DNA from: Anaerobutyricum hallii
GTDB lineage: Bacteria > Bacillota > Clostridia > Lachnospirales > Lachnospiraceae
Assembly (NCBI RefSeq): GCF_900209925.1
Contig: NZ_LT907978.1
Location: forward strand, 480,001 to 544,000
Direction: 5' to 3'
DNA length: 64,000 nt
Positions 1 to 64,000 of the stretch are shown one piece after another; position 1 is the stretch's first letter; each line of letters opens with the position of its first letter. The position numbers were made by a program, and so were the translations under genes. The notes beneath the pieces were generated by a model. It saw only the letters and a list, made by a program, of their open reading frames with translations, searched no databases and was not told the DNA's origin.

Positions 1-512
1 TCCATGATGTAATCCAGAATAACCGGGGAAAGAGAGCCGCCTGCAAGCAGCTTTTGGTTTCTGGTGTCCCGTTTGATAAATTGGCGTTCCATACCAAAGG
101 AGATCAGTTTCGCAAGAAAGAGAAGCCGTGAATCAATCGGCTTGTAAAGGGATGCCAGCTTTTTCTTTTTTGCTTCGGAGATTGTGGAATCCTGCATGAA
201 CAGGAGATAAACATCCTGCAGTGCTTTGTTACAGTCGGTCATTAATGGTATAAGATTATGCTGCAGCGTTTCAGCCAGCTTTTCCTGCTTGCTTGGTCTT
301 GCATAGTAAGTGCAGATTTTGGGACTGATCTTCGCCTGTCCGGTCATCCACCGGCAGACCAGCCCATTGTCAAAAGAAAAATCTTTGCTTTCCGGGCTGT
401 CCATAAAATCCTCAAATACTTCATATAAAAATTCAGGCTGGTTCATCTGGTTACTTTCGCTGATATGATTTTTTAAACATGTCATTATAGAGCTAAAATC
501 GCATCGATCCAA
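1..512 (-). CDS. Partial hypothetical protein (N-terminal part)
   Basis: A leftward reading frame is open from the window edge to about position 512 and its C-terminus lies outside the window. The first ATG is at 485, but TTG codons at 512 and 518 are in frame and sit just after a purine-rich AGGTGGG, so the true start is probably one of those. About 165 residues are visible, soluble and mostly helical in composition, with a Lys-rich stretch. I do not recognise the family from this part. Similar N-termini may precede P-loop ATPase domains in Lachnospiraceae, but no Walker motif is visible here. It diverges from the 51-aa gene at 725 and shares its intergenic region. Confidence 0.6.
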   Translation of the reverse strand, partial: MDRCDFSSIMTCLKNHISESNQMNQPEFLYEVFEDFMDSPESKDFSFDNGLVCRWMTGQAKISPKICTYYARPSKQEKLAETLQHNLIPLMTDCNKALQDVYLLFMQDSTISEAKKKKLASLYKPIDSRLLFLAKLISFGMERQFIKRDTRNQKLLAGGSLSPVILDYIM

Positions 513-567
513 TCGCAATCCCACCTTTTTATATCATTTCTGTTTCTATCTGGTACTAGATTTTTTT

Positions 568-596
568 ATCATAGCACAAACGTATGTTCTGTACAA
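568..596 (-). promoter_or_regulatory. Leftward sigma-70-type promoter
   Basis: Read leftward, TTGTAC (591-596) and TATGAT (568-573) are separated by 17 bp. It would drive the partial gene at the left edge. Confidence 0.5.
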
Positions 597-636
597 TAGT
601 ATTTCAATATTGTGAACAAAAGTAACAGGGAAACAG

Positions 637-690
637 TCAATCTGTACTCAATTTCTGTTCAATGAGAATCTAATAGCTTTCCTGTAGAAT
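637..690 (+). promoter_or_regulatory. Three 11-bp direct repeats plus -10 box (copy 1)
   Basis: TCAAT occurs at 637, 648 and 659, exactly 11 bp apart. The third copy is followed by 21 bp and then TAGAAT (685-690), a good -10 box. No -35 hexamer stands at the usual place. One DNA turn per repeat, close to the -10, is the layout of operators bound by OmpR/PhoB-type response regulators that activate promoters lacking a -35. The same three repeats with the same spacing occur at 40195-40248 before a paralogous gene. The regulator is not identified. Confidence 0.7.
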
Positions 691-724
691 GACCACAGAA
701 TAAAAAACAGGGAAGGAGAAGCTT

Positions 725-880
725 GTGAAACAGAATGTAGAATTTGAACGGTGCATTGATTTTCTTGTGCGGATGTTAGATAAATACGGCGAAGAGCTGC
801 TCCGGGAACTGGAGGAAGAAAAGAAAAACAATGGACAGGAGAAAACAGAAGAAAATGAAAAAGAAGCGGCAGCTTGCTGA
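725..880 (+). CDS. Small conserved protein, 51 aa (copy 1)
   Basis: The frame starts at GTG (725), eight bases after GGAAGGAG, and encodes 51 residues. The N-terminal half matches the 44-aa product at 40282 almost residue for residue (xEFERCIDFLVRM, then DKYGEE and LRELEEEK). The rest is a charged Glu/Lys-rich helix ending in EKEAAAC. There is no signal peptide or membrane segment. The function is unknown. Support for real coding comes from the paralogue, the strong ribosome site and the conserved repeat promoter upstream. The last codons overlap a terminator hairpin, so the transcript is only about 210 nt and could also act as an RNA. Confidence 0.7.
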   Translation: MKQNVEFERCIDFLVRMLDKYGEELLRELEEEKKNNGQEKTEENEKEAAAC

Positions 881-906
881 GATGGAAATCGCAGGGCTGC
901 CGTTTT
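867..906 (+). terminator. Intrinsic terminator overlapping the small gene
   Basis: CGGCAGC (867-873) pairs with GCTGCCG (896-902), followed by TTTT. The left arm lies inside the final codons of the 51-aa gene. The paralogous unit at 40.4 kb has the same arrangement. Confidence 0.65.
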
Positions 907-914
907 ATATGATT

Positions 915-1853
915 TTAATATAATTTATATCTGCAAATCTTTTCCCAATTTTCAGGGAATCCCATTTGTTTTAATAGTTGTGCCTGTGTTAAATGTGGGC
1001 ACTGCTTAAGTACTCGCTTGATTAATTGGCTAAGAGAACGTTTAAAAGATTTAAAATCATCATTGTTGATGAGATATCTTAGTGAAAGAACTACAGCAAA
1101 TAAATCGTGTTTACCAAGCGTATAACTCCCCTTTTTCAACGGAATAGAAAGCTTTTGGTGTAGGAGTGTATCAGGGATTGTATCTTGAGTTCGAAAATCA
1201 TATAATCGTTCTCCATGAGCACATACATTCCGGCACTTTGCAATAATAGTGATAAATTGATGCAATTGTTTTTCTGTATAGCCTGGGAAATGTTTACTGA
1301 CTTTTACTTGGACATCGTTTGGCATATATTGATAAAAGGCAGAAAGTTGTCCAAATGTAACAGCATTCATTGCAACCCAAAGTGGAACATTACCATATAC
1401 CTTGGAATAATGGGAAATGTAATTATAATGGGAAGGTATCGAAATACAGTTTTGCATAGAATGAATCAGACGATTGACTGCTTTTTGGTTTTTCTTTGCA
1501 GAATTAAAATTTTCAAGGTTTAAATATTCTGCCTGATTTTCACCAAATTTTTCACAGAAGTGATAGGAAATCAAAGATTTCAGATGTCGTTCTACATGAA
1601 GAATATACTTTAAAAATAAAGTCCGTAACTCTTCATCAAAATAATAAAATGCAACAATTTCTTCAAATGTAACACCATATAGGTATTTTCCGGAAGGTTT
1701 ATGTTTGAACAGATTTTTGTATCCGCCAATCAAAGAATAGTAGCTGATATGTTCTAGCGTATGGATGGCAGTTGGAACATCTGAAATTGTTAATTGTTTT
1801 TCATTCTGCAATTTTTCAATTTGCTGATCGTATGTAAGAAATTTTTTCTCCAT
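915..1853 (-). CDS. Abi_2 family (AbiD/AbiF-type) HEPN protein
   Basis: This 312-residue protein matches the Abi_2 family of phage abortive-infection proteins over its full length. It has the N-terminal pattern of a short helical region followed by YYSLIGGYKNLF, FDEELR and HVERHLKSLISY. A HEPN-type R-x4-H motif is visible in RNVCAHGERLYDF near residue 212, as expected for a metal-independent RNase. Family knowledge: such proteins stop cell growth when phage infection or loss of an antitoxin releases them. The start ATG at 1851-1853 follows AGGAGTG. Its leader contains a promoter, a compact RNA and a terminator, so expression probably depends on terminator read-through. It is transcribed away from the TOTE/recombinase operon. 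Confidence 0.9.
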   Translation of the reverse strand: MEKKFLTYDQQIEKLQNEKQLTISDVPTAIHTLEHISYYSLIGGYKNLFKHKPSGKYLYGVTFEEIVAFYYFDEELRTLFLKYILHVERHLKSLISYHFCEKFGENQAEYLNLENFNSAKKNQKAVNRLIHSMQNCISIPSHYNYISHYSKVYGNVPLWVAMNAVTFGQLSAFYQYMPNDVQVKVSKHFPGYTEKQLHQFITIIAKCRNVCAHGERLYDFRTQDTIPDTLLHQKLSIPLKKGSYTLGKHDLFAVVLSLRYLINNDDFKSFKRSLSQLIKRVLKQCPHLTQAQLLKQMGFPENWEKICRYKLY

Positions 1854-1873
1854 AATATATCACTCCTATATAG

Positions 1874-1940
1874 TAAAAAAGGAGCCCACGCATGAGCTCC
1901 TCCGGCTACGGGCCCCTCGAGCATCCGTAGCACAACCACT
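1874..1940 (-). ncRNA. Short structured RNA upstream of abi (abiF RNA-like / candidate type III-like antitoxin)
   Basis: A leftward transcript starting near 1940 would hold two hairpins. The first pairs CTACGG (1925-1930) with CCGTAG (1906-1911). The second is a GC-rich stem (1881-1900) followed by a T run. The RNA would be about 65 nt and end 20 bp before the abi start codon. A promoter, small RNA, weak terminator and HEPN toxin in series is the layout of type III-like toxin-antitoxin loci. I recall an 'abiF RNA' motif described upstream of such genes, but identity to that motif is not tested here. Confidence 0.6.
1875..1900 (-). terminator. Terminator between the small RNA and abi
   Basis: Read leftward, GGAGCtCA pairs with TGgGCTCC around a TGCG loop, followed by at least six T. 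It lies only about 20 bp upstream of the abi start codon, so it must be partly read through for abi to be expressed from this promoter. Confidence 0.75.
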
Positions 1941-1990
1941 AAAAATACTATACAGGATCGATTTCTGAAAGTCAATCTGTTTTTTAGTGG
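1936..1990 (-). promoter_or_regulatory. Promoter of the small RNA/abi unit, flanked by an inverted repeat
   Basis: Read leftward, TTGACT (1970-1975) and TATAGT (1947-1952) are spaced by 17 bp. The pair is enclosed by the perfect 10-bp inverted repeat CCACTAAAAA (1936-1945) and TTTTTAGTGG (1981-1990), which could be an operator. Confidence 0.7.
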
Positions 1991-2036
1991 TAGTATTAGT
2001 TTATTCATATAAGCGTTAAATATTCGGAAACAAATA

Positions 2037-2065
2037 TTGAATACAGTTGGAACAAATGATAAAAT
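2037..2065 (+). promoter_or_regulatory. Promoter for the TOTE/recombinase operon
   Basis: TTGAAT (2037-2042) and TAAAAT (2060-2065) are spaced by 17 bp, about 50 bp upstream of the 991-aa gene and divergent from the abi promoter. Confidence 0.5.
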
Positions 2066-2111
2066 ATGGTTGGGACACAAGACGCGGAATAGTATTGTGA
2101 AGAAATAAGAA

Positions 2112-5087
2112 TTGCAGGTGACAGAGGTGAACATAGAAGCATACGATGTGGATTCGTTGAGAAAGATGGTCAGGATACTTGAATATGAGAACAGATTATT
2201 AAAAGATAAATTGAAGAAAGCAAGTATTCCATATGATGAGGTAAATCCTTTCGAAGAAAAAATAGAAAATGCAGAAGAGTATGACCCGGATCAGGGGGAA
2301 CGTATTGTGAATCCTTCGTTTATTACAGAAGAGATGGCAATTCGTTTCTTTTCGATGTTTTGGGGAAGAGAAGATGTATATGCCAGACGAGGTAAGAACG
2401 GTGGTTATTTTCCCCAATGTGATAATCGTTGGAATGACAGGCTTTGCCCTAAGCAACGTAAAGAGAAGGTATTTTGTGATGAGTGTGAAAATACCAAATG
2501 GACAAGGCTGGATGTTAAAAAAATAATTGCTCATTTGTTGGGATTTAAAGAGGATGGTTCAGATGTAATCGGTGTATATCCTCTATTGCCAAATGGTACA
2601 TGCAGATTTATTGTATTTGATTTTGATAACCATGAAAAAGGAGCGGAAGCTACCGATTTTGCCAATACGGATAATGAGTGGCATAAAGAAGTGGATGCTC
2701 TTAGAAAAATGTGTGAGCTTAATGGTATCAGACCTTTAGTTGAGAGATCCCGCTCCGGGAAAGGAGCACATGTATGGATTTTCTTTAAAAAGGCAATACC
2801 AGCGGCAACGGCAAGAAATTTCGGATTTCTCTTGTTGGATAAAGGTTCAACTTCCATTAATCTGAAATCTTTTCATTATTATGACAGAATGTATCCTTCA
2901 CAGGATGTGACAAGCAGTATAGGTAATTTGATTGCATTACCGTTACAGGGACAGGCACTTAAGAATGGAAATAGTGCTTTTGTAGATGAAAATTGGAATG
3001 CATATCCGGATCAATGGGATGTTCTTTTTAATAAAACGGAGAAGCTGGGCATAGAAGATATTGAACAATACATGGCAAAATGGCAGGGAGAATTAGCAGA
3101 AGCCAGAGGAATGCTTGCTAATATTGAAAAAAACGCCAGACCCAAACCATGGAAAAAGAAGTGCGAGTTTTCTAAAGCTGATGTTGTAGGCAAGCTGCAC
3201 ATGGTATTGGGTAATGGAGTTTATATTGATACTTTGAACCTTATGCCAAGAATACAAAATCAGATTCGTAGTCTGGCAGCATTTGATAATCCGGAATTTT
3301 ATAAAAATAAAAGGCTTGGATATTCAAATTACTACAATTTTAGTGCTGTGTATTTAGGAAAAGATATAGATGGGTACATACAGGTCCCGAGGGGACTGAG
3401 AGAAAAATTAATTGAAGAATGTGAAAAGGCAGGGATTTCTATTGATGTTTCTGATCAGAGAGAAACAGGACATCCAATCCGAGTATCTTTTAAGGGAGAT
3501 TTGCGAACACAGCAGGAACTGGCGGCAGAAAAATTACTGTCACATTCAAATGGGGTTCTGAGTGCAGCAACTGCATTTGGTAAGACGGTAGTATGTAGTT
3601 ATCTTATTGCGGAGCGAAAAGTAAATACGCTTATCCTGTTACAAAGTAAAGACTTACTGAATCAGTGGGTCGATGAATTGAATAAGTTTTTGGAAATAAA
3701 AGAAGAACCACCGGAATATGAAACAAAAACAGGAAGAAAGAAAAAGCGAGACAGTGTGATAGGAATTTTGCACGGCAGTAAAAATACGTTAACAGGTATC
3801 ATAGATGTTGCAATGGTTGGTTCTATGTATAGCAGGGGAAAGTTTAATGAACGGATTAGTTCTTATGGAATGGTAATCATGGATGAATGCCATCACGCAG
3901 CTTCCAATACATCCATGGAATTATTACAGAAAATTAATGCAAAGTATGTGTATGGTGTTTCAGCTACACCAAAACGTGGTGACAGCCTTGACAGGATCAT
4001 TTATATGTTGCTGGGTCCACTGAGACACAGGTTTACTGCGTTGGAGAGGGCGCAAGAGCAGGGAATCGGACATTATTTTGTCCCGAGATATACAAGAGTA
4101 GTCGATAATGCAGAAAGCAAGGATGATATCAATAAGGCATATAGTCTGATTAGTACCAGTCGGGTACGTAATGAGATGATTGTAAACGATGTGATAACTT
4201 GTGTTACAAGAAAACAGACCCCGGTAATTTTGACAAAGTTTAAGGAGCATGCAAAATTTTTATTTGATGCTTTGAAAGAGGAAGCAGATCATGTATTTCT
4301 TCTATATGGTGATAACTCCGATAAGGAAAATGCAGAAATACGAGTAAGGTTAAAGCAGGTTCCTGAAAATGAAACGCTTATTCTAGTTGCAACCGGTCAG
4401 AAGATAGGAGAAGGGTTTGACTTTCCAAGACTGGATGTATTAATGCTTGCAGCTCCTGTGTCTTTTGAGGGGCGTCTTGAACAGTATGTGGGAAGACTGA
4501 ATAGAGATCATCCCGGAAAAGAAGCTGTTTATGTGTATGATTATATTGATTCTCATGTCCGCTTCTTTGATAAGATGTATGCAAAAAGGTTAAGAACATA
4601 CAAAAAGACAGGATTTTCAATATGGACGGGAGAGTTGCAGTCTAAACAGATGATAAATGCAATATTCGATTCCGGAAATTACACTGAAAAGTTTGAGCAG
4701 GATATAGTGGAGGCAGAAAAAATGGTGGTAATTTCCAGCCCGGATATCAGACAGGACAAGATTGAGCGATTCTTATTCCTGATGAAGGGAAGACAGGAAG
4801 CAGGCGTAAAGGTAACTATCATCACAACAGATCCGGAAGAGATTGTTTATGGAAGTTCGGATGTATGCCATGAGTTAATCAGAACAATGCAGCTGGTAGG
4901 AATGAATGTAGTAACAAAAACAGAAGTAGAAGAACGGTTTGCTGTTATTGATGATGAATTAGTATGGCATGGTGGCATGAATCTTCTTGGAAAAGTAGAT
5001 GTTTGGGATAATTTAATGCGTATCAGGAATCATCAGGTTGCAGCGGAATTGTTGGAAATTGCACTGAGATATTTATCAGAAAAATAA
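2112..5087 (+). CDS. TOTE-type primase-helicase-PLD-like fusion
   Basis: This 991-aa multidomain protein begins with a short coiled coil (about residues 10-40). An archaeo-eukaryotic-type primase domain follows (about 65-330), with a Cys-rich insert (CDECENTKW), the acidic motif FDFDNH and the motif SGKGAHVW. A superfamily II helicase comes next: AATAFGKT near 481, DECHH near 589, SATPKR near 617 and QYVGRLNRD in the second lobe. The C-terminal ~130 residues resemble a phospholipase D nuclease fold, but the HxK part of the motif reads EERFAVIDD, so the catalytic His appears lost. Pfam recognises such primases as a TOTE conflict-system family (from memory). The start is uncertain: TTG 2112, GTG 2118 or GTG 2127. 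The recombinase gene begins 10 bp downstream. Confidence 0.85.
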   Translation: MQVTEVNIEAYDVDSLRKMVRILEYENRLLKDKLKKASIPYDEVNPFEEKIENAEEYDPDQGERIVNPSFITEEMAIRFFSMFWGREDVYARRGKNGGYFPQCDNRWNDRLCPKQRKEKVFCDECENTKWTRLDVKKIIAHLLGFKEDGSDVIGVYPLLPNGTCRFIVFDFDNHEKGAEATDFANTDNEWHKEVDALRKMCELNGIRPLVERSRSGKGAHVWIFFKKAIPAATARNFGFLLLDKGSTSINLKSFHYYDRMYPSQDVTSSIGNLIALPLQGQALKNGNSAFVDENWNAYPDQWDVLFNKTEKLGIEDIEQYMAKWQGELAEARGMLANIEKNARPKPWKKKCEFSKADVVGKLHMVLGNGVYIDTLNLMPRIQNQIRSLAAFDNPEFYKNKRLGYSNYYNFSAVYLGKDIDGYIQVPRGLREKLIEECEKAGISIDVSDQRETGHPIRVSFKGDLRTQQELAAEKLLSHSNGVLSAATAFGKTVVCSYLIAERKVNTLILLQSKDLLNQWVDELNKFLEIKEEPPEYETKTGRKKKRDSVIGILHGSKNTLTGIIDVAMVGSMYSRGKFNERISSYGMVIMDECHHAASNTSMELLQKINAKYVYGVSATPKRGDSLDRIIYMLLGPLRHRFTALERAQEQGIGHYFVPRYTRVVDNAESKDDINKAYSLISTSRVRNEMIVNDVITCVTRKQTPVILTKFKEHAKFLFDALKEEADHVFLLYGDNSDKENAEIRVRLKQVPENETLILVATGQKIGEGFDFPRLDVLMLAAPVSFEGRLEQYVGRLNRDHPGKEAVYVYDYIDSHVRFFDKMYAKRLRTYKKTGFSIWTGELQSKQMINAIFDSGNYTEKFEQDIVEAEKMVVISSPDIRQDKIERFLFLMKGRQEAGVKVTIITTDPEEIVYGSSDVCHELIRTMQLVGMNVVTKTEVEERFAVIDDELVWHGGMNLLGKVDVWDNLMRIRNHQVAAELLEIALRYLSEK

Positions 5088-5097
5088 GGAGATACTT

Positions 5098-7053
5098 ATG
5101 AAAAAAAAGACAAAATGCTATATCTATATCCGTGTCTCCACCACCATGCAGGTGGATGGTTACAGCCTGGATGCACAGAGAGATAAACTGAGAAAGTATG
5201 CTGAGTATCAGAATATGGAGATTGTACAGGAATTTGCAGATGAAGGAAAATCCGGTAAAAGCGTAGAAGGCAGACCGGAATTTCAGCGGATGTTGGACAA
5301 TATTGAAGATGGTAAGGACGATGTACAGTTTGTGCTTGTATTTAAGCTTTCCCGTTTTGGGCGTAATGCGGCAGATGTTTTGAATTCATTGCAGCGGATG
5401 CAGGATTTTGGAGTGAATCTGATCTGTGTGGAGGATGGCATTGACAGTTCCAAAGACAGTGGAAAGTTGATGATTTCTGTTTTGTCAGCGGTAGCAGAAA
5501 TTGAACGTGAAAATATTCTGGTGCAGACTATGGAAGGACGGAAGCAGAAGGCCAGAGAAGGAAAATGGAACGGTGGCTTTGCTCCCTATGGTTACAAACT
5601 GGTAAACGGAGAACTTCAGATTGCAGAGGACGAAGCAGAGGTAATTCGATTGATCTTTGATAAATTTATCCATACCAATATGGGAATGAGTGCGATTGCG
5701 TCATGGCTGAACCAACATGGATATAAAAAGAAAAAGAGACAGAATAATACGCTGGATGCTTTTGCAACTTCATTTATCAAAGGTGTTCTGGATAATCCGA
5801 TCTATTGTGGTAAACTGGCATTTGGTCGTAGAAAGAATGAAAAAGTCCCCGGAACAAGAAATGAATATCGGATTGTGAAGCAGGAAGAGTATATGCTGAA
5901 CGATGGCATCCATGAAGGTATCATTTCAGAAGAGGATTGGGAACTGGCACATCAGAAACGTCAGAAAACAGGAATATCCTATGAAAAGACACACAGTCTG
6001 GAACATGAACATATCTTATCCGGCATTTTGAAATGCCCTCTTTGTGGCAGCGGAATGTATGGGAATGTCAATCGAAAAAAGAGAAAAGACGGTACGGCAT
6101 ATAAGGACTATTTTTATTATGCCTGCAAGCATCGAAGGCTGGTGGATGGGCATAATTGCAGCTACCGCAAACAATGGAGTGAAGATAGGGTGAATGATGC
6201 GGTAGAGGAAGTAATCCGGAAACTTGTGCAGAATCCCAAATTTGAGGAGGCAATTATAAAGAAGATCGGTGCAAGGATTGACACGTCGGAAGTGGAAAAG
6301 GAAATTGAAGAACTGGAGAAACAGCACCGGCAGCTGACCGGAGCAAAGAACAGGCTCGGACAGCAGATGGACAGTCTGGATATTACAGATCGATTTTATG
6401 AGAAAAAATATCAGGATATGGAGACAAGATTGTACCGTCTCTATGATGAAATTGAGGGAGTGGAGAACAGTATCAGTGAGGTAAAGAACCGATTACTGAA
6501 CATCAAACAAAAGAAGATTTCGGAAGATAACGTCTACCAATTCTTACTGTATTTTGATAAACTGTATGATAAGTTCACCGACTTGGAGAAAAAAGAGTTT
6601 TTAAGCAGTTTTGTAGAGCAGGTGGACATTTATGAGCAGGAGCAGCCGGATGGCAGATTCCTAAAGCACATTAAGTTCCGTTTCCCAGTGTATTTTAATG
6701 GTGCGGAAACAGAAGAACTTAGTTGGGACAATGAAAGTACCGTCGAGACGGTTGTCTTGCTTTCCAAGGGTGAGGTCGACTCGAGAAAGATTCGGGTTGA
6801 GTTCTCTTTGGAAGATATGGATATGTCGGAGTTCCAAGATGGAGCTACCTATCCGCAGATCAAGGAGTATGTGTTGGAGCATACCGGATTAAAGGTGTCC
6901 AACCTCTATATCTCACAGATTAAGCGGAAATGTGGGATTGAGGTAGGAAAAAACTATAACCTGCCAAAATCCGAGGATTCCAGACAGCCCCAGTGTCCGC
7001 CGGAAAAAGAGAAAGCAATCCGAGAAGCGTTCAAATATTTTGGGATGATCTAA
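5098..7053 (+). CDS. Large serine recombinase 1
   Basis: This 651-aa site-specific recombinase has the expected order of parts. The N-terminal catalytic domain contains YIRVST with the nucleophilic serine near residue 13, then LSRFGRNAADVL and EIERENI. The recombinase DNA-binding domain follows, then a zinc ribbon (CPLCGSGMYG and downstream Cys), a long coiled coil (about 400-490) and a C-terminal domain with KVSNLYISQIKRKCGIEVG. It would integrate and excise a mobile element as a tetramer at att sites. It starts at ATG 5098 after AAGGAG. Its gene contains ACCGTC-GA-GACGGT at 6739-6752, a half-symmetric site shared with the second recombinase gene. It is co-transcribed with the TOTE-type gene upstream and the DUF6061 gene downstream. 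Confidence 0.95.
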   Translation: MKKKTKCYIYIRVSTTMQVDGYSLDAQRDKLRKYAEYQNMEIVQEFADEGKSGKSVEGRPEFQRMLDNIEDGKDDVQFVLVFKLSRFGRNAADVLNSLQRMQDFGVNLICVEDGIDSSKDSGKLMISVLSAVAEIERENILVQTMEGRKQKAREGKWNGGFAPYGYKLVNGELQIAEDEAEVIRLIFDKFIHTNMGMSAIASWLNQHGYKKKKRQNNTLDAFATSFIKGVLDNPIYCGKLAFGRRKNEKVPGTRNEYRIVKQEEYMLNDGIHEGIISEEDWELAHQKRQKTGISYEKTHSLEHEHILSGILKCPLCGSGMYGNVNRKKRKDGTAYKDYFYYACKHRRLVDGHNCSYRKQWSEDRVNDAVEEVIRKLVQNPKFEEAIIKKIGARIDTSEVEKEIEELEKQHRQLTGAKNRLGQQMDSLDITDRFYEKKYQDMETRLYRLYDEIEGVENSISEVKNRLLNIKQKKISEDNVYQFLLYFDKLYDKFTDLEKKEFLSSFVEQVDIYEQEQPDGRFLKHIKFRFPVYFNGAETEELSWDNESTVETVVLLSKGEVDSRKIRVEFSLEDMDMSEFQDGATYPQIKEYVLEHTGLKVSNLYISQIKRKCGIEVGKNYNLPKSEDSRQPQCPPEKEKAIREAFKYFGMI

Positions 7054-7077
7054 CATCCCGCAGAATGGAGGTTTCTT

Positions 7078-7326
7078 ATGGATAGATTGATTTCTTGTGA
7101 GTTTAACATGGATACTGCCTGTGTGGAACTGAAATTTGCTGATGGAAGTATGATAGCGATTGACACTATCGCTGTGGAGAACGAGATTGCTGACAACATG
7201 TATCAGCGGTCAGAACTGGACTATCTAATCTACAATGACCCGATTGGATATGCTGACTTGATACTGAACGGCGAGCCTGAAGTATATTTGAAAACTGTAA
7301 CTGAATACAGAAGTTTGGACAGTTGA
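7078..7326 (+). CDS. DUF6061 family protein
   Basis: This 82-residue acidic protein matches, from memory, the small DUF6061 proteins that follow Tn4451-type recombinases in Lachnospiraceae elements (SCEFNMDTACVELKFADGS, IAVENEIADNMYQRSELDYL). No catalytic motif is evident. It starts at ATG 7078 after GGAGG, 24 bp after the recombinase stop, and a terminator follows directly. It probably travels with the recombinase. Its function is unknown. Confidence 0.8.
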   Translation: MDRLISCEFNMDTACVELKFADGSMIAIDTIAVENEIADNMYQRSELDYLIYNDPIGYADLILNGEPEVYLKTVTEYRSLDS

Positions 7327-7333
7327 TTTAGGA

Positions 7334-7366
7334 GCCGCCTATAGCTCAGCCTATGGGCGGCTTAAA
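7334..7366 (+). terminator. Terminator after the recombinase operon
   Basis: GCCGCC-TATAG (7334-7344) pairs with CTAT-GGGCGGC (7351-7361) and is followed by a short TTAAAAT tail. It closes the TOTE-recombinase-DUF6061 transcript. Confidence 0.65.
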
Positions 7367-7430
7367 ATCTGTGATAGACCCGAATATGAACAAAAAGTTA
7401 ATATTCAGAAAAATCCCCCTGCGTAAGGTC

Positions 7431-7461
7431 TTGCTTGTGACGCTGCGTAATGTTGTAAAAT
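7431..7461 (+). promoter_or_regulatory. MerR-type promoter with 19-bp spacer
   Basis: TTGCTT (7431-7436) and TAAAAT (7456-7461) are separated by 19 bp, the over-long spacer typical of MerR-activated promoters. The spacer holds a small dyad, ACGC-t-GCGT. It lies immediately before the merR-like gene and its ABC transporter, so autoregulation is likely. Confidence 0.6.
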
Positions 7462-7485
7462 AAGCGGCGTAAGGAGGTGAAAGCT

Positions 7486-8217
7486 ATGTCAAAATACACA
7501 ACAGGAGAAATTGCAAAGCTTTGTGGCGTATCTGTTCGGACAGTGCAGTATTACGATTCGAGGAACATTCTCGTTCCCAGCGAGCTGTCGGAGGGTGGTA
7601 GGCGGCTTTATTCCGAACAGGATCTGAAGCGAATGAAGATCATTTGTTTTTTACGAGATGCCGGAATATCTATTAACAACATTGGCGAGTTGCTGTCCGA
7701 AGATGATCCAGGCAGTGTCATATCTGTTTTGCTGGAACAGCAGGAACAGGCGCTTCGTGAGGAAGTAAGCGAACGGCAAGAAAAACTTGCTATACTTGAT
7801 GGCATCAAAAAAGAGCTAAGAGGCATTGATAATTTCTCTGTTGAATCTATCGGTGATATAGCTTATGCGATGGAAAACAAAAAGAATATGCAAAAGCTCC
7901 ATGCCATTCTGCTCATAACCGGAATTCCGCTTGGCATTATCCAGTGGACATCGATTGTTCTGTGGATCACTATGGGAATTTGGTGGCCGTTTGCTGCGTA
8001 CTGGTTTGTGGCAATTCCCTATGCCGTATGGGTATCAAACTTCTATTTCAAACGGGTAGTATATATCTGTCCGCAGTGCCACGAGGTATTTAAGCCAAAC
8101 TTCAAGGAAGCGTTTTGGGCAAGACACACGCCGACACTCCGTAAACTGACCTGTACCTGTTGCGGTTATCACGGCTTCTGTGTGGAAACCTACGGAAAGG
8201 AGAAAGAGAATGGATAA
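7486..8217 (+). CDS. MerR family regulator with membrane segments and zinc ribbon
   Basis: The N-terminal ~70 residues form a MerR winged helix (YTTGEIAKLCGVSVRTVQYYD, broken here as YTTGEIAKLCG and SVRTVQYYD), followed by a coiled dimerisation helix. Two hydrophobic segments then follow (about residues 140-190), and a C-terminal zinc ribbon has two CxxC pairs (CPQC and CTCC). This makes it an unusual membrane-associated MerR protein. I chose ATG 7486 because AGGAGGTGA lies just before it; the GTG nine bases upstream falls inside that ribosome site. The gene overlaps the next one and heads an operon with a PLDc_N protein and an ABC-2 transporter, which it probably controls. Confidence 0.85.
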   Translation: MSKYTTGEIAKLCGVSVRTVQYYDSRNILVPSELSEGGRRLYSEQDLKRMKIICFLRDAGISINNIGELLSEDDPGSVISVLLEQQEQALREEVSERQEKLAILDGIKKELRGIDNFSVESIGDIAYAMENKKNMQKLHAILLITGIPLGIIQWTSIVLWITMGIWWPFAAYWFVAIPYAVWVSNFYFKRVVYICPQCHEVFKPNFKEAFWARHTPTLRKLTCTCCGYHGFCVETYGKEKENG

Positions 8218-8413
8218 GATTATGGAATTTCTCCCATTTTTGATCCCGTTGGTCATTGCAGAATTTGCATTGCTCGGCTATACTCTGCATCACATCTTGA
8301 CCCACAAGAATTATAAACGAGGCAATCGCACGCTGTGGCTCATCATTACCATCGTGTTGATGAACTTTGTCGGGCCTATCATGTACTTCCTGCTCGGCAA
8401 GGAGGATGCGTAA
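8210..8413 (+). CDS. PLDc_N-like two-helix membrane protein
   Basis: This 67-residue protein has two hydrophobic helices joined by a basic loop (HKNYKRGNRTLWL). It resembles the isolated PLDc_N (cardiolipin-synthase N-terminal) membrane module. The ATG at 8210 overlaps the end of the MerR gene by 8 nt, and its stop shares one base with the next start. Translational coupling suggests a small accessory subunit of the ABC transporter. No enzyme domain is present. Confidence 0.8.
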   Translation: MDKIMEFLPFLIPLVIAEFALLGYTLHHILTHKNYKRGNRTLWLIITIVLMNFVGPIMYFLLGKEDA

Positions 8414-9312
8414 TGGACATGCTGGCAATAACAAATCTTCAGAAACGCTTCGGGGACAAATCGGTTCTGAAGGGGCTCGATCTGTCTGTTCCCGAATACA
8501 GCGTTTTCGGGTTTATTGGTAAAAACGGAGCTGGTAAGACAACCACCATGAAAACGATACTTGGACTTCTCAAAGCAGATGGCGGCGAGATATTGGTATC
8601 AGGAGAAAAGGTTGTTTATGGACAGACGGCAACAAACAGACACATTGGTTATCTACCCGATGTACCGGAATTCTATCCATTTATGACAGCACCGGAATAT
8701 CTCTCTTTTTGCGGTGAGATCACCGGAATGAGCAGAATTGAAATCAAAAGCAGAAGCAATGAGCTTCTGAAACTTGTTGGGCTTGGCAATGAAAAACATC
8801 GAATCAAAGGTTTTTCCAGAGGTATGAAACAACGGCTTGGAATTGCCCAGGCACTCTTAAACCGTCCGAAGCTGCTCATCTGCGATGAACCCACCTCTGC
8901 CCTTGATCCTGTGGGACGAAAAGAAATACTGGATATTCTGATGGCAGTTAGAGAACAGACGACCGTCTTATTCTCCACACACATTCTGTCTGATGTGGAG
9001 CGCATCTGCACCGATGTGGCATTTTTAAATGACGGTGTAGTGAACATCCAGGGGAAACTGTCAGATATAAAATCCCAATACCGTACAGAGGAGTATGTTC
9101 TTGAAACAGGAAACGAGGAAGAACTGAAACTGCTTATGAACGTATTTGCGGGACTGAAAAAATCCGGCATGAATACAGCCTCTTTCCGTGAGAACGATCA
9201 CACCCTGTTTGACATACTGCGCTTTGTTACGGATAATCGTATCCGTCTGCTGAAAATAGAACGGGTTGAACCTACACTTGAAACTTTGTTTATGGAGGTG
9301 GTGGAGAAATGA
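8413..9312 (+). CDS. ABC transporter ATP-binding protein (ABC-2 type)
   Basis: This 299-residue ATPase has Walker A GKNGAGKTT near residue 39, signature FSRGMKQRLG, Walker B LLICDEPTSALD and switch His in STHILSDVE. The ~80-residue C-terminal extension is usual for exporters of the CcmA/DrrA type. The start ATG at 8413 overlaps the previous stop (TAATG). It pairs with the permease at 9309, which overlaps it by 4 nt. It would power export of an unknown substrate, possibly a peptide or drug. Confidence 0.92.
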   Translation: MDMLAITNLQKRFGDKSVLKGLDLSVPEYSVFGFIGKNGAGKTTTMKTILGLLKADGGEILVSGEKVVYGQTATNRHIGYLPDVPEFYPFMTAPEYLSFCGEITGMSRIEIKSRSNELLKLVGLGNEKHRIKGFSRGMKQRLGIAQALLNRPKLLICDEPTSALDPVGRKEILDILMAVREQTTVLFSTHILSDVERICTDVAFLNDGVVNIQGKLSDIKSQYRTEEYVLETGNEEELKLLMNVFAGLKKSGMNTASFRENDHTLFDILRFVTDNRIRLLKIERVEPTLETLFMEVVEK

Positions 9313-10079
9313 AATCTTTACTTGCCTTTATGAAAAAAGAATGGATGGAACAGGTGCGATCAGGGCGACTGTTGATTCTTGTCATAATCTTCATTTTGCT
9401 TGGTATCATGAATCCTGCTGTTGCAAAACTGACGCCTTGGCTGATTGAAATGATGGCGGATTCTCTTGAAGCAAGCGGTATGACGGTTACGGCTGTTACG
9501 GTAAGCGCAATGGATTCATGGGTGCAGTTCTTCAAAAATGCTCCGATGGGACTGATTGCATTTATATTGCTTGAAAGCAGCATCTTTACGAAAGAATATC
9601 AGTCAGGCACTTTGGTGCTTGCTCTGACAAAAGGACTCGACCGGCATAAGGTAGTGATTTCCAAAGCAATCATTTTGACTCTGTTCTGGACAGTTTGTTA
9701 TTGGTTCTGCTTCACTATCACCTTTGGCTACAACACTTATTTCTGGGATAATTCCATAGCGCAGAATTTATTTTTTTCTGTCATTTGCTGGTGGCTGTTC
9801 GGATCATTGGTGGTAGCTTTGACCGTGCTGTTTTCCACGTTGTCCAACTCAAACACGGGTGTGCTTGCCGGAACAGGCTGTACAGTTCTGGTATCGTATT
9901 TGATTGGCCTAATCCCGAAAGCAAAGGAATATCTTCCTACTCTGTTGATGGACGGAAATTCCCTCATTTACGGAACGGTGGAGGCACGGTCATATGTTAC
10001 GGCAATTTACATCACCGTTCTTTTGAGTGTGGTCTGTTTGGCAATCAGCTTTCCTGTCTTTAATAAGAAGTATTTATGA
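9309..10079 (+). CDS. ABC-2 type permease
   Basis: The 256-residue membrane protein has six predicted hydrophobic segments and the short cytoplasmic N-terminus MKSLLAFMKKEWMEQVRSG (19 residues shown), typical of ABC-2 permeases. A central ESSIFTKEYQSGTL motif is typical of the family. It overlaps the ATPase gene by 4 nt and is followed by a terminator, so it ends the MerR operon. The substrate is unknown. Confidence 0.9.
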   Translation: MKSLLAFMKKEWMEQVRSGRLLILVIIFILLGIMNPAVAKLTPWLIEMMADSLEASGMTVTAVTVSAMDSWVQFFKNAPMGLIAFILLESSIFTKEYQSGTLVLALTKGLDRHKVVISKAIILTLFWTVCYWFCFTITFGYNTYFWDNSIAQNLFFSVICWWLFGSLVVALTVLFSTLSNSNTGVLAGTGCTVLVSYLIGLIPKAKEYLPTLLMDGNSLIYGTVEARSYVTAIYITVLLSVVCLAISFPVFNKKYL

Positions 10080-10082
10080 GCT

Positions 10083-10110
10083 AAAGGCATCGCTTCGGCG
10101 GTGCCTTTAT
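10083..10110 (+). terminator. Terminator after the MerR-ABC operon
   Basis: AAAGGCATCGC pairs with GCGGTGCCTTT around a TTCG loop, followed by ATT. Confidence 0.75.
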
Positions 10111-10156
10111 TCCTTTGCTGGGATTTTGGAAATTTTCGAAATTTCTACAAGCAGTC

Positions 10157-10196
10157 TTCTCAAAATCGGTCAACGGATTTAGAATATGCTTGACCG
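10157..10196 (+). promoter_or_regulatory. TetR promoter/operator
   Basis: CGGTCAA (10167-10173) and TTGACCG (10190-10196) form a perfect inverted repeat around TAGAAT (10180-10185), a plausible -10 box. A weak -35 (TTCTCA) lies at 10157. It is a likely binding site for the TetR protein encoded just downstream. Confidence 0.6.
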
Positions 10197-10219
10197 AAAC
10201 GGTTTATGGAGGTGACACG

Positions 10220-10831
10220 ATGAATGAACGCTTTTATACCCTGCCGCCAGAGAAGCAGCAAGCTATCATCAATGCGGGCTACCGGGTATTTTCACAAAAT
10301 TCGTACAAAAACAGTCCTATGAGTGAGATTGCTGCCGAGGCGGGAATCAGCAAATCTCTGCTGTTCCATTATTTTCACAACAAGAAGGAGTTGTACTTGT
10401 TCCTGTGGGACAAATGCGCCGAAACGACAATTGAATTTCTGACCAGATATGGATGCTACGGACAGACGGAGCTGTTTGAAAGCATGGAACGAGGTATGCG
10501 GGCAAAAATGGAAATCATCCGCTTGTACCCGGATATGGGCAACTTCACAATCAAGGCATTTTACGAAAAGGATGCAGGAATCAGTGCAGCTATTCAGGAG
10601 AGCTATCACAGGTATTTCAATCTGAAAGCGGATAAAACACGCCTGAACCTCGATCCCTCTCAATTTATACCAGGACTGGATATTCCTATGATGTATCGGG
10701 AAATGTATTGGGCTTCGGAGGGTTATCTTTGGGAAATGGTGCAGCAAGGCAATGTGGATATAGAGAAAATGGAAAAGGATTTCACAAAACTGTTGGCCTT
10801 TTGGAAAAGCATCTATCTGCGTAAGGAGTAA
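10220..10831 (+). CDS. TetR/AcrR family regulator
   Basis: The 203-residue protein has a TetR N-terminal HTH (MSEIAAEAGISKSLLFHYF, then HNKKELYLFLW) and a helical ligand-binding domain without recognised ligand motifs. I start at ATG 10220, after GGAGGTGA. An upstream in-frame start at 10115 would run through the promoter and terminator. It precedes an ABC ATPase by 5 bp and so heads the second ABC operon, which it likely represses. Confidence 0.9.
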   Translation: MNERFYTLPPEKQQAIINAGYRVFSQNSYKNSPMSEIAAEAGISKSLLFHYFHNKKELYLFLWDKCAETTIEFLTRYGCYGQTELFESMERGMRAKMEIIRLYPDMGNFTIKAFYEKDAGISAAIQESYHRYFNLKADKTRLNLDPSQFIPGLDIPMMYREMYWASEGYLWEMVQQGNVDIEKMEKDFTKLLAFWKSIYLRKE

Positions 10832-10836
10832 AAATC

Positions 10837-11718
10837 ATGGAAGCAATTAAAACGGAGAATTTAACCAAATATTACGGGAAATCCAGAGGTGTTTTGGAAC
10901 TGAATCTGTCTGTGGAGCAGGGCGAAGTGTTCGGTTTTATCGGGCCAAATGGTGCGGGAAAATCTACCACCATTCGTACCCTGCTGGGACTGGTATCCCC
11001 CACAAAAGGCAGTGCTCAGATTTTCGGTATGGACACGGTAAAGAATAAAGAAGCTGTTTTGCAGAAGGTTGGGTATCTTCCGTCAGAAGCGATTTTTTAT
11101 CCCGGCATGAAGGTAAAGGACATCTTGAAATTATCTGCCGACCTGCGCAAAAAGAATTGTGCAGCCGAAAGCAAATCCCTCTGTGGGCGTTTGCAGTTGG
11201 ATAGAAACCGAAAGGTGGACGAATTATCCTTTGGCAATCGAAAGAAAGTCGCCATCATCTGTGCTTTGCAGCATCGTCCGGAACTTTTGATTTTGGATGA
11301 ACCCACCGGTGGTCTTGATCCGCTTATGCAGCGTGAATTTTTTGAAATCATCCGGGAGCGCAGCAGTCAGGGAACAACCGTATTTCTTTCCAGCCATATT
11401 CTATCCGAAGTACAGCATAATTGCTCCCGTGCCGCCATTATTCGGGAAGGCAGAATAATTGCTTGCGACAGTGTGGATACTTTGGCAAAAACAAATGCCA
11501 AGCGAGTGTCTCTGCGGGGAACTGTTGACCTGACGGATTTGACCGGGATTCGGGATCAGGTTACGGTAGACGGAATCACCAGCTTCCTATTCGGCGGCGA
11601 TATAAACCAATTGCTTCGGCAGCTTTCGGACGGAAACATCTTGGACATCCATATTTCGGAGCCTGATCTGGAGGAAATCTTCCTGCATTATTATGAAAAG
11701 GACGGTGATAGAGTATGA
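10837..11718 (+). CDS. ABC transporter ATP-binding protein
   Basis: This 293-residue ATPase has Walker A GPNGAGKST, signature LSFGNRKKVA (LSxGN rather than LSGGQ), Walker B LLILDEPTGGLDP and switch SSHILSEVQ. The C-terminal extension fits the DrrA/BcrA group of drug or lantibiotic exporters. It sits between the TetR gene (5-bp gap) and its permease (4-nt overlap). Confidence 0.92.
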   Translation: MEAIKTENLTKYYGKSRGVLELNLSVEQGEVFGFIGPNGAGKSTTIRTLLGLVSPTKGSAQIFGMDTVKNKEAVLQKVGYLPSEAIFYPGMKVKDILKLSADLRKKNCAAESKSLCGRLQLDRNRKVDELSFGNRKKVAIICALQHRPELLILDEPTGGLDPLMQREFFEIIRERSSQGTTVFLSSHILSEVQHNCSRAAIIREGRIIACDSVDTLAKTNAKRVSLRGTVDLTDLTGIRDQVTVDGITSFLFGGDINQLLRQLSDGNILDIHISEPDLEEIFLHYYEKDGDRV

Positions 11719-12506
11719 CGATTGTAAAGCACGAATTAAAGCAAGGAAAAAATTCCTTTTTGATATGGACAGCGGCAATCGCCATGCTGCTTGCAGTTTG
11801 CGTGTTTTTGTTCCCGGAAATGAAAGGGGAAATGGATGGCATCAGTGATGTATTTGCCTCTATGGGTTCTTTTACTGCGGCCTTTGGTATGGATCGCCTG
11901 AATTTCGGCACACTGGTCGGCTTCTATGCCATTGAGTGCGGAAATGTGCTGGGACTTGGCGGTGCATTTTATGCTGCGCTTTGTGCCGTAGGCATTCTCA
12001 GTAAAGAGGAGAAGGAGCGGACTGCCGAATTTCTTCTGACCCATCCTGTCAGCCGTGTCAAAATCATTACGGAAAAACTGATTGCTGTTCTGATTCAAAT
12101 AACAGCGTTGAATCTAATTATTTATGCCATTTCCGTCGGCTCCATGGTTATAATCGGGGAGGAGATTCCCTGGGAAGAAATAAATCTGTTGCATCTTGCT
12201 TACTATCTGCTTCAAATTGAATTGGCGGGCATTTGCTTTGGTATCTCTGCATTTCTACGCAAAGGAAGCACTGGCGTGGGACTTGGCATTGCGGTGATGA
12301 TGTATTTTATGAACCTGGTCGCCAACATCGCCGAAGTTGCGGAGTTCTTGAAATACATAACACCTTTCGGATATTGTGAGGGCGCTGACATTGTGAGCAA
12401 CGGGTATTTAGATGGTACTTTAATTGCAATTGGTCTTATATTCGGGACGGTGGGAATTGTTGCTGCCTATTGGAAATACACCCGAAAAGATATTCATTCC
12501 GCATAA
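11715..12506 (+). CDS. ABC-2 type permease
   Basis: The 263-residue protein has six hydrophobic segments, starting with a segment at residues 15-38. The EEKERTAEFLLTHPVSR motif between helices 2 and 3 is characteristic of ABC-2 permeases paired with BcrA-like ATPases. It is translationally coupled to the ATPase and followed by a bidirectional terminator. Confidence 0.9.
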   Translation: MTIVKHELKQGKNSFLIWTAAIAMLLAVCVFLFPEMKGEMDGISDVFASMGSFTAAFGMDRLNFGTLVGFYAIECGNVLGLGGAFYAALCAVGILSKEEKERTAEFLLTHPVSRVKIITEKLIAVLIQITALNLIIYAISVGSMVIIGEEIPWEEINLLHLAYYLLQIELAGICFGISAFLRKGSTGVGLGIAVMMYFMNLVANIAEVAEFLKYITPFGYCEGADIVSNGYLDGTLIAIGLIFGTVGIVAAYWKYTRKDIHSA

Positions 12507-12507
12507 A

Positions 12508-12559
12508 GAAACCGCTGCAATTTTCATCCCTTGTCGGATGGAAGTTGCAGCGGTTTTTC
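12508..12559. terminator. Bidirectional terminator between convergent operons
   Basis: AACCGCTGCAA (12510-12520) pairs with TTGCAGCGGTT (12545-12555), with an inner TTCATCC/GGATGAA extension. A-rich and T-rich flanks on the two sides let it serve both the rightward TetR-ABC and leftward LytTR-ABC operons. Confidence 0.85.
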
Positions 12560-12563
12560 TGAT

Positions 12564-13004
12564 TTATGGATTCTGTTGTTTCTGCTTTAGCGCTTCATTG
12601 AGCCTTTCTGTTCTGTTTTTGGTTATTGAATAAATGAGCGCCCATATCACGATATAGCCCACAAGAAAAATAGCCGAGAAAACTACGATGGACATTACAC
12701 CCCAATCCAGCCAATCGTTAAGCAAATAAGTGACGAGATAGCTGATATATAAAACGCTGCCGTGAATCAAAATTGCCACCATCAAGGGCAACCGTTCAAT
12801 TTGATAAATGGCGTTCATACCTCCTGCAATAAAAGCAAGTGCGGTTATTGAAAAGATTCCAATGCAGACCTGATTTACGGTTAGAGTCTCTACGGCAGCG
12901 GTCTGTTGCAAAATCAGATAGAGTATCGCTAAAATGATGGGACCCATGCCGCAAGCTGCAAACCCTCGGCGCAAAAACTCCAAAACAAACTTTTTCATAT
13001 TCAT
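12564..13004 (-). CDS. DUF3021 family membrane protein
   Basis: The 146-residue protein has four hydrophobic helices and the DUF3021 pattern (FLRRGFAACGMGPIILAILY broken after 20 residues, then a Tyr-rich third helix). DUF3021 proteins occur almost only next to LytTR regulators and probably modulate their activity at the membrane. The gene overlaps the LytTR stop by 4 nt and is the last gene of the leftward operon. Confidence 0.88.
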   Translation of the reverse strand: MNMKKFVLEFLRRGFAACGMGPIILAILYLILQQTAAVETLTVNQVCIGIFSITALAFIAGGMNAIYQIERLPLMVAILIHGSVLYISYLVTYLLNDWLDWGVMSIVVFSAIFLVGYIVIWALIYSITKNRTERLNEALKQKQQNP

Positions 13005-13438
13005 TCATACCTCCTTCTGATTTCCGCAAAGCAGCGTCTGGAAACATATTCCCTATAGCCACATTGAAATACGGCATCCACACCGCCGCTGAACACCGCA
13101 TCAAATCGCAGAATACGGTGTTCATTGGCAAGGGTAGATTTGTTAATGCGGATAAAGTAAGAGGGTAGGATACCTTCCAAGTCACGAAGCCTGTCCTTGA
13201 GTGAAAAGTGGTTACCACCTATATCAATGGCAATTACTTTTCTGTTCAGAATGGTAATACATTCGATTTCTGAAAATGCCAGTTTCCGCATCTCGTCATC
13301 CCTGTATCCCATAATGTAGTCCTCACCGGAATAGCTACAAACAAGATTCTCGATTTGCTGTGTCAGAGAAGAAGGTGCATGAACGACTGCTATAATTTCT
13401 TCTTCTGCGTTTTTATCGATAATGAGCTTATATTTCAT
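13001..13438 (-). CDS. LytTR-domain DNA-binding regulator
   Basis: The 145-residue protein has a short N-terminal region and a C-terminal LytTR domain (RKLAFSEIECITILNRKVIAI begins it; later LRDLEGILPSYFIRINKS and the typical NxxHI-like end). It has no receiver domain, so activity is probably controlled by the DUF3021 partner rather than by phosphorylation. It lies between the ABC permease and the DUF3021 gene in the order ATPase-permease-LytTR-DUF3021. Confidence 0.88.
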   Translation of the reverse strand: MKYKLIIDKNAEEEIIAVVHAPSSLTQQIENLVCSYSGEDYIMGYRDDEMRKLAFSEIECITILNRKVIAIDIGGNHFSLKDRLRDLEGILPSYFIRINKSTLANEHRILRFDAVFSGGVDAVFQCGYREYVSRRCFAEIRRRYE

Positions 13439-13449
13439 CTCCTCAATCC

Positions 13450-14181
13450 TTACTGTTTTTTCATTTGCCTAAGAAAGCAGAATACGGCAATAACTGTTAT
13501 CAATACACCATACAGCAAAACGGGTAGAATGTGCGTTGCTGCAAGTTCAAAATTACCGCTGAATAGTGCTTTTTCCAATTCGGCTGCGTGCATAAAGGGC
13601 AGCGCATTGGCAATTTTCTCAAATGCCCCTCCCACAAGCTCCAGATCAAACCACACACCGGAAAGCCATGCAGAGAGATTGGTCAGCAATGCCCCACAGA
13701 TACCGCCAACCTGTTTCACTCCAAAAACGCTGCCGCAAAAAAGTCCCAAAGAAATATTGAAAACAGCCATAGGGATGATGCCAATGACAGCGTACACGAT
13801 ATTTACGCTGACAGTCAGCCCCAACGGAATCGCAAACAGATAGCAGATCAGAACCTGTCCGATAGCAATAGGTAATAGCGGGAGCATATATCCCATGATA
13901 AAGTCAAATCCCGTAAGCGGAGTAGTATACAACCTCTGCAAGAGGGCGCTTTCCCGGTCTTTTGCGATTAGTGTTGCGGAAAACAGAGTCATAAACGACA
14001 GCCCGAATACGGTAATGCCCGGAGTCAGTGTGTCGATTTCAAACAGGCTTACCGGGATATTAGCCTGTATCGCACTAAGCAGAACCAGCAAAACCAAAGG
14101 GAATCCCAGACCGAAACCAAGGTTGATCGGATCACGCAAAATCTCTTTTGAACATCTTTTGGCAAATGTCATCATTCTCAT
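13450..14181 (-). CDS. ABC-2 type permease (LytTR operon)
   Basis: This 243-residue protein has six hydrophobic segments and the ABC-2 consensus region LIAKDRESALLQRLYTTPLT between helices. It overlaps the ATPase gene by 4 nt. Family knowledge suggests drug or peptide efflux; nothing here defines the substrate. Confidence 0.88.
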   Translation of the reverse strand: MRMMTFAKRCSKEILRDPINLGFGLGFPLVLLVLLSAIQANIPVSLFEIDTLTPGITVFGLSFMTLFSATLIAKDRESALLQRLYTTPLTGFDFIMGYMLPLLPIAIGQVLICYLFAIPLGLTVSVNIVYAVIGIIPMAVFNISLGLFCGSVFGVKQVGGICGALLTNLSAWLSGVWFDLELVGGAFEKIANALPFMHAAELEKALFSGNFELAATHILPVLLYGVLITVIAVFCFLRQMKKQ

Positions 14182-14909
14182 ACCACAGTATCCTCCTTCA
14201 CAATAGAAACGAACGCTGTTTCAAAATCATTTGTTCCTGCTAATGCGTTCAGTTCTTCTACTGTTCCTACCGCAAGAAGTTTTCCGCTTTTCATAATGCC
14301 GATGCGGTCAGAAAGAGCCTCTGCTTCTTCCATGTAATGCGTTGTCAGAATGATGGTTATCTTGCCTTTAAGTGAACGAATTGTTTCCCAAAGCTCGTGC
14401 CTTGCAATGACATCCAAACCAAGGGTAGGTTCGTCCAGAAACAGGATTTGCGGTTCGCTGATCAGAGCCATGGCAATGCTGACTCTGCGTTGCCAACCGC
14501 CGGATAACTTACCAGCTTTTCTTTTCAAAACGGTATCCAAAGCGAATTGCCCGGAAAGTTCTCGAATCTTTTCTTCCGTTTTACCTTTTGAAAAACTGTG
14601 GATGCCGCAGATCAGTTCCAGATTTTCTTTCACGGAGAGGTTAGGAGCAACAGCCGTTTCCTGCGGAGATACGCCAATCAGCCGCTTTACCTGTTCAGGC
14701 TCCTTTGTAATGCTATAGCCCCCTACGAGGGCATCTCCGCCCGTGGGCTTTGTCAGACAGGAGAGCATTTTAATAGTTGTGGTCTTTCCTGCGCCGTTTA
14801 CACCCAGTAGAGAAAACAATTCTCCCTGCTGAATATCTAAATAGAGCCTGTCCACGGCAGTCAGGGTTTTATACTGCTTGACAAGTTCCATGGTTTTAAT
14901 TGCTTGCAT
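14178..14909 (-). CDS. ABC transporter ATP-binding protein (LytTR operon)
   Basis: The 243-residue ATPase carries Walker A GVNGAGKTT, signature LSGGWQRRVS, Walker B ILFLDEPTLGLD and switch TTHYMEEAE. The LSGGW and LGLDV features are common in NodI/DrrA-like exporters. It is the first gene of the leftward operon and follows GGAGG inside the right arm of an inverted repeat. Confidence 0.92.
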   Translation of the reverse strand: MQAIKTMELVKQYKTLTAVDRLYLDIQQGELFSLLGVNGAGKTTTIKMLSCLTKPTGGDALVGGYSITKEPEQVKRLIGVSPQETAVAPNLSVKENLELICGIHSFSKGKTEEKIRELSGQFALDTVLKRKAGKLSGGWQRRVSIAMALISEPQILFLDEPTLGLDVIARHELWETIRSLKGKITIILTTHYMEEAEALSDRIGIMKSGKLLAVGTVEELNALAGTNDFETAFVSIVKEDTVV

Positions 14910-14919
14910 TTGTGATATC

Positions 14920-14969
14920 CTCCATTTTGATTTTATTTGCCAGTACTATCATAGCAAATCAAAATGGAG
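14920..14969 (-). promoter_or_regulatory. Inverted-repeat operator of the LytTR-ABC operon
   Basis: CTCCATTTTGATTT (14920-14933) and AAATCAAAATGGAG (14956-14969) are perfect inverted 14-mers, 22 bp apart. A leftward TATGAT lies in the gap. The arm nearest the gene contains the ribosome site, so the repeat could act as an operator or, if transcribed, as a hairpin hiding that site. Confidence 0.6.
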
Positions 14970-15028
14970 AAATGTTGATTTCTGTCTGTTCGGTCGATTT
15001 TGATGTCTCATCGGTTTATTATTGAACT

Positions 15029-16204
15029 TCACAACTCGAATGCAACCATTATTTCCTTGGGCAGCTTTTCGTTCTCACAGTTCAAAAGATACGCTATCGC
15101 CCGGTTTGCATAGCGGTTTGTTTTCATCGTGTCCCAATCGGCAAGACGGATGATTTCCGCTGTGCCGTTCTCAAAATCAAATGAAATCTCGCCCCATTCG
15201 CTGTCGCAGTCTGCTTGATATTCGTAGATTGCAGTGGCGATTTTCTTTTTGCGCTTGGTTTTGGATTTCTGTTTCAGACGGACAGCATGGAGCGCACCTT
15301 CGGCAACCAGCAGTTCTGTCAGCTTGTCCACCGCTTTCCGGTAGGCTCGCTCTGCACCGCTGGCTGTGCTGCCCTCAAACATCACAGCCAGTTCTTCAAA
15401 GGTGGGGCGGCCTTTCCATGAGCCGACACGCCCGCAGGTCATGCAAATCGCCAACCGTTTTTCAAGTAAGGTCTGCTCCCGGTAATTCAGCTTCTCAAAT
15501 GCTCGCTGCACCTTTTCTGCCTGTATGCCGTTCCAGAGGATGTCGGTATAGTTCCAAGTATCATCAAGGGCAACATCCTCGCCAGTTTCCTCGCCGTCCT
15601 CGTCTGTCACATAGAAAGGCTGTTGATTGCGGATGCCACGGACAACTTTCAAATATTCTTCCGCAAGGGCAAGGTCACAGTTATACTTTTTGGAAAACTC
15701 GCTGACCGCATCCTTGGTGTTATGGTACAGCCATGCCATTGACCGCACCATTTTGTAATTAGTCAGAGAGGATACCGACCATTTTTCTTCGCCCATACGG
15801 AAACGGAGCATAGCATCCCGTATGAACGGGAAAATGTATGTAGCATACTCCGCACCCTTGGCAGGATCATAGTCCATCAGCTTTTGGAGCATTTGTTCCC
15901 GGCAGGAGAGCTTTATATCTATAAAACGGTCTGTATCGTACAGATCGCCGCCATCCACGCCGAGAAAGGATTTGATGCGCTTGTTGAGCTGCGGCTCGTA
16001 GTGGTGCAGGAAGAACGAAAAATATAGCAGATTCTTTTCCCGCAAAGCAGACAGGATATATTCGTTCAGACTGTCCACCGCTGGCGGCTCCGGGTCCAGT
16101 TGGAAGATGCGCTCTGCCACATAGGGAATGATGCCATCACCGTGCGGATTGACTTGGTATTTTGGTATGTATCCGATCATATTCCATGTAAAATCATTCA
16201 GCAT
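15029..16204 (-). CDS. Sigma-70-like regulatory protein of the mobile element
   Basis: The 391-residue protein resembles a divergent sigma factor. A region 2-like stretch (DYDPAKGAEYATYIFPFIRD) mimics the FDP-KG-FSTYA-WWIR consensus, and a distal helix-turn-helix follows NYREQTLLEKRL. Between the two are helices and a GRVGSWKGRPTFEELA segment. A basic patch (KQKSKTKRKKK) and a beta-rich tail end the protein. It may direct RNA polymerase to mobile-element promoters, but no target is identified. It lies 98 bp downstream of the TipA-like regulator, probably as the last gene of the DUF6076 operon. Confidence 0.7.
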   Translation of the reverse strand: MLNDFTWNMIGYIPKYQVNPHGDGIIPYVAERIFQLDPEPPAVDSLNEYILSALREKNLLYFSFFLHHYEPQLNKRIKSFLGVDGGDLYDTDRFIDIKLSCREQMLQKLMDYDPAKGAEYATYIFPFIRDAMLRFRMGEEKWSVSSLTNYKMVRSMAWLYHNTKDAVSEFSKKYNCDLALAEEYLKVVRGIRNQQPFYVTDEDGEETGEDVALDDTWNYTDILWNGIQAEKVQRAFEKLNYREQTLLEKRLAICMTCGRVGSWKGRPTFEELAVMFEGSTASGAERAYRKAVDKLTELLVAEGALHAVRLKQKSKTKRKKKIATAIYEYQADCDSEWGEISFDFENGTAEIIRLADWDTMKTNRYANRAIAYLLNCENEKLPKEIMVAFEL

Positions 16205-16302
16205 AGCGCACCTCCTTCCGGTTTAACAATGCGTATAAAGATTTAGAAAACTGAAATTTTCTGTTCACCCTAACAGGGGTCTGCTAATCTTAATTACCTA
16301 TA

Positions 16303-17028
16303 TTAACTACAATAAATCTCTATTGCTTTTGCCACAAATACAGCAGTTCCTCTTCCAGCAGCTTTATCGATATTTTCAGTAAATTCTCCACCAGAAGCAT
16401 ACATTGCACCAAGCCCCTTTAAAACCTCATTAGAGCATTTATAAAAATGCTCCGAAATATAGTCTTGCAGTTTCTTAACTTCAAACTGTACTTCCGCATG
16501 CTCCGGTTCCTTATCTTTCATTTTTCCAAACTCTACAAATATAAGCATGAGGTTTTTCCAAGCCATTTTTTGTGCGTCTGGAGACTGATTGTTTGCATTT
16601 TCTTCATATTCCTTATATTCTGAAGTCTGTCCCCATTGCTCTTTTGCCTTTCTGGCATACTCATCCATTCTTGTTGTATCAAATACTTTAAAATCCATTT
16701 TATTCACTCCTGTCGTTTTTATTTTACGAGCGAAATTAATAAGAACTTCAAGATGCTCTTTTTTCATAGTAAGCAACTCAATTTGTTGCTCCAACGCTTT
16801 GCTTCTATCAAAATTGGGTGCATCAATTATCGTCTTAATTTCCTTTAGTGGGAATTCAAGTTCTTTAAACAGTAGAATTTGTTGCAGCCTTTCCATTGCT
16901 GTATCGTCATACAGTCGATATCCTGCCTCTGTATATTCAGTCGGTGGCAGGAGTCCTATGGTATCATAATATTGCAGAGTGCGTATACTCACTCCGGTCA
17001 ATTTGCTTACTTCATTTACTGTCATCAT
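16303..17028 (-). CDS. MerR family regulator with TipAS-type domain
   Basis: The 241-residue protein has a MerR HTH (VNEVSKLTGVSIRTLQYYD), a long coiled coil and a C-terminal TipAS-like antibiotic-recognition domain (WGQTSEYKEYEE, AMYASGGEFTENIDKAAGRG). Family knowledge: such proteins bind thiopeptide or other antibiotics and activate their own promoter. The start (ATGATG at 17028) overlaps the end of the DUF6076 gene by 17 nt, with GAGGAGGG as ribosome site inside it. The 12-mer ATTACGCAACGT about 40 nt upstream is shared with the operator-like repeat at 23938-23988. Confidence 0.9.
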   Translation of the reverse strand: MMTVNEVSKLTGVSIRTLQYYDTIGLLPPTEYTEAGYRLYDDTAMERLQQILLFKELEFPLKEIKTIIDAPNFDRSKALEQQIELLTMKKEHLEVLINFARKIKTTGVNKMDFKVFDTTRMDEYARKAKEQWGQTSEYKEYEENANNQSPDAQKMAWKNLMLIFVEFGKMKDKEPEHAEVQFEVKKLQDYISEHFYKCSNEVLKGLGAMYASGGEFTENIDKAAGRGTAVFVAKAIEIYCS

Positions 17029-18223
17029 TGGCTTTTCCCTCCTCTCGATAAGTATACTCTAAACTATTACGCAACGTAGGAGTCAATAGCTTTTTTAAAT
17101 ATTTTGTTAGTTCTACAAATTCAAAGTTCTTTAGGGCTTCTTTCTTCAAAGCAGCCTGTCCCATTTCCTTTTCATAATCACCCTTGGCATAAGCCACATT
17201 GCTCAATGCCCGGAGCATCTTATCTTTTGCCAGCTTCTTCATAACCTCCGCAAGATCAGCGTCCAGAGTACCACGCTTCACATAGCGGTTTATGGTATTC
17301 AGACGCTTCTCATATATCTGCTTCAGCGGATGATCGTCCGCAAGTTCCCGCTGTTCTCTGCCTTTCAGATTGCCGATCTGCCGACAGGTTCGGTGCAGCT
17401 TGTCCCCCGGCGCATAACCGCCGCAATATTTGGTGTGCCTTGCGTTGGTTGTCAGAAACCATTTGCCGCAGATTTTGCATTTCTTAGGCGCATGGCCGAC
17501 ACACAAGCCCTCAAAGAGATCAGATCGGAACATCCCAACAAAGGAAACATAGTGGATTCGTTTGACCAGCTTTGCAACTTCTTCGCCGGGACGGATGACC
17601 GATACATACTGAACAGAATTGTTCAGGGTAGACATCCAGGCATTGCCCTCTGTGATAGACAACTCTGGCGGGAAATAGCTGCCGAACATTCTGGCGAAGC
17701 CCTCTGCGGTGCGGTCTGCTTCGTTACCGTCTGATTTTTCTGCAAAATCAAGCATTGCCGTTTGATATTCCCCAAGGGAGTATGCCAGATGTCCAAACAC
17801 AGCGGTATAGCGTTGGAGTATGATTGCATCCGCATATTTCGGAACTTCTTCAAACTGCAAGGAGTTGGTTGCGGCTTTTATAGCAAACTCCACATATTTC
17901 AGCGCATTGTCGGCAGTAAATACCTTTTCTATCCGTTCCCGGTGCTTTGGTATGTCCATGTGGGAGAATGGCAGCGTTTTACTGAGAATCCCCAACATTG
18001 TCAGAGCAGCTTCCCTTGCCATAGGAAATAGCGCAGAAGCATCCTGCCCGGCGTTCAGCAGACCAAGCAGCAGATTGATTTTCTCGCATTGCTCATTCAT
18101 CTTTGCAATGGTATCCGCAGGAACATTCAGTGCATCACAGGCAAGAGTGCCGACAGGAAATGTTTTGCCCTCATATATGACCGTATCCTGCCAAAAATCC
18201 AATGTCATCAGTTCTTGATTCAT
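17012..18223 (-). CDS. DUF6076 family protein
   Basis: About 403 residues from ATG 18223, which follows GGAGGGCAAGC; an upstream in-frame start at 18271 lacks a ribosome site. The protein is mainly helical. It carries a zinc-binding segment near residue 270 (CKICGKWFLTTNARHTKYCG, then HRTCRQIGNLKGREQR), a pattern seen in DUF6076 proteins of Lachnospiraceae mobile elements. A nucleic-acid-binding role is inferred only from the zinc motif. It heads the leftward operon with the MerR and sigma-like genes. Confidence 0.75.
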   Translation of the reverse strand: MNQELMTLDFWQDTVIYEGKTFPVGTLACDALNVPADTIAKMNEQCEKINLLLGLLNAGQDASALFPMAREAALTMLGILSKTLPFSHMDIPKHRERIEKVFTADNALKYVEFAIKAATNSLQFEEVPKYADAIILQRYTAVFGHLAYSLGEYQTAMLDFAEKSDGNEADRTAEGFARMFGSYFPPELSITEGNAWMSTLNNSVQYVSVIRPGEEVAKLVKRIHYVSFVGMFRSDLFEGLCVGHAPKKCKICGKWFLTTNARHTKYCGGYAPGDKLHRTCRQIGNLKGREQRELADDHPLKQIYEKRLNTINRYVKRGTLDADLAEVMKKLAKDKMLRALSNVAYAKGDYEKEMGQAALKKEALKNFEFVELTKYLKKLLTPTLRNSLEYTYREEGKANDDSK

Positions 18224-18303
18224 GCTTGCCCTCCTGTCCTGTTTTTTGAATTTTTTAATTATACCATGCAAATGTGAAGAAATCTACATTTCCTCCATAT
18301 AAA

Positions 18304-18355
18304 AAACACAGGCCGCCAACCTTTCGCAATGCGTACAGTCAACGACCTGTTTTTA
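18304..18355. terminator. Bidirectional terminator-like hairpin
   Basis: ACAGGcCG (18308 on) pairs with CGaCCTGT (ending 18350), with A-rich and T-rich flanks, between the DUF6076 promoter region and the end of the leftward 4-TM protein gene. The pairing is short relative to the loop. Confidence 0.4.
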
Positions 18356-18389
18356 TCAGTTATTCATGAAAAAAATTGAAGGATTCACC

Positions 18390-18782
18390 TTACTTCCTCC
18401 CTTTTATTTTCATAACCAACATTGGTGAAATCAAAGCCGATAAAACAACAAGTATCCATGTATTTCCAGTCAGAATGTTGTAAGATTGAAGCAAGCCTGC
18501 AAATCCTTCACCAGATTTGATGTAGGATGACAAGTCAAATAAGTTCGTCAAAACAAACCACATCACGCCAAATAAAATGTAATCTCGTTTTACACACCCT
18601 TTGATTTTAGGCACAAACAGATATGCAACAAGAAAGATGCAAACGCTCAAAATAAACCCGCTTAATGGGAGTGCCAGTATCTCAAGATGCACCATAAGCA
18701 CATATTCACGGAATCCACCATTTAATATTGCGATAGGTATAATCATAACCCATATCAAAAACACAATCACATACTTCTTCAT
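18390..18782 (-). CDS. Small four-helix membrane protein
   Basis: About 130 residues from ATG 18782, which follows GGAG in the tail of the flavodoxin gene. Four hydrophobic helices cover most of the length, with a short polar loop (DLSSYIKSGEG). I do not recognise the family. It is the last gene of the MarR-flavodoxin operon, 10 bp downstream of the flavodoxin stop, and may be its membrane partner. Confidence 0.7.
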   Translation of the reverse strand: MKKYVIVFLIWVMIIPIAILNGGFREYVLMVHLEILALPLSGFILSVCIFLVAYLFVPKIKGCVKRDYILFGVMWFVLTNLFDLSSYIKSGEGFAGLLQSYNILTGNTWILVVLSALISPMLVMKIKGRK

Positions 18783-18792
18783 ATAAATCTTT

Positions 18793-19326
18793 CTATCTCC
18801 ATTTTTCAATTTGCTTCAGCAACGGTTCTAAATAGGATTGATCCGTCCAATCACATTTTTGCCCCACTGTACACATCAATGCTTTTTGCCAGGGCTCATA
18901 TTCATCCGGATTTTGTTTTGCAACTGCTTTCTGGAGCATCTTACAAAGCGCTCTGTCCGTAAATTTCATTGTTTCTTCATCCCAAGCCCCTCTGCAATAG
19001 AATAGCGGTATACTACGAAGTTCGTTTTTGAAATGCAGGTCTCTCATTTGCAAGATTGCCTTCTCATCGTATGGAGAAGCACCGACTGCAAACACAGCGA
19101 TCTTTTTATCTGCTAACTGACCTATATTCTTCTTAATAAATTGGAATCCTGCAATGCCGGAAGCGTAAACACCGCCACCCAGCAGGATCACATCATAGGG
19201 TTTCAGATCCACAGCATTTGCGTTTTTTGTTTCAGCACAATCATACCCGGTCATTTCGGCTAACCAGTCCGCATACTTTTTTGTTGCGCCATATTTCGAT
19301 TGAAATAAAATAATACCTTTACTCAT
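18793..19326 (-). CDS. Flavodoxin-domain protein (HemG-like)
   Basis: The 177-residue protein starts with the flavodoxin FMN-binding loop FQSKYGATKKYADWL and continues with LLGGGVYASGIAGF, a pattern found in flavodoxin_5/HemG-type proteins. It would bind FMN and carry electrons or oxidise a tetrapyrrole intermediate. Here it is part of a MarR-controlled operon, so redox defence is as likely. The start ATG 19326 overlaps the MarR gene by 8 nt. Confidence 0.85.
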   Translation of the reverse strand: MSKGIILFQSKYGATKKYADWLAEMTGYDCAETKNANAVDLKPYDVILLGGGVYASGIAGFQFIKKNIGQLADKKIAVFAVGASPYDEKAILQMRDLHFKNELRSIPLFYCRGAWDEETMKFTDRALCKMLQKAVAKQNPDEYEPWQKALMCTVGQKCDWTDQSYLEPLLKQIEKWR

Positions 19327-19801
19327 GTCCCTGAATCTCCTGTAAGTTATCTCCGATTTGTATAATGGTCTGTATGGTTGTTTGCAGCTGTTCCTCTGAC
19401 ACATCGTCAAACATTTTCTTCATGATTTTCATGGTCATTTCATCATTTTTTGCACAAAACGCTCTGCAATAATCGGTAAGCTCAATACGCTGCTTTCTCT
19501 TATCGCTTTCGTCCGCAGTAATATCAACAAATCCTTTCTTTTTAAGCTTCAATAAAATCTGTTTTACATTCTGGTGAGAGCTTCCCATGATCTCCGCAAG
19601 CTCCTTGATAGTTGGCTTCTCTTTACACATATTGATACAGATAATTGCAAAAAACTGCTTCCAGCTGATCTCTTGCATCGTACCATCTGCGACTGCTTGA
19701 AATCTATTATCAAAGGCACTCAGTAAACCAAGCAAAAAATAGGATTGTTCAATCCCTGTAAAGTCAACTTTGCCACTGTTGATTACTTCTTTAATATTCA
19801 T
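19319..19801 (-). CDS. MarR family regulator
   Basis: From ATG 19801 (ribosome site GGAGGATAG) the protein has about 160 residues with a MarR winged helix: TIKELAEIMGSSHQNVKQIL, then the wing KKGFVDITADESDKRKQRIEL. An upstream in-frame start at 19846 falls inside the operator and has no ribosome site. It heads the flavodoxin operon and its promoter has two palindromes, so autorepression is very likely. Confidence 0.92.
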   Translation of the reverse strand: MNIKEVINSGKVDFTGIEQSYFLLGLLSAFDNRFQAVADGTMQEISWKQFFAIICINMCKEKPTIKELAEIMGSSHQNVKQILLKLKKKGFVDITADESDKRKQRIELTDYCRAFCAKNDEMTMKIMKKMFDDVSEEQLQTTIQTIIQIGDNLQEIQGHE

Positions 19802-19813
19802 TCTATCCTCCAT

Positions 19814-19863
19814 AGGTAATATATTACCTTTAATAAGGTAACACATTACCTATTATTTGTCAA
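19814..19863 (-). promoter_or_regulatory. MarR operon promoter with two palindromic operators
   Basis: Two sites of the form AGGTAA-N4-TTACCT lie at 19814-19829 and 19836-19851, with 22 bp between their starts. A leftward -35 TTGACA is at 19858-19863, so the first operator occupies the -35/-10 spacer and the second the start of the transcript. No strong -10 hexamer stands out. Confidence 0.85.
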
Positions 19864-19966
19864 TAGAATAGGGCGAAATCTATATTGTAAGATAAGTTGT
19901 CCTGTTTTTTGAAATAGGGTTGTCCTGCTTTTAGCCTGTTTTTTTCAAAATCCGTCATAACCATAG

Positions 19967-20016
19967 TGGAAAGAGCGAAGCACCTGCCAATCACGGCGGG
20001 TGCTTCGTGCTTTCCA
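19967..20016 (+). other. Long hairpin in the leader of the primase operon
   Basis: TGGAAAG-GCGAAGCACC-TGCC pairs with GGC-GGGTGCTTCG-GCTTTCCA. No T run follows, so it is not an obvious terminator. Upstream, GTTGTCCTG occurs twice, 21 bp apart (19898 and 19919 region). It could be a leader or replication structure of the mobile element. Confidence 0.5.
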
Positions 20017-20041
20017 GACTATTATGAACGGAGGTTTTTCT

Positions 20042-20662
20042 ATGACAATCTATGAAACCATCAAGGCGGCAATCAGCGTAAAGCAAGCCGCCGAACATTA
20101 CGGGCTGAAAGTCAACCGCAACGGTATGGCTTGCTGCCCGTTCCACAATGACAGGCATCCGAGCTTGAAGCTGAACGAGGATTATTTTTTCTGCTTTGGC
20201 TGCGGAGCTAAGGGGGATGTAATTGACCTTGTGGCAAGGCTATTCAATCTGAGCAGCTATGAAGCAGCGCAGAAGCTGGCGGCGGATTTCGGGCTTGACC
20301 CGAAACCTCCTACTGCCGCAGTTTTACCCAAGCCGAAACATCCTTACATCCGTCAGTTCCGGGAGGATGAAATGCTGTGCTTCCGGGTGCTGACGGACTA
20401 TCTGCATCTTCTGGAGGACTGGAAAGTGCAGTATGCACCCAAGACACCGGACGAGCCTTACGATGACCGTTTTGTGGAAGCCTGCCAGATGCACTGCCAT
20501 ATCGAATATATGGCAGATGTGCTGACCGTGGGTGATTTGGAAGAACGGGTCGCACTGGTGGACGAGCTGATGAAAAGCGACAAGATCTCTTTTCTGAAAG
20601 AGTACACCGAACGAAAGAAAAAGGAGGTGGCGCACAATGGCGAAGAACCGGAAAACGCCTGA
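20042..20662 (+). CDS. CHC2 zinc-finger primase-type protein
   Basis: From ATG 20042 (ribosome site CGGAGG) the protein has about 206 residues. The N-terminal ~90 residues form a DnaG-type CHC2 zinc finger (CCPFHNDRHPSLKLNED, FFCFGCGAKGDVIDLV). The rest is helical, without the Toprim catalytic domain, so it is a primase zinc-binding subunit rather than a full primase. It overlaps the next gene by 26 nt. The pair probably primes replication of the element after excision or transfer. Confidence 0.9.
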   Translation: MTIYETIKAAISVKQAAEHYGLKVNRNGMACCPFHNDRHPSLKLNEDYFFCFGCGAKGDVIDLVARLFNLSSYEAAQKLAADFGLDPKPPTAAVLPKPKHPYIRQFREDEMLCFRVLTDYLHLLEDWKVQYAPKTPDEPYDDRFVEACQMHCHIEYMADVLTVGDLEERVALVDELMKSDKISFLKEYTERKKKEVAHNGEEPENA

Positions 20663-22028
20663 TATGAATTTACCTGTCTGGTTTGACGGGCAGAACATCA
20701 ACGAAGCTCTGTTTTGTGAAGAATTTCTGCAAGAGCGCAGAATTATTTTCGCAAACGGAGCTTTTTTCACACCCGATGGTCGGGTGACAGACGATCTCCC
20801 TCTGCGTGGAGAGATTTACGACAAGCTGAAATTCTGTGCCGTGAACAACATTCCCCGGAAGATCACCAACATTCTGGAGGTGCTGAAGCTGGAAGCGCAA
20901 GTGCCTGACTTTCCACCGGAGCGGGATCGGATTCATGTGTCCAACGGTACGCTGCTGCTGAACGGAACATTTACCGAGGGCAGACCGGCTATCGTGAGAA
21001 GTCGTCTGCCGGTTGCTTACAATCCTAACGCTCCTGCGCCGGTGATCTGGATGAACTTTCTGGATGGTCTGCTCCACGCAGAGGACATCCCCACCTTACA
21101 GGAGTTCATCGGCTACTGTCTGATTCCCTCCAACAAGGGGCAGCGCATGATGGTGATTAAGGGCAACGGCGGTGAGGGCAAATCCCAAATCGGTGCGGTG
21201 CTGTCCACCATCTTCGGCACGAATATGAAAGACGGCAGCATCGGTAAGATTTCTGAAAACCGTTTTGCCCGTGCCGATCTGGAACACATCCTGCTGTGCG
21301 TGGATGATGATATGCGAATGGAAGCCCTGCGTCAGACCAACTATGTAAAATCCATCGTGACGGCACAGGGCAAGATGGACTTGGAACGCAAAGGCAAGCA
21401 GAGTTATCAGGGCTGGATGTTTGCCCGACTACTGGCGTTCAGCAACGGCGATCTCCAAGCCCTGTATGACCGTAGCGACGGTTTTTACCGCAGACAGCTT
21501 GTGCTGACCACCAAGGAAAAGCCTGTGGACAGAGCCGACGATCCCGACCTTGCGGAGAAAATGAAAGCCGAAGCCGAGGGTATTTTCCTCTGGGCTTTTG
21601 AAGGATTGCAGCGGCTCGTTGCCAACAACTTTAAGTTTTCGGAGAGTGACCGCATCCGTGAAAACCGGGAAGCGGTTAAGCGTGACAATAACAATATTTT
21701 CGATTTCATGGAGTCGGAGGGATACATCCGGCGCAAAGTGGATGCGTCCATCAGCTCCAAGGATTTCTATGAAATCTACCGGATGTGGTGCGAGGAAAAC
21801 TCCCTTGCACCGCTGAAAGCCCGCAGCTTCAGCGATGCCATGGTTGCTAATGCCAAGAAATTCAATCTGGAGCATTGCAACAACATCACCAACTCTGCCG
21901 GACGGCGGGTGTGGGGATTCATAGGAGTGGAAGCGATTGCACGACCTCATATAAATGGGTTTTACGATGTTTCGCCGTGTACGTACGTACCGGAGGACAT
22001 TCCGAAGGAATGGCGGGACGAATCGTAA
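20637..22028 (+). CDS. P4/D5-type primase-helicase (DUF5906-like)
   Basis: The 463-residue protein has a D5-like N-terminal region followed by a superfamily III helicase core: Walker A KGNGGEGKSQIGAVL, Walker B LLCVDDDMR, and motif C-like FARLLAFSNGD. The C-terminal region contains the usual phage-type winged helix. Together with the CHC2 protein it would replicate the mobile element. GTACGTACGTAC occurs near its 3' end (21979-21990) and a related GTACGTATGTAC just after the gene, possible replication-protein sites. Confidence 0.9.
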   Translation: MAKNRKTPDMNLPVWFDGQNINEALFCEEFLQERRIIFANGAFFTPDGRVTDDLPLRGEIYDKLKFCAVNNIPRKITNILEVLKLEAQVPDFPPERDRIHVSNGTLLLNGTFTEGRPAIVRSRLPVAYNPNAPAPVIWMNFLDGLLHAEDIPTLQEFIGYCLIPSNKGQRMMVIKGNGGEGKSQIGAVLSTIFGTNMKDGSIGKISENRFARADLEHILLCVDDDMRMEALRQTNYVKSIVTAQGKMDLERKGKQSYQGWMFARLLAFSNGDLQALYDRSDGFYRRQLVLTTKEKPVDRADDPDLAEKMKAEAEGIFLWAFEGLQRLVANNFKFSESDRIRENREAVKRDNNNIFDFMESEGYIRRKVDASISSKDFYEIYRMWCEENSLAPLKARSFSDAMVANAKKFNLEHCNNITNSAGRRVWGFIGVEAIARPHINGFYDVSPCTYVPEDIPKEWRDES

Positions 22029-22034
22029 CCCCCG

Positions 22035-22266
22035 TTGCTGGTACGTATGTACGCAGCAAAAGAGCGTGAAACGCTCGTTATAGAAACAGCACATTTCTTT
22101 TGCTTGGGCTGTTTCTATGTCCACGGAATTTTGCAAAAGTACCGTGGACAGGCAGTGAAAGATACGGTTTTCACTGCCAACCTCTGCAAGAGAATGCTCC
22201 GCAGAGCAGTATCGTACAGAGGTGCTGACCATGGAAAAAGTTGCAGACATTTTCACTTTGGTCAGC
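22035..22266 (+). repeat. Array of seven successive inverted repeats
   Basis: In 232 bp there are consecutive hairpins: TTGCTG/CAGCAA (22035-22059), GAGCGT/ACGCTC (22062-22076), ATAGAAACAGC/GCTGTTTCTAT (22080-22118), GTCCACGG/CCGTGGAC (22119-22149), GGCAGTGAAA/TTTCACTGCC (22151-22178), ACCTCTG/CAGAGGT (22180-22223, with an internal CTCTGC/GCAGAG alternative) and GCTGACCA/TGGTCAGC (22224-22266). They tile the space end to end with different sequences. The location between the replication genes and oriT suggests single-strand initiation or origin structures rather than terminators. Confidence 0.8.
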
Positions 22267-22344
22267 AGAGGTCGCCGCAGTGACCGCACTCCCCCTCGGG
22301 AGAGCCCTCGGAGAGCCCACGGCACTTTGCAGCCATTATGGATG

Positions 22345-22372
22345 AAAGTGTAATAGTGGGTTATTACACTTT
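22345..22372 (+). other. MobV-type oriT with predicted nick site
   Basis: AAAGTGTAATA and TATTACACTTT are perfect 11-bp arms around GTGGGT. The sequence TAGTGGG/TTAT matches the MobV (pMV158-type) nick consensus TAGTGTG/TTA as I recall it, placing the nick after G22360. It lies 62 bp upstream of the MobV relaxase gene, as usual for this family. Confidence 0.75.
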
Positions 22373-22433
22373 GAAAAAGTGCCGTTCCCCAGCTCTCCGC
22401 TGTCTGCAAATCTCAAAGAAAGGAAGAACATCT

Positions 22434-23723
22434 ATGGCAAGAAATGATGGAATTGACCGTACCTTAGCCAGGAATCAAGACTTGGAAACCTCGGATGATG
22501 TGGCTAAGGTACAGGAACACAATGAGCGTGAAAAAGACCGTTATTCCAATGTGGACATCGTGCCGGAACGCACTCCGCTTAACGTCCATTTCAAAGCTCC
22601 CAGCGCCAGCTATACAGAAATGTTTGAGCAGTTGGAACGAGACAAGGTGATTTCCACAAGAGGTCTGAAAGAGGATGCCGTTAAATATGGCGAGCTGGTA
22701 TTCGATGTGAACTCCGCTTACTTCTACAACCACGGCGGCTATGAATTTGCAAAACAGTTTTATGCCGATGCCTATAAAGCCGCCGTGGAGATCGTAGGCG
22801 GTGAGCAGTATATCCTCTCCGCTGTGATGCACGCCGATGAACGCAATCGGGCAATGTCCGAAGCTCTGGGCGAGGATGTGTACCACTATCACCTTCATGT
22901 GGTTTATATCCCGGTGGTGGAAAAGCAAATCCTGTGGTCGAAGCGGTGCAAGGATGAATCCCTCCGTGGAACCGTCAAGGAGGTCATCACACAGGTCAGC
23001 CGCAGTAAGAAATGGGAGTCCAAGCCGGTGCTTGGTGAGGACGGAAATCCCATGCTCAACGCAAAAGGAAAAAAGATTTTGAAGTCGTCCTACAGTGTGT
23101 TGCAGGATGACTTTTTTCAGTTCATGCGAGCTGCCGGATATACCGATGTGGAGCGTGGAGAGCGTGGCAGCACCGAGGAGCATCTGACGGTGACGCAGTT
23201 TAAGGTGCAGGCAGAACAGCAGCGTTTGGAAGCTGTGACCGGACAGGTGGCACAGGCCGAGCAGAGTTTGGAGGACGCCAAAGCTGCCACGGAAAAGCAG
23301 AAAAAGAAACTGGAAGCTCTGAAAAAGGAAACGCAGGCTGCCAACTCTGTTGCTATGACCGCACATGAGATTGAGTCGATGGGTAAGAAAAATCCCATCA
23401 CCGGAAATATCACGCTGTCAGCGGATGAGTGCCGTACCCTAAAAGATTATGCGGTCAGCAGCTTTGCGGAAAAGTCTGAGAAGCTGAAATACAAGCAGAA
23501 ATTTGAGAAGGCAGAGAAAAGCGCAAAGATCTGGAAAGACCGTTATGAAAAACTGGATAAAGACCATGAGGAACTGAAACAGAAAGTCCAGCCTTTCCTG
23601 GATGCGATTGAGATTGCATCTGAAAAAGTCTGGGCTTTTATCAATGCCATCCTCGCCAGAGGAAAGGAACTGTATGAACACAAACACCCTGCCCGGAAGC
23701 GTGGACAGGATATGGAAATTTAA
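22434..23723 (+). CDS. MobV family relaxase (Mob_Pre)
   Basis: From ATG 22434 (ribosome site AAAGGAAG) the protein has 429 residues. It has the MobV N-terminal pattern RNDGIDRTLARNQDLETS and the HxH-bearing motif YHYHLHVVYIPVVE, then SKRCKDESLRGTVKEVI. The C-terminal half is a long coiled coil (about 270-400). It would nick oriT just upstream and pilot the strand during mobilization by a helper conjugation system. An upstream in-frame start at 22338 would run through oriT and is rejected. Confidence 0.93.
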   Translation: MARNDGIDRTLARNQDLETSDDVAKVQEHNEREKDRYSNVDIVPERTPLNVHFKAPSASYTEMFEQLERDKVISTRGLKEDAVKYGELVFDVNSAYFYNHGGYEFAKQFYADAYKAAVEIVGGEQYILSAVMHADERNRAMSEALGEDVYHYHLHVVYIPVVEKQILWSKRCKDESLRGTVKEVITQVSRSKKWESKPVLGEDGNPMLNAKGKKILKSSYSVLQDDFFQFMRAAGYTDVERGERGSTEEHLTVTQFKVQAEQQRLEAVTGQVAQAEQSLEDAKAATEKQKKKLEALKKETQAANSVAMTAHEIESMGKKNPITGNITLSADECRTLKDYAVSSFAEKSEKLKYKQKFEKAEKSAKIWKDRYEKLDKDHEELKQKVQPFLDAIEIASEKVWAFINAILARGKELYEHKHPARKRGQDMEI

Positions 23724-23739
23724 TGGAGGTAACTGCTTA

Positions 23740-23925
23740 TTGAAGAAATATTATGAGGATGCAAAGTATAATGCGGCATTTGTCCGCTGTGTGGATGTTA
23801 TGAGCCAGATGCTCCAAAAATATGGACATCAGGTTTTGGATAAATTGGAGCAGGATGCACCGCAGAAAGTGGAGCATTCCGAGGAAAGTAATCAAGCGCA
23901 GCCTTTGACGAATAAGGCTGCGTAA
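23740..23925 (+). CDS. Small conserved mobile-element protein
   Basis: A 61-residue frame starts at TTG 23740 after GGAGGTAACTGC. The product (KKYYEDAKYNAAFVRCVDVM, then LQKYG and an acidic tail) is predicted helical. Similar short proteins follow mob genes in related elements, from memory. No function is known. It starts 17 bp after the relaxase stop. Confidence 0.65.
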   Translation: MKKYYEDAKYNAAFVRCVDVMSQMLQKYGHQVLDKLEQDAPQKVEHSEESNQAQPLTNKAA

Positions 23926-23937
23926 AAATTTACAATT

Positions 23938-23988
23938 TACACGTTGCGTATTCGCTGTGGCTATGCTATAATGATTACGCAACGTGTA
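23938..23988 (+). promoter_or_regulatory. Promoter enclosed by a 13-bp inverted repeat
   Basis: TACACGTTGCGTA (23938-23950) and TACGCAACGTGTA (23976-23988) are perfect inverted repeats. TTGCGT (23944-23949) and TATAAT (23967-23972) with a 17-bp spacer form a strong promoter partly inside them. Binding of one protein to both arms would silence the HTH gene and recombinase. ATTACGCAACGT recurs at 17066-17077. Confidence 0.8.
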
Positions 23989-24015
23989 TTTTTGTTTTTT
24001 ATGGAGAAAAGACAG

Positions 24016-24246
24016 ATGGATTGTAAGAACAGAATTATCAAGTTGCGGGAAAGTACAGGACTGAACCGGAAAGATTTTTGCAAGCTCGTCCATATCCCTT
24101 ACCGGACTATGACCGAGTGGGAATTGGATAACCGCCATGCACCGGATTATGTGCTGTGGCTTTTGGAGTATTATATCCGCAACGAAGGACTTATGGTAAA
24201 AGAAATGAACGAGGGAGGTGGCGATTCTGAAAAAGAAACAACTTAA
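24016..24246 (+). CDS. Small HTH protein upstream of recombinase
   Basis: A 76-residue frame starts at ATG 24016 after GGAGAAAAG (ATG 24001 is possible). It contains an XRE-like helix-turn-helix (RIIKLRESTGLNRKDFCKLV, then YRTMTEWELDNRHAPDYVL). It ends inside the start of the recombinase gene. It is a plausible excision factor or repressor acting on the inverted-repeat promoter just upstream. Confidence 0.75.
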   Translation: MDCKNRIIKLRESTGLNRKDFCKLVHIPYRTMTEWELDNRHAPDYVLWLLEYYIRNEGLMVKEMNEGGGDSEKETT

Positions 24247-26212
24247 ATGCTATCTTTATACAAGAGTGTCCACCTCTATGCAGGTTGACGGATACAGCTT
24301 GGATGCCCAGCGTGACAAGTTAAGAAAGTATGCGGCATACGAAGATATGGTTATTGCCGGGGAGTATTCTGACGAGGGCTTTTCCGGAAAGAACATCCAA
24401 GGACGGCAGGACTTTCAACGGATGCTGAATGACATTCAGGACTGCAAAGACGGCGTATCTTATGTGCTGGTCTTTAAGCTCTCCCGATTTGGCAGAAATG
24501 CGGCGGACGTTCTGAACTCTTTGCAGCTCATGCAGGATTTCGGTGTCAATCTGATCTGCGTGGAGGATGGCATTGATAGTTCCAAGGATGCCGGAAAGCT
24601 GATGATTTCTGTGCTGTCTGCGGTGGCAGAAATCGAGCGTGAGAATATCCGAACTCAGACCATGGCAGGACGGGAGCAAAAGGCTCGTGAGGGCAAGTGG
24701 AATGGTGGTTTTGCCCCTTATGGCTATAGTCTGGAAAACGGTGATCTTGTCATTGCAGAGGATGAAGTGGAAGTAATCCGTGTCATTTATGACCGCTACA
24801 TTCACACCAACGAGGGCGTTGCCGGAGTTGCAAAATATTTGAATCGTAATGGCTTTGTCAAGAAGCTACGGCAGAACAATACTATTCCCGGATTTTCAAG
24901 GAGCTTCGTGCAGGATGTACTGGACAATCCTGTTTACATGGGTAAGATAGCCTATGGCAGACGCAGGACGGAAAAGAAACAGGGTACAAGAAACGAGATG
25001 CACGTGGTTGAGCAGTCAGAGTTCCCTATTTATGACGGGCAGCACGAAGCCATCATTTCCGAAGAAGATTGGTATCTGGCACAGGAAAAGCGCAAGATCA
25101 ATTCCTTTAAGCGGGAAAAGGTCAATAATCCAGATCACGCACATATCCTGTCCGGTATTCTGAAATGTCCATGCTGCGGAAAGAGTATGTATGGCAATAT
25201 CGCCAAGGCTCACAGCAAGGACAAGAAAACAAGATATTATTACTACTGTAAAAACACAGTAACACCAACCGGGCATGAGTGCAGCTTCCGACTGAATATC
25301 GAGCAGACGGAAATCAATAAGTTTGTGGCAAAGATTATATCCGCTATGGTCAACAATCCTCGGTTTGTAGAAGCGATTCAGGCGAAAATCGGCTCGGCAG
25401 TTGATACAGAGGATATGGAAAAGCAGATCGCCGTTCTGCAAGGTCAGTTAAAGCAAGCCTTTGGAACGAAAAGCCGCTTGGAGCGTCAGATGGACACCTT
25501 GGACATCAACGATGCCCACTATGACAGAAAGATTTTGGACTTGCAGCGCCGCTATGATGAGCAGTATGATACCATAGAGGATATCGAAGTTCAGATTGGC
25601 GAATTGCAAAGCCAAATCCGCAGCATTCAGCAGGAGAAAATCTCCGGCGACAATATCTATCGGCTCTTACTGGCATTTGATGAAGTCTACCATTCCGCAA
25701 CGGAAGCGGAACAGAAAGAGTTTATGAAAGCCTTTATCGAGCGAATTGAAATGTTCCCGGAGAAAAGGAAAGACGGAAGCTGGATAAAGAAGATCGTATT
25801 CAATTTCCCTGTGCCTGTTGATGGCGAGGAAGTGAAAGAACTTCCCTTGGAAACTGAAACAACCGTCGAGACGGTTGTACTGCTTTCCCACAAAAAGCCA
25901 GACGGACATATCAACGTAAAAGTTGAGTTTGGTGAGGGTGAGGGAAAAGTTCCGCTTGATAATATCGCTAAAAGAGCCGAAGAATACAAGCCCAAGGAAC
26001 GAGTGACCTACAAAATGATAAAGGAGTACATAGAAGCGAAATATGGTTTCAAGGTACATGCCGCATATATTGCGGAGGTAAAAAGGGATTTAGGCTTGCC
26101 GATGTATGATGCTCCTAATGCAGTAGAAGAACTGAAACAGCCGAGGAAACATCCGACGGCAGAGAAAGTGGAAGCGATAAAGGATGCGTTGAAACATTTT
26201 GAGGTGATTTAA
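24227..26212 (+). CDS. Large serine recombinase 2, probable CTG start
   Basis: This ~661-aa recombinase has the same domain order as the one at 5098: YTRVST catalytic serine, LSRFGRNAADVL, EIERENI, zinc ribbon CPCCGKSMYG, coiled coil and C-terminal DNA-binding region. A GTG at 24218 is in frame but lies inside the ribosome site GGGAGG. CTG at 24227 stands 8 bp after it and aligns with the ATG of recombinase 1, so I favour CTG. ACAACCGTC-GA-GACGGTTGT (25859-25878) is a perfect 9-bp inverted repeat around GA within the gene. It is the integrase of the mobile element. Confidence 0.95.
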   Translation: MKKKQLKCYLYTRVSTSMQVDGYSLDAQRDKLRKYAAYEDMVIAGEYSDEGFSGKNIQGRQDFQRMLNDIQDCKDGVSYVLVFKLSRFGRNAADVLNSLQLMQDFGVNLICVEDGIDSSKDAGKLMISVLSAVAEIERENIRTQTMAGREQKAREGKWNGGFAPYGYSLENGDLVIAEDEVEVIRVIYDRYIHTNEGVAGVAKYLNRNGFVKKLRQNNTIPGFSRSFVQDVLDNPVYMGKIAYGRRRTEKKQGTRNEMHVVEQSEFPIYDGQHEAIISEEDWYLAQEKRKINSFKREKVNNPDHAHILSGILKCPCCGKSMYGNIAKAHSKDKKTRYYYYCKNTVTPTGHECSFRLNIEQTEINKFVAKIISAMVNNPRFVEAIQAKIGSAVDTEDMEKQIAVLQGQLKQAFGTKSRLERQMDTLDINDAHYDRKILDLQRRYDEQYDTIEDIEVQIGELQSQIRSIQQEKISGDNIYRLLLAFDEVYHSATEAEQKEFMKAFIERIEMFPEKRKDGSWIKKIVFNFPVPVDGEEVKELPLETETTVETVVLLSHKKPDGHINVKVEFGEGEGKVPLDNIAKRAEEYKPKERVTYKMIKEYIEAKYGFKVHAAYIAEVKRDLGLPMYDAPNAVEELKQPRKHPTAEKVEAIKDALKHFEVI

Positions 26213-26234
26213 TTGTAGCAGGGAAGGATTGCAA

Positions 26235-26639
26235 ATGAGTATAGATAATGTAATTTCCATAATTATTAGTATATTAGGTTCTTCTGTAATAACGTTGATA
26301 TTGTCCACATTTATTTTTCAACCAATGCAAGATAAGAAAAAGTATGTTTTTGAGGAAAAAAAGAGAGTATATGAATCTATAATTGTATTTGCGCAAATTG
26401 TACTTTTTCCAGCCGAAGCGAAATTTTCTTTAGGAGTTGCAAGGTATAATATACAAGAGTTATCAGATGATGAAAATAGAAATAATGCAATAAATGATTT
26501 GAAGATGGCAATTCCTAAGTTGAAGTTAATTTCAAAAGATGATGTTCTTGTCAAGGAATTAGATAAATTTATTCACCAGAAAAGTGAGGAACAATTTAAT
26601 ATACTTGTAAATCGATTGAGAAAGGATTTATACAAATAA
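26235..26639 (+). CDS. Membrane-anchored hypothetical protein
   Basis: From ATG 26235 (ribosome site GGGAAGGA), about 134 residues. One hydrophobic helix lies at residues 6-30, followed by a soluble helical region (FEEKKRVYESIIVFAQ). AT-rich codon use differs from the upstream recombinase. Small proteins with one N-terminal helix and a cytoplasmic helical domain are common in phage-defence and stress loci, but I do not recognise this one. It starts 22 bp after the recombinase stop. Confidence 0.6.
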   Translation: MSIDNVISIIISILGSSVITLILSTFIFQPMQDKKKYVFEEKKRVYESIIVFAQIVLFPAEAKFSLGVARYNIQELSDDENRNNAINDLKMAIPKLKLISKDDVLVKELDKFIHQKSEEQFNILVNRLRKDLYK

Positions 26640-26663
26640 AACTAGGTGTCTTCGGAGGTGTTT

Positions 26664-27692
26664 ATGGAATAAAAATTTTATGATGAGATAAAGAACATCT
26701 TGATAACAGCAAGAAATAAAGTCTATCAAACAGCCAATTTTTCAATGGTTGAAGACTATTGGAATATCGGGAAATCAATCATTGAAGAACAGGGCGGCAA
26801 TGAAAAGGCGGAGTATGGGACAGGTTTATTGAAAGAATTATCGAAACAAATGACTCAAGATTTTGGAAAAGGATTTACTGTTGCCAATTTGAAAAATATG
26901 AGGCAGTTTTATTTGACGTTTCCAAATGGCTACGCACTGCGTAGCGAATTGAGTTGGACTCATTATCGGCTTTTGATGCGTGTGGAAAATGATAAAGCAC
27001 GAGAATTTTATATGCAGGAAGCCGTAAAATCGCAATGGAGTACCAGACAGCTTGAAAGACAGATAAATTCTTTCTTTTACGAAAGATTATTATCCAGTAA
27101 AAATAAAGAGCAGGTTGCGGCAGAAATTCAGACATTGGTGATGGCAAAAAAACCAGAAGATGTTATCCGTGACCCGTATGTATTGGAATTTCTTGGACTG
27201 ACACCCAATGATGATTTTTATGAAAGTGATTTAGAGCAAGCGTTAATTACACATTTGCAAAAATTCCTTTTGGAACTTGGCAGAGGCTTTTCATTTGTCG
27301 CAAGGCAGAAAAGAATAACGTTTGATGGACGCCATTTTAGAATTGACCTTGTATTTTATAATTACATCTTAAAATGTTTTGTATTGATTGATTTAAAGGT
27401 TGGAGACTTAACACATCAGGATTTAGGACAGATGCAGATGTAAGTTCATTATTATGAGCGAGAGCTTATGAATGAGGGAGATAATCCGCCGATAGGCATT
27501 GTGTTATGTGCAGACAAGAGTGAGTCTGTAGTTAAATATACATTGCCGGAAAATGAAACACAAATTTTTGCTTCAAAGTATAAATTATATTTGCCAAGCG
27601 AAGAAGAATTGTTGAGAGAATTAAATTAGGAATATCGAGCATTGGAAGCTAGTAAGACAGAAGAATATATTGACGGTATGAAAAAAGAATAA
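26664..27692 (+). pseudogene. DUF1016 (YhcG-type PD-(D/E)XK nuclease) gene with three in-frame stops
   Basis: Starting at ATG 26664 (ribosome site GGAGG), one frame reads without any shift to 27692. It is interrupted by TAA at codon 3 (26670), TAA at codon 260 (27441) and TAG at codon 322 (27627). The N-terminal winged-helix-like domain (WNIGKSIIEEQGG, LSWTHYRLLMRV) and nuclease core (FRIDLVFYN, FVLIDLKVG, then VHYYERELMNEGDNPPIG after the second stop) are clear DUF1016. The second stop replaces the family's usual Tyr codon. The central 247 codons could be translated from TTG 26700, but that product would end inside the nuclease fold. Confidence 0.85.
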
Positions 27693-27824
27693 ATTTTACA
27701 TCAGGGTGGTGCAAAATTTATGGAACTAATATTTTGTGTGAAAGAGGATGCACGTGCAGTATTAGTACTGTATAAATATTGCTCATATTTCTGTGGTTTT
27801 GTGGAGATATGTTTTAATTTGGTA

Positions 27825-28138
27825 TGCATGTGGAGACGGTTGTTCTTTTGTCCCAACAAAAACCAGATGACACGATAGAGATCGACTTAGACCTGGACGA
27901 GCTGGATGCTACCAGTGCCGAGTTGAAAGCAACCTATCAGGAAATCAAAGATTATGTGCTGAAAGAATTTGGCTTGAAGGTTTCAAATTTATATATTTTT
28001 CAGGTAAAACGCAAATGTGGAATTGAAGTGGGAGAAAACTATAATCTTCCAAAATCAGAAAATGCAAGAGTTCCACAATGCCCGAAAGAGAAAGAAGATG
28101 CTATCAAGGCTGCCCTGAAATATTTTGCGATGATCTAA
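27825..28138 (+). pseudogene. C-terminal remnant of a third large serine recombinase
   Basis: The last ~103 codons of a recombinase remain, closest to recombinase 1 (KVSNLYIFQVKRKCGIEVGE, NYNLPKSEN). Upstream sequence has no recombinase similarity. The similarity begins exactly at GA-GACGGTTGT (27833 on), the right half of the site that is palindromic in recombinase genes 1 and 2. An ATG at 27824 opens the frame by chance. It is followed by tnpV. Confidence 0.85.
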
Positions 28139-28169
28139 GGACATCGCTGATTTCAAGGAGGAATAACAC

Positions 28170-28541
28170 ATGAAAAGCACATTTGAAAAAATGGGTGGAA
28201 CCTACACACTTGGCGCAGACGGAATTTACTACCCGAATCTTGTCAGTACAGATGAAGAACCGCATTATGGGAAATATGGAATGATGCGGAAAACATATCT
28301 GAAAGAGCATCGTCCGGCAATGTATTCACTGTATATGTTGGAAGACAGATTGACAGAACATCTGAATGCGGTGGACGATGAAGCGCAGGAGCGAATGGAT
28401 ATTCTGATGCGTCAGATGATGGAGAGGCAGGGCATTACGGAAGAATTGAAAGCTTGTGATTAGATGGAATGGGTCAGAGCGGTAAATGGTATTCGTAATA
28501 TGGCAGAAGAGATTGTGTTAAAAGAATTGGTCTATATTTAA
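28170..28541 (+). pseudogene. tnpV: tnpV with an amber codon
   Basis: The frame from ATG 28170 encodes a TnpV-type protein (GGTYTLGADGIYYPNL, HRPAMYSLYMLEDRL). TAG at 28461-28463 interrupts it, but the same frame continues with MEWVRAVNGIRNMAEEIVLK and ends at TAA 28541, matching the usual TnpV C-terminus. The family normally has Gln there, so CAG to TAG is the likely change. TnpV is an accessory protein of Tn4451-type transposons. A 97-residue product would lack the last 25 residues. Confidence 0.8.
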
Positions 28542-28548
28542 AGTGTGG

Positions 28549-28569
28549 AAAGCTCCTTCAGGAGCTTTT
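28549..28569 (+). terminator. Terminator after tnpV
   Basis: AAAGCTCC pairs with GGAGCTTT around a 5-nt loop, followed by T. Confidence 0.7.
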
Positions 28570-28614
28570 GGCTGTTTATAAGATAAATTCTGTCGGAGAT
28601 TTTGACTTAATGAT

Positions 28615-28643
28615 TTGATTTATAAAACTGGCAATGATACAAT
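28615..28643 (+). promoter_or_regulatory. Promoter of the two-component operon
   Basis: TTGATT (28615-28620) and TACAAT (28638-28643) are spaced by 17 bp, 31 bp before the response-regulator gene. Confidence 0.55.
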
Positions 28644-28673
28644 TAGTGTAATTTGTAAGAAAGCAGAGAAAAT

Positions 28674-29357
28674 ATGAGTGAAAAGTTACTGATTGTTGAA
28701 GATGACAAAAAATTAAATGATGGAATCCGTCTGGCTTTAAAGAATGATGATTATTTCTTTTATCAGTGCAGAACTTTGCAGGAAGCTAGAGAGATCTTGA
28801 AAAAGGAAGATATCACATTGGTTTTATTAGATGTGAATTTGCCGGATGGAAATGGGATTGATTTTGTAAGAGAAATAAGGAAAAATAGTCAGGTGCCGAT
28901 TATTCTGCTTACAGTAAATAACATGGAAGTAGATATTGTAACAGGATTGGAAGCTGGGGCAAATGATTATATTACGAAACCGTTTAGCTTGATGGTTTTG
29001 CGTGCAAGAGTGTCTGTGCAACTTAGAAATAAAGAGGCAGCAGCTAAGAATTCTATGGAGCTTGATGGATTTGAGTTCTATTTCGATAAAATGGAATTTT
29101 TCAAAGATGGAGAACCTATTGAACTTAGTAAGACAGAACAAAAACTCCTTAGAGTGCTGTGTGAAAACAGAGGAAAAGTATTGAAAAGGGAATATCTGAT
29201 TGACGAGGTATGGCAGGGAGATACAGAGTTTGTGGATGCCCATGCCTTGACTGTTGCTATCAAACGCCTCAGAGACAAATTAGAAGATGATACGCAGAAG
29301 CCTGAATATATCAAGACGGTTTATGGAATTGGTTATACATGGGCGGTGAATGGATGA
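28674..29357 (+). CDS. OmpR-family response regulator
   Basis: The 227-residue protein has a receiver domain with phospho-acceptor Asp in LLDVNLPDGNG and Lys in ITKPFSL, followed by a winged-helix output domain (KTEQKLLRVLCENRGKVL, VAIKRLRDKLE). It overlaps the kinase gene by 4 nt (ATGA). It likely controls the FtsX-type ABC transporter downstream, as in Bce/Vex-like antimicrobial-peptide systems. It is a candidate for binding the 11-bp repeat promoters elsewhere in the window, which is inference only. Confidence 0.93.
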   Translation: MSEKLLIVEDDKKLNDGIRLALKNDDYFFYQCRTLQEAREILKKEDITLVLLDVNLPDGNGIDFVREIRKNSQVPIILLTVNNMEVDIVTGLEAGANDYITKPFSLMVLRARVSVQLRNKEAAAKNSMELDGFEFYFDKMEFFKDGEPIELSKTEQKLLRVLCENRGKVLKREYLIDEVWQGDTEFVDAHALTVAIKRLRDKLEDDTQKPEYIKTVYGIGYTWAVNG

Positions 29358-30262
29358 TAGAAACAATTATGTTGATTGTAGTTATATTTGTCCTGAGCGG
29401 AGTTTTTTGGTACAGCCTTTTTTATGAGAAAGAAAAAAAGCTTTTGAACCGGCTGCAGCAAATGCTGGATTGTGCAATAGATGGAGAACTGGAACGGACA
29501 GAAGTATCAGAAGAAAAGTATTCTGCTCTTGAAAACAGCATGAAACAATATATAGACAGTAGCTTTCTGGCAGGAAAAAATCAACAGGAACAGAAAGAAG
29601 TGATACAAAAACTTATTTCAGATATTGCGCATCAGACCCTGACTCCTATTTCAAATCTGAAAATCTATGGAGAAATACTCTCTGAAGTGAGTAATGAAAA
29701 TCAGGAGGAGATAGCTACCATTTTGGAGCAAACAGACAAATTAGATTTTTTGATACAATCATTGGTCAAATTATCACGGATGGAGAGTGGAATTATCGCA
29801 GTACATTCGGAGGATACTACTATTAAGCAGATGCTTGAATCTATACAGCAGCAGTTTAACGTAAAAGTAAGGGAGAAGAATATTACTCTGAGCCTATGTG
29901 ACACGGATTTGCATGCTATGTGTGATTCAAAATGGACCGTGGAGGCACTCGGAAATATTGTAGACAATGCGATTAAATACACAGCATGTGGGGGAAATGT
30001 TCAGATAAAAGTCGAGCAGTATTCTTTTTTTGTAAAGATTGATATCATTGATGATGGCATTGGAATAGAAAAAGAAGAAATACCAAAGATATTTGGAAGG
30101 TTTTATCGGAGTCTGTCAGTGGCAGACCAGCCAGGAGTAGGAATTGGCTTATTCCTTGCAAGAGAGATTATTCAGGCACAAAAGGGGTATATAAAAGTGA
30201 CATCAAAGAGAGGAAAGGGTTCTACATTTTCTGTGTTTCTTCCGATAGCAAAGAAGGAATAG
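29354..30262 (+). CDS. Sensor histidine kinase
   Basis: About 302 residues from ATG 29354, overlapping the regulator stop. One N-terminal membrane helix (residues 2-22) is followed directly by the dimerisation domain with an unusual H-box (DIAHQTLTPISN instead of SHELRTP) and an ATPase domain with N-box DNAIKYT, G1 DIIDDGIGIEKEE and G2 GVGIGLFLAR. No extracellular sensor domain is present, so it probably senses through the transporter. Confidence 0.92.
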   Translation: MIETIMLIVVIFVLSGVFWYSLFYEKEKKLLNRLQQMLDCAIDGELERTEVSEEKYSALENSMKQYIDSSFLAGKNQQEQKEVIQKLISDIAHQTLTPISNLKIYGEILSEVSNENQEEIATILEQTDKLDFLIQSLVKLSRMESGIIAVHSEDTTIKQMLESIQQQFNVKVREKNITLSLCDTDLHAMCDSKWTVEALGNIVDNAIKYTACGGNVQIKVEQYSFFVKIDIIDDGIGIEKEEIPKIFGRFYRSLSVADQPGVGIGLFLAREIIQAQKGYIKVTSKRGKGSTFSVFLPIAKKE

Positions 30263-30315
30263 TATCAAAACTGTGACATTTCAGAAACTAGATGGAGACA
30301 TTGTTATGATAAAGT

Positions 30316-30346
30316 CTGTATTGTAAAGATCAATACAGGCTTTTTT
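30316..30346 (+). terminator. Terminator/attenuator between kinase and ABC genes
   Basis: CTGTATTG (30316-30323) pairs with CAATACAG (30331-30338), followed by GC and six T. It separates the two-component genes from the transporter, allowing independent control. Confidence 0.8.
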
Positions 30347-30360
30347 GATGGGAGGATGAC

Positions 30361-31041
30361 ATGAATATATTAAAAGCAGTAAATTTACGAAAAATATATG
30401 GGCAGGGAGAAACAGAAGTCAGGGCTCTTGATGGTATAAACCTGGAAGTAGAAAAAGGGGAGTTTGTAGCGATTGTTGGAACCTCTGGAAGTGGAAAGTC
30501 TACATTGCTTCATATCATTGGTGGTTTGGATAATCCAACATCCGGTCAGGTCATTGTTGACGGACAGAATTTAAGCCATATGACAGATGAAGAGCTTACT
30601 ATTTTTAGGCGTAGAAATATTGGATTTGTATTTCAACAGTATAATCTGGTTCCGATGCTGAATGTATGGGAAAATATTGTTCTTCCTGTAAAACTGGATG
30701 GAAAAAAGATTGAAAAAGGTTATGTAAATGAAATCATAGATACACTGGGCATTCGGACAAAACTGGAAAATCTTCCAAGTGCACTGTCAGGGGGTCAGCA
30801 GCAAAGGGTGGCAATCGCAAGAGCATTAGCGGCAAAACCTGCTATTTTGCTGGCAGATGAACCGACAGGCAATCTGGACTCAAAAACGAGTCAGGATGTA
30901 TTGGGACTTTTAAAAGTCACCAGTAAGCGTTTTCATCAAACGATTGTAATGATTACTCACAATGAGGAGATTGCCCAGATGACTGACAGGATTTTACAGA
31001 TTGAAGACGGAAAAATTGTTTCAGACAGTGGTTTGGTATAG
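30361..31041 (+). CDS. ABC transporter ATP-binding protein (MacB/LolD-like)
   Basis: The 226-residue ATPase has Walker A GTSGSGKST, Q-loop FQQYNLVP, signature LSGGQQQRVAIARAL, Walker B ILLADEPTGNLD and switch His in MITHNEE. GNLD and the short length are typical of partners of FtsX-domain permeases. It starts at ATG 30361 after GGGAGG and is followed 13 bp later by the permease. Confidence 0.95.
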   Translation: MNILKAVNLRKIYGQGETEVRALDGINLEVEKGEFVAIVGTSGSGKSTLLHIIGGLDNPTSGQVIVDGQNLSHMTDEELTIFRRRNIGFVFQQYNLVPMLNVWENIVLPVKLDGKKIEKGYVNEIIDTLGIRTKLENLPSALSGGQQQRVAIARALAAKPAILLADEPTGNLDSKTSQDVLGLLKVTSKRFHQTIVMITHNEEIAQMTDRILQIEDGKIVSDSGLV

Positions 31042-31054
31042 TGAGGGCGATTAT

Positions 31055-33604
31055 ATGGTAAAAGTAGAGAATAAAGAAACGTTACGATTATTGACGAAAC
31101 GTTTTATGAAAATGAACCGAGCAAGAAATATTATTGCTGTTATTGCAATCATGTTGACATCACTGTTATTTACAAGCCTCTTTGTGGGGAGTGTATCCAT
31201 GATACTTTCCAAAAGAGCAACGGAAATTAAGCAATTTATGGATTCATCCCATGCTATTGCGCAGAATTTGTCAGAAGAAGATGCGGTGAGATTGCAAAAA
31301 ACAATAGAACAAAGTGATGAGGTGGAACGATATGGAACAGGCATTTTTCTGGGAGCAGGAAGAGATAAACATTTTGGCTTTTCAGTAGAAGTTAGATATG
31401 CAGATAAAAATATGGCAGAAAGCTTTAATTGTCTGCCAACTACAGGAAGACTGCCAGAGAAGGAAAATGAAGTGGCAGTCAGCAGCTTGGTACTGGAAGC
31501 ACTGGGAGTTACACCAAAGATTGGGGAAGAAGTCACGCTGACGTGGGAAGTAAATCCAATGCTGAAACAATACAAAACAGATACATTCCAGATATGTGGA
31601 TTTTGGCAGGGTGATAAGGCTGTTTTAGGTCAGATGGTCTGGGTATCTGAAGCCTATGCGAAGGAGAATTGTTATCCTGTTACACAGAAAGAATTAAAAA
31701 ATGGTATCTATAATGGGGGAAAGGAGTATTCTGTCTGGTACAAGAATCTTTGGAATCTGGAAAAGAAAACAGAAAATATATCTAAGACAGCAGGATTTAC
31801 GAAAGCAAGGACAGGATTGGAGATCAATCCGGCATATAATCTTTTTGAAGAGGATTCATTTTCATTCACTTCCCTTATTGTAATGGTACTGTTTGTGATA
31901 TTGGCTGGTTACTTAATTATTTATAATATTTTTAATATATCCGTGAAAACGGATATTAGAGCCTACGGATTATTGAAGAACGTGGGAACAACAGGAAAAC
32001 AATTGAAAAAAATTGTACGTATGCAGGCATGGAAATTGTCAGAAGTGGGGATTCCAATCGGATTGATCTTCGGTTATCTTGCAGGTTTTTGTATGTCGCC
32101 GTCTCTGACAGCAGATGCCCAAATCAGTGCACAGGCAGGACAGACTACACAGACAGTAGTATCAGCTAATCCTTTGATTTTTTTTGCAGCAGCACTTCTG
32201 ACACTTTTAACGGTGTATTTATCCTGTCTACGGGCTTGTAAAATGGTGGAAAGAGTTTCGCCTGTGGAAGCCCTACATTTGGCAGAAGGAGAGCAGTCAC
32301 AGAAGAAAATAAAAAAGAATACGTCTGTAACCTGGTGGGGAATGGCAGTTCAAAATGTGTTCCGTAACTGGAAAAAGGGATTGATTGTTATGCTTTCTAT
32401 CGCTCTTTCTATGGTAGTGGTCAACTGTATTGTGATGTTGGTGCAGGGATATGATTTTGAGTCTTACCAGAATATAGTTTTAGCATCTGATTTTCAACTG
32501 GATCAGATGACCGACACTTTATCGAATACAAATTTCAACGGTATTACACCTGAAATCAAAGAGATTCTGAATAAGTGTCCGGAAAGTGAGAAAACAGGAT
32601 ATGTGTATTATTCGGAAGAAAGACATAAGATGGAACCGGCACTTTTGAAAACGTGGGAGACATTGGCAGAAAAAAACAAAGAAAACTGGACAGATTATGA
32701 AAAGCAAATCTGGGAGGAAACAAAAGCGGATAATACTGTAAAGGTTCATTTCCTCGGAATTAGTGAAGCGGTGTTTGATATGTTAGAATGGAAAGGGGAA
32801 AAATGTTCCTGGGATACGTTTAAAAGTGGGGATTATGTGATTGTGGACTATAGTGATAAATATACAGAACAACCAGTTTCTTATTATCAGTCTGGCGAGA
32901 CTTTTAAAATGGAGTACGGAAACGGAAAGCAGAAAGATTATGGGGTAATCGGAGAAGCTATGATGCCATATTCCCTGGATTATCCGTATGCAGATTCTGT
33001 TTATATTACAGTAATGGTCCCAGAAGAAGAGTATTTCACCCAGACAGAAAATCAATCAGCAATGTATGCTACTATTGATGCCAAGAAGGGAGAGGATAAG
33101 CAAGTAAAAGAATACATTGATAAAAATGTTTTGAAAGAAAATGATATGATAAATGTTTCTTCTGTATTGGATATGAAGGCGAGCTTTAGGCGGTTTGTCA
33201 GTAAATATTATATGATCGGTAGTTTTCTTGTCATTATTTTAGCTTTTATTGGCATTATGAATTTCTTTAATACAACAGCAACTTCTGTAATTAGCAGAAA
33301 AAAAGAACTGGCACTTTTGGAAGTTGTTGGAATGACGAAAAAACAGATATCGAAAATGCTAGTGGCTGAGGGATTCCTATATTTGGGAGGCGCATTTGTG
33401 ATTGCAGTATTGCTAATTGTGTTTGGAGCAAAGCAAATTTTAGTAAATACGCTCGGTACAGCATTTTTCTTCCGGCTACATCTTACGATAGTGCCATGTG
33501 TGCTTATGATTCCAATTTTGGTTGGGATTGCGTATGTGATACCAAAGTATCAGTTTGAAAAGATGAGTCGGGAAAGCATTGTTGAAAGGATTCGGAAAGA
33601 ATAA
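31055..33604 (+). CDS. FtsX-domain ABC permease
   Basis: From ATG 31055 the protein has 849 residues. One N-terminal helix is followed by a large extracytoplasmic domain, three helices with an FtsX signature (SVKTDIRAYGLLKNVGTTGK), a second extracytoplasmic domain, and three C-terminal helices with SRKKELALLEVVGMTKKQ. Two FtsX repeats and this length fit peptide exporters or antimicrobial-peptide detoxification permeases controlled by a two-component system. A terminator follows. Confidence 0.93.
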   Translation: MVKVENKETLRLLTKRFMKMNRARNIIAVIAIMLTSLLFTSLFVGSVSMILSKRATEIKQFMDSSHAIAQNLSEEDAVRLQKTIEQSDEVERYGTGIFLGAGRDKHFGFSVEVRYADKNMAESFNCLPTTGRLPEKENEVAVSSLVLEALGVTPKIGEEVTLTWEVNPMLKQYKTDTFQICGFWQGDKAVLGQMVWVSEAYAKENCYPVTQKELKNGIYNGGKEYSVWYKNLWNLEKKTENISKTAGFTKARTGLEINPAYNLFEEDSFSFTSLIVMVLFVILAGYLIIYNIFNISVKTDIRAYGLLKNVGTTGKQLKKIVRMQAWKLSEVGIPIGLIFGYLAGFCMSPSLTADAQISAQAGQTTQTVVSANPLIFFAAALLTLLTVYLSCLRACKMVERVSPVEALHLAEGEQSQKKIKKNTSVTWWGMAVQNVFRNWKKGLIVMLSIALSMVVVNCIVMLVQGYDFESYQNIVLASDFQLDQMTDTLSNTNFNGITPEIKEILNKCPESEKTGYVYYSEERHKMEPALLKTWETLAEKNKENWTDYEKQIWEETKADNTVKVHFLGISEAVFDMLEWKGEKCSWDTFKSGDYVIVDYSDKYTEQPVSYYQSGETFKMEYGNGKQKDYGVIGEAMMPYSLDYPYADSVYITVMVPEEEYFTQTENQSAMYATIDAKKGEDKQVKEYIDKNVLKENDMINVSSVLDMKASFRRFVSKYYMIGSFLVIILAFIGIMNFFNTTATSVISRKKELALLEVVGMTKKQISKMLVAEGFLYLGGAFVIAVLLIVFGAKQILVNTLGTAFFFRLHLTIVPCVLMIPILVGIAYVIPKYQFEKMSRESIVERIRKE

Positions 33605-33621
33605 TAACAATGTGTAAATTA

Positions 33622-33656
33622 GGCGTATGGATTTGATGGATTCATGCGCCTTTTTT
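33622..33656 (+). terminator. Terminator after the FtsX permease
   Basis: GGCGTATG (33622-33629) pairs with CATGCGCC (33643-33650, one G-T), followed by six T. It faces the leftward relaxase remnant. Confidence 0.8.
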
Positions 33657-33662
33657 AGAAAA

Positions 33663-34996
33663 TTACAATTCTATATCATATGACTTTTTCTTAGTCCGAG
33701 CAGGCTGATTTCGCCGAATTTCCTGTTCTCTTTGATATTTAAGTTCCCATGCACGATGGGAGAAGACATCAGGATCTTCTACATTGAGATAATCCACTTC
33801 ATTGGTTGCAATATCACGACGGTGATAGTCATAATATTTATCGAATGTACCTTTGAGTTGCTCTATCAGTTTGTCCCGAAAATCAGGACGTATCTGGATT
33901 CGGGTATCCAACAATTCTGTGTATTGTTCCGGATTAGGATGAAATTTTTCTTCTCGGAAAGCGGCGGCGTCTTTTTCAAGCTGTTTTTTGAGCGAGATGT
34001 CCTGAGAATCCAAGATATCAAGATTGTTATTCATCTGGTCATATTTTTTTGATAGATTCGTCATATCTTTATCGGTAGAGCATTCTGCCTGGAAGATTAG
34101 CTGCTCTTTCCTTGATTTCAGTTCTTCGATTTCTTCGGTAATAGTGGTAAGCTGCTGATTTAATTTTATATGCCGGATGGGATTCAAAATACTGGTTTTA
34201 TCCTTTTGCACATTCAGTTCTTTCCGTTCCGTAACTTTAGCTTTGAGTTTCTTTTTAACTGTGTTGTATTTATTCAGTATTGGATTAAAATGATTCATCC
34301 AGTCATGGATCACTTCTTTTTGCATCTCATTATGAAGCAAATGATATTGTGTAAAAATCATATGATTTCGGATAGTTTCCATTGTTTCTGCAATTACAGG
34401 AATAGAATTTTTGACAGCCTGAGCCAGTTTCGATACCTGAGTTTTTAATTCCCGGAGCATTTGGTTATCGGCACGAATCTGGCGGTTGATTTCACAGCGG
34501 TCTGCTATCATGCCTTTCTTTTCCATATTCTGGGCAATGTAGCCTTCATGGATGGTTGGCTGTTCGGTGATTCCCTGATCTGCAAAGCTGCGGTGATCAA
34601 TGGTAGCATTTATCTGATTACGTGCAAGCATTTTATTTACGGCATCTGCCCAGTTTGCCCGCCAGATGCAAAGTTGTTCATCACTGTTCCATTGTTCGGA
34701 AATAGGATTCTGTCTGCCATATCGGCTGCTCTTGGGGTGCTTATCAATCCGTTCATATCCTTTTTCCTGTGCAACAGAGGAAGTCAGATATTCTTTCTTT
34801 TTCCCAACTTTATAGCGATATTGCTTTTTCCATCCCTGTTTCTGAGCAGTTTTAAATTCAGAAGCAGTAAATCCTTTTTCTTCCCCATCTTTGATACAGA
34901 GATATTCTTTTTCTGTTTTATACTGCCATGTTCCATTTTCATTTAGTGGTCGGACAGTAAGAAAAATGTGTGCATGGGGATTGTGACCATCTGTAT
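33663..34996 (-). pseudogene. MobA/MobL relaxase missing its N-terminus
   Basis: About 440 codons remain. The recognisable part begins at the metal-binding motif HTDGHNPHAHIFLTVRPL, then KTEKEYLC and a long coiled-coil C-terminal half. The catalytic-Tyr N-terminal region is missing: upstream of about 34997 the sequence belongs to a VanY-like peptidase on the other strand. A chance start extends the frame to 35066 through that foreign DNA. The remnant cannot nick DNA without its tyrosine. Confidence 0.85.
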
Positions 34997-35317
34997 GAAA
35001 AACAAGGATATTCTGCGAAAGAAGCAAAAAAAAGAGCTGAGAAATATGTTGCAATTCCCGATACAAGCGAACACCAATTAGGACTGAGTGTTGATATTAA
35101 TGCGGATACCGACAAATGTTCTTCTGAAAAAGTATATCAATGGTTAGACGAAAATGCATATAAATATGGGTTTGTAAAACGTTACCCGGAAGATAAAACG
35201 GATATAACAGGAATTAGTAATGAACCATGGCATTACCGTTATGTTGGAACGACTGTCGCTAAAATAATGAAAGAAGAAAATTTATGTTTGGAAGAATATT
35301 TAGAAAAATATAAATAA
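34997..35317 (+). pseudogene. C-terminal remnant of a VanY-like D-Ala-D-Ala carboxypeptidase
   Basis: About 105 codons encode the metal-binding core of a LAS-family peptidase: SEHQLGLSVDIN (HxxxxxxD) and EPWHYRYVG. The signal peptide and the first half of the domain are missing. Similarity starts near KQGYSAKEAKKRAEK, at the junction with the inverted relaxase remnant. The metal ligands survive but the fold is incomplete, so function is unlikely. Confidence 0.8.
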
Positions 35318-35394
35318 AAACAAAAGAAAATCCTAACTTTTTTTATAGTAGGATTGTTATATTATTTAGAAAACAGAGGGAGGCAAATTTGCGA

Positions 35395-35934
35395 ATGGAA
35401 TACAAAACTGATTCTTTGTTAGTACATCTAGCAAGAGCAGGAGATGAAGATGCGTGTGAAAAACTGGTCAAAAAATATTACTCAAGTATATATCAATATT
35501 GTTTGCTACATATCAATGATCCCTATGAGGCAGAGGATTTGACACAAGAAGTATTTACACGTTTCTTTTCCAATTTATATAGATATAAAGAATATGGAAA
35601 AGTTAAGAATTATCTTTATACAATTGCAGGAAATACAGTTAAAAACTATTACAAAAAGAAAAAAGATATTCCATCAGAGGAACTGCTAAAATCAGAGGAC
35701 AGTGGTAAAAATTATGTAGAAGAGCTAGGAGTCCGATTAACTATTGAACAGGCGGTGAGAAAGCTGCCGGAAGAAATTAGAGAAACGGCAGTTTTATATT
35801 TTTTTCAAGAATTGAAACAAAGAGAAATTGCAGAATTACTTCATATCAAACTTTCTCTTGTAAAATATCGAATCGGAAGAGCAAAAAAACTTTTAATGAA
35901 AGAGTTGGAGATGAAAAAAGATGAAGAATTATAA
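35395..35934 (+). CDS. ECF-type RNA polymerase sigma factor
   Basis: From ATG 35395 (ribosome site GGAGG) the protein has 179 residues with sigma region 2 (HINDPYEAEDLTQEVFTRFF, then YKEYGKVKNYLYTIAGN) and region 4 (AVLYFFQELKQREIAELLHI). It overlaps the next gene by 14 nt. The following membrane protein may be its anti-sigma factor, and the ABC transporter its target operon. Confidence 0.9.
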   Translation: MEYKTDSLLVHLARAGDEDACEKLVKKYYSSIYQYCLLHINDPYEAEDLTQEVFTRFFSNLYRYKEYGKVKNYLYTIAGNTVKNYYKKKKDIPSEELLKSEDSGKNYVEELGVRLTIEQAVRKLPEEIRETAVLYFFQELKQREIAELLHIKLSLVKYRIGRAKKLLMKELEMKKDEEL

Positions 35935-36700
35935 GCAACAAATACAGGAATATAAGAATGTAATCGAAGAAAAGTATGTAAGGGCTGAAGCAGAGAACAG
36001 AACAGTAAAAGCATGTCAGAATATTTTGTCAGAGTCAATTTTATTGAAACAATCGCATAGAACATCTTATTTTGAATTTTTGTATGAGCAGACAAAATTC
36101 ATAAAAAAAAGATGGTGGATTTTACAAGGTTGTATTCTTATGTGTCTATGGATATGGTTGAGTAATTATACATCAGACATAAAAGATATGATGAGGATTA
36201 TGGGAATATCTGCCACAATATTTGTGGTTCTGATTGTCCCGGAAATTTGGAAAAACAGAAGAAATGGTGCGATTGAGATTGAGCAGGCGTCTTATTACAC
36301 ACTGCGTCAGATTTGTACAGCAAGAATGTTAATGTTTGGAGTAGTGGATCTGGTGATTGTTATGGTGTTTTTGGCAACTACATATCAAACAACAATACTC
36401 TCGTTAAGTGATTTGGTGGTTGATTTTTTGCTTCCGGTAAATGTTTCATGTTGTATATGTTTTCGTGTATTGTACAGCAGATGGGAAAAATCAGAATATA
36501 TAGCAGTGCTTTCCTGTCTGGTATGGGTTGGTTTATGGATGATGATTGTTGCAAATGATGTTATTTATCAGAAAATTGTAACTCCGGTATGGGTGGCTAT
36601 GCTGATATTGACTTTTGTATATTTTATTTTTTGTGTTCAGAAGTCATTGGTATTTGATGAAAAAATTTTGGAGGATTACACGTATGAAATTAGAATTTAA
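35921..36700 (+). CDS. Membrane protein, possible anti-sigma factor
   Basis: The 259-residue protein has a soluble N-terminus of about 60 residues rich in Glu and Lys, then six hydrophobic helices. There is no zinc-binding ZAS motif. Its place between an ECF sigma gene (14-nt overlap) and an ABC ATPase gene (17-nt overlap) suggests a membrane anti-sigma factor or transporter subunit. I do not recognise the family. Confidence 0.65.
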   Translation: MKNYKQQIQEYKNVIEEKYVRAEAENRTVKACQNILSESILLKQSHRTSYFEFLYEQTKFIKKRWWILQGCILMCLWIWLSNYTSDIKDMMRIMGISATIFVVLIVPEIWKNRRNGAIEIEQASYYTLRQICTARMLMFGVVDLVIVMVFLATTYQTTILSLSDLVVDFLLPVNVSCCICFRVLYSRWEKSEYIAVLSCLVWVGLWMMIVANDVIYQKIVTPVWVAMLILTFVYFIFCVQKSLVFDEKILEDYTYEIRI

Positions 36701-37568
36701 AAATGTAACAAAACAATACGGAGAAGTAAATGCTGTCAATAAAGTGAATTGTGTTATGGAAAAAGGAATTTATGGACTGCTTGGAGTAAATGGAGCAGGA
36801 AAGACCACATTAATGCGTATGCTTTGTACGATTGTTCAAACATCAGAAGGACAAATATTATGGAATGGTAAAGATATATGGAAACTAGGAGGTGAATACC
36901 GAGAAGTTCTGGGATATTTACCACAGGATTTTGGATATTATCCAGATTTGACCGTATATGATTATATGATGTACATTTCTTCTATAAAAGGGTTAAAAAT
37001 GCCGTTTGCCAGAAAAAAAGTGAAGCAATTATTAAATCAAGTAGGAATGGAAAAATTCAGTAAAAGAAAAATGAAGAATTTGTCTGGAGGAATGGTTAGA
37101 CGTGTAGGAATAGCACAGGCGATGTTAAACGATCCGCAAATTCTTGTCCTGGACGAACCTACCGCTGGATTAGACCCGAATGAAAGAATACGTTTTCGTA
37201 ATTTAATTAGTGAATTGTCGGAAGAACGTTTGGTGCTCCTGTCTACACATATTGTATCGGATATTGAGTACATTGCGAATAACATTATGTTAATGAAAGA
37301 TGGAGAACTTTTTTATGCAGGTACTGCGGAAGATTTAGTATCTTCTATGAAAGAAAAGGTATGGCAATGTAATGTTTCGAGAAGTATGATAGACAAATAT
37401 ATGAATGAATATTTGGTTGGAAATATAAAAACAACAAAAACCGGAGCAGAGCTTAGAATTATTTCAATAGAAAAGCCAACAGAAGATGCTGTGGCTGTAG
37501 AAAAAAATCTGGAAGATGCATTTCTATTTTATTTTGGAGAAAAATCGGAGGAAAAACAAGATGCTTAA
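36684..37568 (+). CDS. ABC transporter ATP-binding protein (ECF operon)
   Basis: The 294-residue ATPase has Walker A GVNGAGKTT, signature LSGGMVRRVGIAQAM, Walker B ILVLDEPTAGLDP and switch STHIVSDIE. The C-terminal extension matches ABC-2-type exporters. I start at ATG 36684 after GGAGG, overlapping the membrane-protein gene by 17 nt. It overlaps the start of its permease gene by 8 nt; that permease is disrupted. Confidence 0.92.
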   Translation: MKLEFKNVTKQYGEVNAVNKVNCVMEKGIYGLLGVNGAGKTTLMRMLCTIVQTSEGQILWNGKDIWKLGGEYREVLGYLPQDFGYYPDLTVYDYMMYISSIKGLKMPFARKKVKQLLNQVGMEKFSKRKMKNLSGGMVRRVGIAQAMLNDPQILVLDEPTAGLDPNERIRFRNLISELSEERLVLLSTHIVSDIEYIANNIMLMKDGELFYAGTAEDLVSSMKEKVWQCNVSRSMIDKYMNEYLVGNIKTTKTGAELRIISIEKPTEDAVAVEKNLEDAFLFYFGEKSEEKQDA

Positions 37569-37877
37569 ATTAGAATTAAAACGAATTTTTTCAAAGAAAA
37601 TTAATGTGTTTGCAATCGGATTGGCATTGATACTTGCTGTCATTTTTAGCGGATTTGCAGTTACAAGTAATCGCTATGTGGATGAGAATGGAAATGCCAG
37701 TACTGGAATTATGGCGACAAGAAAACTTACAGATAACAGACGAGCATGGAAAGGTACATTGTATAGTGGCTCAGTTGTCAAGACAAAAATCTAAGATTTT
37801 TATAATGAACTGATATGGTGGACAAGTTACAAGGAACATGGAGAGAACAGTGGAGCACTCCCCAGATCCAATATATG

Positions 37878-38768
37878 CTAAGCTACATATGGCATCAACA
37901 TTGCCGGATAGTAGCATTCAGCCGGTGTTTGGTAATCAAGTGCAGAATGGCGTCGCTCAAAGTTGTAGGTGTGGATATACTGTCTGATAGCAGCCCTTGC
38001 TTCCCTGATGTTGTTGTACTGTGTCAGATAGGCTTCCTCATACTTGAAGCTGCGGAACCAGCGCTCAATCATGATGTTGTCTGCCCAGCGGCTTTTTCCA
38101 TCCATACTCTGGCGGATACCGTTTTCCTTTACAAAGTCAATGTATTGCTGACTTGTAAACTGACAACCCTGATCTGAATTCAAGATCTGAGGTTTTGCCA
38201 CTTTGAAAGCTTTTTTCAGGGCACTGATAACCATTCTGGTATCAAGTGTGTCATCCACTTCCCAGCCGACAATACAACGGCTATACCAGTCGATCACGGC
38301 TGTCAGATACAGAAATCCGCGCTTGATCGGAATATATGTAATGTCAATAGACCATGCCTGATTTGGTTTGTCTATGACCGCATTACGAAGAAGATATGGA
38401 CATACTTTCGCCTGCTGCATTCGCTTGGAAAGATTCATCTTTGGATAAATCGGGTAAATATCCATCTCATTCATGTAGCGTCTTGCCTTGCGGCGTCCAA
38501 CCTGGTAACCACGGGTTTTTAACTGTGCAGACATTTGTCTTGCGCCCCAAGTGGGATTATCTGTATGGAGATGATCAATGATCTCTTTGCAGGCCAGTTC
38601 CTCATCTGAAATAGGGGCACCCTTGTAATAAATGCTTGTACGGTTGATGTCAAGCAACCTGGCGCCAACAGAAGCCGGAATTTCCTTAGTCGTCAAAAGG
38701 TTTTGGACTAAACTTACTCTCGTAGTCAGGTCCACAAATTTCTTCAGATTTTTTTTTGAGCCAGTCAA
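37878..38768 (-). CDS. IS3-family OrfB transposase (DDE)
   Basis: The 296-residue product has the HTH_21 region (RLLDINRTSIYYKG) and an rve integrase core with catalytic residues in WSIDITYIPI, ILNSDQGCQFTS and NIMIERWFRSFK. It is probably made mainly as an OrfAB fusion by frameshifting. The reading frame appears intact, so the IS may still be active. Confidence 0.93.
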   Translation of the reverse strand: MTGSKKNLKKFVDLTTRVSLVQNLLTTKEIPASVGARLLDINRTSIYYKGAPISDEELACKEIIDHLHTDNPTWGARQMSAQLKTRGYQVGRRKARRYMNEMDIYPIYPKMNLSKRMQQAKVCPYLLRNAVIDKPNQAWSIDITYIPIKRGFLYLTAVIDWYSRCIVGWEVDDTLDTRMVISALKKAFKVAKPQILNSDQGCQFTSQQYIDFVKENGIRQSMDGKSRWADNIMIERWFRSFKYEEAYLTQYNNIREARAAIRQYIHTYNFERRHSALDYQTPAECYYPAMLMPYVA

Positions 38769-39033
38769 CCTGCATGGTTAACTGACCAACCTTTTTGGCA
38801 TACTCCGCTTTCTCCTTACGCTCTTCGGCAAGCTTTTCTTTGAGGTTTTCCTCACGCTTGTCGTCGAACACAACCGAAGCATTGTTCAAGAACTCTTTTT
38901 TCCAGTTGCGGAGCAGATTTGGTTGGATGTTATTTTCAGTTGCAAGGGTATTGAGATCTTTCTCACCCTTAAGCAGCTCAATTACAAGGTCTGATTTGAA
39001 TTTGGCATTAAAATTTCTTCTTTGTCTGGACAT
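38686..39033 (-). CDS. IS3-family OrfA
   Basis: The 115-residue product has a helix-turn-helix (LNTLATENNIQPNLLRNWKK) and a leucine-zipper-like C-terminus (KKVGQLTMQVDWLKKKS). It ends past the start of orfB in another frame. An A9 run in TGGCTCA9T on the coding strand at the overlap is a good site for the -1 frameshift that makes the OrfAB transposase. Confidence 0.92.
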   Translation of the reverse strand: MSRQRRNFNAKFKSDLVIELLKGEKDLNTLATENNIQPNLLRNWKKEFLNNASVVFDDKREENLKEKLAEERKEKAEYAKKVGQLTMQVDWLKKKSEEICGPDYESKFSPKPFDD

Positions 39034-40194
39034 GATAATGGATCCTTTCTTTCATACTGGTTTAAGTATATCAGATTCATTAAAAACTGTCCGAAAAAGT
39101 GTCTTAATTTATGAGACCATTATATTGACAGAAGATGAACTTGGAAAAGTTATAGAACAAAATAAAAATGCGATGACACAATCCTCAGAAGAAGAAAATG
39201 CGATTTACGGAACGACATTGCAACCGATAGATGATATTAGGAGTTTTATAATATCGGTATTAACACCAGATGCAGAATATGATGAAAGTGTTCTAAATCA
39301 AATTACAGAAGAAAATATACAAGAGTTCTATGACACTTATCATAAAAATATGGAAAAGATGGCAGAAGAATATGGAAAGACTTCTGTTCAGAAAAAATAC
39401 TTGGAAAAGAAATATAATGAAATAAAATTACCAGTAGAATACGAATCTTATAGTTCGTGGGATACTATGATTATGTATGTAGAAACGTATTCTATTATTC
39501 TGGCAATCATAGTTGGTTTTATTTGTGCTGGAATATTTGCAGATGATTTTCAGACAAAAGCAGATGCAGTATTTTTCTCTACAAAGTATGGACGTACAAA
39601 AGCTGTTAAAACAAAAATATTGGCAGGAATAGTTACGACAGTTATGATTTATTGTATGGGAATTATATTACTTAGTGTGATTTGTTTTGGAATTATGGGA
39701 ATCAGTGGTATGAATACACCCTATCAAATGTATCAGGCATATAGTATTTACATTATGTCGTATGGACAATACTATTTGTTGACAGTTGTATGTGGATTTA
39801 TAGCCAGTATGCTGGCGGCTTCAGTGTCTATGTTAGTAGCGGCTAAAATGCATACAATTAGTGTTGCTGTTTGCATTCCGTTCTTTTTATATTGCTTATT
39901 GCCATTTATAGGACGGGCACTTTCTGGGTATACAACGCTTTTCAATTTGATACCAACAATTTTGACAAATGTACAGGCAAGTGTAAAAGTCCCACTTATT
40001 TATCAGATTGGGAATTGTGTATTTCGACAAATTCCGCTTGTAATGGTAATGTATACAGTGATGGCAATAGCCTTACTGCCTTTTATTTATAAGAGTTTTC
40101 GCAGATACGGAAAGAAGTAAAAATTGAGTATATCTATCATAATGCGAACATATATTTGGTTCAAGGGAATGCGGATATTTTTAAAGTGATTGTG

Positions 40195-40248
40195 TCAATT
40201 TACAATCAATTTCTATTCAATGTGGTTTTTTGGAAGGTTCTGTAAAAT
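40195..40248 (+). promoter_or_regulatory. Three 11-bp direct repeats plus -10 box (copy 2)
   Basis: TCAAT at 40195, 40206 and 40217, then 21 bp, then TAAAAT (40243-40248). The architecture and spacing equal copy 1 at 637-690, while the spacer sequence differs, which argues for a conserved operator. Confidence 0.7.
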
Positions 40249-40281
40249 AAGCTCAGATCAAAATAATGACGGGAGGAGCTT

Positions 40282-40416
40282 ATGCAACAGAATATTGAAT
40301 TTGAGCGGTGCATTGATTTTCTGGTACGGATGATTGATAAGTACGGCGAAGAAGTCCTCCGGGAGTTGGAGGAAGAAAAACAGAATAAAGAAGAAAAAGA
40401 AGCGGCAGTTTCCTGA
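40282..40416 (+). CDS. Small conserved protein, 44 aa (copy 2)
   Basis: From ATG 40282, after GGGAGGAG, the frame encodes 44 residues: a conserved block (IEFERCIDFLVRMIDKYGEE), then a Glu/Lys helix and EKEAAVS. It is a clear paralogue of the 51-aa product at 725 and shares its repeat promoter and terminator overlap. It has no signal, membrane helix or known domain. The neighbours of the two copies differ, so the unit seems self-contained. Confidence 0.7.
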   Translation: MQQNIEFERCIDFLVRMIDKYGEEVLRELEEEKQNKEEKEAAVS

Positions 40417-40450
40417 AATACAAAATGTAAATCAGACTGTCGCTTTTTTC
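40400..40450 (+). terminator. Terminator overlapping the second small gene
   Basis: AAGCGGCAGT (40400-40409) pairs with ACTGTCGCTT (40436-40445), followed by T. The left arm is the last coding segment. Confidence 0.65.
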
Positions 40451-40545
40451 ATGCATTTTTAAATCAAATAAATCATCCAAAATACTGACACGGGACAGCT
40501 TTTTTGTCCAGATTTTGCTGTTTCTACGCTTGCCATTGTAAAATG

Positions 40546-40591
40546 TTACAAAAACTGAGTATAAATTTTGTAATGGGTTACACGTTTAACC
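40546..40591 (+). promoter_or_regulatory. Operator-like palindromes before the lacI-type gene
   Basis: GGTTACACGTTTAACC (40576-40591) is a near-perfect 16-bp palindrome with a central CG, the form bound by LacI-family proteins. TTACAAAA/TTTTGTAA (40546-40573) is a second inverted repeat just upstream. Both precede the regulator gene, suggesting autoregulation. Confidence 0.6.
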
Positions 40592-40654
40592 TTTGTAAAA
40601 AATGTATTTCTATTGTACGATGTAATCAAAATATCAGGAAAAGAAGGAATAGAT

Positions 40655-41665
40655 ATGGCACAAAGAAGGGTTCGGATCGTGGATGTGGCAGATGCGTTAG
40701 GTCTTAGTACCGCAACTGTCTCAAAAGTGATTCATGGTAAAACAGAAAAGATTTCTGATGAAACAGTAAAGCGTGTCCAACAGGAGCTTGAAAGTTCAGG
40801 ATATATACCGAATATGGCAGGTATTTTGCTTGCAAGAAATAATTCAAGAATCATCGGAGTGGTGGTGAATGACAACATAAAGTATGAGGGTCGGGTTTTA
40901 GAAGACGGCTTTGTGATGTCGTCGTTGAATGCTCTTTCCCATGAGGTGAATAGAAAAGGATATTTTCTGATGATAAAAACAACATCAGATATCAGTGAAA
41001 TCCCTGTTTTTGCTTCTATGTGGAATATGGATGGTCTGATTCTCATGGGGTTTTGTGAAGCGGATTATGAGAAGCTTCGCAATCAGATGAGGATATCTTT
41101 TGTTGTATATGATGGTTATTTTGAAAAGTGTTCTAAAGTTGTTAATCTGGTAATTAATCATTATGATGGCGGTTATCAGGCAGGAAAGTATTTTAGAGAG
41201 CTTGGTCATAAAAAGGCATTATGTATAGCAGATAATTTTATATGTATGGATAAGGAAAGGATTGAAGGCTTTTGTAAAGCATTTGAGCCGGGGGAAACAT
41301 TGATCTGGCAGATTCCAAAGACGGAAAAGGAAAGGATATGCTTTTATCAGGATAACTTTTCAGAACTGCTAAAGAATAATATTACAGCAGTGTTTGCTGT
41401 CTCAGATTTTTATGCACTTGAGGTTATGCGTTTTTTACAGGGAAAAGGATTACATATTCCTGCGGATATACAGATCATCGGTTTTGATGACAATATGTCT
41501 AGCAAGGGAAGTTCCCCTGCACTTACGACGATTCATCAGGATGCAGCATTCAGAGCAAAAACAGCAATAGAATGTCTTGAAGCAATGCGGGATGGATTAG
41601 ATTGTGAGTCAGAAATTGTGCTGCCGGTTAAATTAGTAAAAAGAGAAAGTACGGGGTTGTTGTGA
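40655..41665 (+). CDS. LacI-family transcriptional regulator
   Basis: From ATG 40655 (ribosome site GAAGGAA) the protein has 336 residues. The N-terminal LacI HTH (VRIVDVADALGLSTATVSKV, then the hinge NMAGILLARNNSRIIG) is followed by a periplasmic-binding-protein-like ligand domain ending in IQIIGFDDN and TTIHQDAA. It overlaps the MATE gene by 1 nt, so it probably controls that exporter. Confidence 0.93.
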   Translation: MAQRRVRIVDVADALGLSTATVSKVIHGKTEKISDETVKRVQQELESSGYIPNMAGILLARNNSRIIGVVVNDNIKYEGRVLEDGFVMSSLNALSHEVNRKGYFLMIKTTSDISEIPVFASMWNMDGLILMGFCEADYEKLRNQMRISFVVYDGYFEKCSKVVNLVINHYDGGYQAGKYFRELGHKKALCIADNFICMDKERIEGFCKAFEPGETLIWQIPKTEKERICFYQDNFSELLKNNITAVFAVSDFYALEVMRFLQGKGLHIPADIQIIGFDDNMSSKGSSPALTTIHQDAAFRAKTAIECLEAMRDGLDCESEIVLPVKLVKRESTGLL

Positions 41666-42996
41666 TGTCAAAATTTACGAAATCGTTATGTAAAATAGCA
41701 ATTCCGGTCACGTTGCAAAGTATGCTGCAGGCATCATTTTCAATTATTGATCAGGTTATGATTGGGCAGTTGGGAGAAACAAATATATCTGCAGTTGGAC
41801 TATGTGGCAATTTTTCTTTGATTTTTTCTGTAGTGATCGGTGCCGTTGGTACTGTTGCGGGAATTTTAATTGCACAGTTTATTGGTGCTGATGATACGAA
41901 AGAAGCCTGGTGTAGTTTTGATGTGAGCTTTATTTGTGGAATAATAATAGCTGCAATGTTTCTGTTAGCATCAGGAGTTTTTTCATCGCAGATTCTGAGT
42001 CTTTATACAAAAGATATGAGTATTATTAGTACGGGTGAAGTCTACTTTAGAATTGTGGCGTTTTCCTATATTCCAATGGCAATCAGCAATATTTTATCCG
42101 CATGGCTGCGTTGTAAAGAGCATGCAGTCATACCATTTGCAGCGAGCTTTGTAGCAGTAGCTGTAAACACAGAGCTGAATTATTTACTGATATTTGGAAA
42201 ATGTGGATTTGCACCTATGGGAATAAAAGGTGCAGCAATCGCAACATTGATTTCACAGTTGTTTAATCTGGTATGTATTGGTATCGGATTTATGGTCTGC
42301 ATCCAAAAAGATGAAGATAAACCAGTCTTGGCATTTCATTTTGAAAAGATTAGTCTTGGAAATTATTTTATAATGATCATGCCAATTTTGGTCAGTGAAT
42401 TTCTATGGAGTCTTGGTCAAAATGTGGAATCTGCAGTTTATGGACATCTCGGCACATCAAATCTTGCTGCCTATACACTTACCTGCCCGATACAGGGTCT
42501 GATTGTTGGTGCATTAAGTGGTCTATCTGCTGCGGCTGGTGTGATGGTTGGCAAGCGGCTTGGCAGGAAAGAATATGATGAGGCTTATACAGAGTCTAAG
42601 AAGATTATGTATGCAGGCTTAATTGGTGCAGTAGCCGTATCGGTATTACTTATTTTTTTAGCAGGTATCTATACTAGATTATATCGTGTGGATTATGGTG
42701 TAAAAGAGCTTGGGAAAATTTTGCTCATTATATTTGCTTTGTATGCGCCAGTCAAGGTTGAAAATATGATTCTTGGCGGAGGTATTATAAGAAGTGGCGG
42801 CAATACAAAAATTATCATGGTGATTGATATTATTGGTACATGGTGTATCGGAATTCCTTTGTGCCTGGTTGCGGCATATGTATTTAAGTGGGGAATTGTA
42901 GGTGTATACACGCTGCTTACCACAGAAGAAATATTTAGATTGGTTATATCACTGATTATTTTTAGAAAACGTAAATGGATGATTAGTTTATCCTAG
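41665..42996 (+). CDS. MATE family efflux transporter
   Basis: The 443-residue protein has 12 hydrophobic segments and MATE features (IAIPVTLQSMLQASFSIIDQ, VMIGQLGETNISAVGL, then a second-half repeat FLWSLGQNVESAVYGHLGTS). It would export drugs or metabolites in exchange for Na+ or H+. ATG 41665 shares a base with the regulator's TGA. Its stop TAG is part of the terminal repeat of the palindromic element that follows, so the natural C-terminus may have been altered by that insertion. Confidence 0.93.
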   Translation: MSKFTKSLCKIAIPVTLQSMLQASFSIIDQVMIGQLGETNISAVGLCGNFSLIFSVVIGAVGTVAGILIAQFIGADDTKEAWCSFDVSFICGIIIAAMFLLASGVFSSQILSLYTKDMSIISTGEVYFRIVAFSYIPMAISNILSAWLRCKEHAVIPFAASFVAVAVNTELNYLLIFGKCGFAPMGIKGAAIATLISQLFNLVCIGIGFMVCIQKDEDKPVLAFHFEKISLGNYFIMIMPILVSEFLWSLGQNVESAVYGHLGTSNLAAYTLTCPIQGLIVGALSGLSAAAGVMVGKRLGRKEYDEAYTESKKIMYAGLIGAVAVSVLLIFLAGIYTRLYRVDYGVKELGKILLIIFALYAPVKVENMILGGGIIRSGGNTKIIMVIDIIGTWCIGIPLCLVAAYVFKWGIVGVYTLLTTEEIFRLVISLIIFRKRKWMISLS

Positions 42997-43158
42997 AGCG
43001 TGTTTGAAAAACCATTCCTACAATCTGCACGCCCCAATTTGCGGTATATTTTGCCTTCATTCAGTTGACGTAGCCCGCTACGCCGCCCTCATTCAGGTAA
43101 AATCTCCCACAAATTGTAACGCACATCTTGCAGAAAGCATTTTTCAAACACGCTCTAG
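42993..43158. repeat. 166-bp palindromic element (MITE-like)
   Basis: Perfect 19-bp terminal arms (42993-43011 and 43140-43158, beginning CTAGAGCGTG) are followed by imperfect inner arms (CAATTTGcGG and its partner near 43110) and a central GTAGC-cc-GCTAC hairpin. The whole unit can fold into one long stem. It lies between the MATE stop and the terminator of that gene. No coding capacity. No clear target duplication is visible. Confidence 0.85.
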
Positions 43159-43200
43159 TGTGGGGAAGACGAAAAACTCCGCAAAAAGGTATTACATATA

Positions 43201-43244
43201 ATAGATGTGTATGATGATCGTAAATCTTACACATCTATTTTTTG
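43201..43244 (+). terminator. Terminator of the LacI-MATE operon
   Basis: ATAGATGTGTA (43201-43211) pairs with TACACATCTAT (43228-43238), followed by five T. It is separated from the MATE stop by the palindromic element. The rest of the gap to 43466 shows nothing recognisable. Confidence 0.85.
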
Positions 43245-43466
43245 TAAAAAATTATTTAAAGTAAATTAACAAGAAAAGGATGTTTCCAGTTTCAAATTGA
43301 AAAAAGCAGGTTAACAGATTTCCTTTTGGATGGTAAAATAGAATGAGAAGATTATGAGAAAAAATTTTCAGGGGTAAAGTTCTTTGGATAAATTTCACTG
43401 GATATTGTGCTAAGAACTAGTTTAGCTGTTAGAGTTACAGTAATTTAAAGAATGGAATAATTTATA

Positions 43467-44558
43467 ATGGATAGGTATTTTTGTGTATTAACAATAATTA
43501 ATCTTTTTGTTCTGAGTTTTATGTGCATTCTCACAAAGCTGAGTGAAGCACTTAGTAAAAAACAAAAGCAAGGTTTTGTGTGTGCATTTGTGCTGATTGC
43601 TGGAATCTCCGTTCTGGAGGTTATCACACTTATAGTTGACGGTAAGCCATCGAGTTATCGATGGCTTAATATCATGTCAAATTATCTGGGCTTTGGTTTA
43701 TCGCCTGCAGTAGCACTCTGTCTTGTATATGTGTTGGATAAGAAAACAACCTTTAAGCGTGAATTTAAGATGATGGTGTACTGCGAGCTTGGATATCTGA
43801 TTTTTCTGGCTTTATCTATTCCACATGGAATTGTATTTTCTGTGGATGCTGATAATTTTTATTCCCGTGGTCAATATTTTTACATTTATGTTATCATTTA
43901 CTTCGCTGCAATTTTGTATCTTTCGATATCTACGATCATCAAGGCGAGAGAATTTCAGAATCGCAGCAGGAAGCTCATCTATCCACTTATTGTTTTTCTG
44001 ACAGCCGAAACGATTATTCAGGTTGCATTACCGGAACTGCGTGTTACTTGGTTATGTGTTACTTTGCTTTCTGTGTTGTATTTTATTTATTGTAATGAGA
44101 TGTGGAATCAGTTGGATGGTCTTACAGGTCTTTTGAATCAGAACAGTTATCTAAATCGTACAGCGGAAATGCGATACAGCGGAGGGGTTCTCATAGTGTT
44201 TGATGTGAATGACTTTAAGATAGTGAATGATGACTATGGACATTTGCAAGGAGATATTTGCCTTGCTGCAATCGCAGACTGTATCAAAAAAGCCTATGCG
44301 TGTTATGGGTACTGTTACCGGATAGGTGGAGATGAGTTTTGTGTGTTATTGAAAAATGGAGAAAAAGAAGAGGAATGCTTATATGAATTTATGAATCAAC
44401 TGGAGGAACGGAGAAAGGAAATTACTTTTTTACCAATCGTTTCATTTGGTTCATCGGTATTTTCTGGTGAGGATATCAATGTGGTTAAGAAACTTGCAGA
44501 CCGTAATATGTACCAGTGCAAAAAAGAGCAAAAGAATCGTGCCACTTTAGGATTATAA
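43467..44558 (+). CDS. Membrane diguanylate cyclase (GGDEF)
   Basis: The 363-residue protein has about seven hydrophobic helices (residues 5-205) resembling a 7TM sensor, then a GGDEF domain: GLTGLLNQNSYLN, FDVNDFKIVNDDYGHLQGD and the intact motif RIGGDEFCVLL near 287. No RxxD inhibitory site precedes it. It should make cyclic di-GMP in response to a membrane or extracellular cue. The ribosome site is weak. It lies upstream of a truncated PTS gene and apart from the c-di-GMP operon that starts 1.1 kb downstream. Confidence 0.92.
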   Translation: MDRYFCVLTIINLFVLSFMCILTKLSEALSKKQKQGFVCAFVLIAGISVLEVITLIVDGKPSSYRWLNIMSNYLGFGLSPAVALCLVYVLDKKTTFKREFKMMVYCELGYLIFLALSIPHGIVFSVDADNFYSRGQYFYIYVIIYFAAILYLSISTIIKAREFQNRSRKLIYPLIVFLTAETIIQVALPELRVTWLCVTLLSVLYFIYCNEMWNQLDGLTGLLNQNSYLNRTAEMRYSGGVLIVFDVNDFKIVNDDYGHLQGDICLAAIADCIKKAYACYGYCYRIGGDEFCVLLKNGEKEEECLYEFMNQLEERRKEITFLPIVSFGSSVFSGEDINVVKKLADRNMYQCKKEQKNRATLGL

Positions 44559-44574
44559 TCCCATAGTTTAGAGA

Positions 44575-45528
44575 GAAGCAGTATTATTATTTGTATGGCC
44601 ATTACTTTTCGGTGGACTTGTATCACTTGGAAAGGCAATCGTAGGTATGGATGTTGTTGGAGCAGGTATCTATGCATTCCTGAACCGTCTGTTAATTCCT
44701 ACAGGTTTACATCACGCATTGAACAATGTATTCTGGTTTGATACGATTGGACTTGGTGACTTACAGCACTTCTGGGCTGGTGAGACATCTGCAGATGTAA
44801 CATGGAGCCTTGGAATGTACATGTCTGGATTCTTCCCATGTATGATGTTTGGTATTCCTGGTGCAGCACTTGCAATGATTAAATGTGCTAAGCCTGAAAA
44901 GAAAAAACTTGCAATCGGTCTGATTGCTTCAGCAGCTCTTTGTTCATTTATCTGTGGTGTTACTGAACCGTTCGAGTTTGGATTTATGTTCCTTGCACCT
45001 GCACTGTATGTAATTTATGCATTACTTTATGGTATCTTTACGATGATTACAGTTGCACTTGGTTTCCGTGCAGGATTCAGTTTCTCTGCCGGTGCTATGG
45101 ATTTGATCTTCTCATCTTCCCTTCCGGCAGCACAGAAGACATGGCTTATTCTTCCACTGGGAATCGCAGCATTTATCGTATTCTACGTTGTATTCCTTTT
45201 CGCAATCAAGAAGTTTGATCTTAAGACTCCTGGTAGAGAGGATGATGATATTGAAGCGGAGAAGAAAGTGGAATTAGAAAGTAATGATTATACTGCCATC
45301 GCAGCAAAAATCCTCGAAGGATGTGGTGGAAAAGAGAACATTACAAGTATTGATAACTGTGTTACCAGATTGAGACTTGAAGTAAAGGATATCACAGCAG
45401 TAAATGATAAGGTAATTAAATCTGCAGGAGTTGCAGGGGTTATTAAACCTGGAAAGACTTCTGTTCAGGTAATTATTGGAACGAAGGTTCAGTTTGTTGC
45501 TGACGAATTTACAAAGCTTTGTGAATAA
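44575..45528 (+). pseudogene. 5'-truncated PTS EIICB (glucose/N-acetylglucosamine type)
   Basis: The last ~315 codons of an EIIC-EIIB permease are present. Membrane EIIC begins in mid-domain (FVWPLLFGGLVSLGKAIVG, LNRLLIPTGLHHALNNVFWF) and keeps GVTEPFEFGF. The EIIB domain keeps the phosphorylated Cys in SIDNCVTRLRLEV. Roughly the first half of EIIC is absent, and an in-frame TAG lies just before the similarity starts, 17 bp after the GGDEF gene. The EIIB domain could in principle still be made from ATG 44647 with half of EIIC, but sugar uptake is unlikely. Confidence 0.82.
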
Positions 45529-45540
45529 TAGAAAGTTCTA

Positions 45541-45582
45541 AAAGGACATGTGAGAAACTTTTGTTTTTCACATGTCCTTTTT
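45541..45582 (+). terminator. Terminator after the PTS remnant
   Basis: AAAGGACATGTGA (45541-45553) pairs with TCACATGTCCTTT (45568-45580), followed by T. Confidence 0.9.
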
Positions 45583-45661
45583 GTGTAGTGCATTTATGTG
45601 ATGACAGGGAATATCTCTTTCATAACTTTATTTATAAATGTTCCCAATAATAACATTACCA

Positions 45662-45690
45662 TGGACATTTTGACAGAAAAAAGGTATAAT
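45662..45690 (+). promoter_or_regulatory. Promoter of the riboswitch-pilin operon
   Basis: TGGACA (45662-45667) and TATAAT (45685-45690) are spaced by 17 bp. Transcription would start near 45697, just before the aptamer. Confidence 0.75.
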
Positions 45691-45711
45691 GGCAATAAAG
45701 AAATATAACTG

Positions 45712-45777
45712 TGGCAAATCAGTCGAAAGTCTGAGACGCAAAGCTAAAGGGCCTGTAAAATGGCAGCCAGTTGCAAC
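45712..45777 (+). promoter_or_regulatory. Class I cyclic di-GMP riboswitch (GEMM)
   Basis: The core GACGCAAAGCTA, GGGCCT and ATGGCAGCCAGTTGC matches the GEMM-I aptamer consensus in order and spacing. A P1 closing helix is formed by GCAA (45714-45717) and TTGC (45771-45774). It binds cyclic di-GMP and is followed by an intrinsic terminator 130 bp before a pilin-like gene and a run of c-di-GMP turnover genes. Whether ligand raises or lowers expression cannot be told by eye. Confidence 0.92.
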
Positions 45778-45783
45778 GTTTTG

Positions 45784-45813
45784 AAGCATTGTCTGGAGGG
45801 GCAGTGCTTTTTT
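45784..45813 (+). terminator. Expression-platform terminator of the riboswitch
   Basis: AAGCATTG (45784-45791) pairs with CAGTGCTT (45802-45809, one G-T), followed by T. It begins 7 nt after the aptamer, a standard transcription-control platform. Confidence 0.8.
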
Positions 45814-45944
45814 CATTATTATGGATTTTATGATGACGACGGGAAGCGTTTGAATGTTAAATTAAGAATTTAGTTTATATAGAAAGCAGTAGCTTGTGTT
45901 GTGATTTTTGGTAATTTATACAAAGAAAGAAATAGGTTAAATAA

Positions 45945-46913
45945 GTGATAAAGAAAAAATATAAACAGAGGAAGATGATTCTTAGTGAAATCTATAATAC
46001 TAAAAACAGAGGTTTTACTCTGGTAGAACTTATAATCGTAGTTGCCATTATGGGTGTTCTTATTGCAATCTTAGCCCCTGCTTATGCCAGACATGTAGAA
46101 AAAAGCCGCGAGACGGTTGACATTGCTAATGTTCGTTCAGCATATGAAGAAATTATGGCTGAAGTGATGGATGAAGATGCATCGAATATAGTTAAGGTAG
46201 TAAAATTAAAACAGAAGAGAAATGACTGGCAGGCATTTGATCCTGTTGTTATTGCAGGGAAAACGCATTACAAAAGTCAGGGAGATACCGATAACTGGAA
46301 GGGGATTCCTGTTGCAAACGGGGAATGTGAGGTGTCTTATAATGCATCCACGGGTATTTTTTTTGATTGGAAAGGAGCAGGAAAAGATACCTCTGATACA
46401 ACAATAGATTTTAACGGAAATCTGCATGGAGTACTTAATAGAACAGGGATATTATCGGAATTAACAAATCAGTCAATCAAACGTTTTGAGATAGATTCAA
46501 AATGCTCTGATTCAAATATGGTTAATAAAGTAAATAAAGAGATTAAAGCAGAGGGCAACAGTCTGCTGCAATATGGTACATGGGCTTATCTTGGAAGTCC
46601 ATCGAAAGATTCAAGCAGATATTTGTTTTGGACATCTGTTGATACGGATCAGGTTGGGGCAGGAAAGAAAATACCAGTTATTGTCAGTAAAGCAGATGGT
46701 GGTTTTTATATATCTGAAACGACAACAGCTTATAGAAATCCTAAAGACAAGAAGAATTATGTTGCAATTGCAGATCATATTTATAATGATTATGGTTTTC
46801 AAACATATACAAAAGGTGAAAAATACGGCACGTTAAAGGAAGCTTATGAAGCGTATTCGAAGCTTTTTAAAGAGGGGAAATACGCAGAGTATAAAGATAC
46901 TCTGCCTAAATAG
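45945..46913 (+). CDS. Type IV pilin-like protein (prepilin)
   Basis: The product (322 aa from GTG 45945, 312 from ATG 45975, start unclear) has a classic prepilin leader: a basic segment, then RGFTLVELIIVVAIMGVLIA near residue 24 with cleavage after Gly and Glu at +5. The remaining ~270 residues form a large hydrophilic globular domain with no recognised fold, longer than usual major pilins. No pilus ATPase, platform protein or prepilin peptidase is in the window, so assembly must use machinery encoded elsewhere. It is the first gene after the c-di-GMP riboswitch, which suggests c-di-GMP-controlled surface attachment or motility. Confidence 0.88.
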   Translation: MIKKKYKQRKMILSEIYNTKNRGFTLVELIIVVAIMGVLIAILAPAYARHVEKSRETVDIANVRSAYEEIMAEVMDEDASNIVKVVKLKQKRNDWQAFDPVVIAGKTHYKSQGDTDNWKGIPVANGECEVSYNASTGIFFDWKGAGKDTSDTTIDFNGNLHGVLNRTGILSELTNQSIKRFEIDSKCSDSNMVNKVNKEIKAEGNSLLQYGTWAYLGSPSKDSSRYLFWTSVDTDQVGAGKKIPVIVSKADGGFYISETTTAYRNPKDKKNYVAIADHIYNDYGFQTYTKGEKYGTLKEAYEAYSKLFKEGKYAEYKDTLPK

Positions 46914-46950
46914 AAGGAGCTTTTCGGTACATGAATTGAAAAGGAGAAAT

Positions 46951-48615
46951 ATGGAGGAAGGTATGAAAGGGAAGAAAGTAGAAATGATATGTATAGTTGC
47001 TGTGTTGCTATTGTCATTTTTTTTGACGGAAAGATTATATCAGGCAGAAACAGGTACATTTTGTTCTCTTAACAGTGGGTGGTATGAGATAAAAGATGGG
47101 AAGAAAATTCATATTGAATTACCTTGTTATGTTATGACAGGTACAGACGGAAAGATTGTTCTATATAATGATACACTATCAGAAAAAGACCAAGGAAATT
47201 TTATCTCAGCTAAAGGAGTACAGGATCATCTGGAAATACGGTTGGGAGATCGCATTCTGTATCGTTATAAAGAAGACAAATTTCAGAAAAATAAACAAAT
47301 GAAAGGAAAGATATGGGCCGATGTCTGCTTGCCAGAGGAAACGGGAGAGAAAACACTCAGTTTTACGTTTGAGGGAAAAAAAAATAGTTCGCTGTATGTA
47401 CAGGCTCCGCTCATAGGAAGTTTTCTGGATATTGTTAAAAGTCATTTGTGGGAATCTATTTTTTCAATTTTGATGATTATAGGTATGTTAGGGATGGGAA
47501 TTGTTTCAGTAATCGTATTTTTATATACCAGACATCGTCGGATTATAGAGAAACGTTTTCTTAATGTGGCATTCTTTTTGATTCTATGTAGTTTATGGAG
47601 TATACTGGATTCAGGAATTTATCAGATGTATGGAAAACAGAATGCGGTAGGAACACAACTATCTTTTTATGTATTTATGCTTATGTCAATTCCAATCTTA
47701 CATTTCGTACGAAACACAGTAAGCGAGGGTGTTCGATGGGTTCCGAAAATATGGATTTTTCTTTTATATGGGGATGCTGTTTTACAGGGAGTTATAAACT
47801 ATTTGTTTGGAATTCCGTTTGTATGCATGCTATATATAACGCACATTATATTATTTACAGGGGTTGCAGCGATGATTCTTTTATTATGGAGAGAGTATCA
47901 AAAAAAGCAAACCCATGAGTTGAATCTTTGTCTGAAAGCATTTGCTGTATTAGGTATTGGTGGAATAATCGCAATTATCTTGTATCGGGTATTTTCTATT
48001 TATTGGTACGTTGTAATTTTTCAGTTTGGCATTCTTCTTTATATTTCATTTTTGTTTGGAGGATTGCTTTGTAAAGTATCGAATGAGATTCAGTTCCACT
48101 TAGAACAGACAGTATTTGAAAGAATGTCTGTGGAAGATCGTATGACAGGTCTGAAAAATCGGAAAGCTTTTGAGAAATGTATGGAAGAAGTGCAGGAAGA
48201 TGCCATATTACTTAAGAATGCCTTGCTTTTATTTATACATATTGATGGATTGAAAAAGATTAATGATATGAATGGAATGCAGATGGGGGATGAAGCGGTT
48301 ATTCGGACAGCGCGAAGTATTCAGGCAGCAGGAAAGAGTTTAGAACCGAATGCAGAAAGTTTTCGTATTGATGGTAATGAGTTTGCAGTAGTTGTAACGA
48401 ATCCGCAGAAGATGCCAGAAGAATGGGCGAGAATTATAATAAGTGAAGTGAAAAAAGAAAATGGCAGCCGATACCGTGTTCGGTTAAAAATTGGATATAG
48501 TTATCTGAGGAGCAAGGACGGAGCACTTAATTCTGTAAGTGATTGGAAGATGCAGGCAGATACAATGTTACGTTTCAATACAGGAAAATTGGTGGAGGAT
48601 ATGTATGATTTATAA
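46951..48615 (+). CDS. Membrane GGDEF-domain protein with degenerate motif
   Basis: About 554 residues from ATG 46951 (ATG 46963, behind GGAGGAAGG, is equally good). One N-terminal helix, an extracytoplasmic beta-rich domain (to about 175), seven hydrophobic helices (7TM-DISM-like layout) and a GGDEF domain follow. The signature reads RIDGNEFAV instead of GGDEF, so cyclase activity is doubtful; it may bind GTP or act as a sensor. It follows the pilin gene by 37 bp and overlaps the EAL gene by 11 nt. Confidence 0.87.
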   Translation: MEEGMKGKKVEMICIVAVLLLSFFLTERLYQAETGTFCSLNSGWYEIKDGKKIHIELPCYVMTGTDGKIVLYNDTLSEKDQGNFISAKGVQDHLEIRLGDRILYRYKEDKFQKNKQMKGKIWADVCLPEETGEKTLSFTFEGKKNSSLYVQAPLIGSFLDIVKSHLWESIFSILMIIGMLGMGIVSVIVFLYTRHRRIIEKRFLNVAFFLILCSLWSILDSGIYQMYGKQNAVGTQLSFYVFMLMSIPILHFVRNTVSEGVRWVPKIWIFLLYGDAVLQGVINYLFGIPFVCMLYITHIILFTGVAAMILLLWREYQKKQTHELNLCLKAFAVLGIGGIIAIILYRVFSIYWYVVIFQFGILLYISFLFGGLLCKVSNEIQFHLEQTVFERMSVEDRMTGLKNRKAFEKCMEEVQEDAILLKNALLLFIHIDGLKKINDMNGMQMGDEAVIRTARSIQAAGKSLEPNAESFRIDGNEFAVVVTNPQKMPEEWARIIISEVKKENGSRYRVRLKIGYSYLRSKDGALNSVSDWKMQADTMLRFNTGKLVEDMYDL

Positions 48616-50506
48616 TGTAGATTTTTTAATTGCAGGATTGGTCATATTACTGCTGATTCTGTGGTATTTTTTGGGAGAGAAAAGAGCAGAGGATTTGAAT
48701 AATCAAGTGTTTCTTTTCTTTGCGGTTATTGGAAGTTTAGATGTGATTGCTGAGATTTTCAGCAACTATTGTATTATTTATGAGAAGGATTATTGTACAA
48801 TAGTAGCGGTATTAACAACAACTGTATTTTACTTATTCCAGGCAGTGCTTCCGTTTACTCTGATTTGTTATGTTCAAACATTATACAAGAATAAAATTGT
48901 TTCAGCAAAAAGAATGTTGTTATCTGGATTACCGACGTTTGTTCTGATAGGAATCGTTCTAACAAATCCATTTACTGAAAAACTATTTTATTTTGATGTG
49001 CCGGCAGGATATATGAGAGGACCTTGGTATATGCTGATGTATTACAATGCACTGGGTCATATAGCTGTGGCTTTGTTTCTTATTATTTTCTGGAGAAAAG
49101 AACTTGGTCACCGAAAAGTAAAAGTACTTTTAGAAATCCTGGTGATATCTGGAACGGGAGTGATAATACAGCTTTTGCATCACTCTCTTCTTACAACAGG
49201 ATTTGGTCTAAGTCTGGGTATACTGGCATTATTTATTACAATTAACAATCCTCATGCCAATATGGATAGTCTTACTGGCTTATATAATCATCTTTATCTG
49301 ACCAGAAAAAGTAATGAGTTGATAGCAAGAGGGAAAAATTTTCATATTATCAGTGTGTATCTGTATCAGCTAAAACATATCAATAAAATTGCAGGGATTC
49401 AAGGTGGCGACTATATTTTAAAGATGACAGCAAAAAGACTTGAAGAACTGTGTGGTAAAAAAGTTTTTCGCATTACTGGAAAGAGGTTTTTGGTGCTGGC
49501 AGATTCCTTGAAGGAATATGAATACTATCTTACACAATTAAAACAAATGTTTGATGTGAGTATGAAACTAGATGTGGAAAACAAGGACATTGCGACACCG
49601 GTAATTCTAAGTGGTATTATTAATGCAGAGAAGCTTGGAGAAAGCGAGCTGATAATGGAATATGCAGAATATCTGGAAACATTATCGGTACAAAGTGGTC
49701 TGACAGAGGTAATTCAGGATGATCGCCAGACTATGAATGGATTTTTATATAATAAGCGTGTGGAGCAGTATCTACATACGGCGATTACAGAAGATCTTTT
49801 TGAAGTTTATTATCAACCAGTATACTCCACAAGAGAGCAACAATTTATTACATTGGAGGCATTGAGTCGCCTGCACCATCCGGAACTTGGCTGGATTGCG
49901 CCGGATGTGTTTATCCAGATCGCGGAAAAGAATCATATGATTGAACAGATTACAGATTTGCAGTTTTGTCGTATATGTAGATTCTTAAAAGAAAATAAAA
50001 GATTAATGGATACTCTCCTGAACGTGAAAGTTAATTTGTCTTCTTTAGATTTGATGCGAAGTGACTGTTGCAGTCATTTTATCTGCATGATGGATGAATT
50101 TGAGATTCCTCATGACTGGATACAGTTTGAGATTACTGAAACGGTAGCGACAGAGTATAATGCAGGTTTAAGGAAGGTTGTAAATGAATTTACAGATGCA
50201 GGAATTCATCTTTGTCTGGATGATTTTGGTTCGGGATATGCCAATTTGAATACAGTTATGCGACTTCCATTTTCAACCATAAAGATTGATCGGTCTCTTC
50301 TTTTTGATATTTGCAGTGATAAAAAAAGGGAAATGTTTTATCAGAGTATTGTAGAAACATTCCGGAAATTGAATTATCATCTTGTTTCCGAAGGAGTGGA
50401 AACAAAAGAAGAAATGGAAAAAATAAGCAGCTGGGGAGTTGATATGATTCAGGGATATTATTTTTCCAGACCGCTTCCACCAGAAGAATTACTGAAACTA
50501 TTATAG
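48605..50506 (+). CDS. Membrane GGDEF(degenerate)-EAL phosphodiesterase
   Basis: From ATG 48605, 633 residues. Seven or so hydrophobic helices (residues 5-215) are followed by a GGDEF domain whose motif is RITGKRFLV and so inactive. The EAL domain has all catalytic features visible: LEALSRL, KVNLSS, FEITET, LDDFGSGYANL, IKIDRSL and SEGVET. It should hydrolyse cyclic di-GMP to pGpG, perhaps with GTP binding to the dead GGDEF as an activator. It overlaps the preceding gene and so is translated with it. Confidence 0.92.
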   Translation: MIYNVDFLIAGLVILLLILWYFLGEKRAEDLNNQVFLFFAVIGSLDVIAEIFSNYCIIYEKDYCTIVAVLTTTVFYLFQAVLPFTLICYVQTLYKNKIVSAKRMLLSGLPTFVLIGIVLTNPFTEKLFYFDVPAGYMRGPWYMLMYYNALGHIAVALFLIIFWRKELGHRKVKVLLEILVISGTGVIIQLLHHSLLTTGFGLSLGILALFITINNPHANMDSLTGLYNHLYLTRKSNELIARGKNFHIISVYLYQLKHINKIAGIQGGDYILKMTAKRLEELCGKKVFRITGKRFLVLADSLKEYEYYLTQLKQMFDVSMKLDVENKDIATPVILSGIINAEKLGESELIMEYAEYLETLSVQSGLTEVIQDDRQTMNGFLYNKRVEQYLHTAITEDLFEVYYQPVYSTREQQFITLEALSRLHHPELGWIAPDVFIQIAEKNHMIEQITDLQFCRICRFLKENKRLMDTLLNVKVNLSSLDLMRSDCCSHFICMMDEFEIPHDWIQFEITETVATEYNAGLRKVVNEFTDAGIHLCLDDFGSGYANLNTVMRLPFSTIKIDRSLLFDICSDKKREMFYQSIVETFRKLNYHLVSEGVETKEEMEKISSWGVDMIQGYYFSRPLPPEELLKLL

Positions 50507-50531
50507 AATAAGTAGGTGGGAAAACAGGGAG

Positions 50532-50570
50532 AATAATAGAGAAAAATAATAGAGAAAAATAATAGAGAAG
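50532..50570 (+). repeat. Three tandem 13-bp repeats
   Basis: AATAATAGAGAAA occurs three times head to tail between the EAL and HD-GYP genes, ending 28 bp before the next start codon. Slippage here could change the spacing or structure of the intercistronic region. No reading frame crosses it. Confidence 0.85.
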
Positions 50571-50598
50571 ATAGAGGGAAAGGAGACAGCCAATACAC

Positions 50599-52968
50599 AT
50601 GGAGATGAAACAAAAAATAATGATTGTCGATGATGCAGAAATAAATCGTCAGATTTTGATGGCGATTCTTGGGGACAAATATGAATATGTACAGGCAGGA
50701 AATGGCTGTCAGGCAGTACATTTGCTCCAGCATGATCTTACAATAGATCTGATACTTTTAGATATCAATATGCCAGAAATGAATGGGTTTCAGGTATTAG
50801 AGCGAATGAACAAGTTTCATTGGATTGATGAGATTCCGGTAATCATAATTTCTTCGGAAGAGAAAAGAGATGTTATTGAGCGGGCGTACATTTTTGGAGC
50901 GGAAGATTATATACGAAGACCATTTGATTCTTTTATTGTGTGTAGACGTGTGCAGAATATACTGAATCTATATGCGAATCAGAAAAGGCTAAAGCAGATG
51001 GTTTCCGATCAGATTTATGAAAAAGAAGAGAATAACAATCTAATGATTGGTATTTTAAGCCATGTAGTGGAATTTAGAAACAGTGAAAGCGGAGAACATA
51101 TCCTTCATATCCGTATGGTAACAGAACGTTTATTGCGCCGATTGATTCAAAAAACGGATCAATATCAGTTGTCTGAGTCAGATATTGCCATGATTACAAC
51201 AGCAGCAGCTTTACATGATATCGGAAAAATAAATGTTCCGGAAAGTATTTTAAATAAACCAGGAAAATTAACACAAGAAGAATTTGAAATCATAAAGACA
51301 CATACGACGATTGGTGCGGATATTATTGATCAGATGATTAGTAAATCAGAAAAACCATTGTTGCGTATCGCATGGGAAATCTGTCGTTGGCATCATGAAC
51401 GGTGGGATGGACATGGATATCCGGATGGTCTGATTGGGGAACAGATTCCAATTTCAGCTCAGGTGGTTGCTTTGGCGGATGTGTATGATGCGCTAATTAG
51501 TAAGCGGTGTTATAAGAATGCTTATGACCATGAAACAGCAATGGATATGATTATGTCTGGTGAATGTGGGGCGTTCAATCCACTTCTCTTAAAATGTCTG
51601 TATGAAATATCACCAGAGCTTCGTATGGCAGTACAGGGTAATATGGGAGAGGAAGCATATCGTCAGGAGGCAGATCGTCTGGCAGCGGAGATAATGAAGA
51701 AAAAGAGTACACCATGCAGTGATCGGGCACAGTGTATGCTTGAATCTATGCAGGAACAGCTTGAATTTTTTGCTTCTTTAAATGGAGGGATTCAATTTGA
51801 ATATGATCATGTTTCCAGACTGGCAAATATAGTAAACTGGAACGAACCGCCACAATATCGTTATTCGGTTATGAATGTTGCAAATCAGAATTGTTTCAAA
51901 CATCTGAGTCAGAAAGATTTTCATCGCTTGAAAGATGCTTTAGATGTAACAACACCAGAAAATCGGGAATTTTCTATGAGTATCATGTTACCGCAGGGAA
52001 ATGATTATGAGTGGTGTGAGCTTCGAATGCATTCACTTTGGTCAGAATTGTCACCAGATCATTATATCGGAGCGGTGGGACAGTTAATTAAACCACAGCA
52101 TGTTACGCCGGAACTTCCTCTTCTAGATGGCCTTTCAGAAGGAGAAAACGCAGATGGAAAGAATATAAGGGTAGCATTCGAACAGCTTAAGCAGATTTTT
52201 GATATTGTTCGACTGGTAGATCCGGCTCATAATGCAGTCATGGAAATAGATGATAAGGGAGTATTGCGGCAGACAGGTCAGCACTGTGCCGCTTTTTGGG
52301 AGAACGGAGGAAACTGTGCAAACTGTATTTCAACGCGTGCTCTGTCACAGAAGACGATGCTGAATAAGTTAGAATTCACCAGAAGAGATATGTATTATGT
52401 CGTTGCAAAATATCTTTGCATCAACGGGACACCATGTGTGCTGGAGATGCTCTCTAAGATGAATGAAGGGCGTTGGATTGATGCAAATGGAACTAGATTT
52501 TTATTGGATAAAAGTCGTGGGGAGAATAGAGAACTTTTTTCTGATGCGTTAACTGGCGCATATTCCAGACGATATTTTGAGACATATCTTATGCATATGG
52601 AAGGGATGGAGTGCGTAGAAATTATAGATGTGGACCATTTCAAACAGGTGAATGATACATATGGACACTTAGCAGGCGATGTAGTGCTTAGGGATATTGC
52701 CGCAGCGATTCAGTCATGCATTCGAAGCACCGATATTTTGATTCGTTATGGTGGCGATGAATTTTTACTGCTTTTTCCTAAGATGTCTGAAAAACATATG
52801 CTGGAGAAGAACGAAAAAATCAAAAAAGCAGTTGAAAGTATCGTATTTACAGAATATCCGGATTTTCATGTAACGGTCAGTATTGGTGGTGTCTGTGGTG
52901 TACATCCGATTATGGAAGCGATTCATCAGGCAGATAAGCTGATGTATGAAAACAAGAGAACATTATAG
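50599..52968 (+). CDS. REC-HD-GYP-GGDEF response regulator
   Basis: The 789-residue protein combines a receiver domain (Asp in LLDINMPEMNG near 54), an HD-GYP phosphodiesterase (HDIGK near 205 and HHERWDGHGYPDGL near 264), a middle PAS-like region with a Cys-rich segment (CANCIS), and a C-terminal GGDEF domain with intact RYGGDEFLLLF near 719 and an RxxD inhibitory site (RSTD). It carries both opposing c-di-GMP activities under phospho-control, a rare combination. No partner kinase is adjacent. Ribosome site AAAGGAGA. Confidence 0.92.
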   Translation: MEMKQKIMIVDDAEINRQILMAILGDKYEYVQAGNGCQAVHLLQHDLTIDLILLDINMPEMNGFQVLERMNKFHWIDEIPVIIISSEEKRDVIERAYIFGAEDYIRRPFDSFIVCRRVQNILNLYANQKRLKQMVSDQIYEKEENNNLMIGILSHVVEFRNSESGEHILHIRMVTERLLRRLIQKTDQYQLSESDIAMITTAAALHDIGKINVPESILNKPGKLTQEEFEIIKTHTTIGADIIDQMISKSEKPLLRIAWEICRWHHERWDGHGYPDGLIGEQIPISAQVVALADVYDALISKRCYKNAYDHETAMDMIMSGECGAFNPLLLKCLYEISPELRMAVQGNMGEEAYRQEADRLAAEIMKKKSTPCSDRAQCMLESMQEQLEFFASLNGGIQFEYDHVSRLANIVNWNEPPQYRYSVMNVANQNCFKHLSQKDFHRLKDALDVTTPENREFSMSIMLPQGNDYEWCELRMHSLWSELSPDHYIGAVGQLIKPQHVTPELPLLDGLSEGENADGKNIRVAFEQLKQIFDIVRLVDPAHNAVMEIDDKGVLRQTGQHCAAFWENGGNCANCISTRALSQKTMLNKLEFTRRDMYYVVAKYLCINGTPCVLEMLSKMNEGRWIDANGTRFLLDKSRGENRELFSDALTGAYSRRYFETYLMHMEGMECVEIIDVDHFKQVNDTYGHLAGDVVLRDIAAAIQSCIRSTDILIRYGGDEFLLLFPKMSEKHMLEKNEKIKKAVESIVFTEYPDFHVTVSIGGVCGVHPIMEAIHQADKLMYENKRTL

Positions 52969-53016
52969 GAAAGATAAGTAGATATTAAAGTTTTAAGAAG
53001 AAGGTAAAAAAATCAT

Positions 53017-54063
53017 ATGAAGTGCAGAAAGACCAAAATATATATGTTATGTGTGATTCTGCTTTTTTCTTTTCTGCTAAGTGGCTGTTTGAGTAGTTCT
53101 GCTGCAGAGAAAAATGCAGATGGGACACAGGGAGAATCAGCACCAGTAGAATACCGTTGTATTTCAAACCCGGAAAGTAAGAAAAAGATTTATGTTATTT
53201 TAAAAAATTATCATGGAGCTTACTGGAAAACAGTAATTGAAGGGGTAGAAAAAGCCGCGCAAGAAGTGGATGCGGCAATTTATCTTGGGGGGATTGATAA
53301 TGAAACAGATATTTCCGGGCAGATACGTCTGATGAATGAGGCGATAGAGCAGGGAGCAGATGGGATATTGCTCGCACCGGCTAATTCCAATTCTCTGGTG
53401 GAAAGCTGTGAGAAAGCAAAGAAAAAGAATGTTTCGGTAGTGCTTATTGATTCTTCTATTAACAGTACAGAATTTGATGCGTGTTATATGACGGATAATA
53501 TAGATGCTGGCAAAATGGCGGCAAAAGAAATGATCAAGCTGCTTCAGGATGCCGGGAATTCTCCAACACAGCCATTAGAAGTTGGAGTTTTGTTATCAGC
53601 AGATACTTCTCAGGCAATGGTCAATCGGGTTTCGGGATTTTTGGAGGCATGGACACAGTATGCGCCATCGCAATGGGATATTGCCAAAGATATTTTCTTA
53701 AATGGAGGAGATATAGAAAAAGCACAGGCAGATGCAGCAGATTTGCTGGAAAAGAATAAAAATATAAAAGGTTTTTACGGATGTAATAATACATCGACAA
53801 TAGGAATCGCAAAAACGCTTGTAAAAGAAAAAAGAACAGACATTGTTATGGTCGGTTTTGATATGGCAAAAGAAACACAGCAATTCATTCAGGATGCAGA
53901 TTATCAGGGAGTTTCTTTATTACAAAAACAAGACCAGATGGGGTATTTGGGGATACATTCGTTAGTTTCTTTAATTAAAGGGGAAAGATTAGAACAAAAA
54001 TTTTTTGATACCGGGGTTATTATGGTTAATTCATATTATCTTATGGAGAAAGGTGTTTCATGA
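53017..54063 (+). CDS. Sugar-binding-type lipoprotein
   Basis: The 348-residue protein starts with a lipoprotein signal (hydrophobic stretch, LLSGC at the lipobox near 23). A periplasmic-binding-protein fold of the ribose-binding/LacI-like group follows (GAYWKTVIEGVEKAAQEV, GADGILLAPAN, DIVMVGFDMA). There is no ABC transporter gene next to it. It overlaps the following GGDEF gene by 4 nt, so it may present a bound ligand to that membrane cyclase. Confidence 0.9.
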   Translation: MKCRKTKIYMLCVILLFSFLLSGCLSSSAAEKNADGTQGESAPVEYRCISNPESKKKIYVILKNYHGAYWKTVIEGVEKAAQEVDAAIYLGGIDNETDISGQIRLMNEAIEQGADGILLAPANSNSLVESCEKAKKKNVSVVLIDSSINSTEFDACYMTDNIDAGKMAAKEMIKLLQDAGNSPTQPLEVGVLLSADTSQAMVNRVSGFLEAWTQYAPSQWDIAKDIFLNGGDIEKAQADAADLLEKNKNIKGFYGCNNTSTIGIAKTLVKEKRTDIVMVGFDMAKETQQFIQDADYQGVSLLQKQDQMGYLGIHSLVSLIKGERLEQKFFDTGVIMVNSYYLMEKGVS

Positions 54064-55523
54064 AAAATCAAAAAAAGAGCAGGAAAAAGAAAGGGGTATT
54101 GCTGGCTCTTTATCTGACAGTATGTCTGCTAATTATTGTGTCCGCATATTTTCGTCTGAGTAAAATTGCGCAGAACTTTAATACACAGCATTTAGAATTA
54201 ATTACCGGATTGTATGCAGAAAAAATGAATGAAGAGATGGATTATCTTCAGAATTTTGTGGAAGAAGATGTGAAGATGATTCAGGCGATGGAAGATAAAG
54301 ATCCGGACAAGATTCAGAAAAGTCTGGAAAAAAATCTGAATCAGACAATGTTTTGTAATATCGGATTTATTATGAAAAATGGAGAAGTCCATGGAAGTAA
54401 ATGTGCAGTTTCAGATATTAAAAAGAAAAATCTGGATAATCAGGCTTTAACTGCAAGAACATCCTTTAATTCTGATCCATATCAATCGAGTGAAACAGGA
54501 AATATGATTATAACAGTTTTTGTTCCGGTAGCAGATTTCTCTCAGATCCATATGCTGTATGTGTCAGTGATGATAGAGCAGCTTAGACAGTTAGGAGTCT
54601 ATGAACTTTTACAGGGGAAGATCAGTGTTCATCTGTTAAAAGCAGATTCTGAAAATTTTATCACCTGTATTAGCAGTGATAATTCCAGTGCAGCCGGAGA
54701 TTGGAATAATCTTTTACTTCAGCAGAAATATTTTGAATATAATGAGGGATATTCGTATAAACAATGGATCAGTGATATGCGTTCAGGGAAAAAAGAAGGC
54801 AGGTTTGCAGCAAAGATTCGGGGAGAAGACTCGACAATATCTTACAGGAGTATTTCCAGTATGCCGGGATGGTATGTTGTTGTCGAACTGGCAAATAAAA
54901 ATATTTCAAATATTACTCAGCATTTTTCAGCATGGGGCGGGCTTTATGGAAGTATATTAGTTGGTCTTACAATTTTATATATGCTCACAATTTTAATATG
55001 GGAGAAAAAAGATAAAAAACGATACATTGGTCTGTCCAGTACGGATGCATTGACAGGAGTCCTGAATCGCAGAGCTTTCCGGGCAGATGTTGAACATGAG
55101 CTTAGAAAGAAAGAATCGGGGATATTCCTGTTTATCGATGTAGATAATTTTAAATCTTATAATGACACCTATGGTCATAGTAATGGAGACCTTTGTCTGA
55201 AGTATTTTGCGCAGACCATGCAGGAGTGTTTTCCGAAAGACAGCATACTTGGCAGGTATGGCGGAGATGAATTTGTTGCATATCTGAAAAATGTAAAACC
55301 AGAAACTGTTTATGCCTGTATGGAAAGCTTTCAGAAGAAGATTTCTCATTTTACCCTTTCGACAGGTGAGGTAGTAGAATTGTCTGCCAGTGCAGGAGGA
55401 GTAATTTTCCCTGAACAGGGAGAAGACTTTATATCTTTATGTAAAAATGCAGATGCTGTCCTCTACGATATAAAACAGAATGGAAAAGCAGTATTTAAGA
55501 TGAAATCAGATAAAATAAGATAA
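54060..55523 (+). CDS. Membrane diguanylate cyclase with extracytoplasmic sensor
   Basis: The 487-residue protein has a membrane helix at residues 13-32, an extracytoplasmic CACHE-like domain to about 290, a second helix (GLYGSILVGLTILYMLTILI, 20 residues) and a GGDEF domain with DALTGVLNRRAF and the intact motif RYGGDEFVAYL near 400. No RxxD site at the standard position. Coupling to the upstream binding protein suggests that a small extracellular ligand controls c-di-GMP synthesis. It ends the operon before a strong terminator. Confidence 0.92.
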   Translation: MKNQKKSRKKKGVLLALYLTVCLLIIVSAYFRLSKIAQNFNTQHLELITGLYAEKMNEEMDYLQNFVEEDVKMIQAMEDKDPDKIQKSLEKNLNQTMFCNIGFIMKNGEVHGSKCAVSDIKKKNLDNQALTARTSFNSDPYQSSETGNMIITVFVPVADFSQIHMLYVSVMIEQLRQLGVYELLQGKISVHLLKADSENFITCISSDNSSAAGDWNNLLLQQKYFEYNEGYSYKQWISDMRSGKKEGRFAAKIRGEDSTISYRSISSMPGWYVVVELANKNISNITQHFSAWGGLYGSILVGLTILYMLTILIWEKKDKKRYIGLSSTDALTGVLNRRAFRADVEHELRKKESGIFLFIDVDNFKSYNDTYGHSNGDLCLKYFAQTMQECFPKDSILGRYGGDEFVAYLKNVKPETVYACMESFQKKISHFTLSTGEVVELSASAGGVIFPEQGEDFISLCKNADAVLYDIKQNGKAVFKMKSDKIR

Positions 55524-55528
55524 AAAAT

Positions 55529-55578
55529 AAAAAGTCTGATCGAGCAGAGAACTTTATATCTGCTCGATCGGACTTTTT
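55529..55578. terminator. Bidirectional terminator ending the c-di-GMP operon
   Basis: A nearly perfect 20-bp stem (left arm 55529-55548, right arm 55559-55578; core GATCGAGCAGA) is flanked by A and T runs on opposite sides. It serves this operon and the convergent AAA ATPase gene. Confidence 0.9.
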
Positions 55579-55607
55579 ATATAATGAATCAAAGTTATGA
55601 ATCAAAG

Positions 55608-57095
55608 TTATAAAAGCAATTCTTTTACCATTTCTCCGGTAAAAACGACCTGTTTTAAATGATCCACTTCAATCTGATATAATGCATTCGCTACGATATG
55701 CTCTGCAGCCTGTTCTAAGTCACGAATACCTGTAGTATCGGAAAAGATATCAATTACGGTGTCTAATGCCTCATCCGTCATGATACATTCCCCTTCATGT
55801 AAGCCGATTCGTTTGAGAACTTTAGGAAGAGCAAATTTAGAGAAGATAGCCTTCTTTTCTTCCGGTGTATAATCCGGAATATCAATGACAGCAAAGCGGG
55901 ACATTAAAGGACTGCTGATCTGACTCTTATCATTGGCAGTTGCGATCGGATAAACTCCAACAGTAGGAATCATACATTCCATGTAATTGTCAGTAAAGCC
56001 AAGGTTATCTAATAAAGTCAGAAGAACATCAGCAGGATTACCAGTTCCCTTACCAGAGTTTGCCTTATCAAGCTCGTTAATAATAAAAACGAGGTTAGAT
56101 TCTCCAGCCATTGAAAAAGCATCCATGATAATTCCAGGCTTTGCATTCGCATAAATACGGGAACTTCCGGTTAACTGTTCAGGATCATTGATTGAACTCA
56201 TATCCAAAGTTGTCCATGGAAGCTTTAAAATACGGGCAACAGCGTAAGCAATCTGAGACTTTCCGGTACCGGCAGGTCCTACAAGTAAAAGACCATAAGC
56301 AGGAAGAGTATGTGTACGGTTAATCTGGATAATCGTCTCAATAATTCTCTGCTTTACACGCTCCATTCCATAGAGTTCTTCATCGAGAATCCGTCGTGCT
56401 TCCTCAGGATCGATAGATTTAAAATAATCACTTTTCCATTGGATATTCATCATAATAGATAAAGCACGCTGGGCATGGCGTCGTTCCTCTGGAGAAACTT
56501 CGCGTGAACGGGCAACAGCAAGGTTTCTTCTGGCCCACAGGCGGATATTGTCAGGAAGCGTCCTTCCGGCGCAAGTCATAAAGTCTGTAATGCTCTGAAG
56601 ACTGGTGAGCTTCATCTCATCACTGTCTTCTTCCTCTGTAGTTATCTCAGAAGTTTCCTCCACAGGAGCGCTGCTTGCAAAAAGACGCTCGATCATAAAC
56701 TGTAAAAAGCCATCTTCCGCAGATAATTTCGTTCTTCCCCCAAAAGAAATTTCCTGAATTTTATAAACTGCATATCCTTGTGCAGTATTTTTACCGGAAA
56801 GCTGGATGTGAATATGGTGTTCGCCAAGCCATTTTAAAAGACTGACAAAACGAGCATCTACTTTTAAGATATCTGCGCTGATCGTACCATCTTCTTCTTC
56901 AAACTCAAATGTAGTCTGTTTATTTGGATTTGCAAAAATACCAAATGAATGATGTTTCCATTCTCTTTTTGTATTGTCAATTATAAGAATCGGATTTTCC
57001 GGTGAAGCATGATCATTATCTGAATAGACCATGGTATATGTACAGCGTACAGGCTCTTTTTTTGCCTGCATATTACTAAAATCAAATACTGGCAT
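55608..57095 (-). CDS. Lon-like AAA ATPase without protease domain
   Basis: The 495-residue protein has a unique N-terminal ~220 residues (partly beta, with an acidic linker TTEEEDSDE near 153) and a Lon-type AAA domain: LDEELYGMERVKQRI, Walker A GPAGTGKS at 273-280, Walker B-like NLVFIINELDKA, sensor TANDKSQ and arginine-finger region SRFAVIDIPDY. There is no C-terminal Ser-Lys protease domain. It may remodel proteins or move substrates for a partner. It is a single-gene unit divergent from nothing obvious; the ddh gene lies 40 bp upstream in the same direction. Confidence 0.88.
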   Translation of the reverse strand: MPVFDFSNMQAKKEPVRCTYTMVYSDNDHASPENPILIIDNTKREWKHHSFGIFANPNKQTTFEFEEEDGTISADILKVDARFVSLLKWLGEHHIHIQLSGKNTAQGYAVYKIQEISFGGRTKLSAEDGFLQFMIERLFASSAPVEETSEITTEEEDSDEMKLTSLQSITDFMTCAGRTLPDNIRLWARRNLAVARSREVSPEERRHAQRALSIMMNIQWKSDYFKSIDPEEARRILDEELYGMERVKQRIIETIIQINRTHTLPAYGLLLVGPAGTGKSQIAYAVARILKLPWTTLDMSSINDPEQLTGSSRIYANAKPGIIMDAFSMAGESNLVFIINELDKANSGKGTGNPADVLLTLLDNLGFTDNYMECMIPTVGVYPIATANDKSQISSPLMSRFAVIDIPDYTPEEKKAIFSKFALPKVLKRIGLHEGECIMTDEALDTVIDIFSDTTGIRDLEQAAEHIVANALYQIEVDHLKQVVFTGEMVKELLL

Positions 57096-57135
57096 GATGG
57101 TTTAAAAGTCCCTCCTTGAATTTCAATATATAAGA

Positions 57136-58122
57136 TTATAACATCTTAGCTCTTAACTCTTCCGGAGTCATCTGAGATAACATTGCCGGCGCGATATCAA
57201 ATACACTTCTGGCACCAGATTCACCTTTTACAGAAAGTCTGTGAGCAGCACGTGCATAAGCAACAAGTACACTTCCTGTAAACTCTGGGTTCGAATCAAG
57301 TTTTAAAGAGTATTCGATAACATGTTTGTTACCCTCACATCCTGTTTCACCAGTACGGATAACGAAACCACCATGTGGCATCTTACTATGATGTGCTTTT
57401 AATTCCTCTTCGGTAATAAATGTTACAGTTGTATCGTAGTCAGAGAAGTAATTAGGCATTGTTTTAATTGCCGTTTCAATAGCTGCTTTATCAGCACCTT
57501 CTTCCGGAACAACATAGCACTCTCTTAAATGCTTCTGTCTTGTCGTAAGTTCTGGTTCACTTCCACTTCTTACCTGCTCCACAGCATCTTCAATAGGAAC
57601 TGTGTACTGGATTGCATTTTTAACCCCTTCAATACGGCGAATCGCATCAGAATGTCCCTGACTTACACCCTTGCCCCAGAAAGTATAAGTACTTCCCTGT
57701 ACAAGAATGGACTCGGCATACAAACGATTTAAAGAAAACATTCCAGGATCCCAGCCGACAGAAATAATACTGATCTTATTCCCTTTTTTTGAAGCATTAT
57801 CCATAGCAGCAAAATATTCAGGAATCTTTGCGTGGGTATCAAAACTATCAATCGTATTAAAAGAAGCAGCCACTTCCGGTCCAATAACAGGAAGATCTGT
57901 TGCAGAACCACCACAAAGAATCATTACGTCAATCTTATCTTTCATAGATGCCATCTCATCAAAATGCTTCACAGCGGCACTCTCTGTCTGAATAGATACA
58001 GTAGCAGGATCTCTTCTTGTAAATACCGCCGTCAATTCCATATCATCATTACGCTTAATCGACTGCTCCACACCACGACCAATATTACCATAACCTACAA
58101 TACCAATCTTGATTTTGTTCAT
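57136..58122 (-). CDS. ddh: meso-Diaminopimelate dehydrogenase
   Basis: The 328-residue enzyme matches Ddh throughout: Rossmann motif IGIVGYGNIGRGVEQ, FTRRDP, CGGSATDLP, SVGWDPGMFSLNRLYAE (17 residues) and KGVSQGHSDAIRRI. It reduces tetrahydrodipicolinate with ammonia and NADPH to meso-diaminopimelate in one step, for lysine and peptidoglycan. Its presence fits Lachnospiraceae, which use the dehydrogenase or aminotransferase route. It is probably core chromosome. Confidence 0.97.
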   Translation of the reverse strand: MNKIKIGIVGYGNIGRGVEQSIKRNDDMELTAVFTRRDPATVSIQTESAAVKHFDEMASMKDKIDVMILCGGSATDLPVIGPEVAASFNTIDSFDTHAKIPEYFAAMDNASKKGNKISIISVGWDPGMFSLNRLYAESILVQGSTYTFWGKGVSQGHSDAIRRIEGVKNAIQYTVPIEDAVEQVRSGSEPELTTRQKHLRECYVVPEEGADKAAIETAIKTMPNYFSDYDTTVTFITEEELKAHHSKMPHGGFVIRTGETGCEGNKHVIEYSLKLDSNPEFTGSVLVAYARAAHRLSVKGESGARSVFDIAPAMLSQMTPEELRAKML

Positions 58123-58349
58123 TATTCTACCTCACTTATTATTTTATATACTTTTATATGCTTTCATAATCTCCCTTTGAGATGTAAGCTTATGATACAT
58201 TGCAAAACTGCATAGCGAAAAAATGCAGAGTCTGCTGTTTGATTATAACATACAGAAGTAAAAAAATGGAGAAAAAAGTTTTGATTAATAAAAAATTCAA
58301 GAATGTCCCGGAATTTTTCATAGCACTTGCCGGCATCTAAAAACAACAC

Positions 58350-58419
58350 CGTCTCTTTTAGCAGGAGTATGTTATAATGAAAATAGGAACAAAAAGATTC
58401 TAAGAATACCAAGGTATTC
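58350..58419 (+). promoter_or_regulatory. Promoter region with palindrome before the YjbR-MGMT gene
   Basis: TATAAT (58373-58378) is a good -10 with only a weak -35. GAATACC-AA-GGTATTC (58404-58419) is a perfect palindrome downstream of the start point, a possible operator. The remaining 58123-58349 shows nothing recognisable. Confidence 0.45.
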
Positions 58420-58447
58420 CTGAATAAAAAATATTGGAGAATTTTGT

Positions 58448-59092
58448 ATGATTACAAGAAAAGAAGCAATTGAATATGGTCTGTCCTTTCCACATACATA
58501 TGTAGATGCTCCGTTTCGCGATCCGAACTGGCAGCTCATCAGAGTAAAAGAAAGCAAAAAAGTGTTTTTATGGATATATGAAAAAGATGGATTTGTTCAG
58601 TTAAATGTAAAAGTAGAACCAGAATGGAGAGATTTCTGGAGAGAAGTATACCCATCGGTCATTCCGGGATATCATCAAAATAAAAAGCACTGGAATACAA
58701 TAATACTTGATGGAACAATACCTGTAAAAGAAATTAAACGAATGATTACAGAAAGTTATGAACTGATAACAGACAGTCCAACAAAACGAATTTATGAAGC
58801 AGTCAAACGTATTCCAAAAGGTCATGTAGCAACTTATGGGCAGGTAGCGGCTATGGCAGGCAATCCAAAGATGTCACGTGCAGTTGGAAATGCTCTTCAT
58901 AAAAATCCTGATCTGGAAACAATCCCCTGTTTTCGAGTGGTAAACTCCAAAGGAGAACTTGCAGAGGCTTTTGTATTTGGAGGGGAAGGAGAGCAGGCAA
59001 AACGTTTGGAAGAAGATGGTGTGGAAGTAAAAAATGGAAAAGTTGATTTAAAACAATATGGAATATCTTTAACTACTAATTTGCTAGACTAA
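58448..59092 (+). CDS. YjbR/MmcQ-MGMT fusion with PCFRV active site
   Basis: The 214-residue protein fuses a YjbR/MmcQ-like DNA-binding domain (residues 1-105; GLSFPHTYVDAPFRDPNW) to an alkyltransferase domain (about 110-195; IPKGHVATYGQVAAMAG, RAVGNAL). The active-site signature is PCFRV at 160-164 instead of PCHRV: the alkyl-acceptor Cys is kept but the His that activates it is Phe. It may be a weak methyltransferase or a lesion binder like ATL proteins. The last seven codons form one arm of a long palindrome. Confidence 0.88.
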   Translation: MITRKEAIEYGLSFPHTYVDAPFRDPNWQLIRVKESKKVFLWIYEKDGFVQLNVKVEPEWRDFWREVYPSVIPGYHQNKKHWNTIILDGTIPVKEIKRMITESYELITDSPTKRIYEAVKRIPKGHVATYGQVAAMAGNPKMSRAVGNALHKNPDLETIPCFRVVNSKGELAEAFVFGGEGEQAKRLEEDGVEVKNGKVDLKQYGISLTTNLLD

Positions 59093-59251
59093 AGAGACGA
59101 AAACCAGAAATTTGAGATAGAAAAAATGTGAAGATAGTCGCGGCATAGAAAATGCCTTTTCGGCATTTTTACTGGCTCCGACATCACATTTTTTCTATCT
59201 CAAATTTCTGGTTTTCTGTTCTTTGGCTCCAGATGGAAATTAGTAGTTAAA
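59068..59251. repeat. 184-bp nested palindromic element
   Basis: Perfect 33-bp inner arms (59099-59131 and 59184-59216) lie inside perfect 15-bp outer arms (59068-59082 and 59237-59251). The centre has an AAATGCC/GGCATTT hairpin with T run. The left outer arm codes for the end of the YjbR-MGMT protein. It could be a MITE-like element or a large terminator structure. Confidence 0.85.
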
Positions 59252-59261
59252 TCTTGGAAGG

Positions 59262-59350
59262 GAATAAGGGGATTGTCCAGAAGTTTATGGTTTGTATTTG
59301 GAGTGAAAATCTCCAGAAGAGGAATATCTTCTTACGGAATTATAATTGAA
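59262..59350 (+). pseudogene. Short gene remnant, inverted copy at 59650-59760
   Basis: The plus-strand peptide GIVQKFMVCIWSENLQ resembles the minus-strand peptide EIVQKAMVFIQIKTPD encoded around 59690-59745. Both end shortly after. They seem to be two decayed, oppositely oriented copies of the same gene end, with a palindromic element and about 130 bp of unassigned sequence between them. I do not recognise the parent gene. Confidence 0.45.
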
Positions 59351-59355
59351 CTTCT

Positions 59356-59522
59356 AAAGAAAAAAGAATTGTTATACGTTTGATTTTGTTCCGTTGCGCT
59401 AAACGCTTCATTTTGCCTCAAAAAACGAAAATTTCGGAAAAACGGGTCCGAAGTTTTCAGAGTCAAAATTCCACAGCGCAAAGTCACAAAATGCAATACG
59501 TATAACAATTCTTTTTTTCTTT
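59356..59522. repeat. 167-bp palindromic element
   Basis: Outer arms 59356-59379 and 59498-59522 (AAAGAAAAAAGAATTGTTAT and its complement, one base longer on the right) continue into imperfect inner arms (TTTTGT-N4-TTGCGCT on the left and its complement near 59480). The sequence is unrelated to the other palindromes in the window. No coding capacity. Confidence 0.8.
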
Positions 59523-59766
59523 CTCGTAGTTCACTTACAATTCAGCATAAAAATGTGTTTCAGCGGCTGACAGTTTTGATAGCAAATAGCAAACTAGTGA
59601 TTTGGGTTGGAAAGAGAAGGGGGATTCTTTGGAAGATTATGATTTTTAATCAAATAACTATTTCTCCATAAGAAAATATTCCTTGTCTGGAGTCTTTATT
59701 TGGATGAAAACCATAGCCTTCTGGACAATCTCCTCATTCTCACCGATTGTGGATTTAGATAGTCAG

Positions 59767-59835
59767 AAAAAAGAAATACTGCCCTATCCCAGATGCGACT
59801 ACAGAGCAGATGGGATAGGGCAGTATTTCTTTTTT
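59767..59835. repeat. 69-bp perfect hairpin element
   Basis: Perfect 25-bp arms (59767-59791 and 59811-59835; core TACTGCCCTATCCCA) enclose 19 bp. It sits directly before the Rpn remnant and joins unrelated minus-strand sequence to it, as if inserted at the break. Confidence 0.8.
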
Positions 59836-60201
59836 CGTCTACACGAAATCTACAAACTAGTACTTCATCGTTTACTTGGGGCATTATTATCTGCTAAACT
59901 GGATGTAAATACGAAATTGGATATTATAGGAAATGAGTTTGATATTCCATTGGAAAGTGATATTAGAAGGGATGTGAATGATATGTGTAATCTGAGCCAG
60001 GGAATAAAAGAACAGGCATATGTGGAAGGTACTGAGAATGGAATCGCCATTGGAAAACAGGAAGGAATCACTATTGGAAAACGAGAAGGAATTGCCGAGA
60101 CTATAGTTAAGATGTACCGAAAAGGATATGAAGCAGAGCAGATAAGCGATATATTAGATATGGAAGTTGAGGAGGTACGGGAAATTATAGAGAATGAGTA
60201 A
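59836..60201 (+). pseudogene. C-terminal remnant of an Rpn/PD-(D/E)XK transposase-like protein
   Basis: About 120 codons encode HRLLGALLSAKLDVNTKLDI, then ESDIRRDVNDMCNLSQGIKE, a GxxxGxxxG-type repeat (GIAIGKQEGITIGKREGI) and a terminal helical hairpin (EAEQISDILDMEVEEVREI). This is the tail found on Rpn-type recombination-promoting nucleases. The nuclease domain is missing; upstream is the 69-bp hairpin. A second copy of the same tail is at 63560-63971. Confidence 0.75.
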
Positions 60202-60257
60202 TTCAGTCCAATCTAATAGATAAAAAAGAAAACTATAACTCTGTCTTTGACAGTTGT

Positions 60258-60312
60258 AAGGATAAAAAACAGCCATAGAGCCTTTATTTAAGAGCTTTTT
60301 GGCTGTTTTATT
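60258..60312 (+). terminator. Terminator after the Rpn remnant
   Basis: AACAGCCA pairs with TGGCTGTT with an inner GAGC/GCTC-like pairing, followed by a T-rich stretch. Confidence 0.55.
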
Positions 60313-60379
60313 TTTTGCAGCGATATGTGCTTGTGCTATTTACCGTTTTGCTTCTTATTTAGTTGTATCGATTATTATT

Positions 60380-60648
60380 CTTCCTCTGCAGGTGGGAGAT
60401 GAATTTCATAAAAACAAAAAAGAACACTTGTTCAACAGTGCGATCCATGGTATAATAAAGTCAGTCGAAAACATAAATTATTAGATGTCCGAATCCGGAG
60501 AAGTTGATAATAAGAAAATATGCCCGTATTCGGGCAAAAGAATCGCGGGGCACGCGAGGATAGCTTGTAGATACTTGGCTCAGTAGAGCCATTGAGCAAG
60601 AAGCCCTCACTTCAAAGTCAGGGATTTAAGTGGTGGGAGCATGTCACT
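60380..60648 (+). mobile_element. 269-bp internal-deletion derivative of the IS605-type element
   Basis: Its left ~110 bp match the left end of the element at 61854 (CTTCCTCTGCAGGTGGGAGA start, ATCCATGGTATAATA). Its right ~125 bp match the right end before 63403 (GAATCGCGGGGCACGCGAGG, GTGGTGGGAGCATGTCAC). tnpA and tnpB are absent. It keeps the sequence that forms the 3' part of a TnpB guide RNA and could be moved in trans. A 61-codon frame starting at 60299 in this area is not convincing. Confidence 0.85.
60530..60648 (+). ncRNA. Solo TnpB guide-RNA (omegaRNA-like) scaffold
   Basis: Nearly identical to the right-end segment after tnpB at 63285-63403, ending in the hairpin around CCCTCAC...GTGGTGGG and GCATGTCAC. 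If transcribed, the guide would be the flanking sequence starting about 60648 (TGTTAAAATCATG). Transcription is not shown. Confidence 0.5.
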
Positions 60649-60834
60649 GTTAAAATCATGAAATAATTATAAAACTTTTTGTTCTATTTTTACTCATATT
60701 TTTTAACACATTGATGCGATTGGGGCAGGGGTTACAGTTTGCTTTCTGTCAGTATCAGTGTCCATACCGGTCCGGATACCGTTGGTATTGGTATCAGTTT
60801 CAGATAGAACGTTCAGAAAGGAGCAAAGTATCAT

Positions 60835-61734
60835 ATGTTTCAAATTTTTGTTGATTCCGCAGCCAATTTACCAGCTGTGATTGCAAAAAAATATAACATC
60901 CATGTCATTTCTTTTGTTAATCTGATTTCGGGTAAGGAGGTTACCTGTTATAATCCAGATCTTTCGCCTGAAGAAGAGCGCCAGAAAGGTACAGAGTATT
61001 ATAATGCCATGCGTGAGGGTTGCGAGATTAAAACGGGGCTGATCAGTACAGCAACTTTTGAAGAAGAGTTTGAAAAGGTATTACAGGCAGATCAGGATGT
61101 CTTATATTTTTCTTTGAGTAAAAATATTAGTGGGAATTATAATTCTGCAAGATTAGCGGCAGAAGAAGTAATGGATAAGGAGATCAATGGTCGTAAAATA
61201 CGCTTAATCGATACGCTTAATGCTTCGCTTGCGCAGGGGATTCTTGCTATATATGCCAGTGAGATGAGAGATAAAGGTATGACTGTTGATGAAGCTGCGG
61301 ATATTATGGAAAGCTATGTCGGAAAAATGAATGGTGTGTTTACTGTTGGAGATCTTAAGTATCTTTCCCGGACAGGCCGGATTAAGGGAAGTGTTGCCAC
61401 GATTGGAAATGTCCTCAAGATTAAACCTATATTAAGAGGGGATAAAGATGGATATATTGTCACTTATAAAAATGTTCGTGGCCGTAAATCCGCTTTAAAT
61501 ACTCTGGTGAATCTGGTTTGCAATAATATCGTAGATCCGGAACAACAGATTATTGGTATTGCTCATGCCGATGCCTACGAAGATTCCCTTTATATTATGA
61601 ATAAAATACAAGAAAGAATCAAAGTACGAGATTTTATTAATACTTCCTATGATTTTTGTACAGGAAGTCATGTCGGTCCAGATACGATCGCACTGTTTTT
61701 CCTTGGTAATGACAGGGAGTTATCACAAAATTAA
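60835..61734 (+). CDS. DegV family fatty-acid-binding protein
   Basis: The 299-residue protein matches DegV (FVDSAANLPAVIAKKYNIHV, FSLSKNISGNYNSARLAAEE, KYLSRTGRIKGSVATIGN). DegV/FakB-type proteins bind a fatty acid for phosphorylation by FakA-type kinases, feeding exogenous fatty acids into phospholipids. Start ATG 60835 after GAAAGGAG. A terminator follows. It stands alone between the two related IS-type elements. Confidence 0.95.
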   Translation: MFQIFVDSAANLPAVIAKKYNIHVISFVNLISGKEVTCYNPDLSPEEERQKGTEYYNAMREGCEIKTGLISTATFEEEFEKVLQADQDVLYFSLSKNISGNYNSARLAAEEVMDKEINGRKIRLIDTLNASLAQGILAIYASEMRDKGMTVDEAADIMESYVGKMNGVFTVGDLKYLSRTGRIKGSVATIGNVLKIKPILRGDKDGYIVTYKNVRGRKSALNTLVNLVCNNIVDPEQQIIGIAHADAYEDSLYIMNKIQERIKVRDFINTSYDFCTGSHVGPDTIALFFLGNDRELSQN

Positions 61735-61748
61735 TATCAAAATTTTTT

Positions 61749-61786
61749 AAACGGCGTAAATCCAAGATGTGATTTGCGCCGTTTTA
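61749..61786 (+). terminator. Terminator after degV
   Basis: AACGGCGTAAATC pairs with GATTTGCGCCGTT around CAAGATGT, followed by TT. Confidence 0.9.
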
Positions 61787-61968
61787 TAGTGCTATTGCAA
61801 ATGAGATGTCATAAGACAACTTATGATTTTAACATAATATAGCAAGAATTCTCCTTCCTCTGCAGGTGGGAGATGAATTGCGTAAAAACAAAAAAGAGAA
61901 CACTTGTTCAATGACACAATCCATGGTATAATAGAGTCAGTAGAAAAGGAAAAATAAATCATAATGCG

Positions 61969-62173
61969 CAGCCGAGAACGGAACTTAGTAAATTTATCAA
62001 TGCCTGTAAAAGCACCAGTAGCAGACTATTGAAAAAGGAGTATCTGGAAATCAGGGAAAAGCTTTGGAAAGAAGCCTTTTGGAGTCAGAGTTTCTGCCCT
62101 GCTGACAGCAGGAGGGGTTCTAGTAGAAGTAATCCATCAAGACATTGAAACCCAGGGAGGGAAAGAGTATTGA
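61969..62173 (+). pseudogene. tnpA: 3' remnant of tnpA (Y1 transposase)
   Basis: About 68 codons of a Y1 transposase C-terminus remain: ELSKFINACKSTSSRLLKKE, EKLWKEAFWSQSFC, then after one extra C (in TGCCCTGCTG) LLTAGGVLVEVIHQDIE. The catalytic HUH motif and Tyr are gone. Its TGA (62171-62173) overlaps the TTG start of tnpB. Confidence 0.85.
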
Positions 62174-63274
62174 ACATAGCATATCGTTTCCGAATTTATC
62201 CGACAGAAGAACAGAAGATACTTCTTGGCAAAACATTTGGCTGTTGTCGTTTTCTGTATAATCAGATGCTCAATGATAAGATCCGGGAGTATGAAAAGAC
62301 AAAGAAAATGTTAAAAAACACACCGGCCATGTATAAAAAGGAATATCCATTTCTGAAGGAAGTAGATTCGCTGGCGCTGGCAAATGTCCAGCTTCATCTG
62401 GAAAAGGCCTATAAGAATTTTTTTCGGGATCCCAAGATTGGATTTCCAAGGTTTAAGTCAAAACATCATTCCAAAAACAGCTATACAACGAATGTGGTCA
62501 ATGGAAATATCCTGGTGGAAAGTAAGCGGATCCGGCTTCCTAAATTAAAATGGATTGCCATGAAAAAACACAGGGAGCCAGCAGAAGGCCTTCGCCTGAA
62601 ATCAGTGACGGGTTAGTATGGAACCATCCGGAAAATACTTTGCAAACCTGCTTTATGAAGGATACAGCTGTGAAAACCAAGCTGCTGAACCGGATTACAG
62701 TACTGCAAAGATACTTGGGATTGATTATGCAATGCAGGGAATGGCAGTGTTTTCAGAAAAGGTTGAGACGGAAGAAGCAGGATTTTTTAGAAAAAATGAA
62801 AAAAGACTGGCAAGGGAGCAGAGAAAGTTATCAAGATGCGTACGGGGAAGCCATAATTATGAACTGCAGAAAAAGAAAGTTGCCAGATGTCATGAAAAGA
62901 TACGAAATCAGCGAAGAGATCATCTGCACAAACTTAGCCGAAAAATTGCAGACGGTTATGATGCAGCTGCAGTGGAAGATATCGATATGAAAGCAATGGG
63001 TCAGTGCCTGCATTTCGGAAAAAGCGTACAGGATAATGGATATGGCTTGTTCAGGGAAATGTTAGACTATAAGCTGGCGTGGAAAGGAAAGAAAATGGTA
63101 AAGGTAGACCGTTTCTTTCCTTCCAGTAAAAAATGCTGTAAATGTGGAAGGATAAAGAAAGAGCTGAAATTATCCGAAAGAGTCTATCACTGTGTGTGTG
63201 GAAATAAGATGGACAGAGATCGTAATGCAGCAATCAACATACGTGAAGAGGCAAGAAGGATGTTGACAGCATAA
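62170..63274 (+). pseudogene. tnpB: tnpB with a single-base frameshift
   Basis: The first 148 codons (RFRIYPTEEQKILLGKTFGC, FPRFKSKH) and the last 218 codons are in different frames. An extra G in ACGGGTTAG (62610-62612) explains the break; with GG the frame would read SVT-VSMEPSGKYF. All RuvC residues are present (ILGIDYAMQG, VEDIDMKAM, DRDRNAAINI), as is the zinc finger CCKCGRIKKE...CVCG. Otherwise it is a full ~368-aa RNA-guided nuclease. Confidence 0.9.
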
Positions 63275-63284
63275 ACTGTCCGTA

Positions 63285-63403
63285 TCCGGGCCAAAGAATC
63301 GCGGGGCACGCGAGGATAGCTTGTAGATACTTGGCTCAGTAGAGCCATTGAGCAAGAAGCCCCCACTTCAAAATCTATGATTTAAGTGGTGGGAGCATGT
63401 CAC
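63285..63403 (+). ncRNA. TnpB guide-RNA (omegaRNA-like) 3' region
   Basis: The conserved segment after the tnpB stop folds into GC-rich hairpins (CGCGGGGCACGCG; GGCTCAGTAGAGCC; CCCCCACTTC...AAGTGGTGGG) and ends at the right end of the element, where guide RNAs of this class continue into flanking DNA. The guide would begin near 63403 (TACGATGTACAGG). Confidence 0.6.
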
Positions 63404-63407
63404 TACG

Positions 63408-63971
63408 ATGTACAGGAGGCTTTTTTGTATGAATATGTCGCAAAACTGTATGAATTATATTCATTTTACACAGGAAAGTGTAGTCGGTACATATCAATGG
63501 AAAGGTGATATAGACCTTGCAAATATTGTTTTAATAGGTTTAGCAGAAGACCTTCCAGAAAAAGAAGAGAAATATGAACTTCATCGTTTGCTGGGAGCAT
63601 TATTATCTGCTAAATTGGATGTAGATGAGAAGTTTGACATTATAATACAAACGAAATTATCCTATATAAAAGCAGTATTAAAAAACAGATATTAATAAAA
63701 GCAGTCATTCTCCATTTACAAAACTATAGCAAGAGAATATCTGAAAAAGGAAAATCCTGGTAAATAACAAAAAGAAAAGTATTTGCTATGAAGATATAGC
63801 ATGAGATATAATGAAAGTGACATTAGAAAGGATGTGAATGATATGTGTAATCTGAGTCAGGGAATAAAAGAACAGGCATATGCAGAGGGAACGGAAAATG
63901 GCATTGTGAAAGGTGTTGCTATTGGAAAACAGGAAGGAATTGCCGAGACTATAGTTAAGAGGTATCGGTGA
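63408..63971 (+). pseudogene. Second Rpn-type remnant
   Basis: Peptides YQWKGDIDLANIVLIGLAED and HRLLGALLSAKLDVDEKFDI (63500-63650) belong to the C-terminal region of an Rpn-type protein. About 150 bp of foreign AT-rich sequence follow, then the frame resumes with ESDIRKDVNDMCNLSQGIKE and GIVKGVAIGKQEGIAE to TGA at 63971. The first copy (59836-60201) lacks this insertion and runs 25 residues longer. Beyond 63971 the window ends. Confidence 0.7.
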
Positions 63972-64000
63972 TGATTTTGTATCATGGGAGTAATGTAACC

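Follow-up and report, generated by a model that had tools for sequence, protein, structure and literature searches.

A covarying leader RNA and a candidate sporulation-type promoter at a putative AbiF-like RNA-antitoxin locus of Anaerobutyricum hallii

Does the short leader of an abi gene in Anaerobutyricum hallii encode an RNA that restrains the Abi protein, and under which promoters would such an RNA be made? The question arises from an earlier note on a window of 64,000 nucleotides (bases 480001-544000 of a complete 3.5-Mb genome), in which the locus was read as a candidate RNA-antitoxin system. That reading is now well supported by a covarying RNA, by an HEPN protein of the AbiD/F fold, and by copies of the RNA that outlive the toxin gene or lie away from it. 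We computed the RNA family and its covariation, the HEPN fold and motif, the copy patterns, the motif of a second promoter (P2) and a covarying inverted repeat. Very likely, the locus is an RNA-antitoxin/HEPN-RNase toxin module that belongs with AbiF-AbiFr, and it has a candidate sporulation-linked promoter; the toxicity, RNA binding, neutralization, trigger and sigma-E control that such a module would entail are predicted. The features of the core locus are as follows.

1975-1970, minus strand: -35 element (TTGACT) of the sigma-A promoter P1; TTGAC is kept in relatives
1952-1947, minus strand: -10 element (TATAGT) of P1, 17-bp spacer from the -35 element; kept in relatives
1940-1875, minus strand: antitoxin-like small RNA (model R1) of about 66 nt, 5′ AGUGGUUGUG..., by cmsearch (81.1 bits) and covariation
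1931-1905, minus strand: hairpin 1, with a 7-bp stem (GCUACGG/CCGUAGC) whose inner part is conserved, by covariation
1902-1875, minus strand: hairpin 2, with a UGCG loop and six T, an intrinsic terminator, by sequence, fold and covariation
1867-1863, minus strand: ribosome-binding site AGGAG, by sequence
1853-915, minus strand: abi, encoding a 312-aa AbiD/AbiF-type HEPN protein, by Abi_2 and PADLOC AbiD matches, RNxCAH motif and fold match

The promoter that had been described, TTGACT-17-TATAGT, is present at its place on the minus strand and conserved in relatives. The proposed succession of RNA, terminator and abi also holds on that strand: P1 is followed by the RNA, the terminator hairpin, AGGAG and the abi start codon at 1853. 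The predicted P1 start is A1940, which gives an RNA of 66 nt to the end of the T-run at 1875. Two hairpins plus a terminator had been expected; there are indeed two hairpins in all, but the second is itself the terminator. As in type III loci, a structured RNA, a terminator and a putative toxin gene are served by one promoter, and a second copy elsewhere in the genome (RNA at 2144557-2144625, abi at 2144651-2145577) has the same layout. A lone match to a P1-type promoter is at chance level in the window (15 found versus 16.8 in shuffles), and a lone terminator match is likewise not above chance at window level. For this reason, we turned to relatives of the Abi protein in GTDB contigs and in 299 genomes belonging to the same bacterial family, and aligned their leaders. 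A sigma-A promoter lies directly 5′ of the RNA in the aligned leaders, which share the succession AGUGR, hairpin, CCGG and terminator with a UGCG-type loop.

The earlier note had treated a lack of covariation among homologous leaders as grounds for abandoning its reading; the covariation proved to be strong. In an alignment of 35 distinct RNAs with consensus pairs from RNAalifold (alignment A1), R1 has 17 pairs, 15 of them with two-sided changes, and 96.8% of the cells are paired. The covariation score of this structure is 0.712; slid structures reach 0.13-0.22, and shuffles 0.31. Both hairpins contribute: two-sided changes occur in six of the seven pairs of hairpin 1, where 99.2% of cells are paired, and in nine of the ten pairs of hairpin 2. 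Compared with shuffled sequences, the fold of the RNA by itself (71-75 nt) is modestly stable (z of -2.2 to -2.6), and with the flanking inverted repeat the difference is clear (z of -4.35). R1 is a real covarying RNA family, and the covariation is the decisive evidence. It also rules out a chance fold or a chance hairpin. A leader peptide was rejected as well, given that neither start codon nor frame is conserved and that the changes in the stems are compensatory.

The suggestion that this RNA may correspond to the abiF RNA motif did not survive comparison with Rfam. A search of Rfam 15 found no family that matches R1, at the locus or in relatives, and the covariance model of the abiF motif (RF03085) matched neither the locus nor related R1-bearing loci. 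Its best score in the whole genome is 17.4 bits, at another place and against a gathering cut-off of 37 bits, whereas it does match C. difficile phage phiC2. The structures differ too. Although both are stem-loop RNAs in front of Abi_2 genes, in which an outer stem carries an inner mini-stem, RF03085 has a long unpaired stretch on its 3′ side while R1 has few unpaired bases, on its 5′ side, and the loops and the linker are different. Measured against Rfam 15 and the open literature searched, R1 is best read as a new RNA class. An earlier mention in the primary papers that introduced AbiF/Cas13 (Cell 2025) or the abiF motif (NAR 2017) is possible.

The protein encoded downstream is an AbiD/F HEPN protein by family match, motif and fold. 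It matches Pfam Abi_2 (PF07751) with 164 bits (E 6e-48; cut-off 25.6) and PADLOC AbiD with 228 bits. Its HEPN R-x4-H motif reads R208-N209-V-C-A-H213, in which R, N, C, A and H are invariant among 19 sequences down to 25% identity. A phmmer search with Abi found PbAbiF (8vz6) with an E-value of 8e-12. The AlphaFold2 model of Abi (pLDDT 92.8) resembles 8vz6, a PbAbiF dimer bound to its ncRNA, by Foldseek (E 6e-10, TM 0.75) and by VIA (Z 23.1, rmsd 2.6, 281 residues aligned). The next structural match after PbAbiF is Cas13d (VIA Z 8.7). On the strength of the HEPN motif and of its relatives, Abi is probably an RNA-cutting toxin that halts growth. In C. difficile, AbiFCd is toxic and the RNA RCd22 binds and thereby neutralizes it, both in cis and in trans; R202 and H207 of AbiFCd, homologous to R208 and H213, are needed for toxicity (PMC12373285). 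A protein scan of viral contigs found no relative of Abi. The combination of abi and R1 occurs on L061 and L062, two contigs from faecal metagenomes that were deposited as phage sequences.

We ran the covariance model R1 over family and class samples and over fetched loci, and sorted the copies by their Abi_2 neighbors. Among 122 distinct copies, 81 have abi just downstream (72 intact-like, nine as decayed pieces only), six lie just behind abi, and 35 have no detectable abi, although in two of these abi-less copies (L116 and L128, the latter at a contig end) an abi start too short to score is visible. R1 copies stand on both sides of abi at several loci (L039, L042/L049, L061 and L151). At L165, whose gene is the same as that of L026, the only copy lies behind abi and has its own promoter, TTGACT-17-TATATT. 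Hairpin 1 is intact in 98-100% of cells among the copies not followed by an intact abi. Toxin decay beside an intact RNA, and an RNA sited where no attenuation of abi is possible, fit a trans-acting antitoxin, and R1 is probably such an antitoxin rather than a cis attenuator only. The abi-less copies suggest stand-alone RNA antitoxins. As the earlier note had observed, the RNA is not repeated in tandem in the window: there is one unit, unlike in classical type III antitoxins, and two R1 copies in tandem occur only in the leader of L008.

The rival view that R1 is purely a cis attenuator of abi, acting by premature termination that a signal relieves, as in a riboswitch leader, and with no contact with the protein, has in its favor that the terminator sits between P1 and abi. 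In C. difficile, moreover, deletion of RCd22 raises abiF mRNA 17-fold, which makes attenuation one component of how that system works (PMC12373285). However, an attenuator would be useless to the 35 copies without detectable abi and to the six behind abi, some of which have a promoter of their own, and hairpin 1, which lies outside the terminator, is equally conserved in copies behind or without abi. We consider attenuation as the sole function improbable. Still further from our expectation, to the point of being very improbable, is that R1 guides the HEPN protein to phage RNA as a one-spacer forerunner of Cas13 crRNA instead of inhibiting it. AbiF has been proposed as the ancestor of Cas13 (PMC12737573), and the Abi model does match Cas13d, but no variable guide-like stretch lies between or around the hairpins: conservation extends over the linker and the single-stranded 5′ AGUGR.

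Only one close abi without an adjacent R1 was found (L212, 38% identity). It is preceded by a small ORF resembling an Arc/CopG-type protein (MKRKESAKKQVLLRLSPTLWGQIATWAEDDF...), a possible swap to a protein partner, and the same genome also holds the tandem-RNA locus L008. More distant Abi_2 clades in the same bacterial family are without R1. The leaders of most distant Abi_2 clades that were read hold other RNAs and terminators, one of them RF03085, and RNA class appears to follow protein clade. A further class of leader RNA, with the pattern ACAGAGUUGCC...GGGACC...terminator and no Rfam match, precedes distant Abi_2 genes at L203, L204, L206, L207 and L209. Yet other hairpin-terminator RNAs without an Rfam match stand in the Abi_2 leaders of L210 and L211, of L198 and L205, and of L201. 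In genus g208 (L069, L073, L180 and, in part, L142), an abi-less R1 lies directly behind an abi-less RNA of another Abi class (AACAGAGTTGCCAGGTGCGAATAACACTTGGGACC...), and this tandem of two antitoxin-like RNA classes stands before a zeta-toxin-like P-loop gene.

The inverted repeat around the promoter, merely mentioned in the earlier note, is conserved among relatives, covaries, and is linked to a candidate second promoter (P2) of sporulation type, as set out in the following features.

2021..2025, minus strand: -35-like element of P2, GAATA, with its ATA 15 nt before the -10-like element, by sequence and by a logo in 47 loci
2005-1997, minus strand: -10-like element of P2, AATAAACTA (CATAAACTA and CATATACTA in relatives), with one mismatch to CATAnAnT in the window
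1991-1981, minus strand: left arm of the repeat, ACCACTAAAAA, at the predicted start of the P2 transcript, by permutation tests
1945-1935, minus strand: right arm of the repeat, TTTTTAGTGGT, straddling the predicted P1 start at 1940, by permutation tests

The repeat encloses P1 as had been described, but its length is 11 bp, not 10. In a permutation test, the left region of each locus was scored with its own right arm against the right arms of other loci. Among 56 nonredundant loci with intact abi, the repeat covaries with a z of 9.07, and none of 5000 permutations scored as high; control windows of the same test gave z of 0.67 and 1.2. When the test was anchored on the P2 box, z rose to 12.1 (n = 47), with control windows at 2.5 and -1.0. 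The same test found no repeat in copies without intact abi (z of -0.5). Arm sequences vary among lineages while their complementarity is retained. A chance inverted repeat is ruled out by these permutation tests with their control windows.

The left arm is preceded by a conserved box, GCATAwAmTA. Counted from the RNA start, most of these boxes sit between -60 and -70 or around -80 to -100, and in 47 loci a G-n-A-T/A-A/T logo precedes the box by 16-17 nt. This arrangement matches the sigma-E promoters of C. difficile, which have the form ATA-N16-CATATATA (PMC3789822). The strict pattern ATA-N15-17-CATAnAnT was counted in 25 of 71 leaders, where the rest of the sequence at these loci predicts 0.08 and shuffling predicts 0.33; the window itself reads ATA-N15-AATAAACT, with one mismatch. 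The motif was spotted by eye before it was counted, which makes its exact form post hoc; the case for P2 is carried by the size of the motif excess and by its fixed place relative to the left arm. The genome encodes sigma-E (TIGR02835, 372.6 bits) and SpoIVA, and a CATATACT box, the same as the P2 box, lies upstream of spoIVA. Sigma-E scored above the cut-off in 27 of 40 and in 17 of 18 locus-bearing genomes. Among genomes at least 90% complete, 17 of 26 with sigma-E have CATAnAnT at their loci, compared with one of eight without sigma-E (Fisher p 0.012, uncorrected for kinship). Judged by these sequence patterns, P2 seems to be a sporulation-linked promoter of the sigma-E type that also drives the RNA.

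Two doubts about this part of the locus deserve weight. The P2 box could instead be a weak sigma-A promoter or an AT-rich upstream element, given that CATATAAT and CATATACT contain TATAAT/TATACT and that the box of the window is off-consensus. We find this the less likely view: no TTGACA stands at the right distance from the box, where G-n-A-T-A is found 16-17 nt upstream instead; the initial C of the box is conserved, a feature partly favored by the box finder but also present in plain pattern counts; the CATATACT box recurs at spoIVA; and the box is rarer in genomes without sigma-E. The other doubt concerns the repeat, which might be a DNA operator, bound at both start sites by a dimeric repressor, and not the stem of a longer RNA. 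Its arms are placed at the start sites of both promoters, and mismatches between the arms are G-U and A-C at similar frequency (19 versus 13), a ratio that fits an RNA stem and a DNA operator alike. Nevertheless, the repeat sequences are lineage-specific (CCACTAAA, CTACAG, CACTATAG, GAGCATA, AGACAAA and GTAACAATA) with no linked DNA-binding protein, the arm spacing ranges from about 45 to more than 80 bp, and the left arm begins where P2 would start, points that make an operator the less likely, though still a fair, possibility. Counted from the start of the P2 box, the left arm begins about 14 nt downstream, at the expected P2 transcription start, so that the 5′ end of a P2 transcript would pair with that of the P1 RNA.

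We propose the following mechanism. P1 would make the 66-nt RNA in excess, and most P1 transcripts would end at the terminator, leaving little abi mRNA. The free RNA, folded as hairpin 1 and the terminator hairpin, would bind the Abi dimer and block its RNase site (R208/H213), by analogy with PbAbiF and AbiFCd. If the RNA were lost, for example because a phage halts host transcription, the toxin would be released and the cell arrested. Once sigma-E takes over in the mother cell during sporulation, P2 may maintain expression of the RNA and, by read-through, of abi, and the 5′ end of the longer P2 transcript would fold back onto the antitoxin's own 5′ end. The role of this 5′ stem is a guess: it might fold the extra leader away and protect the 5′ end, or it might mask AGUGR and thereby weaken the antitoxin. 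More speculatively, and with a good deal less confidence than we place in the module itself, the sigma-E isoform may pair over AGUGR and alter the stability or the neutralizing activity of the antitoxin, toxin control may differ between growth and sporulation, and abi-less copies (including the two-class tandem of one genus) may persist against incoming AbiF toxins.

These readings would matter in two ways. Cas13 guide RNAs are proposed to derive from AbiF RNA antitoxins, and the sole Rfam family of such antitoxins met here is RF03085; R1 adds a second, strongly covarying AbiF-type RNA family whose protein has a relative of solved structure, which makes RNA-toxin co-evolution testable. In addition, toxin-based phage defence in Clostridia would become linked to their sporulation programme through a sporulation-type promoter and its covarying 5′ stem, a connection for which we found no report in the open literature searched.

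Other features of the window were recorded alongside. Divergent from abi, positions 2112-5087 encode a primase-helicase of the TOTE type whose end is PLD-like (AEP-TOTE E 4e-75), followed at 5098-7053 by a large serine recombinase, so that the genes of 2112-7053 look like defence cargo beside a mobile-element recombinase. A c-di-GMP-I riboswitch (55.6 bits) lies on the plus strand at 45703-45778.

Among known systems, the closest in layout is RCd22/AbiFCd of the C. difficile prophage phi027, a type III-like system (PMC12373285). Both loci combine a sigma-A promoter, an RNA (about 100-130 nt in C. difficile), a terminator and abi in one leader, and both encode an AbiD/F HEPN protein with an RNxCAH motif. 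RCd22, however, carries two RF03085 motifs, whereas R1 consists of one unrelated hairpin and the terminator hairpin. The AbiF proteins of C. difficile phages are 27-28% identical to the Abi of the window, and neither a sigma-E promoter nor a covarying repeat is described for RCd22/AbiFCd. PbAbiF-AbiFr of Prevotellaceae (8vz6; PMC12737573) shares with the locus the fold over 281 residues (Z 23.1), the HEPN motif and a single RNA per monomer without a repeat array. PbAbiF is only 21% identical to Abi, and AbiFr is seen bound in the structure whereas binding of R1 is predicted. ToxIN, TenpIN and CptIN likewise place an RNA antitoxin gene, a terminator and an RNase toxin gene in one transcription unit, but their toxin fold is unrelated to that of Abi, and their antitoxin consists of tandem repeats that the toxin processes, in contrast to the single unit of R1. 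Since it has no classical type III repeat array, we file the locus as an AbiF-type RNA-antitoxin system with a new RNA class.
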